From: Thermoleophilia bacterium
GTDB taxonomy: Bacteria; Actinomycetota; Thermoleophilia; Gaiellales; Gaiellaceae
Length of the DNA: 36,337 bases
Direction: 5' to 3'
Assembly (NCBI GenBank): GCA_023382435.1
Contig: JAHDVS010000029.1
Coordinates: forward strand, 1 to 36,337
Shown here: positions 1-36,337 of the stretch, in pieces
How positions within the stretch are numbered: position 1 is the stretch's first letter
How the letters are laid out: every line of letters begins with the position of its first letter
Notes under the pieces: model-generated
Told to the model about the DNA's origin: nothing
Database searches by the model: none
What the model saw: only the letters and a program-made list of their open reading frames with translations
Program-made: the position numbers and the translations under genes

Positions 1-39
1 AGGAGCCGTGACGTTGAGCGATGAGCGGCAGGGCGGCCG

Positions 40-954
40 TCAGTTGTTCGCGCGATGTCCGGACGCCTGGGTGCCCCGGCGCCTCAGGTCGGCGTCGAAG
101 AACAGGCTTCCGAACGTGCGCACGACGTCGTAGCGGTAGTTGTTCTTGCAGTCGCGCAGCGCGGTCGTCGCGGACCGGTCGATCTGCCGGCGGCAGAGGC
201 GGCGCATGTCGGCGAGGAAGCGGTCGTCGATCCGCCGCCGCGACCAGTCGTGGTAGTCGCGCACGCCGCCCGTGGTGGGATCCTCGATCGTGGAGCCCCG
301 GTAGCCGGCGTCGTGGAAGTCGCAGGCGCTCGTGAACCAGACCGTCCAGAGAGCGCGCGGCACCTTGACCGACCCGTCGCTTCGGCGCACCTGCGGCTGG
401 TAGAAGACCCCGGAGTTGCCGAAATAGTTCTCGACCGCGAGGACGGCGTCCCACGCCTTGCCGCCGCAGCCGTTCGAGATCTTCTTGCGGTCCTGCCAGC
501 GCACTTTCACGGAGATGTGGGCGCAGCTCGAGAGCGGGGCGCCGCGACTGCGCGTCCCGGCCGGGCTCTCCGCCCAGAGGCAGAAGTAGACGGGGCCGAG
601 CAGCTTCGCGCCCAGGCGCACCGTCCATGTCCGGCGCGCCCCCGTCGCGGCGCGGAAGCCGGGCCGGCGGGTCGCGACCGCGACGCCGCGCTGGTAGAGG
701 GCGAGGCGCGCCCGCGCGCGCCCGCTCGGGTCCTCGACGCTGTAGGCGAGCCGCACCGTCGAGCCCGGCAGGTGGACGCCGCCGGGCGCGTACGCCTTCA
801 CGGCGGGGCGGACGATCGCCGGGCGCTCGAGCGCGGCCTCCGCGGGCGCCGCGCCCGCGAGCGCGGCGGCGGCGAGGGCGGCCGCGGCGAGCCCGTTGCG
901 GGCCCGGTCAGGCCGGGGCGCACGCCTCGCGCGGTGGCACACGGTGCCGGGCAC
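40..954 (-). CDS. Secreted prokaryotic phospholipase A2-like protein
   Basis: 304 aa, GTG start. An Arg-rich n-region and Ala-rich hydrophobic stretch (about residues 7-40) look like a signal peptide cleaved near APAEA. The C-terminal part carries the prokaryotic PLA2 signature: C211-x2-H214-D215-x2-Y218, then R-I-D243-D244 followed by D249-M-x3-C254, and a closing NYRYDVVRTFG stretch. This order matches the Streptomyces violaceoruber-type secreted PLA2 family, in which the His of the CxxHDxxY motif and the later Asp form the catalytic pair and the neighbouring Asp binds calcium. It probably hydrolyses the sn-2 ester of phospholipids outside the cell. Residues 45-150 are an extra beta-rich region absent from the roughly 120-aa streptomycete enzymes, with two Cys (125, 144). 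A TAAGGT box lies 9 nt upstream of the start. Fold assignment is strong; activity is inferred. Confidence 0.8.
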   Translation of the reverse strand: MPGTVCHRARRAPRPDRARNGLAAAALAAAALAGAAPAEAALERPAIVRPAVKAYAPGGVHLPGSTVRLAYSVEDPSGRARARLALYQRGVAVATRRPGFRAATGARRTWTVRLGAKLLGPVYFCLWAESPAGTRSRGAPLSSCAHISVKVRWQDRKKISNGCGGKAWDAVLAVENYFGNSGVFYQPQVRRSDGSVKVPRALWTVWFTSACDFHDAGYRGSTIEDPTTGGVRDYHDWSRRRIDDRFLADMRRLCRRQIDRSATTALRDCKNNYRYDVVRTFGSLFFDADLRRRGTQASGHRANN

Positions 955-986
955 CAGGGCGGGACCTTACCGGGCGCCGGCGGAGC

Positions 987-1016
987 GGGGAGGGCCCGCG
1001 GACACGGGCCCTCCCC
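987..1016 (-). terminator. Strong GC hairpin, probable terminator
   Basis: A perfect 12-bp stem (987-998 with 1005-1016) encloses a 6-nt loop. It lies just past the stop of the small gene at 1031-1324 and before the start region of the phospholipase-like gene, so it probably ends the upstream transcript. There is no T-tract, which is common for high-GC actinobacterial hairpin terminators. Confidence 0.5.
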
Positions 1017-1030
1017 GGGAGCCGAGCCGG

Positions 1031-1324
1031 CTAGGAGCCGGCCGCCTCGAACCCTCGCTGCAGATCGTCTCCGTTCATCACCGGAGTCACGTGGACGGAT
1101 GCGTCGAGGTTCTCGAACAGCGGCTCGAGCATCGGCGGCAGCTCCCAGGAACCCTCCATCTCGAAGACGAAGATCCCCGTTCGCTTGCCGTCCTCCGGAT
1201 AGAAGTACACCGCTTCCGGTTCAAGAGTCGCCACGGTGGACTGGATCGTCCGCTGGAGCGCCCCGCTCTTGAACGCCGCGTTCCCCTTCTCCACGGGCAT
1301 CTGCACCTTCAGCAACATCCTCAC
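1031..1324 (-). CDS. Small conserved-looking protein of unknown function
   Basis: 97 aa if translated from the GTG at 1324, which has AGGAGG 6 nt upstream; an ATG at 1318 is the alternative and gives MLLKVQMPVEKGN. A longer open frame upstream to 1447 lacks coding character. The protein has no signal or membrane segment. Alternating beta/alpha pattern (LLKVQMPV, then a helix, then YFYPEDGKRTGIFVFEM, then a helix, then VHVTPVMN) suggests a ferredoxin-like or dimeric alpha-beta barrel fold. I recognise the general look of small actinobacterial proteins usually left as hypothetical, but assign no function. It is followed by a strong hairpin and lies downstream of panB on the same strand, 130 nt away. 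Confidence 0.65.
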   Translation of the reverse strand: MRMLLKVQMPVEKGNAAFKSGALQRTIQSTVATLEPEAVYFYPEDGKRTGIFVFEMEGSWELPPMLEPLFENLDASVHVTPVMNGDDLQRGFEAAGS

Positions 1325-1456
1325 GACATGCCTCCTCTCATGGTGGGATGGCTCTGGCAGGGTGATGCTACCGGTGGGCGTAAGGCCCCGCCCGGGCGCG
1401 GCCCCGGGGCGGCGCCAGGCCGGTGACAGGCACGTGCCCGGCACCATCGCGCGCGC

Positions 1457-2320
1457 CTACGTGGTCGCGGCCCGAAACAGGGTCAGCTCCTCCTGGGGCA
1501 TCGCGTAGCCGTGCTCCTCGGCCGGGAACGCGCCGGAGCGGACGTCGGCGGCGTAGCGCTCGAGCGCGGCGCGGATCTCGACGCCGAGCTCCGCGTAGCG
1601 CTTCACGAACCGCGGCGAGCGGCCCTCGTAGAGGCCGAGCAGGTCGTGGAAGACGAGCACCTGGCCGTCGCAGGCGGCGCCGGCGCCGATCCCGATCGTC
1701 GGGATCGCAAGCGCGCCGGTGATCCGCTCCGCCACGGGGGTCGGCACGCACTCGAGCACGAGCGCGAAGCAGCCCGCCGCCTCGAGCGCGAGCGCGTCGT
1801 CGAGGAGCTGCTGCGCCCGGCGGGCGGTGCGGCCCTGCGCGCGGTAGCCGCCGAGCATCGTCGCCGACTGCGGCGTCAGGCCGAGATGGCCCATCACCGG
1901 CACGCCCGCGCCGACGAGCGCGACCGTCCGGTGCAGCGTCGGGCCGGCGCCCTCGACCTTGACCGCGTCCACGCCCGCCTCCTTGACGAACCGCACCGCG
2001 TTGCGGATGGCGTCCTCGTCGGAGACCTGGTAGGTGCCGAACGGCATGTCGGCGACGACGAGTGGGCGCACCGCGCCGCGGGCGGTCGCCCGGGCCAGCA
2101 GGAGCATGTCCTCCATCGTCGCGGGCACGGTCGAGTCGTGGCCGAGCACGGTCATCGCGGCCGAGTCGCCGACGAGGACGACGTCGACACCCGCGTCGTC
2201 CGCGAGGCGCCCGCTCGGGTAGTCGTACGCGGTCACCATCACGATCCGCTCGCCGCGGTGCTTCAGCTCGGCGAGCTCGGTCAGGGGTAGCTTGCCGGCG
2301 GTGAGAGGGCGGGTGCTCAC
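1457..2320 (-). CDS. panB: 3-methyl-2-oxobutanoate hydroxymethyltransferase (ketopantoate hydroxymethyltransferase)
   Basis: 287 aa, usual length for PanB. It transfers a hydroxymethyl group from 5,10-methylene-tetrahydrofolate to 2-oxoisovalerate, making ketopantoate, the first committed step of pantothenate and CoA synthesis in the cytoplasm. Diagnostic stretches are VTAYDYPSGRLADDAG near the N-terminus, VLVGDSAAMTVLGH (metal-binding Asp), MPFGTYQ, VKVEG, MGHLGLTPQS, and IGIGAGAACDGQVLVFHDLLG. The GTG start overlaps the panC stop by 4 nt (GTGA), so translation is probably coupled. It is the last gene of the leftward operon DUF2520-panC-panB. Confidence 0.96.
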   Translation of the reverse strand: MSTRPLTAGKLPLTELAELKHRGERIVMVTAYDYPSGRLADDAGVDVVLVGDSAAMTVLGHDSTVPATMEDMLLLARATARGAVRPLVVADMPFGTYQVSDEDAIRNAVRFVKEAGVDAVKVEGAGPTLHRTVALVGAGVPVMGHLGLTPQSATMLGGYRAQGRTARRAQQLLDDALALEAAGCFALVLECVPTPVAERITGALAIPTIGIGAGAACDGQVLVFHDLLGLYEGRSPRFVKRYAELGVEIRAALERYAADVRSGAFPAEEHGYAMPQEELTLFRAATT

Positions 2321-3129
2321 GGGGTGTCTCCTTCCAGGACGACGTTGTCGATCAGGCGGGTCTCACCGACGCGGATCGCGGCGGCGAGGACGGTGGCGCC
2401 GTTCAGGGCGAGCGTGTCCACGTAGTCGGCGGCGGCGCCAGGCTCGCCGGCCAGAACGGCGGCGGCCGCCTCGACCGGGTCGCCGCCGTCCTCGTACGCC
2501 TCGAGGCCGGCCGCGAGCGCGCGGGGGAGGGCGAGCGCGGCAGCCCGCTCCCCAGCGGACAGGTAGGCGTTGCGGGAGCTGAGCGCGAGCCCGTCCGCGT
2601 CGCGGACGGTGGGGAGGACCCGCAGCTCGAGCTCGAGCGCGAGGTCGCGGACGAGCCGGTCGACCACCGCCGCCTGCTGGGCGTCCTTCAGCCCGAAGTA
2701 GGCCCGATCGGGTCTCACGATCGAAAACAGCTTCAGGCAGACGGTCGCGACGCCGCGGAAATGGCCGGGGCGCGCGTCCCCCTCGAGGCCGCGGCCGAGG
2801 CGCTCCACCTCGACCCAGGTCTGGAACCCGGCCGGGTAGATCTCCGCGGCCGCCGGCGCGAACAGGAGATCGACACCCTCCTCGGCCGCGACCGCCGCGT
2901 CCCTGGCCGGGTCGCGCGGGTAGCGGTCGAGATCCTCGCCCGCCGCGAACTGGGACGGGTTCACGAACAGGCTGACGACTGCCATGTCGTTCTCCGCCCG
3001 GGAGGCCCGCATCAGCGACACGTGGCCCGCGTGGAACGCTCCCATCGTCGGCACGAGCCCGATCGAGCGCGCTCCCCGGTGCGGCGCGAGCGCCGCCCGG
3101 ATGTCCGCGATCGACTCGACGATCTTCAT
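2317..3129 (-). CDS. panC: Pantothenate synthetase (pantoate--beta-alanine ligase)
   Basis: 270 aa from the ATG at 3129. It activates pantoate with ATP and joins it to beta-alanine. Visible family motifs: PTMGAFHAGHVSLM (HIGH-like nucleotide site), FVNPSQF, DLDRYPRD, GHFRGVATV, YFGLKDAQQ, and ALSSRNAYLS (KMSKS-like loop). An upstream open extension to 3951 is the shadow of the preceding gene. Start and stop overlap both neighbours by 4 nt (ATGA with the DUF2520 gene, GTGA with panB), showing a tightly coupled operon. No panD (aspartate decarboxylase) is present in the window, so beta-alanine supply must come from elsewhere. Confidence 0.96.
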   Translation of the reverse strand: MKIVESIADIRAALAPHRGARSIGLVPTMGAFHAGHVSLMRASRAENDMAVVSLFVNPSQFAAGEDLDRYPRDPARDAAVAAEEGVDLLFAPAAAEIYPAGFQTWVEVERLGRGLEGDARPGHFRGVATVCLKLFSIVRPDRAYFGLKDAQQAAVVDRLVRDLALELELRVLPTVRDADGLALSSRNAYLSAGERAAALALPRALAAGLEAYEDGGDPVEAAAAVLAGEPGAAADYVDTLALNGATVLAAAIRVGETRLIDNVVLEGDTP

Positions 3130-3815
3130 CGCGCGAGCGCCCTCTCGGTCGAGCCGGCGAGCGCCAGGTAGAGCGGCTCGAGCTCCGGGCGCGCCTCGCG
3201 GATCGCCTCCAGGTGCGCCTCGACCGTGCCGCGGTCGCCGCGGACGAACGGGCCCGTCGGGCGGAAGCCGTTCTCGATCGTGCGGCGCATCAGCGGCTCG
3301 AGCGCCTCCGGGGGCGCGCCCGCCGCCTCCATCAGCTCCGAGGCGGCGTCGTGGAGCGTGACGAGAAACGCTGCCGCCACCGTCGCCGCCGCGTGGTAGA
3401 GCGGCCGGCACGCGTCGGCGAGCTCGAACGGCTCGAGGCCGAGCAGCCATGCCAGCTCGAAGCCGGCGCGCCGCGCCTCCCGAGACTCGCCGGTGACCGC
3501 TCCGTAGGCGCCGTCGAACTGGCCAGGTCCGAGCCCCGGCTGGAACGTCTGCAGCGGGTGGACGGCGAAACGGCGCTCGTGCGGCGCGAGTGCCACTACC
3601 GACGCGGCGCCGCTCGTGTGGGCGACCCACGGGCCGGCCGGGATCCCCGCGGCGACCGCGGCGATCTCCCGGTCGGGCACGCACAAGAGGACGAGGTCGG
3701 CACCGTCGCAGGCGAGCTCGCGACCGGTCACCCGGGTCGGGAGGCGCTCGCCCAGACGGGCTGCTGCGGCCCGGCCGACACGGCCGGCGCCGACGACACA
3801 CACGGATTCGAACAT
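3126..3815 (-). CDS. Rossmann-like/DUF2520 protein, probable PanG-type ketopantoate reductase
   Basis: 229 aa from the ATG at 3815, which has AGGA 9 nt upstream; a longer frame to 3905 starts upstream of the likely promoter. The N-terminus reads VCVVGAGRVGRAAAARLG, an NAD(P)-binding GxGxxG fold. It is followed by LVLLCVPDREI, HTSGA, HPLQTF and then a helical C-terminal domain (YHAAATVAAAFLVTLHDAA) typical of the DUF2520 family. The gene is the first of an operon with panC and panB and overlaps panC by 4 nt. No panE or ilvC is in the window. From memory, the alternative ketopantoate reductase PanG of Francisella and Enterococcus belongs to this type, so reduction of ketopantoate to pantoate is the natural assignment. 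Family certain, reaction inferred. Confidence 0.8.
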   Translation of the reverse strand: MFESVCVVGAGRVGRAAAARLGERLPTRVTGRELACDGADLVLLCVPDREIAAVAAGIPAGPWVAHTSGAASVVALAPHERRFAVHPLQTFQPGLGPGQFDGAYGAVTGESREARRAGFELAWLLGLEPFELADACRPLYHAAATVAAAFLVTLHDAASELMEAAGAPPEALEPLMRRTIENGFRPTGPFVRGDRGTVEAHLEAIREARPELEPLYLALAGSTERALAR

Positions 3816-3851
3816 CTGCTCCAGTTCCTGGCCGGATACCGGGCTTCGCAG

Positions 3852-3857
3852 AGTGTA
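3852..3857 (-). promoter_or_regulatory. -10 box of the pantothenate operon
   Basis: TACACT on the minus strand, 36 nt upstream of the DUF2520 gene ATG. This spacing leaves a short leader containing the AGGA ribosome-binding site. No clear -35 match is visible. Confidence 0.4.
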
Positions 3858-3877
3858 ACGCGAAACGGGGCCTTGAC

Positions 3878-4690
3878 ATGCCGGAGCCGCCGTGGTTTCT
3901 CTCACCCGTGGCGCGGATCACCCGCACGCTCCGCCTCACCTCGCCGTTCACGGAGGGCGTGGACGTCGTCCGGGCGCAGCGGGCGCTCGGGGTCGCCGCG
4001 GACGGGCTCTACGGCCCGGTCACGGCGGGCGCGGCCGCGCTCTGGAAGTACGCGAGCGGCTACCCGGAGGACGGCCTCGAGGGGACGCTCGCCCCCGACG
4101 ATCAGCGCCGCCTGCTCGGCCGCGAGCCGCACCCGGCCGGGTATGCGGTCCTCGCGCCGGCGCGGGCGGCCGCGCTCGTCGCCGGCGACGCAGCGCGTGA
4201 GCACGCGGTCGCCCGGATGGAGCGGTGGGCGGCGCGGCGGGTGCGGGAGCGACCGCCCGGGAGCGACCGCGTGCCCGCGCTCGCCCGGCTCGCTCGGCGC
4301 CTCGGCGTCCCCGAGCCGCTCGCGCGGATGGGCTACCCGTGGTGTGCGCTTGCGGCGTTCCTGCCCGCGCTCGAGGCGGGCGGGCGCAGCGCCGGGCTCG
4401 GCCTGCTCGCGGGCGCGTTCAACCCGCTCTACTGCCCGGCGATCCTGACCGAGGCCGAGCACGGCCGCTTCGGCCTGCGCGTCGTCACCGCCGTGGCGGC
4501 GGCGCGCGGCGACCTCGTCCTCTTCGACTGGCGCGGCGGCGACCCGACCGAGCACCTCGGCCGCCTGCGCGCGCCCGTCGCAGGGCGGGCCGTCTCGACC
4601 GTGGACGGCAACAGCGGCGACGGCGACCTCGCCGTCGAGCTGCGCGAGCGGCCGCTCCGGCTCGTGCGGGCGTTCGTCCGCGACACCTAG
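3878..4690 (+). CDS. Peptidoglycan-binding-like plus CHAP-like cysteine peptidase domain protein
   Basis: 270 aa from the ATG at 3878. Residues about 22-55 (FTEGVDVVRAQRALGVAADG then LYGPVTAGA) resemble a shortened peptidoglycan-binding repeat, where VxxxQxxLGVxxDGxxGPxT is the family pattern. Residues 152-250 contain the elements of a CHAP/NlpC-type amidase: YPWC156, then GDLVLFDW, then DPTEH226LG, then TVDGNSGDGD. Cys156 and His226 would be the catalytic pair. No signal peptide is visible, so either export is unusual or the protein acts inside or is phage-derived. It is divergent from the pantothenate operon. Its TAG stop overlaps the TAG stop of the convergent small gene at 4687-4833. Domain assignment is moderately confident; substrate unknown. 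Confidence 0.65.
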   Translation: MPEPPWFLSPVARITRTLRLTSPFTEGVDVVRAQRALGVAADGLYGPVTAGAAALWKYASGYPEDGLEGTLAPDDQRRLLGREPHPAGYAVLAPARAAALVAGDAAREHAVARMERWAARRVRERPPGSDRVPALARLARRLGVPEPLARMGYPWCALAAFLPALEAGGRSAGLGLLAGAFNPLYCPAILTEAEHGRFGLRVVTAVAAARGDLVLFDWRGGDPTEHLGRLRAPVAGRAVSTVDGNSGDGDLAVELRERPLRLVRAFVRDT

Positions 4691-4833
4691 CCGCGACGGC
4701 GCGCGAGCCGCTCGCGCAGCTTCCCGTCCGCGAGGATCACGCCGGGAAGCAGCGAGATCAAGAAGCCTGCGACGAGCACGACGCCGACCGCGAAGACGGC
4801 TGCGAGGACGGCGATGCCGGCGTGCGCGCTCAC
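4687..4833 (-). CDS. Small single-pass membrane protein
   Basis: 48 aa from a GTG at 4833. One hydrophobic helix (about residues 6-33, IAVLAAVFAVGVVLVAGFLI) is followed by a basic tail KLRERLARRRG, suggesting the tail faces the cytoplasm. The ribosome-binding site is weak, and the reading frame is open far upstream without coding character, so the start is uncertain. The stop codon shares the four bases CTAG (4687-4690) with the stop of the CHAP-like gene on the other strand. No family recognised. Confidence 0.4.
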   Translation of the reverse strand: MSAHAGIAVLAAVFAVGVVLVAGFLISLLPGVILADGKLRERLARRRG

Positions 4834-4868
4834 GGCCCCGATTCTCGCAGGTCGCGCGGCCCGTCGCC

Positions 4869-4896
4869 GTAGGGGCGGGTCATGACCCGCCCCTAC
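4869..4896. repeat. Perfect 28-nt palindrome downstream of the cupin gene
   Basis: GTAGGGGCGGGTCA (4869-4882) is followed immediately by its exact reverse complement (4883-4896), giving a 14-bp stem. It sits between the stops/starts of the two minus-strand genes and could terminate the cupin transcript. A shorter relative (GGCGGGTC-CT-GACCCGCC) lies on the other side of the cupin gene, which suggests a dispersed palindromic repeat rather than only a terminator. Confidence 0.6.
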
Positions 4897-4928
4897 CCTC
4901 GTCCGGCCGGTTGCCCTCCTCGCCGCGG

Positions 4929-5291
4929 CTACCTCGGCTTGGCGTAGTTCTGCACCTGGCCGAAGTCGACGAACTTGCAGGCCTCGTCGCCGACCGTCCA
5001 GGCGTCGTGCCCGGGCGCGATCTCCACGATGTCGCCGGGCCCGGCCTCGCCCTCCGTGCCGTCGTCCATGCGCACTGCCATCCGCCCGGACAGCACGTAG
5101 CCGCGATGTGGCGTCTGGCAGGTCGCCGTGCCGGCGATCGGCCCCACGTGCTCCGACCAGCGCCAGCCCGGCTCGAACACCCCGACCCCGACCGGCCCGC
5201 CACCCATGTTCACGATCCGCGCCTCGCCCTTGTCGACGAACGGGCGCACCTCGTCGGCATCGGCCGACCGCCTGACCTCGAGACCAGCCAT
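4929..5291 (-). CDS. Cupin domain protein
   Basis: 120 aa from the ATG at 5291, preceded by GGGGGAAGG as ribosome-binding site; an upstream in-frame start at 5342 lies in the promoter region. The single cupin barrel shows FEPGWRWSEHVGP, then QTPHRGYVLSGRMAVRMDDG, then GPGDIVEIAPGHDAWTVGD, the two conserved cupin motifs with His at several metal-ligand positions. Small cupins of this sort are usually metal-binding stress or sugar/antibiotic-modifying proteins; nothing here decides the substrate. A good sigma-70 type promoter precedes it, and palindromic repeats flank it on both sides. Confidence 0.82.
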   Translation of the reverse strand: MAGLEVRRSADADEVRPFVDKGEARIVNMGGGPVGVGVFEPGWRWSEHVGPIAGTATCQTPHRGYVLSGRMAVRMDDGTEGEAGPGDIVEIAPGHDAWTVGDEACKFVDFGQVQNYAKPR

Positions 5292-5329
5292 CTGACCTTC
5301 CCCCTTGTCCTTGGCTTCCGAACAAGACC

Positions 5330-5358
5330 ATGATCGAGCCAAGTAGCGAATGTGTCAA
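5330..5358 (-). promoter_or_regulatory. Sigma-70-like promoter of the cupin gene
   Basis: On the minus strand, a perfect TTGACA -35 box (5358-5353) is followed by a 17-nt spacer and GATCAT (5335-5330), matching 4 of 6 bases of the -10 consensus. Transcription would start about 30 nt before the ribosome-binding site of the cupin gene. Confidence 0.5.
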
Positions 5359-5361
5359 GTA

Positions 5362-5379
5362 GGCGGGTCCTGACCCGCC
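5362..5379. repeat. Short palindrome upstream of the cupin gene
   Basis: GGCGGGTC (5362-5369) and GACCCGCC (5372-5379) form an 8-bp stem with a CT loop, immediately upstream of the cupin -35 box. It is related in sequence to the larger palindrome at 4869-4896. Confidence 0.5.
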
Positions 5380-5476
5380 CTCGAGTGAGCAGTTCTTCAC
5401 GAGATGGACACACGCTGTTCACCAGCGCGTGATGTGATCCGGGGCCTTCGGACGACCCACGGCCGAGGAGACACGC

Positions 5477-6262
5477 ATGACCGGAATCGCTCCCCTGACA
5501 TCTCCCTGGCCGACCGAGCGCGAGGTTGCCGACGAGGTACCGATCGGCGTCGACCCCGACAGGGCCCGCCGCGCGCTCGAGGAGGTGCCGCTCTGGTTCC
5601 ACACCTTCTGCCTCAACCGCGACCACGACCTGTACACGCCGGGTCAGGCGCGCGACCACGGCTACCGGCTCGCCTCGATCCCGGAGTCGTTCGAGGGGTT
5701 GTCCGTGCTCGACGTGGGCGCGTTCGACGGGTTCTACAGCTTCCTCGCGGAAGCTCGCGGGGCCTCCCGGGTGCTCGCCGTCGACAACGAGCAGTACATC
5801 GACTGGGTGGCCGCTCGCTGGGGTGTCAGGCTGGCAGGCGGCGAGGGGTTCAGGGCGATCCACGAGCTCGCCGGCTCCCGGGTCGAGTACCTGCGCTCGG
5901 ATGCGTTCGCGCTCGAGGATCTCGATGAGCGGTTCGACTTCATCTTCTGCTTCGGCCTCCTGCACCGGGTCGAGAACCCGCTCGGGCTGCTGCGCGTGCT
6001 CGCGGGCCGGCTCGCGGACGGCGGGCGCATGCTCGTCGAGACCTACGGTGTGCCTGGCGACCGCGGCGGCACGGACGGGGCCCTGTACGTGCCCGCACCC
6101 GGCGACGTCTACGAGCGCGATCGCTTCGTCTACTGGCAGTTCTCGAGCGGCGCGCTCGCGAACCTCGTCGCGTGCGCCGACGGGACGCGGTTTCGCCTCC
6201 ACGGGACGCCGCTCGTCGACGGCCACCCGCGCATCATCGGCGTCGCGGCGCGCCCGGCCTAA
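5477..6262 (+). CDS. Class I SAM-dependent methyltransferase, CmoB-like (DUF1698 type)
   Basis: 261 aa; ATG preceded by GAGGAG at 6 nt. A helical N-terminal part contains WFHTFCLNRDHDLYTPGQ, followed by the SAM-binding core: VLDVGAFDGFYSF (residues 77-89, motif I), VLAVDNEQ with an acidic residue for the ribose at D103, VEYLRSDAF, and FDFIFCFGLLHRVENPLGLL (motif IV). That arrangement is like CmoB, the enzyme that makes the wobble-uridine carboxymethoxy group of tRNA, and like the many DUF1698 relatives of unknown substrate in actinobacteria. No CmoA partner is nearby, so a tRNA role is only one option. It is divergent from the cupin gene and stands alone. Confidence 0.75.
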   Translation: MTGIAPLTSPWPTEREVADEVPIGVDPDRARRALEEVPLWFHTFCLNRDHDLYTPGQARDHGYRLASIPESFEGLSVLDVGAFDGFYSFLAEARGASRVLAVDNEQYIDWVAARWGVRLAGGEGFRAIHELAGSRVEYLRSDAFALEDLDERFDFIFCFGLLHRVENPLGLLRVLAGRLADGGRMLVETYGVPGDRGGTDGALYVPAPGDVYERDRFVYWQFSSGALANLVACADGTRFRLHGTPLVDGHPRIIGVAARPA

Positions 6263-6310
6263 GGCCGGTCCCCCGTGCAGCGGGTGTAGCCCGGTGGCCG
6301 GGGCGGCAGC

Positions 6311-6316
6311 TACCCT
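6311..6316 (+). promoter_or_regulatory. -10 box TACCCT of a probably leaderless promoter
   Basis: TACCCT lies 6 nt before the GTG start of the hemolysin III gene, leaving no room for a leader or ribosome-binding site. The same layout recurs before many genes in the window. Confidence 0.5.
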
Positions 6317-6322
6317 GGAGTC

Positions 6323-6976
6323 GTGACTGCGACAGCGGCATGTCCTTCGAAGCCGCTCCTCCGCGGTGTCCTGCACGAGGTCGCGTTCTTCTGGTCGCTC
6401 GTCGCGGGCGCCGTCCTCGTCGCGAGCGCGACCGGCACCGCCGGGCGGACGGCCGCCGCCGTGTTCGCCGCCGCCGTCGCGGCGATGTTCGGTGCGAGCG
6501 CGCTCTACCACCGCGTCGGCTGGGGCCCCCGGGCGCGCCTCTGGATGCGCCGGGCCGACCACGCCGGCATCTACCTCCTGATCGCCGGCAGCTACACGCC
6601 CTACGGGCTGCTCGCCCTCGACGGCACCTGGCGGGTGGCGCTGCTCTCGATCGTCTGGAGCGGCGCCGCGGCCGGGATCGTGCTCAAGTTCGCCTGGGTG
6701 CACGCGCCGGGCTGGGTTACGGCCACGATCGCTCTCGCGCTCGGCTGGGTCAGCCTGATCGCCCTGCCGCAGGCGTACGGCGCGCTCGGCTCCGCCGGCC
6801 TCGGGCTCCTGCTCGCGGGCGGGCTCCTCTACACGGCCGGCGCCGTCGTCTACGCGCGCCAGCGGCCCGACCCTCGCCCGGCCGTGTTCGGCTTCCACGA
6901 GCTCTTCCACGCGCTCGTCGTCGCCGCCGTCGCCTGCCAGTATGCGTCGATCGCGTTCTTCGTCGTCCCGCGCTGA
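6323..6976 (+). CDS. Hemolysin III / PAQR family membrane protein
   Basis: 217 aa, GTG start. Seven hydrophobic helices span almost the whole protein. Conserved family residues are visible: SALYHRVGW after the second helix, RADHAGIYLLIAGSYTPYGLL in the middle and GFHELFHALVV near the C-terminus. These His and Asp residues form the zinc site of the PAQR/hemolysin III (CREST) superfamily, whose bacterial members are thought to be lipid-modifying hydrolases or membrane-homeostasis proteins; the haemolytic name is historical. Sits alone between a methyltransferase and the FmdB gene. Confidence 0.9.
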   Translation: MTATAACPSKPLLRGVLHEVAFFWSLVAGAVLVASATGTAGRTAAAVFAAAVAAMFGASALYHRVGWGPRARLWMRRADHAGIYLLIAGSYTPYGLLALDGTWRVALLSIVWSGAAAGIVLKFAWVHAPGWVTATIALALGWVSLIALPQAYGALGSAGLGLLLAGGLLYTAGAVVYARQRPDPRPAVFGFHELFHALVVAAVACQYASIAFFVVPR

Positions 6977-7012
6977 GCCGCCTCCCGGTTGCGGAGCGTC
7001 CGTCCGCGGGCC

Positions 7013-7018
7013 TACACT
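7013..7018 (+). promoter_or_regulatory. -10 box TACACT of a probably leaderless promoter
   Basis: TACACT ends 9 nt before the ATG of the FmdB-type gene, with no ribosome-binding site between them. Confidence 0.5.
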
Positions 7019-7027
7019 CCCTGGGCG

Positions 7028-7249
7028 ATGCCGATCTACGAGTTCGTGTGCATGAAGTGCGAGAGCCACTTCGAGGACCTCGTGGCGATGGGCGGCGACT
7101 ACCCGAGCTGCCCCGACTGCGACTCCTCGAACGTGCGCAAGCTCCTCTCCGTGTTTACGTCTCACGGCACCGCCGAGCAGCCGAGCTTCGGCGGCCCCAC
7201 GGGCGGCGGTGGCGGCGGTTGCTGCGGCGGCAGCTGTGGCTGCGGCTAG
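7028..7249 (+). CDS. FmdB-family zinc ribbon protein
   Basis: 73 aa from the ATG at 7028. MPIYEFVCMKCESHFEDL opens the standard FmdB/CxxC ribbon, with the second Cys pair in CPDCDSSNVRKL. The C-terminal tail is Gly/Ser/Cys-rich (GGGGGGCCGGSCGCG), as in many members. Such proteins bind zinc and are considered putative regulators; no target is known here. The gene overlaps the beginning of the downstream uracil-DNA glycosylase frame, so the two are probably cotranscribed. Confidence 0.9.
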   Translation: MPIYEFVCMKCESHFEDLVAMGGDYPSCPDCDSSNVRKLLSVFTSHGTAEQPSFGGPTGGGGGGCCGGSCGCG

Positions 7250-7913
7250 CGGAAAGGACTCGCGCAGCCAGGAGCTCGCGGCCCTCGCCGCGCGAGTCGC
7301 GGGGTGCACCGCCTGCCGGCTCGCCGAGGGTCGAACCCAGGTCGTGTTCGGCGTGGGCGACCCCGACGCCAACCTGATGTTCGTCGGCGAGGCGCCCGGC
7401 TTCCACGAGGACAAGCAGGGCTACCCGTTCGTCGGCCAGGCCGGCAAGCTGCTCGACAACCTCCTGGCCGGCATCGGCCTGGCCCGAAAGGATGTGTACG
7501 TCGCGAACGTATTGAAATGCCGCCCTCCCGGGAACCGCGATCCGATGGCCGACGAGATCGAGGCGTGCGAGGCGCACCTGTTTCGCCAGATCGCGCTCGT
7601 CGAGCCGCGCGCGATCGCGACGCTCGGCAACTTCGCGACGAAGCTCCTCTCCGGGAAGCCCCACGGGATCACGCGCGTTCACGGCCAGCCCCAGCCGGTC
7701 ACGCTCGGAGGCATGGACACGCTCCTCTACCCGCTCTACCACCCGGCCGCCGCGCTCTACACGCCCGCCATGCTGCGCACGCTCGAGGAGGACTTCGCGC
7801 GGCTCCCCGCGCTGATCGCGGGAGCCGCCGGGCCCGCGGCGCCCGCCGCGCCAGAGCCGGTCGCCGCGGCGCTGGCACCCGAGCCAGCCGCCGAGCAACT
7901 GGGGCTCTTCTAA
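7236..7913 (+). CDS. Type-4 (iron-sulfur) uracil-DNA glycosylase with C-terminal QLGLF
   Basis: About 225 aa from the GTG at 7236; a GTG at 7209 would add nine Ala/Val residues and overlap FmdB more. The enzyme removes uracil from DNA in base excision repair. Family-4 marks: GCTACRLAEGR (two cluster Cys), VFVGEAPGFHEDKQGYPFVG region (motif 1, positions about 47-65), LKCRPPGNRDP and IEACEAHL (remaining cluster Cys), and the LYHPAAAL motif carrying the catalytic-site His. After the fold, a 30-aa Ala/Pro linker ends in QLGLF, matching the bacterial sliding-clamp binding consensus QL(S/D)LF. No clear ribosome-binding site; probably coupled to FmdB translation. Confidence 0.93.
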   Translation: MAAASGKDSRSQELAALAARVAGCTACRLAEGRTQVVFGVGDPDANLMFVGEAPGFHEDKQGYPFVGQAGKLLDNLLAGIGLARKDVYVANVLKCRPPGNRDPMADEIEACEAHLFRQIALVEPRAIATLGNFATKLLSGKPHGITRVHGQPQPVTLGGMDTLLYPLYHPAAALYTPAMLRTLEEDFARLPALIAGAAGPAAPAAPEPVAAALAPEPAAEQLGLF

Positions 7914-7916
7914 GCT
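7911..7916 (+). promoter_or_regulatory. -10 box TAAGCT before the t6A operon
   Basis: TAAGCT begins at the TAA stop of the glycosylase gene and ends 6 nt before the tsaE ATG, the same leaderless spacing as elsewhere in the window. Confidence 0.4.
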
Positions 7917-7922
7917 CCTTCC

Positions 7923-8384
7923 ATGGTCGAGCTCGAGTCGTCCTCCCCCGAGGAGACCGAGCGCATCGCCGCCGCGCTCGCGGCCGGGCTCGCGCCCGGC
8001 GACGTCGTCGCGGTCAGCGGTGAGCTCGGCGCCGGTAAGACCGCGTTCGTGCGCGGCGCCTGCCGGGCGCTCGGCGTCACGGGTCCCGTTACGAGCCCGA
8101 CGTTCACGATCGGCAACCGCTACCGGGGCCGCGTCGACGTCTCCCACCTCGACCTCTACCGCTTCGAGGGTGTCTCGGACTCCGACTGGGCCGACCTCGA
8201 GCCGTACTTCGATGACGCCGTCTGCTTCGTCGAGTGGCCCGAGGTCGCGGCCGGCTACCTGCCCGGGCCGCGCATGACCGTCCGTCTGCGCCACGCGGGC
8301 GGCGACCGGCGCGTGCTCGAGCTCGAGAGCCCCGACGGAGAGCTGGAGCGGGAGGCCGCGCGGGGTGCTGGTACTCGCGTTTGA
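7923..8384 (+). CDS. tsaE: tRNA t6A biosynthesis ATPase TsaE
   Basis: 153 aa, usual size. The P-loop GELGAGKTAFVRG lies at about residues 33-45, preceded by GDVVAVSG and followed by VTSPTFTIGNRY, HLDLYRF and FVEWPE, all conserved in TsaE. It is the ATPase that cycles the TsaB-TsaD complex making threonylcarbamoyl-adenosine at position 37 of ANN-decoding tRNAs. First gene of tsaE-tsaB-rimI-tsaD; its 3' end overlaps tsaB by 20 nt. Confidence 0.96.
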   Translation: MVELESSSPEETERIAAALAAGLAPGDVVAVSGELGAGKTAFVRGACRALGVTGPVTSPTFTIGNRYRGRVDVSHLDLYRFEGVSDSDWADLEPYFDDAVCFVEWPEVAAGYLPGPRMTVRLRHAGGDRRVLELESPDGELEREAARGAGTRV

Positions 8385-8970
8385 CACCGCCACGGCCGTC
8401 GCCACGGTCGCGCTCGTGCGCGACGGCGAGGCGGCCGCGGAGCGCCTTACGACCGCCGCGCGGCTGCTCGCCGCTGCGCAGGAGCTGCTCGACGGCGCCG
8501 GCGCCGGGCCGGGGGACGTCGGCGGGATCGCCGCCGGCACCGGCCCCGGGCGCTACACGAGCCTGCGGATGGGGCTCGTGACCGCGCGGGCGCTCTCGTT
8601 CGCGCTCGCTGCCCCCGTCGCGGGCGTCTCCACCCTCGACGCGCTCGCAGCTGGCGCTCCCGGGGCGCTCCCCGTGATCGACGCGCGGCGCAGCGAGGTG
8701 TTCGTCCTCGACAGCGGCCCCCGCGTCGTCCCGGCCGCCGAGCTGCGCGTCGCAACGGGTCGGCTCTGCATCGGCGACGGGGCGATCCGCTACCGCGAGG
8801 CGCTCGAGGCCGCAGGCGCGATCGTGCCGCCCGACGACGACCCCCGCCACATCCCGTGGGCGCGCCACCATGCCGCGCTCGCCGAGAGCTTCGGGCCGGC
8901 CGAGCTCGCGGAGCCGCTCTACCTGCGCGCGCCCGACGCCGACCGGGCGCGCGCGCGGAGGCCGGGATGA
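8365..8970 (+). CDS. tsaB: tRNA t6A biosynthesis protein TsaB
   Basis: 201 aa from a GTG inside the end of tsaE. MLVLAFDTATAVATVALVRDG opens the ASKHA fold, and AGTGPGRYTSLRMGLVTARAL is the characteristic TsaB segment. TsaB is an inactive paralogue of TsaD that serves as its dimerisation partner in the t6A complex. It is shorter than the E. coli protein (about 230 aa) in the C-terminal part, which is common in actinobacteria. It overlaps rimI by 4 nt (ATGA). Confidence 0.94.
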   Translation: MLVLAFDTATAVATVALVRDGEAAAERLTTAARLLAAAQELLDGAGAGPGDVGGIAAGTGPGRYTSLRMGLVTARALSFALAAPVAGVSTLDALAAGAPGALPVIDARRSEVFVLDSGPRVVPAAELRVATGRLCIGDGAIRYREALEAAGAIVPPDDDPRHIPWARHHAALAESFGPAELAEPLYLRAPDADRARARRPG

Positions 8971-9446
8971 TCGAGCTGCGGCGGCTCGGCGTCGGCGACC
9001 TGCCCGCGATCGAGAAGATCGAGCGGCGTGCCTACCCGACCCCGTGGTCGCGCTCGATGTTCGCCTCCGAGCTCGCGAAGCCGTCGTCGATCTGCCTCGG
9101 CGCGGTCGACCCGGACGCGCGCGACACGCTCGTCGGCTACCTCGTCGTCTCCCGCTACGTCGACGCCTGGCACGTGATGAACATCGCGGTCGACGAGCGC
9201 TACCGCCGCCGCGGGATCGCGCGGCGGCTCCTCGGCCAGCTGTTCGCGCTCACCGCCGCGGAAGGGCTGCGCGGCTACACGCTCGAGGTACGCATCTCGA
9301 ACGCGCGTGCGATCGAGCTCTACGAGCGCGCCGGCTTCCGCACCACCGGTCTGCGCCGTGGCTACTACACCGACAACCGCGAGGACGCGTACGTGATGTG
9401 GCGAGACCCGTTCGCGCCCGGCGGCGAGACCCCGCCCGCGTCGTGA
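8967..9446 (+). CDS. rimI: Ribosomal-protein-alanine N-acetyltransferase RimI
   Basis: 159 aa GNAT enzyme. IEKIERRAYPTPWSRSMF near the start, MNIAVDERYRRRGIARRLL (acetyl-CoA binding motif A), LEVRISNARAIELYERAGF and GLRRGYYTDNREDAYVM are typical of RimI, which acetylates the N-terminus of ribosomal protein S18 in E. coli; actinobacterial homologues may have wider targets. Placement between tsaB and tsaD is the classic gene order. Starts within the tsaB stop (ATGA) and ends within the tsaD start (GTGA). Confidence 0.94.
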   Translation: MIELRRLGVGDLPAIEKIERRAYPTPWSRSMFASELAKPSSICLGAVDPDARDTLVGYLVVSRYVDAWHVMNIAVDERYRRRGIARRLLGQLFALTAAEGLRGYTLEVRISNARAIELYERAGFRTTGLRRGYYTDNREDAYVMWRDPFAPGGETPPAS

Positions 9447-10414
9447 TCCTCGCGCTCGAGACCTCCTGCGACGAGACAGCCGCGGCGTGCCTCGCCGTCG
9501 ACGGGAGGCTGCTCTCGAGCGTCGTCGCCTCCCAGGCCGGCCTGCACGCCCGCTACGGCGGCGTCGTCCCCGAGGTCGCCTCCCGTCGCCACCTCGAGCT
9601 CGTCGTGCCGGTCGTGCGCGAGGCGCTCGAGCGCGCCGGCGCCGGACTCGACGCGGTCGAGACGGTTGCGGTCACTCAGGGTCCCGGCCTGATCGGCGCG
9701 CTGCTCGTCGGGCTCTCCGCCGCGAAGGCGCTTGCCTGGTCGCGGCGCCTGCCGCTCGTCCCCGTCGACCACCTCCACGGCCACGTCGCCTCGCTGTTCA
9801 TCGGGCCCGAGCCTGCCGAGCCACCCCTCGTGTGCCTGCTCGCGAGCGGAGGCCACACCATGCTGCTGGACGTCCCGGAGCCGTCCTCCTACCGCGTGCT
9901 CGGCACGACCCTCGACGACGCGGCCGGGGAGGCGTTCGACAAGGGCGCGCGGCTGCTCGGGCTCGGCTACCCGGGCGGCCCCGCGCTCGACCGGCTCGCG
10001 CAGCGGGGCGACCCGGACGCGTACCGCTTCCCGGTCGCGCGGGTGCCCGGGCTCGATTTCTCGTTCTCGGGCGTCAAGACCGCGCTCATGTACGCGGTGC
10101 GCGACCTCCCCGCCGGCGAGCTCGAGCGGCGCCGGGCCGATCTCGCGGCCAGCTACCAGCGCGCGATCGTGCGGGCGCTCGTCGAGCGCGCGCTCGCCGC
10201 AGCCGGGGGCGCCGGGGCAGCCCGCCTCGCCGTCGTCGGGGGCGTCGCCGCGAACTCCGAGCTGCGCGCGCGGCTCGCCGGCACGGGCGCGATCCTCACG
10301 CCCCTCGAGCTGTGCACCGACAACGCCGCCATGATCGCGTCCGCTGCCAGGTACACGCGGGGGATCCCGTATCCTGACTATCTTGGTATCGACGCCTATG
10401 CGTCGCTTTCGTGA
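9443..10414 (+). CDS. tsaD: tRNA threonylcarbamoyladenosine transferase TsaD
   Basis: 323 aa from the GTG at 9443 overlapping the rimI stop. Catalytic subunit that transfers the threonylcarbamoyl group to A37 of tRNA. Motifs: ILALETSCDETAAA, VVPEVASRRHLE, TQGPGLIGALLVGL, the metal site VDHLHGH (two His), LLASGGHTML, LDDAAGEAFDKGARLLGLGY, DFSFSGVKTAL and VGGVAANSELR. Length and motif order are complete. The last 17 nt overlap the start of the downstream secreted protease, so the t6A operon runs on without a gap. Confidence 0.97.
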   Translation: MILALETSCDETAAACLAVDGRLLSSVVASQAGLHARYGGVVPEVASRRHLELVVPVVREALERAGAGLDAVETVAVTQGPGLIGALLVGLSAAKALAWSRRLPLVPVDHLHGHVASLFIGPEPAEPPLVCLLASGGHTMLLDVPEPSSYRVLGTTLDDAAGEAFDKGARLLGLGYPGGPALDRLAQRGDPDAYRFPVARVPGLDFSFSGVKTALMYAVRDLPAGELERRRADLAASYQRAIVRALVERALAAAGGAGAARLAVVGGVAANSELRARLAGTGAILTPLELCTDNAAMIASAARYTRGIPYPDYLGIDAYASLS

Positions 10415-12383
10415 CATCAAGCACATCGTCCTGATCGGGGCCGCGACGGCCGCGGTGGCTGCGCTTACCCTCGCGGGCTCCGTGAGCGGTGCCCCGGACG
10501 GTGCCGGGGACGACGCGCAGGCGTGGGGAGCGACCTTCGACGACAGGCCCGGCCTCGATCTCGGTGGGCGCATGATCGTCGTGCTCGCCGGCCCCTCCCT
10601 CGCCGGCAAGGTGGCCGAGACGGGCGAGCTGCCCGGGCTCGCCGCCCAGCGCCGGGTGGCCCGCGAGGCCCGCGCTTTCCAGCGTGGCCTCCTCGACACG
10701 CTCGCAGCCCGCGGCGTCGACGTCCGCGTCGAGCGCTCGTTCACCCTTACTTTCAACGGCTTCTCCGCCGTTCTCGACGCCAGGGCGTTCGCCGCCCTCG
10801 CTCGCGCCCCCGGTGTCGTCGGCGTCTACCCGGTCAGGGTCGTCTACCCCGCCGAGTCCGCGATCGGCCCCGGGGCCGGAGAGCCATCCGGGTTCGCGCT
10901 GCCCGGCCGGGACGGCGGCGGCGTCACGGTCGCCGTCCTCGACTCCGGCGTCGACCGGGGCGCGCTCGAGACACGGGTGCTCGGCGGCAGCGACCTCGTC
11001 GACGGGGATGCCGACGCGTCGCCGGAGGCGGCAGACGACGGCTCCGCAGGGCACGGAACCCGCATGGCGGGGATTGTCGCCGGCGTCGCCCCGGGCGCCA
11101 CCATCCTGCCGATCCGGATCCTCGGGCCCGTGACCGCGGTCGACGGCGCAGCCCACACGCTCGGCACGAGCGACGACCTGGTCGCCGGGATCGAGCGCGC
11201 AGTCGATCCCGACGGCGACGGCGCCGTCGACGACGCCGCCCGCGTGGCACTCGCCGCCGTCGTCGAGCCCTACGCGGCCTTCCCGGACAGCCCCGAGGCC
11301 CGCGCCGCAGCCGGCGCCGCCCGCCTCGGCACGCTCGTCGTGGCACCCGCCGGCAACGACGGTCCGGCCGGGAACGGTTTCGGCACCGTCGGCTCGCCGG
11401 CCGCGGCCGCCGCGACTCTCGCGGTCGGCGCGTTCGATGCACGCACCGGTCAGCCCGCGGCGTTCTCGTCGCAGGGGCCGTCGTTCGACGGGCGGCCCAA
11501 GCCCGACCTCCTCGCTCCCGGGGTCGGCGTCGCCACCGTCGACTCCGCCGTGGGGCGCGTGTCCGCGACCGGGTCGAGCGCCGCCGCGGCGCTCACCGCG
11601 GGGGCGGCCGCGCTCGTCTCCGAGGCACGGCCGGAGCTCGACGCGGCCGCCCTCCACGCTGTCCTCGTCGGCGGCGCCCGGCCGGCCGCTGGGCCGACCG
11701 GCGCGGGGCTGCTCGACCCGGTTGGCGCCGCCGCCCAGGCCGTCGCGATCGAGCCGGCCACGGTCGCCCTCCAGCGTGGCGGCACCGTCACCGTCCGCGT
11801 CCGCAACCTGACCGACACGGAGCTCGGCGTCAGCCTCGCGCTCGCCGAGGCTCCTGCCCTCACGGCCGACCAGGCGCGCCTCACGCTCCCGGCCGGCGGC
11901 TACGCCGACGTCAACCTCCGGCCCGCCGCGCGCGGCAGGCTCGTCTCCGGCGTGCTGGTCGCCCAACCGGACGGCGCCCCGGACGCCCGCCTCCCGTTCG
12001 CGCTCGTCCGCGGCGCCCACGCGGACCTGCTCGGCCAGCTGCGCCTCTCGGAGCGCCGTGACAGGCCGACGGTCGCGCGGCCCGCCGTCCTCACCTTCAC
12101 CGCCGGGCGGGTCGATGAGCAGGAGGGTGGCGTCGTGATCGAGCCGGTCGGCGTCCTCGACGTCGAGCTGCGAACCGCGGGCGGCAAGCGCCTCGGCACG
12201 CTGGCCCGGCTGCGAAACCTCCTGCCCGGCCGCTACTCGATCGGGATCACCGGTCGCGCCCCCGACGGGTCGAGGCTCGCGCCCGGCCGCTACGTCGTCG
12301 AGCTCGTCGCACGTCCGGTTGCCGACGGAGAGGGCCCCGCGGGAGCGGCCACCAGGGCGTCGGTGAAGCTCGTCATCCGGTGA
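10398..12383 (+). CDS. Secreted subtilisin-like (S8) serine peptidase, divergent
   Basis: 661 aa from the ATG at 10398; an in-frame TTG at 10383 is the alternative. RRFRDIKH followed by a hydrophobic stretch ending in SVSGAP looks like a signal peptide. An inhibitor I9-like prodomain (FTLTFNGFSAVLDARAFAAL) precedes the catalytic domain. Triad: Asp in VAVLDSGVD, His in GHGTRMAGI, Ser in TGSSAAAALTAGAAAL, with oxyanion Asn in APAGNDGP. The usual N-M-S-L-G substrate strand is replaced by ALAAVVEP, and the usual GTSMAxPH block is degenerate, so specificity or activity may be altered. About 240 residues of beta-rich sequence follow. Overlaps tsaD by 17 nt and the glutaredoxin-like gene by 4 nt. 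Confidence 0.85.
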   Translation: MRRFRDIKHIVLIGAATAAVAALTLAGSVSGAPDGAGDDAQAWGATFDDRPGLDLGGRMIVVLAGPSLAGKVAETGELPGLAAQRRVAREARAFQRGLLDTLAARGVDVRVERSFTLTFNGFSAVLDARAFAALARAPGVVGVYPVRVVYPAESAIGPGAGEPSGFALPGRDGGGVTVAVLDSGVDRGALETRVLGGSDLVDGDADASPEAADDGSAGHGTRMAGIVAGVAPGATILPIRILGPVTAVDGAAHTLGTSDDLVAGIERAVDPDGDGAVDDAARVALAAVVEPYAAFPDSPEARAAAGAARLGTLVVAPAGNDGPAGNGFGTVGSPAAAAATLAVGAFDARTGQPAAFSSQGPSFDGRPKPDLLAPGVGVATVDSAVGRVSATGSSAAAALTAGAAALVSEARPELDAAALHAVLVGGARPAAGPTGAGLLDPVGAAAQAVAIEPATVALQRGGTVTVRVRNLTDTELGVSLALAEAPALTADQARLTLPAGGYADVNLRPAARGRLVSGVLVAQPDGAPDARLPFALVRGAHADLLGQLRLSERRDRPTVARPAVLTFTAGRVDEQEGGVVIEPVGVLDVELRTAGGKRLGTLARLRNLLPGRYSIGITGRAPDGSRLAPGRYVVELVARPVADGEGPAGAATRASVKLVIR

Positions 12384-12619
12384 CCCCCGGGGTGCGCATC
12401 TACGGCGCCCCAGGCTGCCACCTCTGCGACGAGGCAAAGCGTGTCCTCGACGGCGTGCGCGCCGAGATCCCGTTCGACCTCGACGTCGTCGACATCACCG
12501 GCGACCCCGAGCTCGAGCGCCGTTACCGCGAGCGGATCCCGGTCGTGACCGTCGGCGGCGAGGAGGCGTTCACGTACTTCGTGCATCCGGGCGCGCTGCG
12601 CCGGCGGCTCCGCGGCTGA
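12380..12619 (+). CDS. Glutaredoxin-like protein (DUF836 type)
   Basis: 79 aa, GTG start overlapping the peptidase stop (GTGA). IYGAPGCHLCDEAKRVL carries a CxxC redox site at the start of the first helix, followed by a cis-Pro segment RIPVVTVGGEEAF; this is a minimal thioredoxin fold of the DUF836/glutaredoxin-like family. It probably performs dithiol-disulfide exchange in the cytoplasm with mycothiol or thioredoxin-type partners. The following gene is the redox sensor rex, a pairing I recall from other actinobacteria. Confidence 0.9.
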   Translation: MTPGVRIYGAPGCHLCDEAKRVLDGVRAEIPFDLDVVDITGDPELERRYRERIPVVTVGGEEAFTYFVHPGALRRRLRG

Positions 12620-12694
12620 GACGCACGAAGTAGCCGGAACCCGAGCCCCTGATAGGCCCCGACGGCTCTAACGATGCCGCGTCTCCGGGAGCAG

Positions 12695-12700
12695 TAGACT
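12695..12700 (+). promoter_or_regulatory. -10 box TAGACT upstream of rex
   Basis: TAGACT lies 10 nt before an ATG at 12711 and 46 nt before the GTG at 12747. Transcription starting near 12707 would leave a 40-nt leader with an AAGGAGG ribosome-binding site for the GTG. No clear Rex operator (TTGTGAA-N4-TTCACAA) is visible. Confidence 0.45.
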
Positions 12701-12746
12701 GTTACAAGCTATGCCCGCCGATGTGCAGATCGAAGGAGGAAGGCGC

Positions 12747-13367
12747 GTGGGTGATCGGCTGACGGTAGGCGTCGCGACGCGCCTCTCCCGCTACCTGCAG
12801 GTGTTGACGCAGGCCAAGAAGATGGGGCGCGAGCGGATCTCCTCGCAGGAGATCTCCGAGTACACGAACATCAACGCGACCCAGATCCGGCGCGACCTGT
12901 CGGGGTTCGGGAAGTTCGGGAAGCGCGGGGTCGGTTACTCGATCGACGTCCTGCTGGCCGAGATCCGCAAGATCCTGCGCACCCAGGGGCAGCACAACAT
13001 CGCGCTCTTCGGGGCCGGCCGACTCGGGCACGCGATCGCCAGCTCGAGCGTCTTCGCCGACCACGGCTTCAACATCGCTGCCGTGTTCGACACGGACGCC
13101 GGCAAGGTCGGCCAATCGATCGGGAACCTCGAGGTCAGCGACTACGCAGAGCTGAAGGACGTCGTCCACGAGCGCAACATCATCGTCGGCGTGCTCGCCG
13201 TTCCCGCCACCGCCGCCCAGGCCGTCACCAACGACCTCGTCGACGCGGGCGTGAAGATCATCTTCAACTACTCCGAGGCGCTCCTGAACGTACCGGCGGA
13301 CGTCACCGTGCACACGACGAACCCAGCCGCCGAGCTGCTCTACGCGCTCTACTTCTACCTCGCCTGA
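12747..13367 (+). CDS. rex: Redox-sensing transcriptional repressor Rex
   Basis: 206 aa from the GTG at 12747, chosen because AAGGAGG (12733-12739) lies 7 nt upstream; an ATG at 12711 next to the -10 box would add 12 residues. The N-terminal winged helix contains SSQEISEYTNINATQIRRDL and the Rex hallmark GFGKFGKRGVGY. The C-terminal Rossmann domain starts at NIALFGAGRLGHAI and ends with LLYALYFYLA, a helix that swaps between subunits. Rex senses the NADH/NAD+ ratio and represses respiratory and fermentative genes when NADH is low. In Streptomyces rex leads the hemACD operon; here it is followed by a convergent gene. Confidence 0.96.
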   Translation: MGDRLTVGVATRLSRYLQVLTQAKKMGRERISSQEISEYTNINATQIRRDLSGFGKFGKRGVGYSIDVLLAEIRKILRTQGQHNIALFGAGRLGHAIASSSVFADHGFNIAAVFDTDAGKVGQSIGNLEVSDYAELKDVVHERNIIVGVLAVPATAAQAVTNDLVDAGVKIIFNYSEALLNVPADVTVHTTNPAAELLYALYFYLA

Positions 13368-13380
13368 TCCACGCGCCCGC

Positions 13381-13400
13381 GGGCCGGACGGGTCCGGCCC
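13381..13400. terminator. Hairpin between convergent rex and LLM oxidoreductase genes
   Basis: GGGCCGGA (13381-13388) pairs perfectly with TCCGGCCC (13393-13400) around a CGGG tetraloop. Placed between two converging stop codons 33 nt apart, it can serve both strands. It is followed by CTACGGG, recalling the ends of the 4869-4896 palindrome. Confidence 0.5.
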
Positions 13401-14285
13401 CTACGGGAGGGCGGGGGCCAGCTCGCGCAGCTGATCGAGACCGAGGTCGCCGGCGGTGCGGCCGATCGGCTGGATGCAGACGTGGTCGGCGCCGACGGCG
13501 AGGTGCTCGCGCACCCTCGTCCGGATCCGGGCGGCGTCGCCCCACGCGACCAGGGCGTCGACGAGGCGGTCGGAGCCGCCGCCGATCAGGTCGTCGTCGG
13601 CGAAGCCGAGCCAGCGGAGATTGTCCCTGTAGTTCGGGAGCGTCAGGTACCAGGAGATCGCCTCGCGGCCGAGCTCGCGCGCGCGGCCCGCGTCGGTCTC
13701 GAGCAGGACGAACTGCTCGACCGCGAGCAGCCTCCCCTGGCCGAGGATCTGGCGCGCACGGGCCGTGTGGTCGACCGGGACGAGGTACGGGTGCGCCCCG
13801 TCGGCACGCTCGCGGGCGAGTCGGAGCATCGCCGGGCGCAGCGCCGCGAGCACGCGCGGCACCGGTAGCGCCGGGCGGGGGCCCGCGTAGCCGGCCGTGT
13901 CCAGCTCGTCCAGGTAGCGGCGCATCCCCGCCACCGGCCGCTCGTACACGTGCCCGCGCGGCTCGACCAGCGGGGGGTGGCTGACGCCGAGCCCGAGCAG
14001 GTAGCGGCCCGGGTAGGCCTCACCGAGCGTGCAGGCTCCCGCTGCCGTCGCGGTCGCGTCACGCGCCCAGATGCTCGCGATCCCGTTCGCGACCACGATC
14101 CGCCGGGTCGCGGCGAGCAGGATCGCCGCGTGGCTGAATGCCTCCTTGTTCGCGTGCCCCTCGCCGAACCAAAGCGCCCCGTAGCCGAGCTCGTCGATCT
14201 CCGCCGCGGCCTCGCGCGCGACCGCGGCCGGCGCCATCCCGAGCGCGCCGAGCCAGACGCCGATTTTGCCGATCGCGGGCCCCAT
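13401..14285 (-). CDS. LLM-class flavin/F420-dependent oxidoreductase
   Basis: 294 aa from the ATG at 14285. The luciferase-like TIM barrel is recognised by IGVWLGALGMAP at the start, EIDELGYGALWFGEGHANKE, IVVANGIASIWARDATATAA, and PGRYLLGLGVSHPP. The C-terminal GADHVCIQPIG is typical of the actinobacterial TIGR03620-like F420 group. Substrate unknown; F420H2 is the likely cofactor given the family and lineage. A TAGCCT box (14299-14294 on this strand) lies 8 nt before the ATG, so a leaderless transcript is likely even though the anti-sigma gene ends just upstream. Confidence 0.88.
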   Translation of the reverse strand: MGPAIGKIGVWLGALGMAPAAVAREAAAEIDELGYGALWFGEGHANKEAFSHAAILLAATRRIVVANGIASIWARDATATAAGACTLGEAYPGRYLLGLGVSHPPLVEPRGHVYERPVAGMRRYLDELDTAGYAGPRPALPVPRVLAALRPAMLRLARERADGAHPYLVPVDHTARARQILGQGRLLAVEQFVLLETDAGRARELGREAISWYLTLPNYRDNLRWLGFADDDLIGGGSDRLVDALVAWGDAARIRTRVREHLAVGADHVCIQPIGRTAGDLGLDQLRELAPALP

Positions 14286-14296
14286 GCCGCGGAAGG

Positions 14297-14965
14297 CTAT
14301 CGTGGCGGCGCGAGGTAGACCGGCACGTCCCCTCCGGGGACGCTTCCGAGCGCGTCGAGCACGTCCTGCTCGCTGCCGCCGTAGACGATCACCGCCCCGT
14401 CGAGGAGCTCCGCGTCGAGGCCTGCCGCGACCAGGAGCTCGACCGTGCGCGCCGGTGTCTCCCCGACGCTCGCGACGACTGCGCCGGGCGGTACCGGCGC
14501 TTCGGCCGCGGCCTCGGGAGCGCCCGCGTCGGCCGCCTCCGCCTCCGCGGCCTCCTCCGCCGGCGCCGCCTCGACCATCAGAGACGCCGTCTCGGTCTGC
14601 CGCGACGCCTCCGACCGGGTGCCCTTGCCGGTTGTCGTGACCACGACGATCGCGGCGACCGCCGCGGCCGCGACCGGCACGAGCATCGCGGCGAGCTGGC
14701 GTGGCGAGAAGCGCCCGAGCAGGCGCCTTCGCTCGCGCTCGCGCTCCGGCAAGGCCGACACGAGCTCGCCGAGGCGCTCCGCGGGCAGCTCGAGCAGCGG
14801 CGATGCGCGCAGCGCGTCGCGGGCGAGCTCGAGCTCGGCGATCGTGGCCGCGCACGCGGCGCACGCCTCGACGTGCGAGCGCACGGTCGCGGCCTCGGGT
14901 GCGGTGAGGTCGCCCTCGACGTACTCGAAGAGCTCGACTTCGTTCGGGTGCGCTCCGGCCATCAC
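14297..14965 (-). CDS. Anti-sigma factor with zinc-finger ZAS domain
   Basis: 222 aa. The N-terminal cytoplasmic domain has H31-x3-C35-x2-C38 (HVEACAACA), the ZAS zinc signature of anti-sigma factors. One membrane helix follows (AAMLVPVAAAAVAAIVVV, about residues 91-108), then an Ala/Glu-rich linker and a small extracytoplasmic domain ending DVPVYLAPPR. It likely holds the adjacent ECF sigma factor at the membrane until an envelope or redox signal. GTG (14965) overlaps the sigma stop by 4 nt; an ATG directly follows it. Confidence 0.88.
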   Translation of the reverse strand: MMAGAHPNEVELFEYVEGDLTAPEAATVRSHVEACAACAATIAELELARDALRASPLLELPAERLGELVSALPERERERRRLLGRFSPRQLAAMLVPVAAAAVAAIVVVTTTGKGTRSEASRQTETASLMVEAAPAEEAAEAEAADAGAPEAAAEAPVPPGAVVASVGETPARTVELLVAAGLDAELLDGAVIVYGGSEQDVLDALGSVPGGDVPVYLAPPR

Positions 14966-15510
14966 TGCTTCGACTCCCCGGCGGCGCTCGCAGTTCCAAG
15001 CCTGTGCGCCAGCTCGACGCGGCCGCGGAAGATCCTCGACTTCACGGTACCTTCCGGCACCCCCAGCACTTCCGCGATCTCCGCGTACGAGTGCCCGAGC
15101 ACGTCGTACAGGAGCACCGCCGTGCGGTAGGTCTCGTCGAGCCCGGCGAGCGCCCGCTGGAGCTCGCCGGACAGCTCGCGCTCCGCGATCGGGTCGCGCG
15201 GGCTCGCCGGCTCGGCTACGTCATCGAGCGGCACCCCGCCGCCGCGTGCGCTGCGCGCTCGCTGGTCGTGCACCGCGTTCAGGCAGATCCGGTAGAGCCA
15301 GGTCGAGAACGCCGACTCGGCACGGAAGCGCGGCAGCGCCCGCCACGCCCGGATCAGCGTCTCCTGCACGGCGTCCTCCGCGTCGCTGGCGGAGCCGAGC
15401 TCGCGCGCCGCCAGCGTCACGAGCCGGTGGCGATGCTCCTCCACGAGCCGCGCGAACGCATCGCGGTCACCCGCCTGCGCCTTCCGTACGAGCCGATCGT
15501 CAGGATTCAC
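14962..15510 (-). CDS. ECF-type RNA polymerase sigma factor (SigE/RpoE-like)
   Basis: 182 aa from the GTG at 15510. Region 2 includes DAFARLVEEHRHRLVTLA, DAEDAVQETLIRAWRALP and FSTWLYRICLNAVHD. Region 4 includes GLDETYRTAVLLYDVLGHSY and AEIAEVLGVPEGTVKSRIFR, the -35-binding helix-turn-helix. Sigma is cotranscribed and coupled to its anti-sigma (4-nt overlap), the usual module for envelope or oxidative stress. AGAGGAGA lies 11 nt upstream of the GTG, inside the divergent glycosyltransferase gene whose start codon is only 3 nt away. The longer frame extending to 16743 is antisense to that gene. Confidence 0.93.
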   Translation of the reverse strand: MNPDDRLVRKAQAGDRDAFARLVEEHRHRLVTLAARELGSASDAEDAVQETLIRAWRALPRFRAESAFSTWLYRICLNAVHDQRARSARGGGVPLDDVAEPASPRDPIAERELSGELQRALAGLDETYRTAVLLYDVLGHSYAEIAEVLGVPEGTVKSRIFRGRVELAHRLGTASAAGESKQ

Positions 15511-15513
15511 GCC

Positions 15514-16791
15514 GTGAAGATTCTCCTCTGGCACGGGTACCTCCTGGGAGGCACCGGCTCGAATATCTACACGCGATCGCTCGCGCGCGCCTGGTCGCAG
15601 CTCGGACACGAGGTCGTCGTCTTCTGCCAGGATCCGCATCCGGAGCGCCACGATCTCGGGGGCGCGGCGGTGGTGCGGCCCGACATCGGCGGCGTGCTGC
15701 CCGTATTCGTGGTCGATCGCTACGAGGACCTCGAAGCCCGCCGCGTCCAGGACCTCTCCCCGGCCGAGCGGCAGCGGTTCGTCGACGCGAACGCGGCCGC
15801 GCTGCGCGAGCACCTGCCCGCGGGCCTCGTGTTCACGAACCACCTCCTGCTCGGCGGCCCCGTCGGCGCCGCCACCGGCGTCCCCTACAGGGTCAAAGCG
15901 CACGGATCCGAGCTCGAGTTCTCGATGCGCGGCAACGCGGAGCTGTGCGCCTGGGCGCGTGCGACGCTCGGATCCGCCGCCGCGATCTACGCCGGCACCG
16001 AGCACGTGCGCCGGGTGATCGAGGAGGTGCTCGGGCCCGGCGCCCACCTCGACCGCGTGCGGGTCGTTCCGCCCGGCGTGGATGTCGAGGACTTCCGCCC
16101 CCGGCCGCGCGCCGAGGCGCTCGCGGGGTTGCTCGCGGAGGCCGAGCGCGACCCGCCGAACCCGCCGGGCGCGCACGACCAGCGCCGGCCGGACGAGGGC
16201 AACGCGGCGCGGCTCGAGGCGTTCCTGTCGGGCGCTCAGCCGACGATCGTGTTCGTCGGGCGGATCAGCCGCGAGAAGGGCGCGCACGTGCTCGTCGAGG
16301 CGCTGCGGCGGCTGCGCACGCCCGCGCGCACGGTGATGGTGGGCTGGGGCGACATCCGCGACCAACTCGAGGCGGAGGCCGCCGGCCTGCCCGTTCTCTT
16401 CACCGGCGCGCTCGAGCACCGCCACCTCGTCCACCTGTTCGCGCTCGCCGACGCGGCCGTCACCCCGTCCACGTTCCCCGAAGCGTTCGGCATGGTCGCC
16501 GCCGAGGCCGCGGCCTGCGGCGCGCCGCCGCTCGTCGCGCGCCACACCGGGCTCGCCGAGATCGCCGAGGGGCTCGAGGCCGAGTACCCGCCGCACCTGC
16601 GCGAGCTCGCGAGCTTCGAGAACGGCGACACGGACGGGCTCGCCCTCAAGCTCGACGCGATCCTCGCGCTCGGGCAGGCCGACCGGGAGGCGCTGCGCGC
16701 CGCCGCCCGGCGAGCGGCGGTCGCGAGGTGGAGCTGGGAGCACGTCGCCGCTCTGATACTTTCGGCCGGATGGGAGACGCCCAGCGCCTGA
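15514..16791 (+). CDS. GT4-family glycosyltransferase
   Basis: 425 aa from the GTG at 15514, with AGGA 8 nt upstream located inside the sigma gene's start. GT-B fold: LLWHGYLLGGTGSNIYTRSL at the N-terminus (Gly-rich donor loop), VKAHGSELEF, RVVPPGVDVEDF at the domain junction, then TIVFVGRISREKGAHVLVEAL and PSTFPEAFGMVAAEAAACG (the E-x7-E nucleotide-sugar site). Acceptor and sugar are not predictable. It ends 22 nt inside the GCS2-ligase gene. The start codon is 3 nt from that of the divergent sigma factor. Confidence 0.9.
   Translation: MKILLWHGYLLGGTGSNIYTRSLARAWSQLGHEVVVFCQDPHPERHDLGGAAVVRPDIGGVLPVFVVDRYEDLEARRVQDLSPAERQRFVDANAAALREHLPAGLVFTNHLLLGGPVGAATGVPYRVKAHGSELEFSMRGNAELCAWARATLGSAAAIYAGTEHVRRVIEEVLGPGAHLDRVRVVPPGVDVEDFRPRPRAEALAGLLAEAERDPPNPPGAHDQRRPDEGNAARLEAFLSGAQPTIVFVGRISREKGAHVLVEALRRLRTPARTVMVGWGDIRDQLEAEAAGLPVLFTGALEHRHLVHLFALADAAVTPSTFPEAFGMVAAEAAACGAPPLVARHTGLAEIAEGLEAEYPPHLRELASFENGDTDGLALKLDAILALGQADREALRAAARRAAVARWSWEHVAALILSAGWETPSA
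16755..16760 (+). promoter_or_regulatory. -10 box GATACT inside the glycosyltransferase 3' end
   Basis: GATACT ends 9 nt before the ATG of the carboxylate-amine ligase gene. It may give an internal, leaderless promoter for the ligase and the MTA phosphorylase. Confidence 0.4.
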
Positions 16792-17945
16792 CCCCCGACG
16801 AGCAGATCGCGCTCGCCCGCCAGCAGTTCGAGGACGGAACCGACTTCACGGTCGCGGTCGAGGAGGAGTTCGCGCTCCTCGACCCGGAGACGCTCGGCCT
16901 CGCGCCGCGGTTCGAGGAGCTGTTCTCCGCCGCCCAGGCGACCGACCTCGGCGAGCACGTCGTCGGCGAGCTGATCTCCTCCGAGATCGAGGTCCGCACG
17001 GGGCGCTGCGAGACCTTTCCCGAGGCGGCGGCGAGGGTTGCCGAGCGGCGCGCGCAGCTGCTCGCGCTCGCCGACGCGCACGGCATCTCGCTCGGGTCGA
17101 CGGGCGCGCACCCCTGGAGCCCCTGGCAGGAGCAGGCGATCATCGACACGCCCCACTACCGGCGCAACGACGAGCTGCTGCGCTACGTCGTCTGGCGCAA
17201 CAACACGTTCGGGCTGCACGTGCACGTCGGCATCCGCGGCGCCGACCGGGCCGTCAGGGTCTGCGACGCCCTGCGTAGCTACCTGCCCGACCTGCTCGCC
17301 CTCTCGGCCAGCTCGCCGTTCGTCGAGGACGTCTACACGCACCTGCACTCGACGCGCACCCAGATCTTCACCCGCATGTTCCCGCGCTGCGGCGTCCCCG
17401 ACGCCTTCGAGACCTGGCGGGAGTACGAGGAGTTCGTGCGCTTCCTCTACGGCACCGGCTCGGTCACGGAGCACACCCAGCTGTGGTGGAGCGTTCGGCT
17501 GCACCTCGCCTACCCGACCGTCGAGGTGCGCATCTGCGACGCCCAACCGGAGCTCGCCGAGGCCCGGTCGCTCGCGGCGCTCGTCTACTCGCTCGCCGCG
17601 CGCATCGCCCGGGCCATCGACGAGGGCGAGCCGATCGCGATTCACCCGCACCGACTGATCGAGGAGAACCTCTGGCGGGCGATCCGCCACGGCAGCTCCG
17701 GCGAGCTGATCGCGCTCGGCACGGATCGCGTGCGCCCGGCCCGGGAGGCGCTCGAGGAGCTCGTCGAGTGGGTGCGGCCCGTGGCCGAGGAGCTCGGGGC
17801 GGCCCGGTATCTGGCGATCCCGGCCGCAAACCCGGCGGAGCGGCAGATCGCGCGCTTCGAGGAGGGCGTGTCGCTACGGGAGATCTACGCGGAGCAGGTG
17901 GCCCGCACCCGCGATCTCGCGGTCGAGGCCGCCCGCGGCACCTGA
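16770..17945 (+). CDS. GCS2-type carboxylate-amine ligase (YbdK family)
   Basis: 391 aa from the ATG at 16770. The family ligates the gamma-carboxylate of glutamate to an amine, with weak gamma-glutamylcysteine synthesis known for E. coli YbdK. Visible: DFTVAVEEEFALLD (metal-binding Glu cluster), ELISSEIEVRTG, STGAHPWSPW, NTFGLHVHVGI, TQLWWSVRLHLAYPTVEVRICD and ENLWRAIRHG. Complete length. Actinobacteria use mycothiol rather than glutathione, so an ergothioneine-type (EgtA-like) or other gamma-glutamyl product is possible. Overlaps the glycosyltransferase by 22 nt, and the next gene follows at 8 nt. Confidence 0.88.
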   Translation: MGDAQRLTPDEQIALARQQFEDGTDFTVAVEEEFALLDPETLGLAPRFEELFSAAQATDLGEHVVGELISSEIEVRTGRCETFPEAAARVAERRAQLLALADAHGISLGSTGAHPWSPWQEQAIIDTPHYRRNDELLRYVVWRNNTFGLHVHVGIRGADRAVRVCDALRSYLPDLLALSASSPFVEDVYTHLHSTRTQIFTRMFPRCGVPDAFETWREYEEFVRFLYGTGSVTEHTQLWWSVRLHLAYPTVEVRICDAQPELAEARSLAALVYSLAARIARAIDEGEPIAIHPHRLIEENLWRAIRHGSSGELIALGTDRVRPAREALEELVEWVRPVAEELGAARYLAIPAANPAERQIARFEEGVSLREIYAEQVARTRDLAVEAARGT

Positions 17946-17953
17946 CGCGCGCG

Positions 17954-18745
17954 ATGCCCGCTCCCGAGATCGGCATCTTCGGCGGCTCCGGGTTCTACTC
18001 GTTCCTCGACGACGTCGAGGAGGTCGCGCTCGACACGCCCTACGGCCCCCCGTCGGCGCCCGCGACGATCGGGGAGATCGACGGCACGCGCGTCGCGTTC
18101 ATCCCCCGCCACGGGCGCAGCCACGAGCTGCCGCCGCACCGGATCAACTACCGGGCGAACGTCTGGGCGATGCGCGAGCTCGGCGTCCGCCGACTGATCG
18201 GCCCCTGCGCCGCCGGGGCGCTCAGGGCCGAGCTCGAGCCCGGCGAGCTCGTCCTCTGCGACCAGTTCGTCGACCGCACGAATGGTCGGGCGGACACGTT
18301 CTACGACGGGCCCGAAACGGCGCACGTCTCGGCCGCCGACCCGTACTGTCCCGAGCTGCGCGCGCTCCTCGCCGGGGCGGCACGGGAGCTGGGGATCCCC
18401 GCCCGCGATGGCGGCACCGTCGTCGTGATCCAGGGGCCCCGGTTCTCGACGCGCGCCGAGTCGGAGTGGTTCCAGCGGTCCGGCTGGGACGTCGTCAACA
18501 TGACCGCCTACCCGGAGGGCCACCTCGCGAGAGAGCTCGAGCTCTGCTACGTGAACGTGTCGATGGTCACCGACCACGACGTCGGCGTCGGCGGCGTCGA
18601 GTCGGCGTCGAGCGACACCGTCATGCGTGTCTTCCAGGAGAACCTGGCGAAGCTGCGGCAGCTCCTGTTCGCAGCCGTGCCGCTGATCGGCCCGCAGCCC
18701 GCTGAGCACCCGTGCGCGACGGCCCTGCGGGACGCGACGCTGTGA
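17954..18745 (+). CDS. mtnP: S-methyl-5'-thioadenosine phosphorylase
   Basis: 263 aa PNP/MTAP-type phosphorylase. EIGIFGGSGFYSFLDD at the start, PRHGRSHELPPHRINYRANV (phosphate site), GPCAAGALRAELEPGELV, IQGPRFSTRAES, VVNMTAYPEGHLARELELCY and MVTDHDVG. The TDHD segment corresponds to the base-specificity region of MTA phosphorylases (TDYD in the human enzyme), favouring adenine over hypoxanthine/guanine. It splits methylthioadenosine, the by-product of polyamine and related synthesis, into adenine and methylthioribose-1-phosphate. A relative with preference for methylthioinosine cannot be excluded. Confidence 0.88.
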   Translation: MPAPEIGIFGGSGFYSFLDDVEEVALDTPYGPPSAPATIGEIDGTRVAFIPRHGRSHELPPHRINYRANVWAMRELGVRRLIGPCAAGALRAELEPGELVLCDQFVDRTNGRADTFYDGPETAHVSAADPYCPELRALLAGAARELGIPARDGGTVVVIQGPRFSTRAESEWFQRSGWDVVNMTAYPEGHLARELELCYVNVSMVTDHDVGVGGVESASSDTVMRVFQENLAKLRQLLFAAVPLIGPQPAEHPCATALRDATL

Positions 18746-18867
18746 GTCGCCCGCCGGGATTACCCGGGGCATGACATCCGGACTTTGTGATAGAAATCCG
18801 CCCCGGCGCTTCCCGGCTTCTGACGTGGGGTTGAGGCAACCCTGACGAGGCCCGGGGCGCCCTGTTT

Positions 18868-20934
18868 GTGCAAGCGACGATGGGCGGGATTGTGACCGAC
18901 TTCTTCCAGAACCACTCCGTGTTGTTCGCTCTTCTCGCCGCCGCCCTCAGCGTCGCCTGGGGCATCGGCCTGACCGTGTGGCTGCTCAAGCTTCCGGCCG
19001 GCAGCGCCCGGATGCAGGAGATCTCGCGCGCCGTCCAGCAGGGCGCCGCCGCGTACCTGCGCCGCCAGTACACGACCATCGCCGGCGTCGCCGTCGTGAT
19101 CTTCCTCGGGATCGGGTTCTGGAACGATCTCGGCTGGGGCACCGCGGTCGGCTTCCTGATCGGCGCGGTCTTCTCCGCCGCGGCCGGCTTCGCCGGGATG
19201 AACGTCGCGGTGCGCGCGAACGTGCGCACCGCGGAGGCCGCGAAGGGGGGGATCAAGCCGGCGCTCCAGGTGGCGTTCCGGGCCGGCACGGTCACCGGCC
19301 TCTTCGTGGTCGGACTCGGGCTCCTCGGCGTCGCCGCCTACTACGGCATCCTCACGAACTGGTTTGACCGCAGCGCGCAGGACGCGACGCGCGACCTGAT
19401 CGGCCTCGCTTTCGGCGGTTCGCTGATCTCCGTGTTCGCGCGGCTCGGCGGCGGCATCTTCACGAAGGCCGCCGACGTCGGCGCCGACCTCGTCGGCAAG
19501 ATCGAGGCGGGCATCCCCGAGGACGACCCGCGCAACCCCGCCGTGATCGCCGACAACGTCGGCGACAACGTCGGCGACTGCGCCGGCATGGCCGCCGACC
19601 TGTTCGAGACGTACGCGGTCACGGCGGTCGCGGTCATGTTCCTCGGCGCGGTCAACTTCCCGGCGACCGGGATCGTCACCTACCCGCTCGCGATCGGCGG
19701 CGTCGCGATCGTCGCCTCGATCCTCGGCACGTTCTTCGCCCGGATCGGCCGCAGCGGCTCGGTCATGAACGCGCTCTACAAGAGCGTCGCGGTCGCCACG
19801 ATCCTGGCCGGGATCGGCTTCATCCCGATCACGATGGCGTTCGACGGCGGCGCGTTCAGCTTCTGGGAGCTGTACGGCTCCGCGCTGATCGGCCTCGGCG
19901 TCACGTTCGCGCTCGTCGGGATCACCGAGTACTACACTGGCAGCCGCTGGAAGCCCGTGAAGTCGATCTCGAAGGCGTCGACCACCGGCCACGCGACGAA
20001 CATCATCGAGGGGCTCGCGGTCGGGATGCAGGCGACCGCGGCGCCCGTGATCGTGATCGCGGTCGCGATCGTCGCCGCCAACGAGGTCGCCGGCCTCTTC
20101 GGCATCGGCATCGCGGTGATGGCGCAGCTCGCCATGACCGGCCTGATCGTCGCTCTCGATGCCTACGGGCCCGTCACCGACAACGCGGGCGGGATCGCGG
20201 AAATGGCGGATCTGGACGAGTCCGTCCGCGGCGTCACCGATCCGCTCGACGCGGTCGGTAACACGACCAAGGCGGTCACGAAGGGGTACGCGATCGGCTC
20301 CGCCGGCCTCGCAGCGCTCGTCCTCTTCGACGGTTTCACGTCCGAGCTCGACGCCCGCGGCTTCTCGATCACGTTCTCGCTCTCGGACGCCTGGGTGATC
20401 GCCGGCCTCTTCATCGGAGGCCTGATGCCGTTTCTCTTCTCCTCGCTCGCGATGCAGGCCGTCGGCCGCGTCGGCGCCCAGGTCGTCGAGGAGGTGCGCC
20501 GGCAGTTCCGGGAGATCCCCGGCATCCTCGAGGGCACCGGCAAGCCCGAGTACGGGCACGCCGTCGACATCGTCACCGGCGCGGCAATCAGGAACATGAT
20601 GCTGCCGAGCGCGATCCCGATCGTGTTCCCGATCGTCGTCGGGATCATCAAGCCGGAGATGCTGGGCGGCCTCCTGATCGGCACGATCGTCACCGGCATC
20701 TTCCTCGCAATCTCGATGACGTCGGGCGGTGGCGCCTGGGACAACGCGAAGAAGCTGATCGAGGACGGCGCGTTCGGAGGCAAGGGCTCGGATGCCCACG
20801 CGGCGGCGATCACGGGCGACACCGTCGGCGACCCGTACAAGGACACCGCGGGCCCCGCGATCAACCCGATGATCAAGATCACGAACATCGTCGCGATCCT
20901 GATGATCCCGCTGATCGTCTCGATCCACGGGTAG
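18868..20934 (+). CDS. hppA: Membrane-bound proton-translocating pyrophosphatase, K+-independent type
   Basis: 688 aa from the GTG at 18868; ATG at 18880 is an alternative. About 16 membrane helices. It couples hydrolysis of pyrophosphate to proton export. Catalytic segments: [57 protein letters not shown] and [19 protein letters not shown], whose Asp/Lys residues bind Mg-pyrophosphate. In the segment [19 protein letters not shown], the Lys and Thr occupy the positions (460 and 463 in the usual numbering) that mark K+-independent enzymes, while K+-dependent ones have Ala there. The 122-nt upstream gap shows no confident promoter. DUF1918 follows after 4 nt. Confidence 0.97.
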
Positions 20935-20938
20935 CGCG

Positions 20939-21217
20939 ATGGAGGGCAAGATCGGCGACACGATCGTGATGCGCGTCAAGACCCGGCGGGTCGCGCCGGC
21001 CGGCCGCCAGGGCACGATCGAGCAGGTGCTCGGGCCGGGGCGCTTCCTCGTCCGCTGGGGCGACGGCCGGGCGACCACGGTCGCGCCGCTCCCGGACGCG
21101 TTCGAGATCGTCCCGGCGGGGAAGACCGGATCGAAGGCGAAAAAGGCGGCCTCCTGGCCGCCCCCGCCGAAACCGCCGGCCGGCCGGCGGCGGGCGGCGC
21201 CGAAGAAGAAGACCTAG
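20939..21217 (+). CDS. DUF1918-like protein with basic C-terminal tail
   Basis: 92 aa. Residues 1-60 (GKIGDTIVMRVKTRRVAPAG, then GTIEQVLGPGRFLVRWGDGRATTVAPLPDAFEIVP) form an SH3-like barrel of the DUF1918 pattern, in which an RxGxI segment and FxVRWxDG segment are conserved. The last 30 residues are Lys/Pro/Arg-rich (KAKKAASWPPPPKPPAGRRR and following), suggesting nucleic-acid or polyanion contact. Function of the family is unknown. It follows hppA by 4 nt and ends before a hairpin, so the two form an operon. Confidence 0.7.
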   Translation: MEGKIGDTIVMRVKTRRVAPAGRQGTIEQVLGPGRFLVRWGDGRATTVAPLPDAFEIVPAGKTGSKAKKAASWPPPPKPPAGRRRAAPKKKT

Positions 21218-21220
21218 GCT

Positions 21221-21235
21221 CGGGCGACCCGCCCG
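21221..21235 (+). terminator. Short GC hairpin after the hppA-DUF1918 operon
   Basis: CGGGCG pairs with CGCCCG around a 3-nt loop, 4 nt past the DUF1918 stop. No T-tract. Confidence 0.35.
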
Positions 21236-21255
21236 CGGCCGTCGAGGGCTGCTGG

Positions 21256-21261
21256 TACCCT
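21256..21261 (+). promoter_or_regulatory. -10 box TACCCT of a probably leaderless promoter
   Basis: TACCCT ends 6 nt before the ATG of the molybdopterin oxidoreductase, identical in layout to the box before the hemolysin III gene. Confidence 0.5.
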
Positions 21262-21267
21262 CACGCC

Positions 21268-23367
21268 ATGGCGGCCACGGTGCGCGGAGCCTGCCCGCTC
21301 GACTGCCCGGACACGTGCTCCTGGCTCGTGACCGTTGAGAACGGGCGAGCCGTCTCGCTGCGCGGCGACCGCGACCACCCGTTCACGCGCGGCGCGCTCT
21401 GCGGCAAAGTCAACCGCTACCTCGACGGCCTCGACGCGCCAGACCGAGTGCTGCACCCGCTGCGGCGGGTCGGGGAGAAGGGCGAGGGCCGGTTCGAGCG
21501 CGCCTCCTGGGAGGAGGCGCTCGGGCTCGTCGCGACCGGGCTGCGCGGCGCGATCGGCCGCCACGGCCCCGAGTCTGTCCTGCCCTTCTACTTCGCCGGC
21601 ACGATGGGCCTCGTCCAGGGCACCGTGATGGGCGAGAGGCTGTTCCGGGCGCTCGGGGCCTCGCGGCTGGGGCTGACGATCTGCACCGGCGCCGCCAAGG
21701 CCGCGGCGCGCGCCACCTTCGGCGGCTACGTCGGCCCGGACCCCGAGGACATGCCGCACGCGAAGCTCGTCGTTCTCTGGGGCGCCAGCCTGCTCTCGAC
21801 GAACGTGCACCAGTGGCGGCTCGTGCTCGAGGCGCGCGAGCGGGGCGCGCACGTCGTCACCATCGACCCGCTGCGAACCGACACCGCGGGGCGCTCGGAC
21901 GAGCACATCGCGCCCCTGCCCGGCACCGACGGCGCGCTCGCGCTCGGCCTGATGCGCGCCGTGCTCGATGCCGGCGCAGCCGACCGCGACTGGCTCGAGC
22001 GCCACACGATCGGCTGGCCGGAGCTCGAGCAGCGGCTCGGCGAATGGCCGGTCGAGCGGGCCGCCGCCGTCTGCGGGCTCGACGAGCGCGAGGTGCGCGG
22101 CCTCGGTGAGCGGCTCGCCGCGACGCGTCCGACGACGATCCGGCTCGGCCTCGGCCTCCAGCGCCACTCGGGCGGGGCGGCGGCCTACCGGGCGATCTGC
22201 GCGATCCCCGCCGTCACCGGCGACTGGCGCCACGTCGGCGGCGGTGTCGTCACGCTCACCTCCGGGCAGCTGCTCGTCACGGACGGCCCCGCCGCGGCGC
22301 CGCCCGACCTGTCCTACCCGCCCGCGCGCACCGTCAACATGTCGCGCCTCGCCGAGGCGCTGACCGAGCTCGACGGCCCGCCGGTCTCGGCGCTCGTCGT
22401 CTACGACTCGAACCCGGCCGCCACCTCCGCCGACCAGTTGCGCGTGCGCCGCGGCCTCGAGCGCGACGATCTGTTCACGGTCGTGCTCGAGCAGCGCCTG
22501 ACCGACACGACCGACTACGCGGACGTCGTCCTGCCCGCGACGATGCAGCCCGAACACGCGGACCTCCACGTCGCCTACGGCCACCACTACGTCGCCTGGA
22601 ACGAGCCCGCGGTCGCCCCGGCCGGCGAGTGCCTCCCGAACGCCGAGATCTTCCGGCGGCTCGCCGCCGCGCTCGGGCTCGACCACCCGCGCCTGCGCGA
22701 CTCCGACGTCGAGATCGCCCGCCAGATTCTCGACACCCCCGAGTGCCGCGCCGCCGGGATCACGCTCGAGCGGCTGCGCGAGCGGGGCTGGCTGCGGGCC
22801 GGCACGATCGAGCGCGGCACGGCGCCGTACGCGGACGGCGGCTTTCCGAACGAGAGCGGCAAGGTCGAGCTCCGATCGAAGGGGCTGGCAGCCCTGGGGC
22901 ACGACCCGCTCGTCGGCTACGTGCCGCCGGTCGAGGTGGCGGACGAGGTGCTCGCCGAGCGCTACCCGCTCGTCCTCGTCTCGCCGGCCGGCCGGTTCAT
23001 GACGAGCTCGTCGTTCGGCTCCCAGCCGTGGCATCGGGCGAAGACCGGCCCGGCGCGTGTCCACCTCCATCCGGCCGACGCGGCCCGCCGCGGGATCGAG
23101 ACCGGTGACGAGGTCAGGGTCGGCAACGATCGCGGCTCCTTCCTCGCCGAGGCCGTCGTCGACGACACGACCCGCCCGGGCGTCGCCTGCACGCTCAAGG
23201 CGCCGTGGGCGAAGCTGAGCCCGGAAGGGACGACCGTGAACGCGACGACGCCCGAGCGCGACTCCGACCTCGGCGGCGGCCCCACCTACCACGACAACCG
23301 GGTCGAGGTGGAGCCCGTAGGTGTGCGGCGGGCGGGCGCGCGCGAGGCCGCGGTCGCCGCTCTCTGA
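21268..23367 (+). CDS. Molybdopterin oxidoreductase (bis-MGD, one 4Fe-4S cluster)
   Basis: 699 aa. An N-terminal 4Fe-4S domain with C9-x3-C13-x3-C17-x27-C45 is followed by the Mo/W-bis-MGD domains and a C-terminal dinucleotide-binding domain (VRVGNDRGSFLAEAVVDD, then PGVACTLKAPWAKLSPEG). Cys139 in LTICTGAAKAAA is placed where DMSO-reductase-family enzymes carry their metal ligand. No twin-arginine signal, no electron-transfer or membrane subunit next door, so it is probably cytoplasmic with unknown partner and substrate. The MopB group includes many uncharacterised stand-alone proteins of this size. The next gene is convergent, with 7 nt between stops. Confidence 0.88.
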   Translation: MAATVRGACPLDCPDTCSWLVTVENGRAVSLRGDRDHPFTRGALCGKVNRYLDGLDAPDRVLHPLRRVGEKGEGRFERASWEEALGLVATGLRGAIGRHGPESVLPFYFAGTMGLVQGTVMGERLFRALGASRLGLTICTGAAKAAARATFGGYVGPDPEDMPHAKLVVLWGASLLSTNVHQWRLVLEARERGAHVVTIDPLRTDTAGRSDEHIAPLPGTDGALALGLMRAVLDAGAADRDWLERHTIGWPELEQRLGEWPVERAAAVCGLDEREVRGLGERLAATRPTTIRLGLGLQRHSGGAAAYRAICAIPAVTGDWRHVGGGVVTLTSGQLLVTDGPAAAPPDLSYPPARTVNMSRLAEALTELDGPPVSALVVYDSNPAATSADQLRVRRGLERDDLFTVVLEQRLTDTTDYADVVLPATMQPEHADLHVAYGHHYVAWNEPAVAPAGECLPNAEIFRRLAAALGLDHPRLRDSDVEIARQILDTPECRAAGITLERLRERGWLRAGTIERGTAPYADGGFPNESGKVELRSKGLAALGHDPLVGYVPPVEVADEVLAERYPLVLVSPAGRFMTSSSFGSQPWHRAKTGPARVHLHPADAARRGIETGDEVRVGNDRGSFLAEAVVDDTTRPGVACTLKAPWAKLSPEGTTVNATTPERDSDLGGGPTYHDNRVEVEPVGVRRAGAREAAVAAL

Positions 23368-23374
23368 CCGCCCG

Positions 23375-23596
23375 CTAGCTGCGGCGGCGCGCCTGCGGGC
23401 CGCGGCCGCCGATCGCCGCGTACGCGAGCGTCTGGAGCGACTCGTTCAGGGCTTTCAGCTCGTGTGCGATTCGCAGCAGCGCGTCGGCCGAGTCGAGGCG
23501 CGAGTTGAGGACGTGCACCTCCTGGCAGAGCGTGTCGAGCCGCTCGAGGATCGCGTCGAGCTGCCGGTCGTCGAGGTGCTGGCGCGGCTCGGTCAC
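23375..23596 (-). CDS. Small coiled-coil protein of unknown function
   Basis: 73 aa, GTG start. From about residue 9 to 62 it is a continuous amphipathic helix with heptad-spaced hydrophobic residues (LDAILERLDTLCQEVHVLNS, then RLDSADALLRIAHELKALNE), followed by a basic tail GPQARRRS. No family recognised. It lies convergent to the molybdopterin gene and has its own TACCAT box 8 nt upstream, implying a leaderless transcript. Confidence 0.6.
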   Translation of the reverse strand: MTEPRQHLDDRQLDAILERLDTLCQEVHVLNSRLDSADALLRIAHELKALNESLQTLAYAAIGGRGPQARRRS

Positions 23597-23604
23597 CTGA
23601 CAGG

Positions 23605-23610
23605 ATGGTA
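23605..23610 (-). promoter_or_regulatory. -10 box TACCAT before the small coiled-coil gene
   Basis: On the minus strand TACCAT ends 8 nt before the GTG at 23596, in the 18-nt gap behind the HAD gene. Confidence 0.4.
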
Positions 23611-23614
23611 CGCG

Positions 23615-24097
23615 CTACGGGTTCGCGAGAGCGGTCAGCTCGGCGGTTGTGGATGCAATCTCCGCACCCGCGCCGAGTCGCTCGAGCAGCCGCTTGCGGG
23701 CACCCGGGCCGGTCTCGACCGCCTCGACGCGCCGCGCGGCGCCGAGCTGGGCGAGCGCGACGCGCGCGAGCTCATCGGGGGCGTCGGTGAAGACGCCGAC
23801 CCGCCAGCCGTCGGCCGCGAGCCGGCGCAGCGCCGAGCTCGCAGCGGCGCCCGGGCGCAGGTGCACCGGTGCGTGACCCTCGGCGAAGCGCTCGAGTTGG
23901 CCGCGCCAGTCGCCGACGCCGGCCGCTGCCCAGGCGTCGAGGGCCTCGGCGGCCGCGCCGCGATCCTCCGGGAGGGCGTCCACGTCGAGCGGCGCGATCG
24001 AGCGGAAGCGCCGCGCTGCGTCCTCGAGGAACGCCCGCCAGAGTGCGTGCGTATCGCCGATGGCCCCGTCGAGGTCGATCGCCACCGCGGGTGTCAT
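23615..24097 (-). CDS. HAD-superfamily hydrolase
   Basis: 160 aa from the ATG at 24097, which overlaps the VanZ stop (ATGA). Motif I is AIDLDGAIGDT with nucleophile D8 and general acid D10; motif II is GVFTDAPDEL (Thr). The expected motif III Lys could be the K in GARKRLLERLG. The final D-D motif IV is degenerate (EIASTTAEL), and the protein is short for a phosphatase with a full cap, so activity may be reduced. Substrate unknown. Operon with VanZ. Confidence 0.75.
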   Translation of the reverse strand: MTPAVAIDLDGAIGDTHALWRAFLEDAARRFRSIAPLDVDALPEDRGAAAEALDAWAAAGVGDWRGQLERFAEGHAPVHLRPGAAASSALRRLAADGWRVGVFTDAPDELARVALAQLGAARRVEAVETGPGARKRLLERLGAGAEIASTTAELTALANP

Positions 24098-24447
24098 CGC
24101 CGGCGGCGCCAGAGGAAGAGAAGGGCGACCCCGAGTAGCGCACCCGCCGTGTCGACGGCCCAGTCCCGAAACGCGGCCTGGCGACCAGAAACGAAGGCCT
24201 GGTGCAGCTCGTCGCTGGCCCCGTAGAGCGATGCGGCCGCGACGGCCACCGGGGCGTTGCCGAGCGCGCGCCAGAGGAGGGCGGCCAGGATGCCGTACTC
24301 CGCCGCGTGAGCGAGCTTGCGTAGCACGAGGTCCCAGGTGCCCAGGCCGGTGCCGAGGCTCGGGATCGACGAGAACGCGAAGATGACGGCGGCCCAGGCG
24401 AGCACGGGCAGCCAGACGCGGGTGCGGCTCGGGGCGACGGCGGCCAT
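24094..24447 (-). CDS. VanZ-family membrane protein
   Basis: 117 aa with four predicted helices. LPVLAWAAVIFAFSSIPSLG, then KLAHAAEYGILAALLWRAL, then ASLYGASDELHQAFVSGR and DWAVDTAGALLGVALLFLW are the conserved VanZ pattern (H-x2-EY, DE-x-HQ, R-x3-D). The family is linked to teicoplanin tolerance only in some members; here it is a general envelope protein of unknown role. TACGAT lies 6 nt before the start. The HAD gene follows by a 4-nt overlap. Confidence 0.88.
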   Translation of the reverse strand: MAAVAPSRTRVWLPVLAWAAVIFAFSSIPSLGTGLGTWDLVLRKLAHAAEYGILAALLWRALGNAPVAVAAASLYGASDELHQAFVSGRQAAFRDWAVDTAGALLGVALLFLWRRRR

Positions 24448-24453
24448 GCCCTA

Positions 24454-24459
24454 ATCGTA
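24454..24459 (-). promoter_or_regulatory. -10 box TACGAT before the VanZ-HAD pair
   Basis: On the minus strand TACGAT ends 6 nt before the VanZ ATG, without any ribosome-binding site between them. Confidence 0.4.
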
Positions 24460-24506
24460 CGGGCGCCGCCGGCGCGGCCCCGCCGGCTTCGTGCGGGTCG
24501 GGGTGG

Positions 24507-24512
24507 TAACCT
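24507..24512 (+). promoter_or_regulatory. -10 box TAACCT ahead of the cobalamin riboswitch
   Basis: TAACCT (24507-24512) lies just upstream of the conserved riboswitch core and divergent from the VanZ promoter. Transcription would begin near 24519. An additional upstream promoter is not excluded. Confidence 0.4.
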
Positions 24513-24514
24513 GC

Positions 24515-24680
24515 CCGTGTCAACCACATAGGGCGAGCGGCGCAGGGAAGCCGGTGCAAGTCCGGCACGGTCCCGCCGCTGTAAGGGGAGATGCCCGTCC
24601 GCCGAAGTGCCACTGGCCCCGTGCCGGGAAGGCGGCGGAGGGGGGAGCCCCGAGTCAGAAGACCTGTCGCGCGCCCCGCA
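24515..24680 (+). ncRNA. Cobalamin riboswitch
   Basis: The leader contains the conserved core of the AdoCbl/cobalamin class in order: ATAGGG-type entry, AGGGAAGCCGGTGCAAGTCC and the partner GGCACGGTCCCGCCGCTGT, the B12 box GCCACTGG at 24609-24616, GGGAAGGCGGCGG, GAGTCAGAAGACCTGTCGC at the 3' end. High cobalamin should lower expression of the six genes that follow, probably by occluding the AAGGAGG ribosome-binding site at 24697-24703. No T-tract terminator is seen, so translational control fits best. Outer boundaries are approximate, since the P1 helix was not resolved. Confidence 0.93.
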
Positions 24681-24707
24681 CCCGTTCCCCTCGAGGAAGG
24701 AGGAAAC

Positions 24708-25364
24708 GTGCTTCGACGCACCACCCTCGCAGCTTTCGCTCTCGCTCTCGCGGCGGCGCTCGCGCTCCCCGGCACGGCGCTCGCGCTCTCGGTCCACGTC
24801 CGCGTGGAGGGGCCGAAGGGCACGCACTTCGGCGCCCGCCAGCCGCTCGTGACCCCGTTCACCGGGACGATCGCCGGCGACGGCGGCGACGTCGAGCTGG
24901 CCGAGCCGACGGCGCTCGGCGCACTCGAGGCCGCGAGCATCGCCGGCGACTTCTACTACCACCTGCTCGTCTCGTCCTTCGGCCCCTACGTCGCCCAGGT
25001 CGGCCGCACGCCAGGGGAGGGCCCGAGCGGCTGGGTCTACAAGGTCAATGGGGTCTCGCCGCCGGTCGGCGCCGACGCGTACGAGCTCGAGCCGGGCGAC
25101 GAGGTGCTCTGGTACTACGCGACCTTCGGGGACACGGGCGGGCCGCTCACGCTCGACCTCGACAGGGTCGCGCGGGGCTGCTACCGCGCCTACAAGGTGA
25201 ACGATCTCGGCGAGCGCAGCTTCGTGCGCAAGGTCGCGTTTCTCCTCGACGGCCGCTCCGTCGCGTCGAAGAGCGGGCGGCTGTGCCCGACCGGGCACTG
25301 GCACACGCTGCGGGCGACCAAGGACAGGCTCGTCCGCTCCGAGGAGATCACCCGCCGCCGCTAG
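24708..25364 (+). CDS. Secreted DUF4430 (transcobalamin beta-domain-like) protein
   Basis: 218 aa, GTG with AAGGAGG 4 nt upstream. Residues 1-26 form a signal peptide (hydrophobic run, cleavage near PGTALA). DUF4430 spans about 66-141: TALGALEAA, YYHLLVSSFGPYVAQVGRTP, S107-GWVYKVNG, PVGADAYELEPGDEVLWYYA. This fold is shared with the C-terminal beta domain of animal intrinsic factor and transcobalamin. A 75-residue C-terminal extension has two Cys (158, 193) and basic residues. No lipobox or membrane anchor. First gene under the cobalamin riboswitch, so the protein most likely binds corrinoid outside the membrane. Ligand binding is inferred from fold and regulation. Confidence 0.88.
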   Translation: MLRRTTLAAFALALAAALALPGTALALSVHVRVEGPKGTHFGARQPLVTPFTGTIAGDGGDVELAEPTALGALEAASIAGDFYYHLLVSSFGPYVAQVGRTPGEGPSGWVYKVNGVSPPVGADAYELEPGDEVLWYYATFGDTGGPLTLDLDRVARGCYRAYKVNDLGERSFVRKVAFLLDGRSVASKSGRLCPTGHWHTLRATKDRLVRSEEITRRR

Positions 25365-25378
25365 GGGCAGCGACCGTC

Positions 25379-26209
25379 GTGCGCAGACTCGCTCTCGCGG
25401 CTCTCGTCCTCGCACTCGCTCTCGCCCTCTCCGGCTGCGGTGGCTCGACCGCCGCCGGCGAGAGCGGGAGCGAGGACGGTGGCAACGCGGCCACCGCCAG
25501 CATCGGCGTGGACACGGCACGTTCGAGCACCGCGGTCATGGACGCGGTGAGCGAGGCCGAGGGGGCTCGGGTCTGGGTGACGCGCGATCGGGGCGCGGAA
25601 GTCATTCTGACGGCCGATGTCCCGGCGGGCCTGACCGTGCTCCGGGCGCTCGACCGCGCCGCCGAGATCGAGACCCGCTACGGCGGGCGCTTCGTCCAGT
25701 CGATCGAGGGGATCGAGGGCAGCCTCAGCGGCCGGCAGGACTGGTTCTTCTTCGTCAACGGGATCGAGCCCGACGTCGGTGCCGCCGAGATCGCGCTCGG
25801 ACCGGGCGACGTCGCCTGGTGGGACTTCCGCCCGTGGGCGGAGACCATGCGCGAGCCCGTCGTCGTCGGCGCCTTCCCCGAGCCGTTCCTGCACGGCTTC
25901 GCGGGTAAGCGGCGCCCGTGGGTCGTCGAGGCGCCGGCCGGCATCGAGGCCTCCGCGCTCGAGCTCGTGCTCGGGCCCCCGGGCGGAGCAGGGGAGCCGA
26001 ACCGGTTCGTGGTCGCGTTGAGCGCCGGTGCGGCCGGTGCGACGTTGACGGCGACGCGCGGGGAGGCGAACGACTCGCCGGTCGAGTTCCGGCTCGAGGG
26101 CTCCGAGCCCGCCGTTCGGGCGGCGCTCGCGGCGCTCGTCGTCGATCCGGCGATCGTCCGCCACCGGTACACGGCCGAGTTCGACGAGCGCGGGAACGTG
26201 GTCGGATGA
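25379..26209 (+). CDS. DUF4430-like lipoprotein with extra C-terminal domain
   Basis: 276 aa from the GTG at 25379, 14 nt after the previous stop. The signal ends in the lipobox L17-S-G-C20, so the mature protein should be tethered to the outer face of the membrane after an acidic Gly/Ser linker. Residues 78-152 match the DUF4430 pattern: AGLTVLRALDRAA, YGGRFVQSIEGIEG, DWFFFVNGIEPDVGAAEIAL, GPGDVAWWDF. Residues 155-276 are an unassigned region containing VVGAFPEPFLHG and a beta-rich end. It probably receives corrinoid and passes it to the ECF transporter encoded next; its last bases overlap ecfT (ATGA). Confidence 0.85.
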   Translation: MRRLALAALVLALALALSGCGGSTAAGESGSEDGGNAATASIGVDTARSSTAVMDAVSEAEGARVWVTRDRGAEVILTADVPAGLTVLRALDRAAEIETRYGGRFVQSIEGIEGSLSGRQDWFFFVNGIEPDVGAAEIALGPGDVAWWDFRPWAETMREPVVVGAFPEPFLHGFAGKRRPWVVEAPAGIEASALELVLGPPGGAGEPNRFVVALSAGAAGATLTATRGEANDSPVEFRLEGSEPAVRAALAALVVDPAIVRHRYTAEFDERGNVVG

Positions 26210-26910
26210 AGCTCGCGACAGTCCCCGCAGCGCTCCTGTTCGCCGCCGCCGCGGCCGCCGCTCTGCTCGCGGAGCACCTGGCGTCGGTTGCGGTCCTCTT
26301 CGGGCTCCTGCTGGCGTTGGTGCTGGAAGCGCCCGTGCGACGCAAGCGCCTCTACCTGATCGGCGCGCTCGCCTCCGGCCTGGGTGTGGTCGTCGTGTGG
26401 CCGTTCGTGGCGGTGCTCGGCGAGGACGTGCTCTGGCGCGGCCCGACGGTGCCCGTGCTCGGGGTCATCGACATCACACGGGAGGAGATCGCGGCCGGGA
26501 CGCTCGCCGGGCTTCGGCTGGCCGCGGTCGCGCTCGCGTTCGCGGCGTACGCGCTGCTGCTCGACCACGACCGGTTGCTCGCCTCACTCGGCTTCGCGCG
26601 CCGATCCGCGTTCGCGGCGGTTCTGGCCACGCGGCTCGTGCCGACGCTGGAACGCGACGCCGCGGCTCTGGCCGAGGCGGTTCGGGGCCGGGGCCTCGAG
26701 CTCGATGGGGTGCGCAGCCGCGCCATGCTCGTCTCGCCGCTCGTCTCCGGCTCGCTCGAGCGAGCGCTGAACCTGGCGGAGGCGATGGAGGCTCGCGGGT
26801 TCGGACGCGCCGGGCGCACGCGGGCGCCGCGGCCCGCTTGGGGCGCTCTCGACCGGGTCGCTGCCGGGTCGGCCCCCCTCCTCGTCGTGGCGGGTGTGCT
26901 GTGGCTCTAG
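26206..26910 (+). CDS. ECF transporter transmembrane component EcfT
   Basis: 234 aa. Four to five hydrophobic helices (residues 4-38, 46-72, 100-125 and a C-terminal helix) and the two cytoplasmic Ala-Arg-Gly type coupling motifs seen in EcfT proteins: LAEAVRGRGLEL and AEAMEARGFGR, which contact the ATPases. DHDRLLASLGFARRSAFAA is the usual preceding segment. Starts by a 4-nt overlap with the lipoprotein gene and ends 10 nt inside the ATPase gene. Together with the ATPase and S component this makes a complete dedicated (group I) ECF importer. Confidence 0.88.
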   Translation: MKLATVPAALLFAAAAAAALLAEHLASVAVLFGLLLALVLEAPVRRKRLYLIGALASGLGVVVVWPFVAVLGEDVLWRGPTVPVLGVIDITREEIAAGTLAGLRLAAVALAFAAYALLLDHDRLLASLGFARRSAFAAVLATRLVPTLERDAAALAEAVRGRGLELDGVRSRAMLVSPLVSGSLERALNLAEAMEARGFGRAGRTRAPRPAWGALDRVAAGSAPLLVVAGVLWL

Positions 26911-28277
26911 TCGCCGTGGAAGGAGTCTGCTTCACCTATCCGGGCGGCGGGCGGGCGGCGCTCGAGGACATCTCGCTCGAGCTTCGGCGGGGCGAAGTCG
27001 TGGCTCTGCTCGGCCCGTCCGGGGCTGGCAAGTCGACTCTCGTGCGGGCGCTTGCCGGGCTCGTGCCCCACTTCCACGGGGGCAGCTTCAGCGGGCGCGC
27101 GACGGTGGCGGGGTATGACACCCGCGAGGCGCGCCCCGCCGACCTGGCCGGCACCGTCGCGACCGTGTTCCAGGATCCGGAGGATCAGATCGTGATGGCT
27201 TCCGTCGCGAACGAGGTGGCGTTCGGGCTCGAGAATCTCGCCACGCTGCCGACTGAGATCCCCGCGCGCGTCGAGGAGGCCCTGGCGGCGGTCGGGGCCG
27301 TTCACCTCGCCGGTCGCCGGACCGCGGAGCTCTCGGGCGGGGAGCTGCAACGGGTCTGCCTCGCCTCGGCGCTGGCGCTGCGCCCGCGCCTGCTGCTGCT
27401 CGACGAGCCGACCTCGCAGCTCGATCCGGAGGCCGCGGAAGCGTTCCTCGACGCGGTGGGGCGGCTCGGCTCGGCGGTCGTGCTCTCGGAGCAGCGCACC
27501 GGCCGCGCGCTTGCGCTCGCCGAGCGCGTGCTCTTCGTCGACGGGGGCCGGCTCCTGCTCGACGCTCCCCGCGAGGAGGCGCTCGGCTGGCTGGCCGCCA
27601 ACCGCCCCGCATTCCTCCCGCCACCCGACCCGGCCGGCCAGGTCCTCGCGGGCCATGTCCGGGTGCCTGGCACCGGGACATGGCCGGAGGGGGCACCCGC
27701 GGTCGAGATCGCCGGCGTGTCGTTCGCCTACGACCGCGTTCCCGTGCTCGACGATGTCTCCCTGACTGTCGACCGCGGCGAGGTCGTCGTGCTCGAGGGA
27801 CCGAACGGGTGCGGCAAGACCACGCTTGCGAAGATCGCCTGCGGCCTGCTCGAGCCGGCCGCTGGGAGCATCCGGCGGGCGGGCCGCGCCTGCTACCTGT
27901 CCCAGGATCCCGGCCGCTACCTCGTACGGGAGCGTGTCGACGAGGAGGTCGCACTCGCCGTTGGCGGTGATCTTCGCCGCGCCCGCGCCGCGCTCGCCAT
28001 GGTTGGCCTCGAGTGGGCGGCCGACCGTCACCCGCGCGATCTGTCGAGCGGCGAGCGTGAGCGGCTCGGGCTCGCCGCCGTCGCTGTCGCGGAGCCGGAC
28101 CTGCTCATTCTCGACGAGCCGACCCGGGGCATCGATCCGGAGCGCAAGGAGGCGCTGGCCGCTTGGCTCGCCGCCTACGCCGAGCTCGGACACGCCGTGC
28201 TCGTCGCCACCCACGACAGGGCGTTCCCGTGCCACCGGCGCGTCTCGATGGCGGCGAAGGAGACTGTCCTTGTCTAG
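26901..28277 (+). CDS. Fused double ECF ATPase (EcfA-EcfA')
   Basis: 458 aa from the GTG at 26901, overlapping ecfT by 10 nt; GTG at 26916 is the alternative. Two complete ABC domains in one chain. First: Walker A GPSGAGKST, Q-loop VFQDPEDQIV, signature LSGGELQR, Walker B LLLLDEPTSQLD. Second, from about residue 270: GPNGCGKTT, YLSQDPGRY, LSSGERERLGLA, LLILDEPTRGID and the switch His in VATHDR. In the first half the switch region reads VVLSEQRTGR, with Glu-Gln where His is usual, so the two sites are not equivalent. The fusion replaces the two separate ATPases of many ECF systems. Confidence 0.92.
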   Translation: MALVAVEGVCFTYPGGGRAALEDISLELRRGEVVALLGPSGAGKSTLVRALAGLVPHFHGGSFSGRATVAGYDTREARPADLAGTVATVFQDPEDQIVMASVANEVAFGLENLATLPTEIPARVEEALAAVGAVHLAGRRTAELSGGELQRVCLASALALRPRLLLLDEPTSQLDPEAAEAFLDAVGRLGSAVVLSEQRTGRALALAERVLFVDGGRLLLDAPREEALGWLAANRPAFLPPPDPAGQVLAGHVRVPGTGTWPEGAPAVEIAGVSFAYDRVPVLDDVSLTVDRGEVVVLEGPNGCGKTTLAKIACGLLEPAAGSIRRAGRACYLSQDPGRYLVRERVDEEVALAVGGDLRRARAALAMVGLEWAADRHPRDLSSGERERLGLAAVAVAEPDLLILDEPTRGIDPERKEALAAWLAAYAELGHAVLVATHDRAFPCHRRVSMAAKETVLV

Positions 28278-28974
28278 GTCGGCCGGGGTGCTCCCGGGCC
28301 GGGCCCGGACGGCGGTGATCGCTGCCGCCGCGTGCGCCTTCGCGACCGGTGTGTGGGCGGCCCTCGACCCGAGCCGATCGGGCATCGCGCTCTTGCTCGC
28401 CGCCGGCGCTCTCGTCGTCGCCGGAGCCGCCTGGCTCGAGACCGGGCCGGGATCGGCGAAGGAGATCGCCGTGATCGCGACGCTCGGTGGCGTCGCCGCG
28501 GCCGGCCGCGTCCTCTTCGCGGCCGTGCCGGGCGTGCAGCCGGTGACGGTGATCGCGGTCGCAGCGGGGGTGGCGCTGGGGCTGCGAGCCGGGATCGGTG
28601 TCGGCGCGATCGCCGCGTTCGCCTCGAACTTCTTTCTCGGCCAGGGCATCTGGACACCCTGGCAGATGCTCGCCTGGGGCGCCTGCGGCGCCGCCGGAGC
28701 CGCGTTCGCCCCGCTCGTGACGAGGCGACTTGCCTTCGCCGTCCTCTGCGCCGTGCTCGGCTTCGGCTTCAGCGCATTCATGGATATCTGGATGTGGCTC
28801 AGCTTCTACCCCCACACCTGGCAGGCGCTCGCGGCGCAGCTCGCCCGGGGTCTCCCGTTCGACGTGGCGCACGCGGCCGGCAACGCCATGCTCGCGCTGG
28901 CCGCCGGCCCGGAGCTGAGGCGGGTGCTCGACCGCTATGGGCGGCGGCTGCGAACGGAGGTCGCGTGGGCGTGA
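28270..28974 (+). CDS. ECF transporter substrate-specific component, probably for cobalamin (CbrT-like)
   Basis: 234 aa from a TTG at 28270, chosen because AAGGAG lies 7 nt upstream; GTG at 28288 has no ribosome-binding site. About six helices. AKEIAVIATLGGVAAAGRVL, PGVQPVTVIAVAAGVALGLR, AGIGVGAIAAFASNFFLGQG and WTPWQMLAWGACGAAGA are typical of actinobacterial ECF S components grouped with cobalamin transport. The riboswitch and the DUF4430 partners support corrinoid as substrate. Overlaps the ATPase gene by 8 nt and the following gene by 10 nt. Specificity is inferred from context. Confidence 0.85.
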   Translation: MSRSAGVLPGRARTAVIAAAACAFATGVWAALDPSRSGIALLLAAGALVVAGAAWLETGPGSAKEIAVIATLGGVAAAGRVLFAAVPGVQPVTVIAVAAGVALGLRAGIGVGAIAAFASNFFLGQGIWTPWQMLAWGACGAAGAAFAPLVTRRLAFAVLCAVLGFGFSAFMDIWMWLSFYPHTWQALAAQLARGLPFDVAHAAGNAMLALAAGPELRRVLDRYGRRLRTEVAWA

Positions 28975-29810
28975 TTGCCAGGTTGGGGACGGTTGCGGCC
29001 GCGGTCTTGGTGGCACTCGCGCTCGCGGCGCCCGCGCAGGCCTCGAAGGCCGGCGCAGCCGACTACCTGCGTTCGCGCCAGCAGTCGAGCGGCGGCTTCG
29101 CCGAGCCGGGGCGCCAGGCCGACCCGAGCGTGACCGCGTGGGCCGTGCTCGGTCTACGCGCGGCGGGGCGATCGGTGCCGGGGGCGGCGCCGTACCTGGC
29201 CGGGAAGCCGTTTCCGACCGCAACCGATCTCGAGCTACGCATTCTCGCGCTTGCCGCGCTCGGCCAGAACGTGAGCGCGCTCGCCGGCCAGCTCGAGGGG
29301 CTGCGGCGCTCGAACGGCATGATCGGGCCGACGCTGAACTCGACGATCTGGGGAGTACTGGCGCTACGGGCCGCCGGCCGTCCGGCCGGCAAGGCCACGA
29401 TCCGCTACCTGAAGAAGGCACAGCACCGCAGCGGCGGCTTCTCGTGGCAGGCGGGCGGAGCACCCGACTCCAACGACACCGCGGCCGCGATCCAGGCGCT
29501 GCGCGCTGCGGGGGTGAAGTCGAAGGCAAGAGTGATCCGCCGGGCCGTCGCCTACCTGCGCAAGCTCCAGAACGCGGACGGCGGCTTCGAGATGAGCGCC
29601 GGGCGTGGCTCCGACGTGCAGTCGACCTCGTGGGCGATCCAGGGGCTGCTCGCCGCCGGCAAAGAGCCCGGGAAGGCCTCCTTCGCCTATCTCCGCCGGA
29701 TGCAGCAGCGCGACGGGAGCTTCCGCTACAGCTCCCGCTACGTCACGACCCCGGTCTGGGTCACGGCCCAGGCGCTTGTCGCCCTCTCGCGCCGCACGTT
29801 CCCGCTCTGA
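28965..29810 (+). CDS. Secreted alpha/alpha-barrel repeat protein (prenyltransferase/squalene-oxidase repeats), transcobalamin alpha-domain-like
   Basis: 281 aa from a GTG at 28965; GGAGG precedes it by 4 nt, and a GTG at 28971 (10 nt) is equally possible. Signal peptide with cleavage near APAQA. The mature 255 residues are repeating helical hairpins with Gly-rich turns: QQSSGGF (39-45), GMIGP (118-122), QHRSGGF (153-159), QNADGGF (202-208), QQRDGSF (247-253). There is no Asp-rich catalytic motif of terpene cyclases (no DxDD), so a binding role is likelier than catalysis. The size and repeat type match the alpha domain of intrinsic factor/transcobalamin. It is the last gene of the cobalamin-riboswitch operon and is not anchored. 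Confidence 0.85.
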   Translation: MGVIARLGTVAAAVLVALALAAPAQASKAGAADYLRSRQQSSGGFAEPGRQADPSVTAWAVLGLRAAGRSVPGAAPYLAGKPFPTATDLELRILALAALGQNVSALAGQLEGLRRSNGMIGPTLNSTIWGVLALRAAGRPAGKATIRYLKKAQHRSGGFSWQAGGAPDSNDTAAAIQALRAAGVKSKARVIRRAVAYLRKLQNADGGFEMSAGRGSDVQSTSWAIQGLLAAGKEPGKASFAYLRRMQQRDGSFRYSSRYVTTPVWVTAQALVALSRRTFPL

Positions 29811-29811
29811 G

Positions 29812-29831
29812 GCGGCGGCCTCTCCCGCCGC
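29812..29831 (+). terminator. Hairpin ending the cobalamin operon
   Basis: GCGGCGG (29812-29818) and CCGCCGC (29825-29831) form a 7-bp stem with a CCTCTC loop directly after the stop codon at 29808-29810 and before the next gene's -10 box. No T-tract. Confidence 0.45.
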
Positions 29832-29834
29832 TCC

Positions 29835-29840
29835 TATACT
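29835..29840 (+). promoter_or_regulatory. -10 box TATACT of a probably leaderless promoter
   Basis: TATACT, the best -10 match in the window, ends 7 nt before the ATG of the CinA-like gene. Confidence 0.55.
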
Positions 29841-29847
29841 CGGAGCG

Positions 29848-30588
29848 ATGGCCCCGTCGACCGCCGCCGTTCTGACGATCGGCAACGAGATCGTCTCCGG
29901 GGACGTCGAGAACACGAATGCGTCGTGGCTCTCTCGCCGTCTCGCCGGTCTCGGCGTCGAGGTGCTCGCCCTGGCCGCGCTGCGCGACGAGATCCAGGCG
30001 ATCAGCGCCTTCCTCGCCGGCCGTGACCGCTACGACCAGGTGTTCGTGACCGGCGGCCTCGGCGGCACCCCGGACGATCTCACCCGGGAGGCGATCGCGC
30101 ACGCGTTCGCGGTCGACTGCGTCGAGATCGCCGGGCTGGCGGCGGAGCTGCGCGAGCGGTTCGCCCCGCGCGGCCTCGACGAGTACGCGGCCCGCTGGGC
30201 GCGCCTGCCCCGCGGCGCGGAGCCGATCGAGAACCCGCTCGGGGGCGCGCCCGGCTTCACGCTCGGGAACGTCTGGGTGCTGCCCGGTCTCCCGAGCGAG
30301 ATGGAGGCGATGTTCGACGCGATCGCCGAGCGCTTCCGCAGCGAGCCGATCGGTGCCTGGCGGCGCAGCTACCGGACGGGCGAGGGCCAGATCGTGCACG
30401 TACTCGAGGAGGCGCAACTCCGCCACCCCGCGGTGTCCGTCGGCAGCTACCCGCGCTTCCTCGACGACGGGCCGGAGGTCGACCTGGTGCTGAAGTCGGC
30501 GGACGCCGCGGCGCTGGCGACAGCGACCGCATGGCTGGAGAGGGCGCTCGCGGACGCGTTGGGCCCGCTGCGGGGCCGGTCGGCTTGA
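29848..30588 (+). CDS. CinA-like protein, molybdopterin-binding domain only
   Basis: 246 aa. AAVLTIGNEIVSGDVENTNA, then FVTGGLGGTPDDLTREAIAH (the MoCF-type Gly-rich loop), and VWVLPGLPSEMEAMFDA are the conserved COG1058 segments. It lacks the C-terminal nicotinamide-nucleotide amidase domain of full CinA (about 410 aa). The N-terminal domain of CinA proteins has ADP-ribose pyrophosphatase activity in some bacteria; the exact reaction here is unproven. Followed by a 4-nt overlap (TTGA) with the helicase gene. Confidence 0.86.
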   Translation: MAPSTAAVLTIGNEIVSGDVENTNASWLSRRLAGLGVEVLALAALRDEIQAISAFLAGRDRYDQVFVTGGLGGTPDDLTREAIAHAFAVDCVEIAGLAAELRERFAPRGLDEYAARWARLPRGAEPIENPLGGAPGFTLGNVWVLPGLPSEMEAMFDAIAERFRSEPIGAWRRSYRTGEGQIVHVLEEAQLRHPAVSVGSYPRFLDDGPEVDLVLKSADAAALATATAWLERALADALGPLRGRSA

Positions 30589-32741
30589 CGGTCCTATCCC
30601 CGGAGCGCTACCTCGCGGAGCTGAACCCCGCGCAGCGGGAGGCCGTGCTCGCGACCGAGGGCCCGGTGCTCGTGATCGCGGGCGCCGGCTCCGGCAAGAC
30701 GCGCGTCCTGACGCACCGGATCGTCCATCTCGTCGCCGCGTGCGGGGCGAAGCCGAACGAGATCCTCGCGATCACGTTCACGAACCGGGCCGCGAACGAG
30801 ATGCGCACCCGGCTCGAGGGCCTGCTCGGGCAGGTCGTCCGCGGCATGTGGGTGATGACGTTCCACTCCGCGTGCGGGCGGATTCTGAGGCGGGAGGCCG
30901 AACGGCTCGGCTACCGCGCGAGCTTCACGATCGTCGACCAGGCAGACCAGGTGCGGGTGGTGAAGGCGTGCCTCGAGGAGCTCGACCGCGACCCGAAGCG
31001 GTTTGCCCCGTCGGGGATCCACGCGCAGATCTCGAACGCGAAGAACCGCCTCGTCAGCCCCGACGAGTACCGAAGCCTCGTCGGCTCGTTCTACGACCAG
31101 ACCGTCGCCGACGTCTACGACCTCTACCAGCGGCGCCTGTTCGCGTCGAACGCGCTCGATTTCGACGACCTGCTGATGCTGACCGTGGACGTGCTCGAGC
31201 GCTTCCCGGACGCGCGCGAGCGGTGGGGGAAGGCGTTTCGCTACGTGCTCGTCGACGAGTACCAGGACACGAACCACGCCCAGTACCGGCTGCTCCAGCT
31301 GCTCGGTGGCGAGCATCGCAACGTGTGCGCGGTCGGCGACCCGGACCAGTCGATCTACGCGTTCCGCGGCGCCGACATCCGCAACATCCTCGAGTTCGAG
31401 CGCGACTTCGGCGACGTCAGGCTGGTCGCGCTCGCGCAGAACTACCGCTCCACGAACCGGATCCTCCAGGCCGCGAACACGGTGATCGCGAACAACCGCG
31501 AGCGCAAGCCGAAGGAGCTCTGGAGCGAGCTCGGCGACGGCGAGCCGGTGCGGATCGTCGAGGTCGAGGACGAGCATGCGGAGGCGCGGCTCGTCGCGTC
31601 GGAGATCGCGCGGCTCGTCTCGGACGAGGGCCTGTCCGGGTCGGAGATCGCGGTCTTCTACCGCACGAACGCGCAGTCGCGGGTGGTCGAGGACGTGCTC
31701 ACCCGCCAGGGCGTCGGCTACCAGGTGATCGGCGGCCCGCGCTTCTACGAGCGGGCGGAGATCCGCGACGCCGTCGCATACCTGGCCCTGCTCGTGAACC
31801 CGGACGACGCGATCTCGCTCGCCCGGATCGCAAACCGGCCCCGGCGCGGGATCGGCGACACGTCGCTCGGTCGGCTGCGGACGTTCGCCGACACGCTCGG
31901 CGTGTCCCTGTGGGAGGCGTTCGTGCGCGCCGACGAGGCGGGGCTCGGGACGGCCGCGCTGAAGGCGGTCGCGTCGTTCCGCTCGCTGCTCGAGTCGCTC
32001 AGGGCGGGCGCGGGCGAGCGGACGGTGCCGGAGTTGCTCGAGGCGGTGCTCGAGCGAAGCGGGCTCGTGACCGCGCTCGAGGCGGAAAGGACGATCGAGG
32101 CGCGCGGGCGGATCGAGAACCTGCGCGAGCTCGTCGGGGTCGCCGGCGAGTACCACGAGGGGGCGGAGGAGCCGACGCTGTCCGGGTTCCTCGAGGGGAT
32201 CTCGCTCGCCTCCGACCAGGACTCGCTCGACGAGGAGGCGAGCCTCGTCACGCTGATGACGCTGCACAACGCGAAGGGGCTCGAGTTCCGGGCGGTCTTC
32301 ATTCTCGGGATGGAGGAGGGGGTGTTCCCGCACTCCCGCTCGATCGAGGAGCAGGGGGTCGAGGAGGAGCGCCGCCTCTTCTACGTGGGCGTGACGCGCG
32401 CGCGGGCGTGGCTCGTGCTGACCCATGCGACACAGAGATCGCTCTGGGGGACGCGCGGCGCGAACCTGCCGAGCCGCTTCCTCGACGAGCTGGGGCAGGG
32501 GACGGAGCGCGAGCGGCTGCGCCCGACCTCGTGGTCGTCGTACCGGCCACCTGGCCGTGAGGCCCCGCCGGTCCGCACCGCGCCGGAGCTCGCGACCGGG
32601 AACACGGTGCGCCACGAGACGCTCGGCGAGGGGATCGTGATCCGCATCGAACCGGGCGGCGTCGTGACCGTCCGCTTCGCGGGGGACGGCACCGAGCGGC
32701 GCCTGCTGCTCGAGTACGCACCGCTCGAGCGGATCGCCTGA
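30585..32741 (+). CDS. PcrA/UvrD-type superfamily 1 DNA helicase
   Basis: 718 aa from the TTG at 30585 (overlapping the cinA stop); an ATG at 30531 would add 18 residues inside cinA. All SF1A motifs are present: LNPAQREAV (Q-motif), VIAGAGSGKTRVL (I), AITFTNRAANEM (Ia), YVLVDEYQDTNHAQ (II), AVGDPDQSIYAFRGAD (III), NYRSTNRIL (IV), LMTLHNAKGLEF (V), FYVGVTRAR (VI). The C-terminal Tudor-like module GNTVRHETLGEGIVIRIEPG is the RNA-polymerase-contacting domain of PcrA/UvrD. It is a 3'-5' helicase of repair and of conflict clearing. Adjacent to a DNA glycosylase gene. Confidence 0.94.
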   Translation: MTVLSPERYLAELNPAQREAVLATEGPVLVIAGAGSGKTRVLTHRIVHLVAACGAKPNEILAITFTNRAANEMRTRLEGLLGQVVRGMWVMTFHSACGRILRREAERLGYRASFTIVDQADQVRVVKACLEELDRDPKRFAPSGIHAQISNAKNRLVSPDEYRSLVGSFYDQTVADVYDLYQRRLFASNALDFDDLLMLTVDVLERFPDARERWGKAFRYVLVDEYQDTNHAQYRLLQLLGGEHRNVCAVGDPDQSIYAFRGADIRNILEFERDFGDVRLVALAQNYRSTNRILQAANTVIANNRERKPKELWSELGDGEPVRIVEVEDEHAEARLVASEIARLVSDEGLSGSEIAVFYRTNAQSRVVEDVLTRQGVGYQVIGGPRFYERAEIRDAVAYLALLVNPDDAISLARIANRPRRGIGDTSLGRLRTFADTLGVSLWEAFVRADEAGLGTAALKAVASFRSLLESLRAGAGERTVPELLEAVLERSGLVTALEAERTIEARGRIENLRELVGVAGEYHEGAEEPTLSGFLEGISLASDQDSLDEEASLVTLMTLHNAKGLEFRAVFILGMEEGVFPHSRSIEEQGVEEERRLFYVGVTRARAWLVLTHATQRSLWGTRGANLPSRFLDELGQGTERERLRPTSWSSYRPPGREAPPVRTAPELATGNTVRHETLGEGIVIRIEPGGVVTVRFAGDGTERRLLLEYAPLERIA

Positions 32742-32744
32742 CCG

Positions 32745-33536
32745 GTGCCGGAGGGGCACGCCGTCCACCGGGTCGCGCGCGAGCACGGCGCCGCGCTCGC
32801 GGGGCGGGCGCTGGTGGCGAGCTCCCCGCAGGGTCGGGCGGCGGCGGCAGCGGCGCGGATCGACGGCCGCGTGCTCGATCGGGTCGAGGCGCACGGCAAG
32901 CACCTGTTCTACCGTTTCGACGGCGGCGCCGTCCTCCACGTCCACCTCGGCCGCTACGGGGAGTTCGGCCGCTTCGAGCCGCCGGCGCCCGAGCCGCGGG
33001 CGACGGTGCGGCTGCGGCTGGCGGACGCTCGCGGTGGCGTCGACCTGGTCGGCCCGGCGGCCTGCGCGCTCGTCGATCCGGACGAGGAGGCGGCGATCCT
33101 GGCCCGGCTGGGGCCCGACCCGCTGCGCGCGGACGCCGACCCGGAGCTCGCGTGGGCGAGGCTGCGCGGGCGCCGCTCTCCTCTGGGTGCTGTGCTGCTC
33201 GACCAGCGCGTGATCGCGGGTGTCGGGAACATCTTCCGTGCCGAGGCACTGCACGCGGTCGGAATCGACCCGCGCCGGCCGGCGTTTGCCCTCGAGCGCG
33301 AGGAGTTCGAGCGGCTGTGGGCGACCGTCGAGGGGATGCTGCGCCGCGGCGTCGAGGACGGGCGAATCGTCACGGTCGACGCGGAGTCGCTCGGGTTCTC
33401 CCGGGCGGAGATCCCGCGCGCGCTCGCGTTCCGCGTCTACGGACGCGAGCGCTGCGCCCTCTGCGACGCCGCGGTCGAGCGGCTCGACCTGGGCGGCAGG
33501 CGCACGTTCCGCTGCCCCGCCTGCCAGCCGCGCTGA
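32745..33536 (+). CDS. Endonuclease VIII-like DNA glycosylase (Fpg/Nei family, Nei2 type)
   Basis: 263 aa, GTG start 3 nt after the helicase stop. MPEGHAVHR gives the N-terminal Pro2 nucleophile and Glu3, with H5 as in the mycobacterial Nei2 group. HGKHLFYRF supplies the conserved Lys, LDQRVIAGVGNIFRAEALHA is the helix-two-turn-helix, and CALC...CPAC is the C-terminal zinc finger. It excises oxidised bases and cleaves the abasic site. The substrate choice (pyrimidines versus 8-oxoguanine) is inferred from the PEGH start. Coupled with the helicase, this is a small DNA-repair operon. Confidence 0.9.
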   Translation: MPEGHAVHRVAREHGAALAGRALVASSPQGRAAAAAARIDGRVLDRVEAHGKHLFYRFDGGAVLHVHLGRYGEFGRFEPPAPEPRATVRLRLADARGGVDLVGPAACALVDPDEEAAILARLGPDPLRADADPELAWARLRGRRSPLGAVLLDQRVIAGVGNIFRAEALHAVGIDPRRPAFALEREEFERLWATVEGMLRRGVEDGRIVTVDAESLGFSRAEIPRALAFRVYGRERCALCDAAVERLDLGGRRTFRCPACQPR

Positions 33537-33544
33537 GCTTTCGT

Positions 33545-33550
33545 TAGCCT
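33545..33550 (+). promoter_or_regulatory. -10 box TAGCCT of a probably leaderless promoter
   Basis: TAGCCT ends 7 nt before the GTG of the acetyltransferase gene. Confidence 0.45.
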
Positions 33551-33557
33551 GGCCGGC

Positions 33558-34778
33558 GTGGAGCTCGAGCTCAGGATCCCCCGCGAGGACGAGTACGGGG
33601 CGTTCGGCCAGGCGATCGCGAGCGCGCACGGCGGCGATCTACCGGCAGGTCTGCTCGACCGGATCCGGCCGGTCACCGAGCTCGACCGCTGCCTGATCGC
33701 CCTCGACGGGGCGGAAGTCGTGGGGACCGCGGAGGCGGTCCGCTTCTCCCTGACCGTGCCCGGCGGGACGCTCGCGGCGGGCGGGGTGACCTCGGTAGGG
33801 GTGCTCCCCACGCACCGCCGCCGCGGGCTTCTGACCCGCCTGATGCGCCGCCAGCTCGACGACCTCCACGCCTGGGGCGAGCCTCTCGCCGTTCTGTGGG
33901 CCTCGGAGGGCGGGATCTACCACCGCTTCGGCTACGGGCTCGCGAGCTGGAACGCCCGCATCGAGGCCGAGCGCGACCGCTTCGCGCTGCGCCACCCGGC
34001 GGAGCCGGAGGGAGGGGTGCGGCTGGTCGGCCACGCGGAGGCGCTCGAGCTGCTCCCGGCCGTGTACGACCGCGTGCGTGTGGCCACGCCGGGGTTCTTC
34101 GCGCGCTCGGCGCTCGCGTGGGAGTGCGTGACGCTCGCCGACGACGAGCACGAGCGCCAGGGCGCCGGTCCGCTCTGCCGCGCCGTGCTCGAGCTGGATG
34201 GTCGCCCCGAGGCGTACGCGCTCTACCGGGTGCGGCGCGCGTGGGAGCGGGGGGTGCCGAAGAGCCGCCTCGAGGTCGCGGAGGCGCTTGCGACTTCCCC
34301 GGTCGCGGAGCGGGAGCTGTGGCGCTACCTGTTCGGCGTCGACCTGATGGAGACGCTGAGCTCGCGGCGGCTCGCGATCGACCACCCGCTCTTCCTGCTC
34401 GTTCAGGAGCCCGCGCGGTTGCACCTGAGCGTCGGCGACGGCCTCTGGCTTCGCCTCATCGACGTGGCCGCGGCGCTCGCCGGGCGCGGGTACGCGGCCG
34501 CCGGGACGCTCCGGCTCGGGCTGACGGACGCGTTCTGCCCCTGGAACGAGGGGACGCTCACGCTCGAGGCGTCGCCGGGCGGGGCCTCCGTCACGCCCGG
34601 CGGCGAGCCCGAGCTCGTCCTCGACGTCAGCGACCTCGCCTCCATCTACCTGGGCGGCTTCACGTTCGCCGCGCTCGCCCGCCTCGGGCGGGTGGAGGAG
34701 CGCTGCCCGGCCGCGCTCGCCCGTGCCGACCTCCTGTTTCGCACCGACCGGAACCCGTGGTGCCCGGAGTCGTTCTAG
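33558..34778 (+). CDS. Eis-like GNAT N-acetyltransferase
   Basis: 406 aa, GTG start, length typical for the Eis family (about 400). The first GNAT domain contains GGVTSVGVLPTHRRRGLLTR (acetyl-CoA motif) and VLWASEGGIYHRFGYGLASW. A second, degenerate GNAT region follows, and then a sterol-carrier-like C-terminal domain (VLDVSDLASIYLGGFTFAAL). The chain ends in NPWCPESF; Eis enzymes use the carboxylate of the C-terminal Phe as general base, and that Phe is present. It probably acetylates amines on drugs, polyamines or proteins. Single gene with its own -10 box. Confidence 0.9.
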   Translation: MELELRIPREDEYGAFGQAIASAHGGDLPAGLLDRIRPVTELDRCLIALDGAEVVGTAEAVRFSLTVPGGTLAAGGVTSVGVLPTHRRRGLLTRLMRRQLDDLHAWGEPLAVLWASEGGIYHRFGYGLASWNARIEAERDRFALRHPAEPEGGVRLVGHAEALELLPAVYDRVRVATPGFFARSALAWECVTLADDEHERQGAGPLCRAVLELDGRPEAYALYRVRRAWERGVPKSRLEVAEALATSPVAERELWRYLFGVDLMETLSSRRLAIDHPLFLLVQEPARLHLSVGDGLWLRLIDVAAALAGRGYAAAGTLRLGLTDAFCPWNEGTLTLEASPGGASVTPGGEPELVLDVSDLASIYLGGFTFAALARLGRVEERCPAALARADLLFRTDRNPWCPESF

Positions 34779-34825
34779 CTACCTCGCGCGTGCGCGAGCC
34801 GCGCTCCGTCCGCGCTGACGTCAGC

Positions 34826-34831
34826 TAGAAT
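34826..34831 (+). promoter_or_regulatory. -10 box TAGAAT of the tRNA-Val gene
   Basis: TAGAAT ends 11 nt before the mature tRNA. It is abutted upstream by a perfect 12-nt palindrome, GCTGACGTCAGC (34814-34825). No good -35 box is visible. Confidence 0.5.
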
Positions 34832-34842
34832 CCGCGTCCGCG

Positions 34843-34915
34843 GGGCGGTTAGCTCAGTTGGGAGAGCACCAGCTCGACAAGCTGGGGGTCACTGGTTCGA
34901 GCCCAGTACCGCCCA
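34843..34915 (+). tRNA. tRNA-Val (anticodon GAC)
   Basis: 73 nt folding perfectly: acceptor GGGCGGT with ACCGCCC, D stem GCTC/GAGC with loop AGTTGGGA, anticodon stem CCAGC/GCTGG, variable GGGTC, T stem ACTGG/CCAGT with loop TTCGAGC, discriminator A73. The anticodon GAC is at 34876-34878; A35, C36 and A73 fit valine identity. The CCA end is not encoded (TTC follows). The loop reads TCGACAA, so position 33 is C instead of the almost universal U. Confidence 0.93.
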
Positions 34916-35017
34916 TTCAACGAACACTCGTTCGCCGCATGGTTGAGCGAACACCCTGGAAAGCGCGGGTTTCGTGAAAGCGACAGGCGTGACATACATG
35001 ACGGGTGTGCTCGTGCG

Positions 35018-35039
35018 GTGCTACCCCCGTGCTACCCCC
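35018..35039. repeat. Tandem 11-nt direct repeat
   Basis: GTGCTACCCCC occurs twice without a gap (35018-35028 and 35029-35039), 103 nt past the tRNA-Val gene. Confidence 0.7.
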
Positions 35040-35082
35040 GGGAACTGCCCCCGGCGCTGATGCAGGACCTGACCCCGTCGCG

Positions 35083-35088
35083 TAGCCT
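35083..35088 (+). promoter_or_regulatory. -10 box TAGCCT before the small membrane protein
   Basis: TAGCCT lies 21 nt before the CTG at 35110. A start of transcription near 35095 would leave a 15-nt leader containing AAGGAGG (35098-35104). Confidence 0.4.
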
Positions 35089-35109
35089 TCCTCGCCGAAG
35101 GAGGCCACG

Positions 35110-35331
35110 CTGGAGAAATGGATCGCACTCGGCGAGGTGGTGCTCGCGAACCTCGCCTGGATCGAGGAGCTCGACATCGAGGGGTGGCTGCTCGCCACCG
35201 CCGCCGTCGTCGCGGGAGGCGCCGTCGCCTGGTTCTTCGTCGGCCCGATCTGGCTCGTCGTCGGCGCGAGCCTCTACCTGGCCCTGCTCGTGACCGTCAA
35301 GGTGCTCGCCGACCGTCGCCGGGCGGACTGA
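35110..35331 (+). CDS. Small membrane protein, possible CTG start
   Basis: 73 aa if begun at the CTG at 35110, or 64 aa from the GTG at 35137. AAGGAGG lies exactly 5 nt before the CTG, and the extra residues (LEKWIALGE) continue an amphipathic helix, whereas neither GTG at 35137/35140 has a ribosome-binding site. Two membrane helices follow (LLATAAVVAGGAVAWFFV and IWLVVGASLYLALLVTVKVL) with a basic tail ADRRRAD. No family recognised. A hairpin at 35375-35395 lies 44 nt downstream. Confidence 0.6.
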   Translation: MEKWIALGEVVLANLAWIEELDIEGWLLATAAVVAGGAVAWFFVGPIWLVVGASLYLALLVTVKVLADRRRAD

Positions 35332-35374
35332 GGCCCGGCTACAGTCTGCCCCGGCCTCTGCCGATTACCGGGGG

Positions 35375-35395
35375 GCGCGGCCCGTCCGGCCGCGC
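35375..35395 (+). terminator. GC hairpin between the small membrane protein and the lipoprotein gene
   Basis: GCGCGGCC (35375-35382) pairs with GGCCGCGC (35388-35395) around CGTCC. It could end the upstream transcript; if the TACAGT at 35340-35345 is a promoter, the hairpin would instead lie in the lipoprotein leader. Confidence 0.4.
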
Positions 35396-35463
35396 TGCCA
35401 GGATTGCGGCCGGGCAGTCAGGCGCCGCGATCAGGTGCAGAAAGACGAGACAGGGAGGACAAG

Positions 35464-36318
35464 ATGCGGGTACGGGCAGCAGCTGCCGTCGCGGCGCTCG
35501 CGCTGGCGGGGGTGGCTGCCGGCTGCGGCGGTGGCGACGGAGGCGGCGATCGCCTCACGAAGGACGAGTACATCGCCCAGGCGGACGCGATCTGCAAGGC
35601 GGCCAACGAGAAGATCGACGCGCTCGGTGAGCCCGAGACCATGGAGGAGATCGCAACGCTTGCCGCCGACGCGATCGAGATCCAGGAAGGCTCCCTGGCC
35701 GAGCTGCGGGCGCTCAAGCCGCCGGAGGAGGACGAGGCGACGCTGAACGAGGCCTACGCGCTGGTCGAGCAGCAGGTCGAGGTCGGTAAGAAGGTCAAGG
35801 CGGCCGCCGAGGCGGGAGATCTGGAGGCGATCCAGACGCTGATCGCCGAGAACGAGCCGCTCGACGACCAGGCCGACAAGATCGCTGCGGACTACGGCCT
35901 GACCGAGCTTGCCGTCGCCGGCTGCGGCGGTAGCGGCGGCGGTGACCGCCTCACGAAGGAGGAGTACATCGCCCAGGCGGACGCGATCTGCAAGGCGGCC
36001 AACGAGAAGATCGACGCGCTCGGTGAGCCCGAGACCATGGAGGAGATCGCAACGCTTGCCGCCGACGCGATCGAGATCCAGACGAAGTCCCTCGCGGATC
36101 TGCGCGCGCTCAAGCCGCCCGAGGCCGACGAGGCGAAGCTGAACGAGGCGTACGCGCTGATCGACCAGCAGGTCGGGCTCGGCAAGGAGATCCTGGAGGC
36201 CGCCAAGGCGGGCGACCTGGAGAAGATCCAGAAGATCCTCGCCGAGGGCAAGCCGATCGACGACCAGGCCGGTGCGATCGCGGCGGACTACGGGCTGAAG
36301 GAGTGCGGCGGCGACTAG
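35464..36318 (+). CDS. Lipoprotein built of two tandem duplicated halves
   Basis: 284 aa from the ATG at 35464, with GGGAGG 5 nt upstream. The signal ends in a lipobox-like VAAGC at Cys21, followed by a Gly-rich linker. Each half (about residues 29-150 and 161-282) is an acidic helical unit starting DRLTK(D/E)EYIAQADAICKA and ending with AADYGL. The second half is preceded by VAGCGGSGGG, a remnant of the signal/lipobox, so a whole gene was duplicated in tandem and fused in frame. One conserved Cys occurs per half. Such small acidic lipoproteins are common in Thermoleophilia-like genomes; function unknown. Confidence 0.82.
   Translation: MRVRAAAAVAALALAGVAAGCGGGDGGGDRLTKDEYIAQADAICKAANEKIDALGEPETMEEIATLAADAIEIQEGSLAELRALKPPEEDEATLNEAYALVEQQVEVGKKVKAAAEAGDLEAIQTLIAENEPLDDQADKIAADYGLTELAVAGCGGSGGGDRLTKEEYIAQADAICKAANEKIDALGEPETMEEIATLAADAIEIQTKSLADLRALKPPEADEAKLNEAYALIDQQVGLGKEILEAAKAGDLEKIQKILAEGKPIDDQAGAIAADYGLKECGGD
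35551..35685 (+). repeat. Direct repeat, copy 1, within the lipoprotein gene
   Basis: 135 nt that match copy 2 with a single mismatch at 35565 (C versus G); 35566-35685 is a perfect 120-nt match. Offset to copy 2 is 396 nt, a multiple of three. Confidence 0.9.
35947..36081 (+). repeat. Direct repeat, copy 2, within the lipoprotein gene
   Basis: Second copy of the 135-nt repeat; the sequences on both sides have diverged from copy 1 while the core has not. Confidence 0.9.
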
Positions 36319-36337
36319 CCGACCGCGCTTGCGGGCA

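What the first reader, a model, noticed from the sequence alone, without database searches (positions are those of the whole stretch)
24515..29810. Split, bacterial transcobalamin-like cobalamin capture system coupled to an ECF importer
Seen: a cobalamin riboswitch leads six packed genes, comprising a secreted DUF4430 protein, a DUF4430-like lipoprotein, EcfT, a fused double EcfA, an EcfS and a secreted alpha/alpha-barrel repeat protein without cyclase catalytic motifs. Known: animal intrinsic factor and transcobalamin consist of an alpha/alpha barrel plus a DUF4430-type beta domain that sandwich cobalamin, and the separated domains of intrinsic factor can reassemble around the ligand. Inference: here the same two domains are separate secreted proteins that clamp a corrinoid and deliver it through the membrane-anchored DUF4430 lipoprotein to the ECF transporter. 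This would replace the usual BtuF-type binding protein and suggests an evolutionary source or parallel for the animal carriers.
Basis: partly seen in the sequence, partly recalled or inferred. Interest (0 to 1): 0.92.

Follow-up and report, generated by a model that had tools for sequence, protein, structure and literature searches.

The report
Split bacterial transcobalamin-like vitamin B12 importer
A soil bacterium that apparently cannot make vitamin B12 carries one B12-controlled operon encoding a B12-type membrane importer plus secreted proteins built from the same two domains that animals use to carry B12 in stomach and blood, and sister genomes carry the ordinary B12 importer at the same chromosomal spot instead.

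Summary
A cobalamin riboswitch (24544-24665) leads six packed genes: secreted DUF4430 protein, DUF4430 lipoprotein, EcfT, fused EcfA-EcfA, a CbrT-like S component and a secreted 12-helix alpha6/alpha6 protein (R). The genome has B12-binding domains but no CbiC, no FecCD/BtuC and no other cobalamin riboswitch. In its family (22 genomes sampled) DUF4430 plus R and the BtuF-FecCD system exclude each other 11:11, at the same syntenic site behind the same riboswitch, with both states inside two genera. The set recurs across the phylum and in Firmicutes. There the first gene is one chain, alpha repeats then DUF4430 (the animal order); its model matches intrinsic factor, transcobalamin and haptocorrin above all else in the PDB. 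In Solirubrobacterales R is fused to the S component. Best reading: a corrinoid importer in which transcobalamin-type alpha and beta modules, on separate proteins, clamp the corrinoid outside the membrane and pass it to CbrT. Not shown: binding, the exact alpha/beta pairing, any descent link to animal carriers. R alone matches terpene cyclases better than transcobalamin, so its alpha identity rests on context and fold. No such system was described in the papers searched.

The parts
24544..24665 (+). cobalamin riboswitch aptamer (RF00174)
   Evidence: cmscan 89.1 bits, E 6.1e-21; only one in the genome
24708..25364 (+). g1: secreted DUF4430 (transcobalamin beta-type) protein, 218 aa, GTG start after AGGAGG
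   Evidence: PF14478 E 2.4e-12; N-terminal hydrophobic signal; family profile's best PDB sequence hit is transcobalamin-2, E 0.05, marginal
25379..26209 (+). g2: DUF4430 lipoprotein, 276 aa, with a C-terminal extension of about 100 aa
   Evidence: PF14478 E 3.4e-12; lipobox LSGC; lipobox Cys in most of 30 homologues
26206..26910 (+). EcfT (CbiQ family) membrane subunit
   Evidence: PF02361 E 2.9e-9
26901..28277 (+). fused EcfA-EcfA double ATPase, 458 aa
   Evidence: two ABC_tran stretches, E 2.3e-56
28288..28974 (+). CbrT-like S component
   Evidence: PDB 6fnp chain A, phmmer E 4.8e-13 over residues 61-202; PF12822 weak
28971..29810 (+). R: secreted alpha6/alpha6 repeat protein, 279 aa, proposed alpha half of the clamp
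   Evidence: N-terminal hydrophobic signal; AlphaFold2 model pLDDT 97.3, 12 helices; Foldseek includes transcobalamin E 6e-6 but terpene cyclases rank higher

Best explanation
This is the cell's corrinoid (vitamin B12-type) importer. When cobalamin is scarce the riboswitch lets the operon be expressed. Outside the membrane a DUF4430 (beta) module binds the corrinoid first and the alpha6/alpha6 repeat protein R closes over it, as the two domains of animal transcobalamin do; here the domains are separate proteins. The beta lipoprotein g2, anchored at the membrane, and R, held at or near the S component, form the receiving clamp and hand the corrinoid to the CbrT-like S component; EcfT and the double EcfA drive it in with ATP. 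The free secreted DUF4430 protein g1 probably scavenges corrinoid in the wall space with R or g2. Shown by sequence and genomics: parts, regulation, replacement of BtuF-FecCD, physical linkage of alpha to beta and of alpha to S in relatives, fold. Inferred: corrinoid binding, sandwiching, order of hand-over and division of labour between g1 and g2.
For: Riboswitch. S component related to 6fnp. Genome has six B12-binding domain hits, no FecCD, no CbiC. In family f1 DUF4430 and R occur in the same 11 genomes, strong FecCD in the other 11; Fisher 2.8e-6, with opposite states inside genera g2 and g11. In three BtuF-type genomes tested the riboswitch leads a PF01497 gene, FecCD following about 1.0-1.1 kb after the riboswitch, at the same HAD-VanZ / cinA-pcrA site. 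Operon across Thermoleophilia, other classes and Firmicutes with cobalamin riboswitches. Eleven Firmicutes chains join alpha repeats to DUF4430; the model of one has IF/TC/HC as its 14 best PDB matches, beta domain 1.8 A rmsd over 106 columns to 5np4. S-R fusions at about 37 loci, some shared between the two sets. Individually expressed human TC alpha and beta assemble around cobalamin (PMC5599065); beta binds first (PMC11107200).
Against: No binding or transport measured. R by itself resembles squalene-hopene cyclases more than TC alpha in sequence and fold, and about half the R family keeps a DxDD site. G077 has DUF4430 but no R found. ECF S components normally need no binding protein. The model of the fused chain does not reproduce the ligand-bound domain arrangement (rmsd 11-15 A over both domains).
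Confidence: 0.72

Rival explanations
1. It is a corrinoid importer, but only the DUF4430 proteins bind the ligand (two beta-type receptors, soluble and anchored); R is a docking or scaffold subunit of the S component and does not touch the corrinoid.
For: R is fused to S in Solirubrobacterales; R's best fold and sequence matches are not transcobalamin; isolated human TC beta binds cobalamin alone (PMC5599065).
Against: R follows g1, apart from the transporter genes, in family f3 (L053, L054, L057, L059, L060, L062); alpha repeats and DUF4430 are one chain in Firmicutes and in L050; the two-domain chain matches IF/TC/HC best.
Confidence: 0.15
2. The importer takes up a corrinoid precursor or fragment, such as cobinamide or a lower ligand, and not complete cobalamin.
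For: Cobalamin riboswitches also control salvage genes (general knowledge); CbrT and the human carriers also bind cobinamide (PMC5997447).
Against: The genome lacks CbiC and any other candidate importer found here, yet has six B12-binding domain hits; the operon replaces BtuF-FecCD. Salvage genes such as CobS or CobU were not searched.
Confidence: 0.08
3. R is an enzyme (terpene-cyclase-like or glycosidase-like) that acts in the envelope, and its place in the operon is incidental.
For: Best sequence and fold matches are squalene-hopene cyclases; DxDD in 21 of 45 homologues.
Against: It carries an N-terminal secretion signal; the window's site reads DSND and the motif drifts freely; it is gained and lost with DUF4430; it is fused to CbrT-like S or DUF4430 in relatives.
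Confidence: 0.05

Closest known systems
Animal cobalamin carriers: transcobalamin, intrinsic factor, haptocorrin
   Same: Beta domain of the DUF4430/ubiquitin-like kind and an alpha6/alpha6 barrel; in Firmicutes relatives both in one chain in the same order; IF/TC/HC are the best PDB matches of that two-domain chain; a cobalamin role by riboswitch and transporter context.
   Different: In the window the domains are separate proteins plus a second, lipid-anchored beta protein; tied to an ECF transporter in place of receptor endocytosis; alpha sequences closer to terpene cyclases; binding untested.
ECF-CbrT vitamin B12 transporter of Lactobacillus delbrueckii (PMC5997447)
   Same: S component related to 6fnp chain A; EcfT and two EcfA domains.
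   Different: The window's system carries its own ECF module with a fused EcfA and dedicated extracytoplasmic proteins; S is fused to an extracytoplasmic barrel in relatives.
BtuFCD (BtuF type binding protein with FecCD permease)
   Same: Same riboswitch-led locus and inferred role in sister genomes.
   Different: No protein in common apart from generic ABC ATPase similarity; non-orthologous replacement.
NCBIfam NF053823 SCO2321 family membrane protein
   Same: All 45 R domains match it (best E 4e-35), below its curated cut-off in the window protein.
   Different: A family without assigned function; the corrinoid link is new here.

Membership tests
Transcobalamin/intrinsic factor/haptocorrin family | beta (DUF4430, ubiquitin-like) domain | tested here: met
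   PF14478 E 2e-12 and 3e-12 for the two window proteins; g1 profile's top PDB hit TC-2, E 0.05, marginal; the beta domain of the L134 model superposes on 5np4 at 1.8 A over 106 columns; g1 itself was not modelled
Transcobalamin/intrinsic factor/haptocorrin family | alpha6/alpha6 barrel domain of the TC kind | tested here: inconclusive
   R is a confident 12-helix toroid and transcobalamin is among the Foldseek hits (E 6e-6), but terpene cyclases rank higher; PF01122 hits only 2 of 33 members, best E 0.053
Transcobalamin/intrinsic factor/haptocorrin family | both domains in one chain, alpha before beta | tested here: not met
   separate genes in the window; met in Firmicutes relatives
Transcobalamin/intrinsic factor/haptocorrin family | very tight cobalamin binding between the two domains | not testable with these tools
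   needs binding assay or ligand co-fold; only monomer prediction was available
ECF-type transporter with CbrT-like S component | EcfT, two EcfA domains, S component | tested here: met
   PF02361, two ABC_tran stretches, S related to 6fnp chain A
ECF-type transporter with CbrT-like S component | transports cobalamin | not testable with these tools
   supported indirectly by riboswitch and the swap with BtuF-FecCD
Class II terpene cyclase (squalene-hopene cyclase) | DxDD catalytic site | tested here: not met
   window R reads DSND; strict DxDD in 21 of 45 homologues of alignment A4
BtuF-type binding protein | PF01497 domain | tested here: not met
   no PF01497 match in any of the six proteins

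The most novel reading that the evidence does not exclude
Transcobalamin-type corrinoid clamps existed in bacteria before animals: a cell-surface alpha-beta protein (still found in Firmicutes) was split in Actinomycetota into separate alpha and beta proteins that feed an ECF transporter, and the animal carriers intrinsic factor, transcobalamin and haptocorrin descend from such a bacterial protein.
Probability: 0.35. Interest if true: 0.95.

Novelty: new variant of a known kind. Interest (0 to 1): 0.86.

Why it matters
ECF transporters are described as needing no separate binding protein; a conserved set of dedicated extracytoplasmic alpha and beta proteins around a CbrT-like S component would be a new arrangement for this class. 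It gives a likely function to bacterial DUF4430 proteins, to a large repeat family and to NCBIfam SCO2321. It also makes the origin of animal B12 carriers testable, since no prokaryotic counterpart was described in the papers searched here. B12 exchange shapes soil and anaerobic communities, and the system explains how Gaiellales-type bacteria without BtuFCD can obtain it.

Tried and rejected
Sequence search of single window DUF4430 proteins against the PDB found no transcobalamin; only the g1 family profile did, marginally, and the g2 profile did not. The profile of fused Firmicutes chains hit terpene cyclases and Ig-like domains, not transcobalamin, by sequence. VIA-align listed terpene cyclases and sugar enzymes for the alpha part; transcobalamin is not in its top 50, which does not exclude it. 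Anticorrelation of DUF4430 with FecCD is perfect in the own family but not significant in the rest of the class (17/28/28/24, p 0.15), where FecCD also serves other substrates. Several apparent absences of R turned out to be contig breaks or unlinked copies. Papers: no description of a bacterial transcobalamin-like system found; literature outside the held library was not searched. A co-fold of g1 or g2 with R and cobalamin could not be run.

Full report
Observation. The window holds a cobalamin riboswitch (24544-24665, RF00174, 89.1 bits) followed on the same strand by six tightly packed genes ending at 29810. It is the only cobalamin riboswitch in the 2.73 Mb genome. Pfam and NCBIfam place the products as DUF4430 (24708-25364), DUF4430 with a lipobox (25379-26209), EcfT/CbiQ (26206-26910), a double ATPase (26901-28277), an S component (28288-28974) and a repeat protein R with squalene-hopene/prenyltransferase-type repeats (28971-29810). 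The two DUF4430 genes are the only ones in the genome. The S component's PDB relative is 6fnp chain A (E 4.8e-13), which I take from memory to be the ECF-CbrT vitamin B12 transporter entry (paper PMC5997447).

Physiology of the host. The genome (96% complete) has six hits to the B12-binding domain, none to FecCD/BtuC and none to CbiC of corrin ring synthesis. From these markers the cell uses B12, probably cannot make the ring, and has no BtuFCD; this operon is the best candidate for its corrinoid supply.

Association across genomes. In 119 genomes of the class, 56 carry DUF4430. At least 42 of 73 DUF4430 clusters have a cobalamin riboswitch on the same strand upstream, most of them 170-370 nt away, and 27 have a PF13243 repeat hit within 9 kb (the riboswitch list was truncated, so these are lower bounds). 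Chance expectation, given roughly two riboswitches per genome, is far below one (my estimate). Outside the class, DUF4430 loci sampled from the phylum mostly stand beside EcfT, EcfA and the S component; R is present in about half of them, and cobalamin riboswitches (one AdoCbl-II) in most. A Streptomyces-sized genome (L195/L203) has the gene set with a cobalamin riboswitch nearby on the opposite strand.

The swap. Within the window's own family, 11 of 22 sampled genomes have DUF4430 and none of these has a strong FecCD; the other 11 have a strong FecCD and no DUF4430 (Fisher 2.8e-6, not corrected for relatedness). Two genera contain both states (g2: G003 against G085; g11: G110 against G101). 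R follows the same split: a specific hit in all 11 DUF4430 genomes (one of them, G117, a partial copy), and in the other 11 only fragments within long frames that fit squalene-hopene cyclase, or nothing. In three BtuF-type genomes examined the riboswitch leads a PF01497 binding protein, and in nine the FecCD gene follows the riboswitch by about 1.0-1.1 kb. The address is the same: HAD and VanZ-like genes upstream on the other strand, cinA and pcrA downstream, in both kinds of genome. This is a non-orthologous replacement of a B12 importer in place, the strongest evidence for function here.

Anatomy in relatives. A profile of the lipoprotein found the operon in Gaiellales, Solirubrobacterales and in Firmicutes (Syntrophomonadaceae, a Desulfovirgula, a Thermosediminibacterales genome and others). 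Seven of the eleven Firmicutes loci scanned have a cobalamin riboswitch; three of the rest begin inside the first gene. In Solirubrobacterales the S component and R are one open frame (12 loci, 25, some shared). The linker or its flank carries the hydrophobic stretch that is R's signal in the window, consistent with R outside the membrane. In family f3, g1 and R are neighbours in an operon separate from the lipoprotein-ECF operon, often each with its own riboswitch. In L050 DUF4430 and R are one chain, beta before alpha. In eleven Firmicutes chains alpha repeats and DUF4430 are fused, usually alpha first as in animals, some with S-layer anchoring domains; a second R with SLH-type repeats lies beside S or the ATPase in L134 and L116. 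Alpha and beta are thus linked to each other, and alpha to the transporter, by several arrangements. Of 15 DUF4430 genomes, most of them chosen because R was missing or unclear beside DUF4430, 14 have R somewhere; G077 is the exception.

Structure. The window R is predicted with pLDDT 97.3 as 12 helices, an alpha6/alpha6 toroid. Foldseek ranks squalene-hopene cyclases first (E 8e-10), with transcobalamin at 6e-6 and 9e-6; VIA-align gives Z 28 to squalene-hopene cyclase. The fold fits a TC alpha domain but is not specific to it, and by sequence R is nearer to terpene cyclases. The fused Firmicutes chain L134 was predicted with 28 sequences (pLDDT 83). Its 14 best Foldseek matches are all intrinsic factor, transcobalamin or haptocorrin over about 450 columns (E 3e-9 to 1e-7), then terpene cyclases at 1e-4; its beta domain fits 5np4 with 1.8 A over 106 columns. 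The domain arrangement differs (rmsd 11-15 A), not surprising without ligand. The g1 profile's top PDB sequence hit is transcobalamin-2 (E 0.05, marginal). A published note assigns DUF4430 to the C-terminal region of transcobalamins (PMC4350170).

Mechanism. Individually expressed human TC alpha and beta domains assemble around cobalamin (PMC5599065), and the beta domain binds first with alpha closing on it (PMC11107200). A split system is therefore chemically plausible. I propose that beta modules (g1 free, g2 anchored) bind the corrinoid, R closes over it near the S component, and the CbrT-like S component with EcfT and EcfA imports it. Steps shown: regulation, parts, replacement of BtuF-FecCD, alpha-beta and alpha-S linkage, folds. 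Steps inferred: binding, sandwiching, hand-over, roles of g1 and g2.

Is R an enzyme? Its DxDD-like site reads DSND in the window; strict DxDD is kept in 21 of 45 homologues and otherwise drifts. With a secretion signal, fusion to S or DUF4430 and joint gain and loss with DUF4430, an enzymatic role is unlikely, but the fold probably shares ancestry with the cyclases.

Known or new. The papers searched describe the animal carriers, CbrT and BtuFCD, but not this system. The domain-level likeness of DUF4430 to transcobalamin is on record; the operon, the swap, the alpha-beta chains in Firmicutes and the S-R fusions appear not to be, within the limits of that library. I file it as a new variant of a CbrT-type ECF importer with a transcobalamin-type capture module; descent of the animal carriers from it is possible and untested.

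Noticed in passing
L189, L190, L191, L193, L194, L200 (between riboswitch and lipoprotein): In other Actinomycetota classes the place of g1 is taken by a large secreted protein that looks like a PQQ-type beta-propeller (my reading of the sequence, no family scan); L188 looks like DUF4430 fused to such a propeller. Recalls the beta-propeller BtuG of Bacteroides (from memory), perhaps a second kind of corrinoid capture protein.
   Followed up: partly
L197:1833-6446, L198:6910-12426: Very large frames (1538-1839 aa) with several DUF4430 domains stand before the lipoprotein-ECF genes; L197 carries an AdoCbl-II riboswitch.
   Followed up: no
L142:283-466 and 528-695: Two cobalamin riboswitches in tandem before one operon.
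   Followed up: no
L203:5575-5768 (-) and L195: In a Streptomyces-sized genome the cobalamin riboswitch near the EcfT-EcfA-S-R-DUF4430 genes points the other way; regulation there may differ.
   Followed up: partly
window 28971-29810 and NCBIfam NF053823 (SCO2321 family membrane protein): All 45 R domains match this unassigned family; its members may be corrinoid-uptake proteins.
   Followed up: no
L122: Record titled Bifidobacterium breve carries a Solirubrobacterales-like S-R fusion operon; the label is probably wrong.
   Followed up: no
G000:C2:123394-124335: The genome has a separate full squalene-hopene cyclase, so R is not its only toroid protein of this fold.
   Followed up: no
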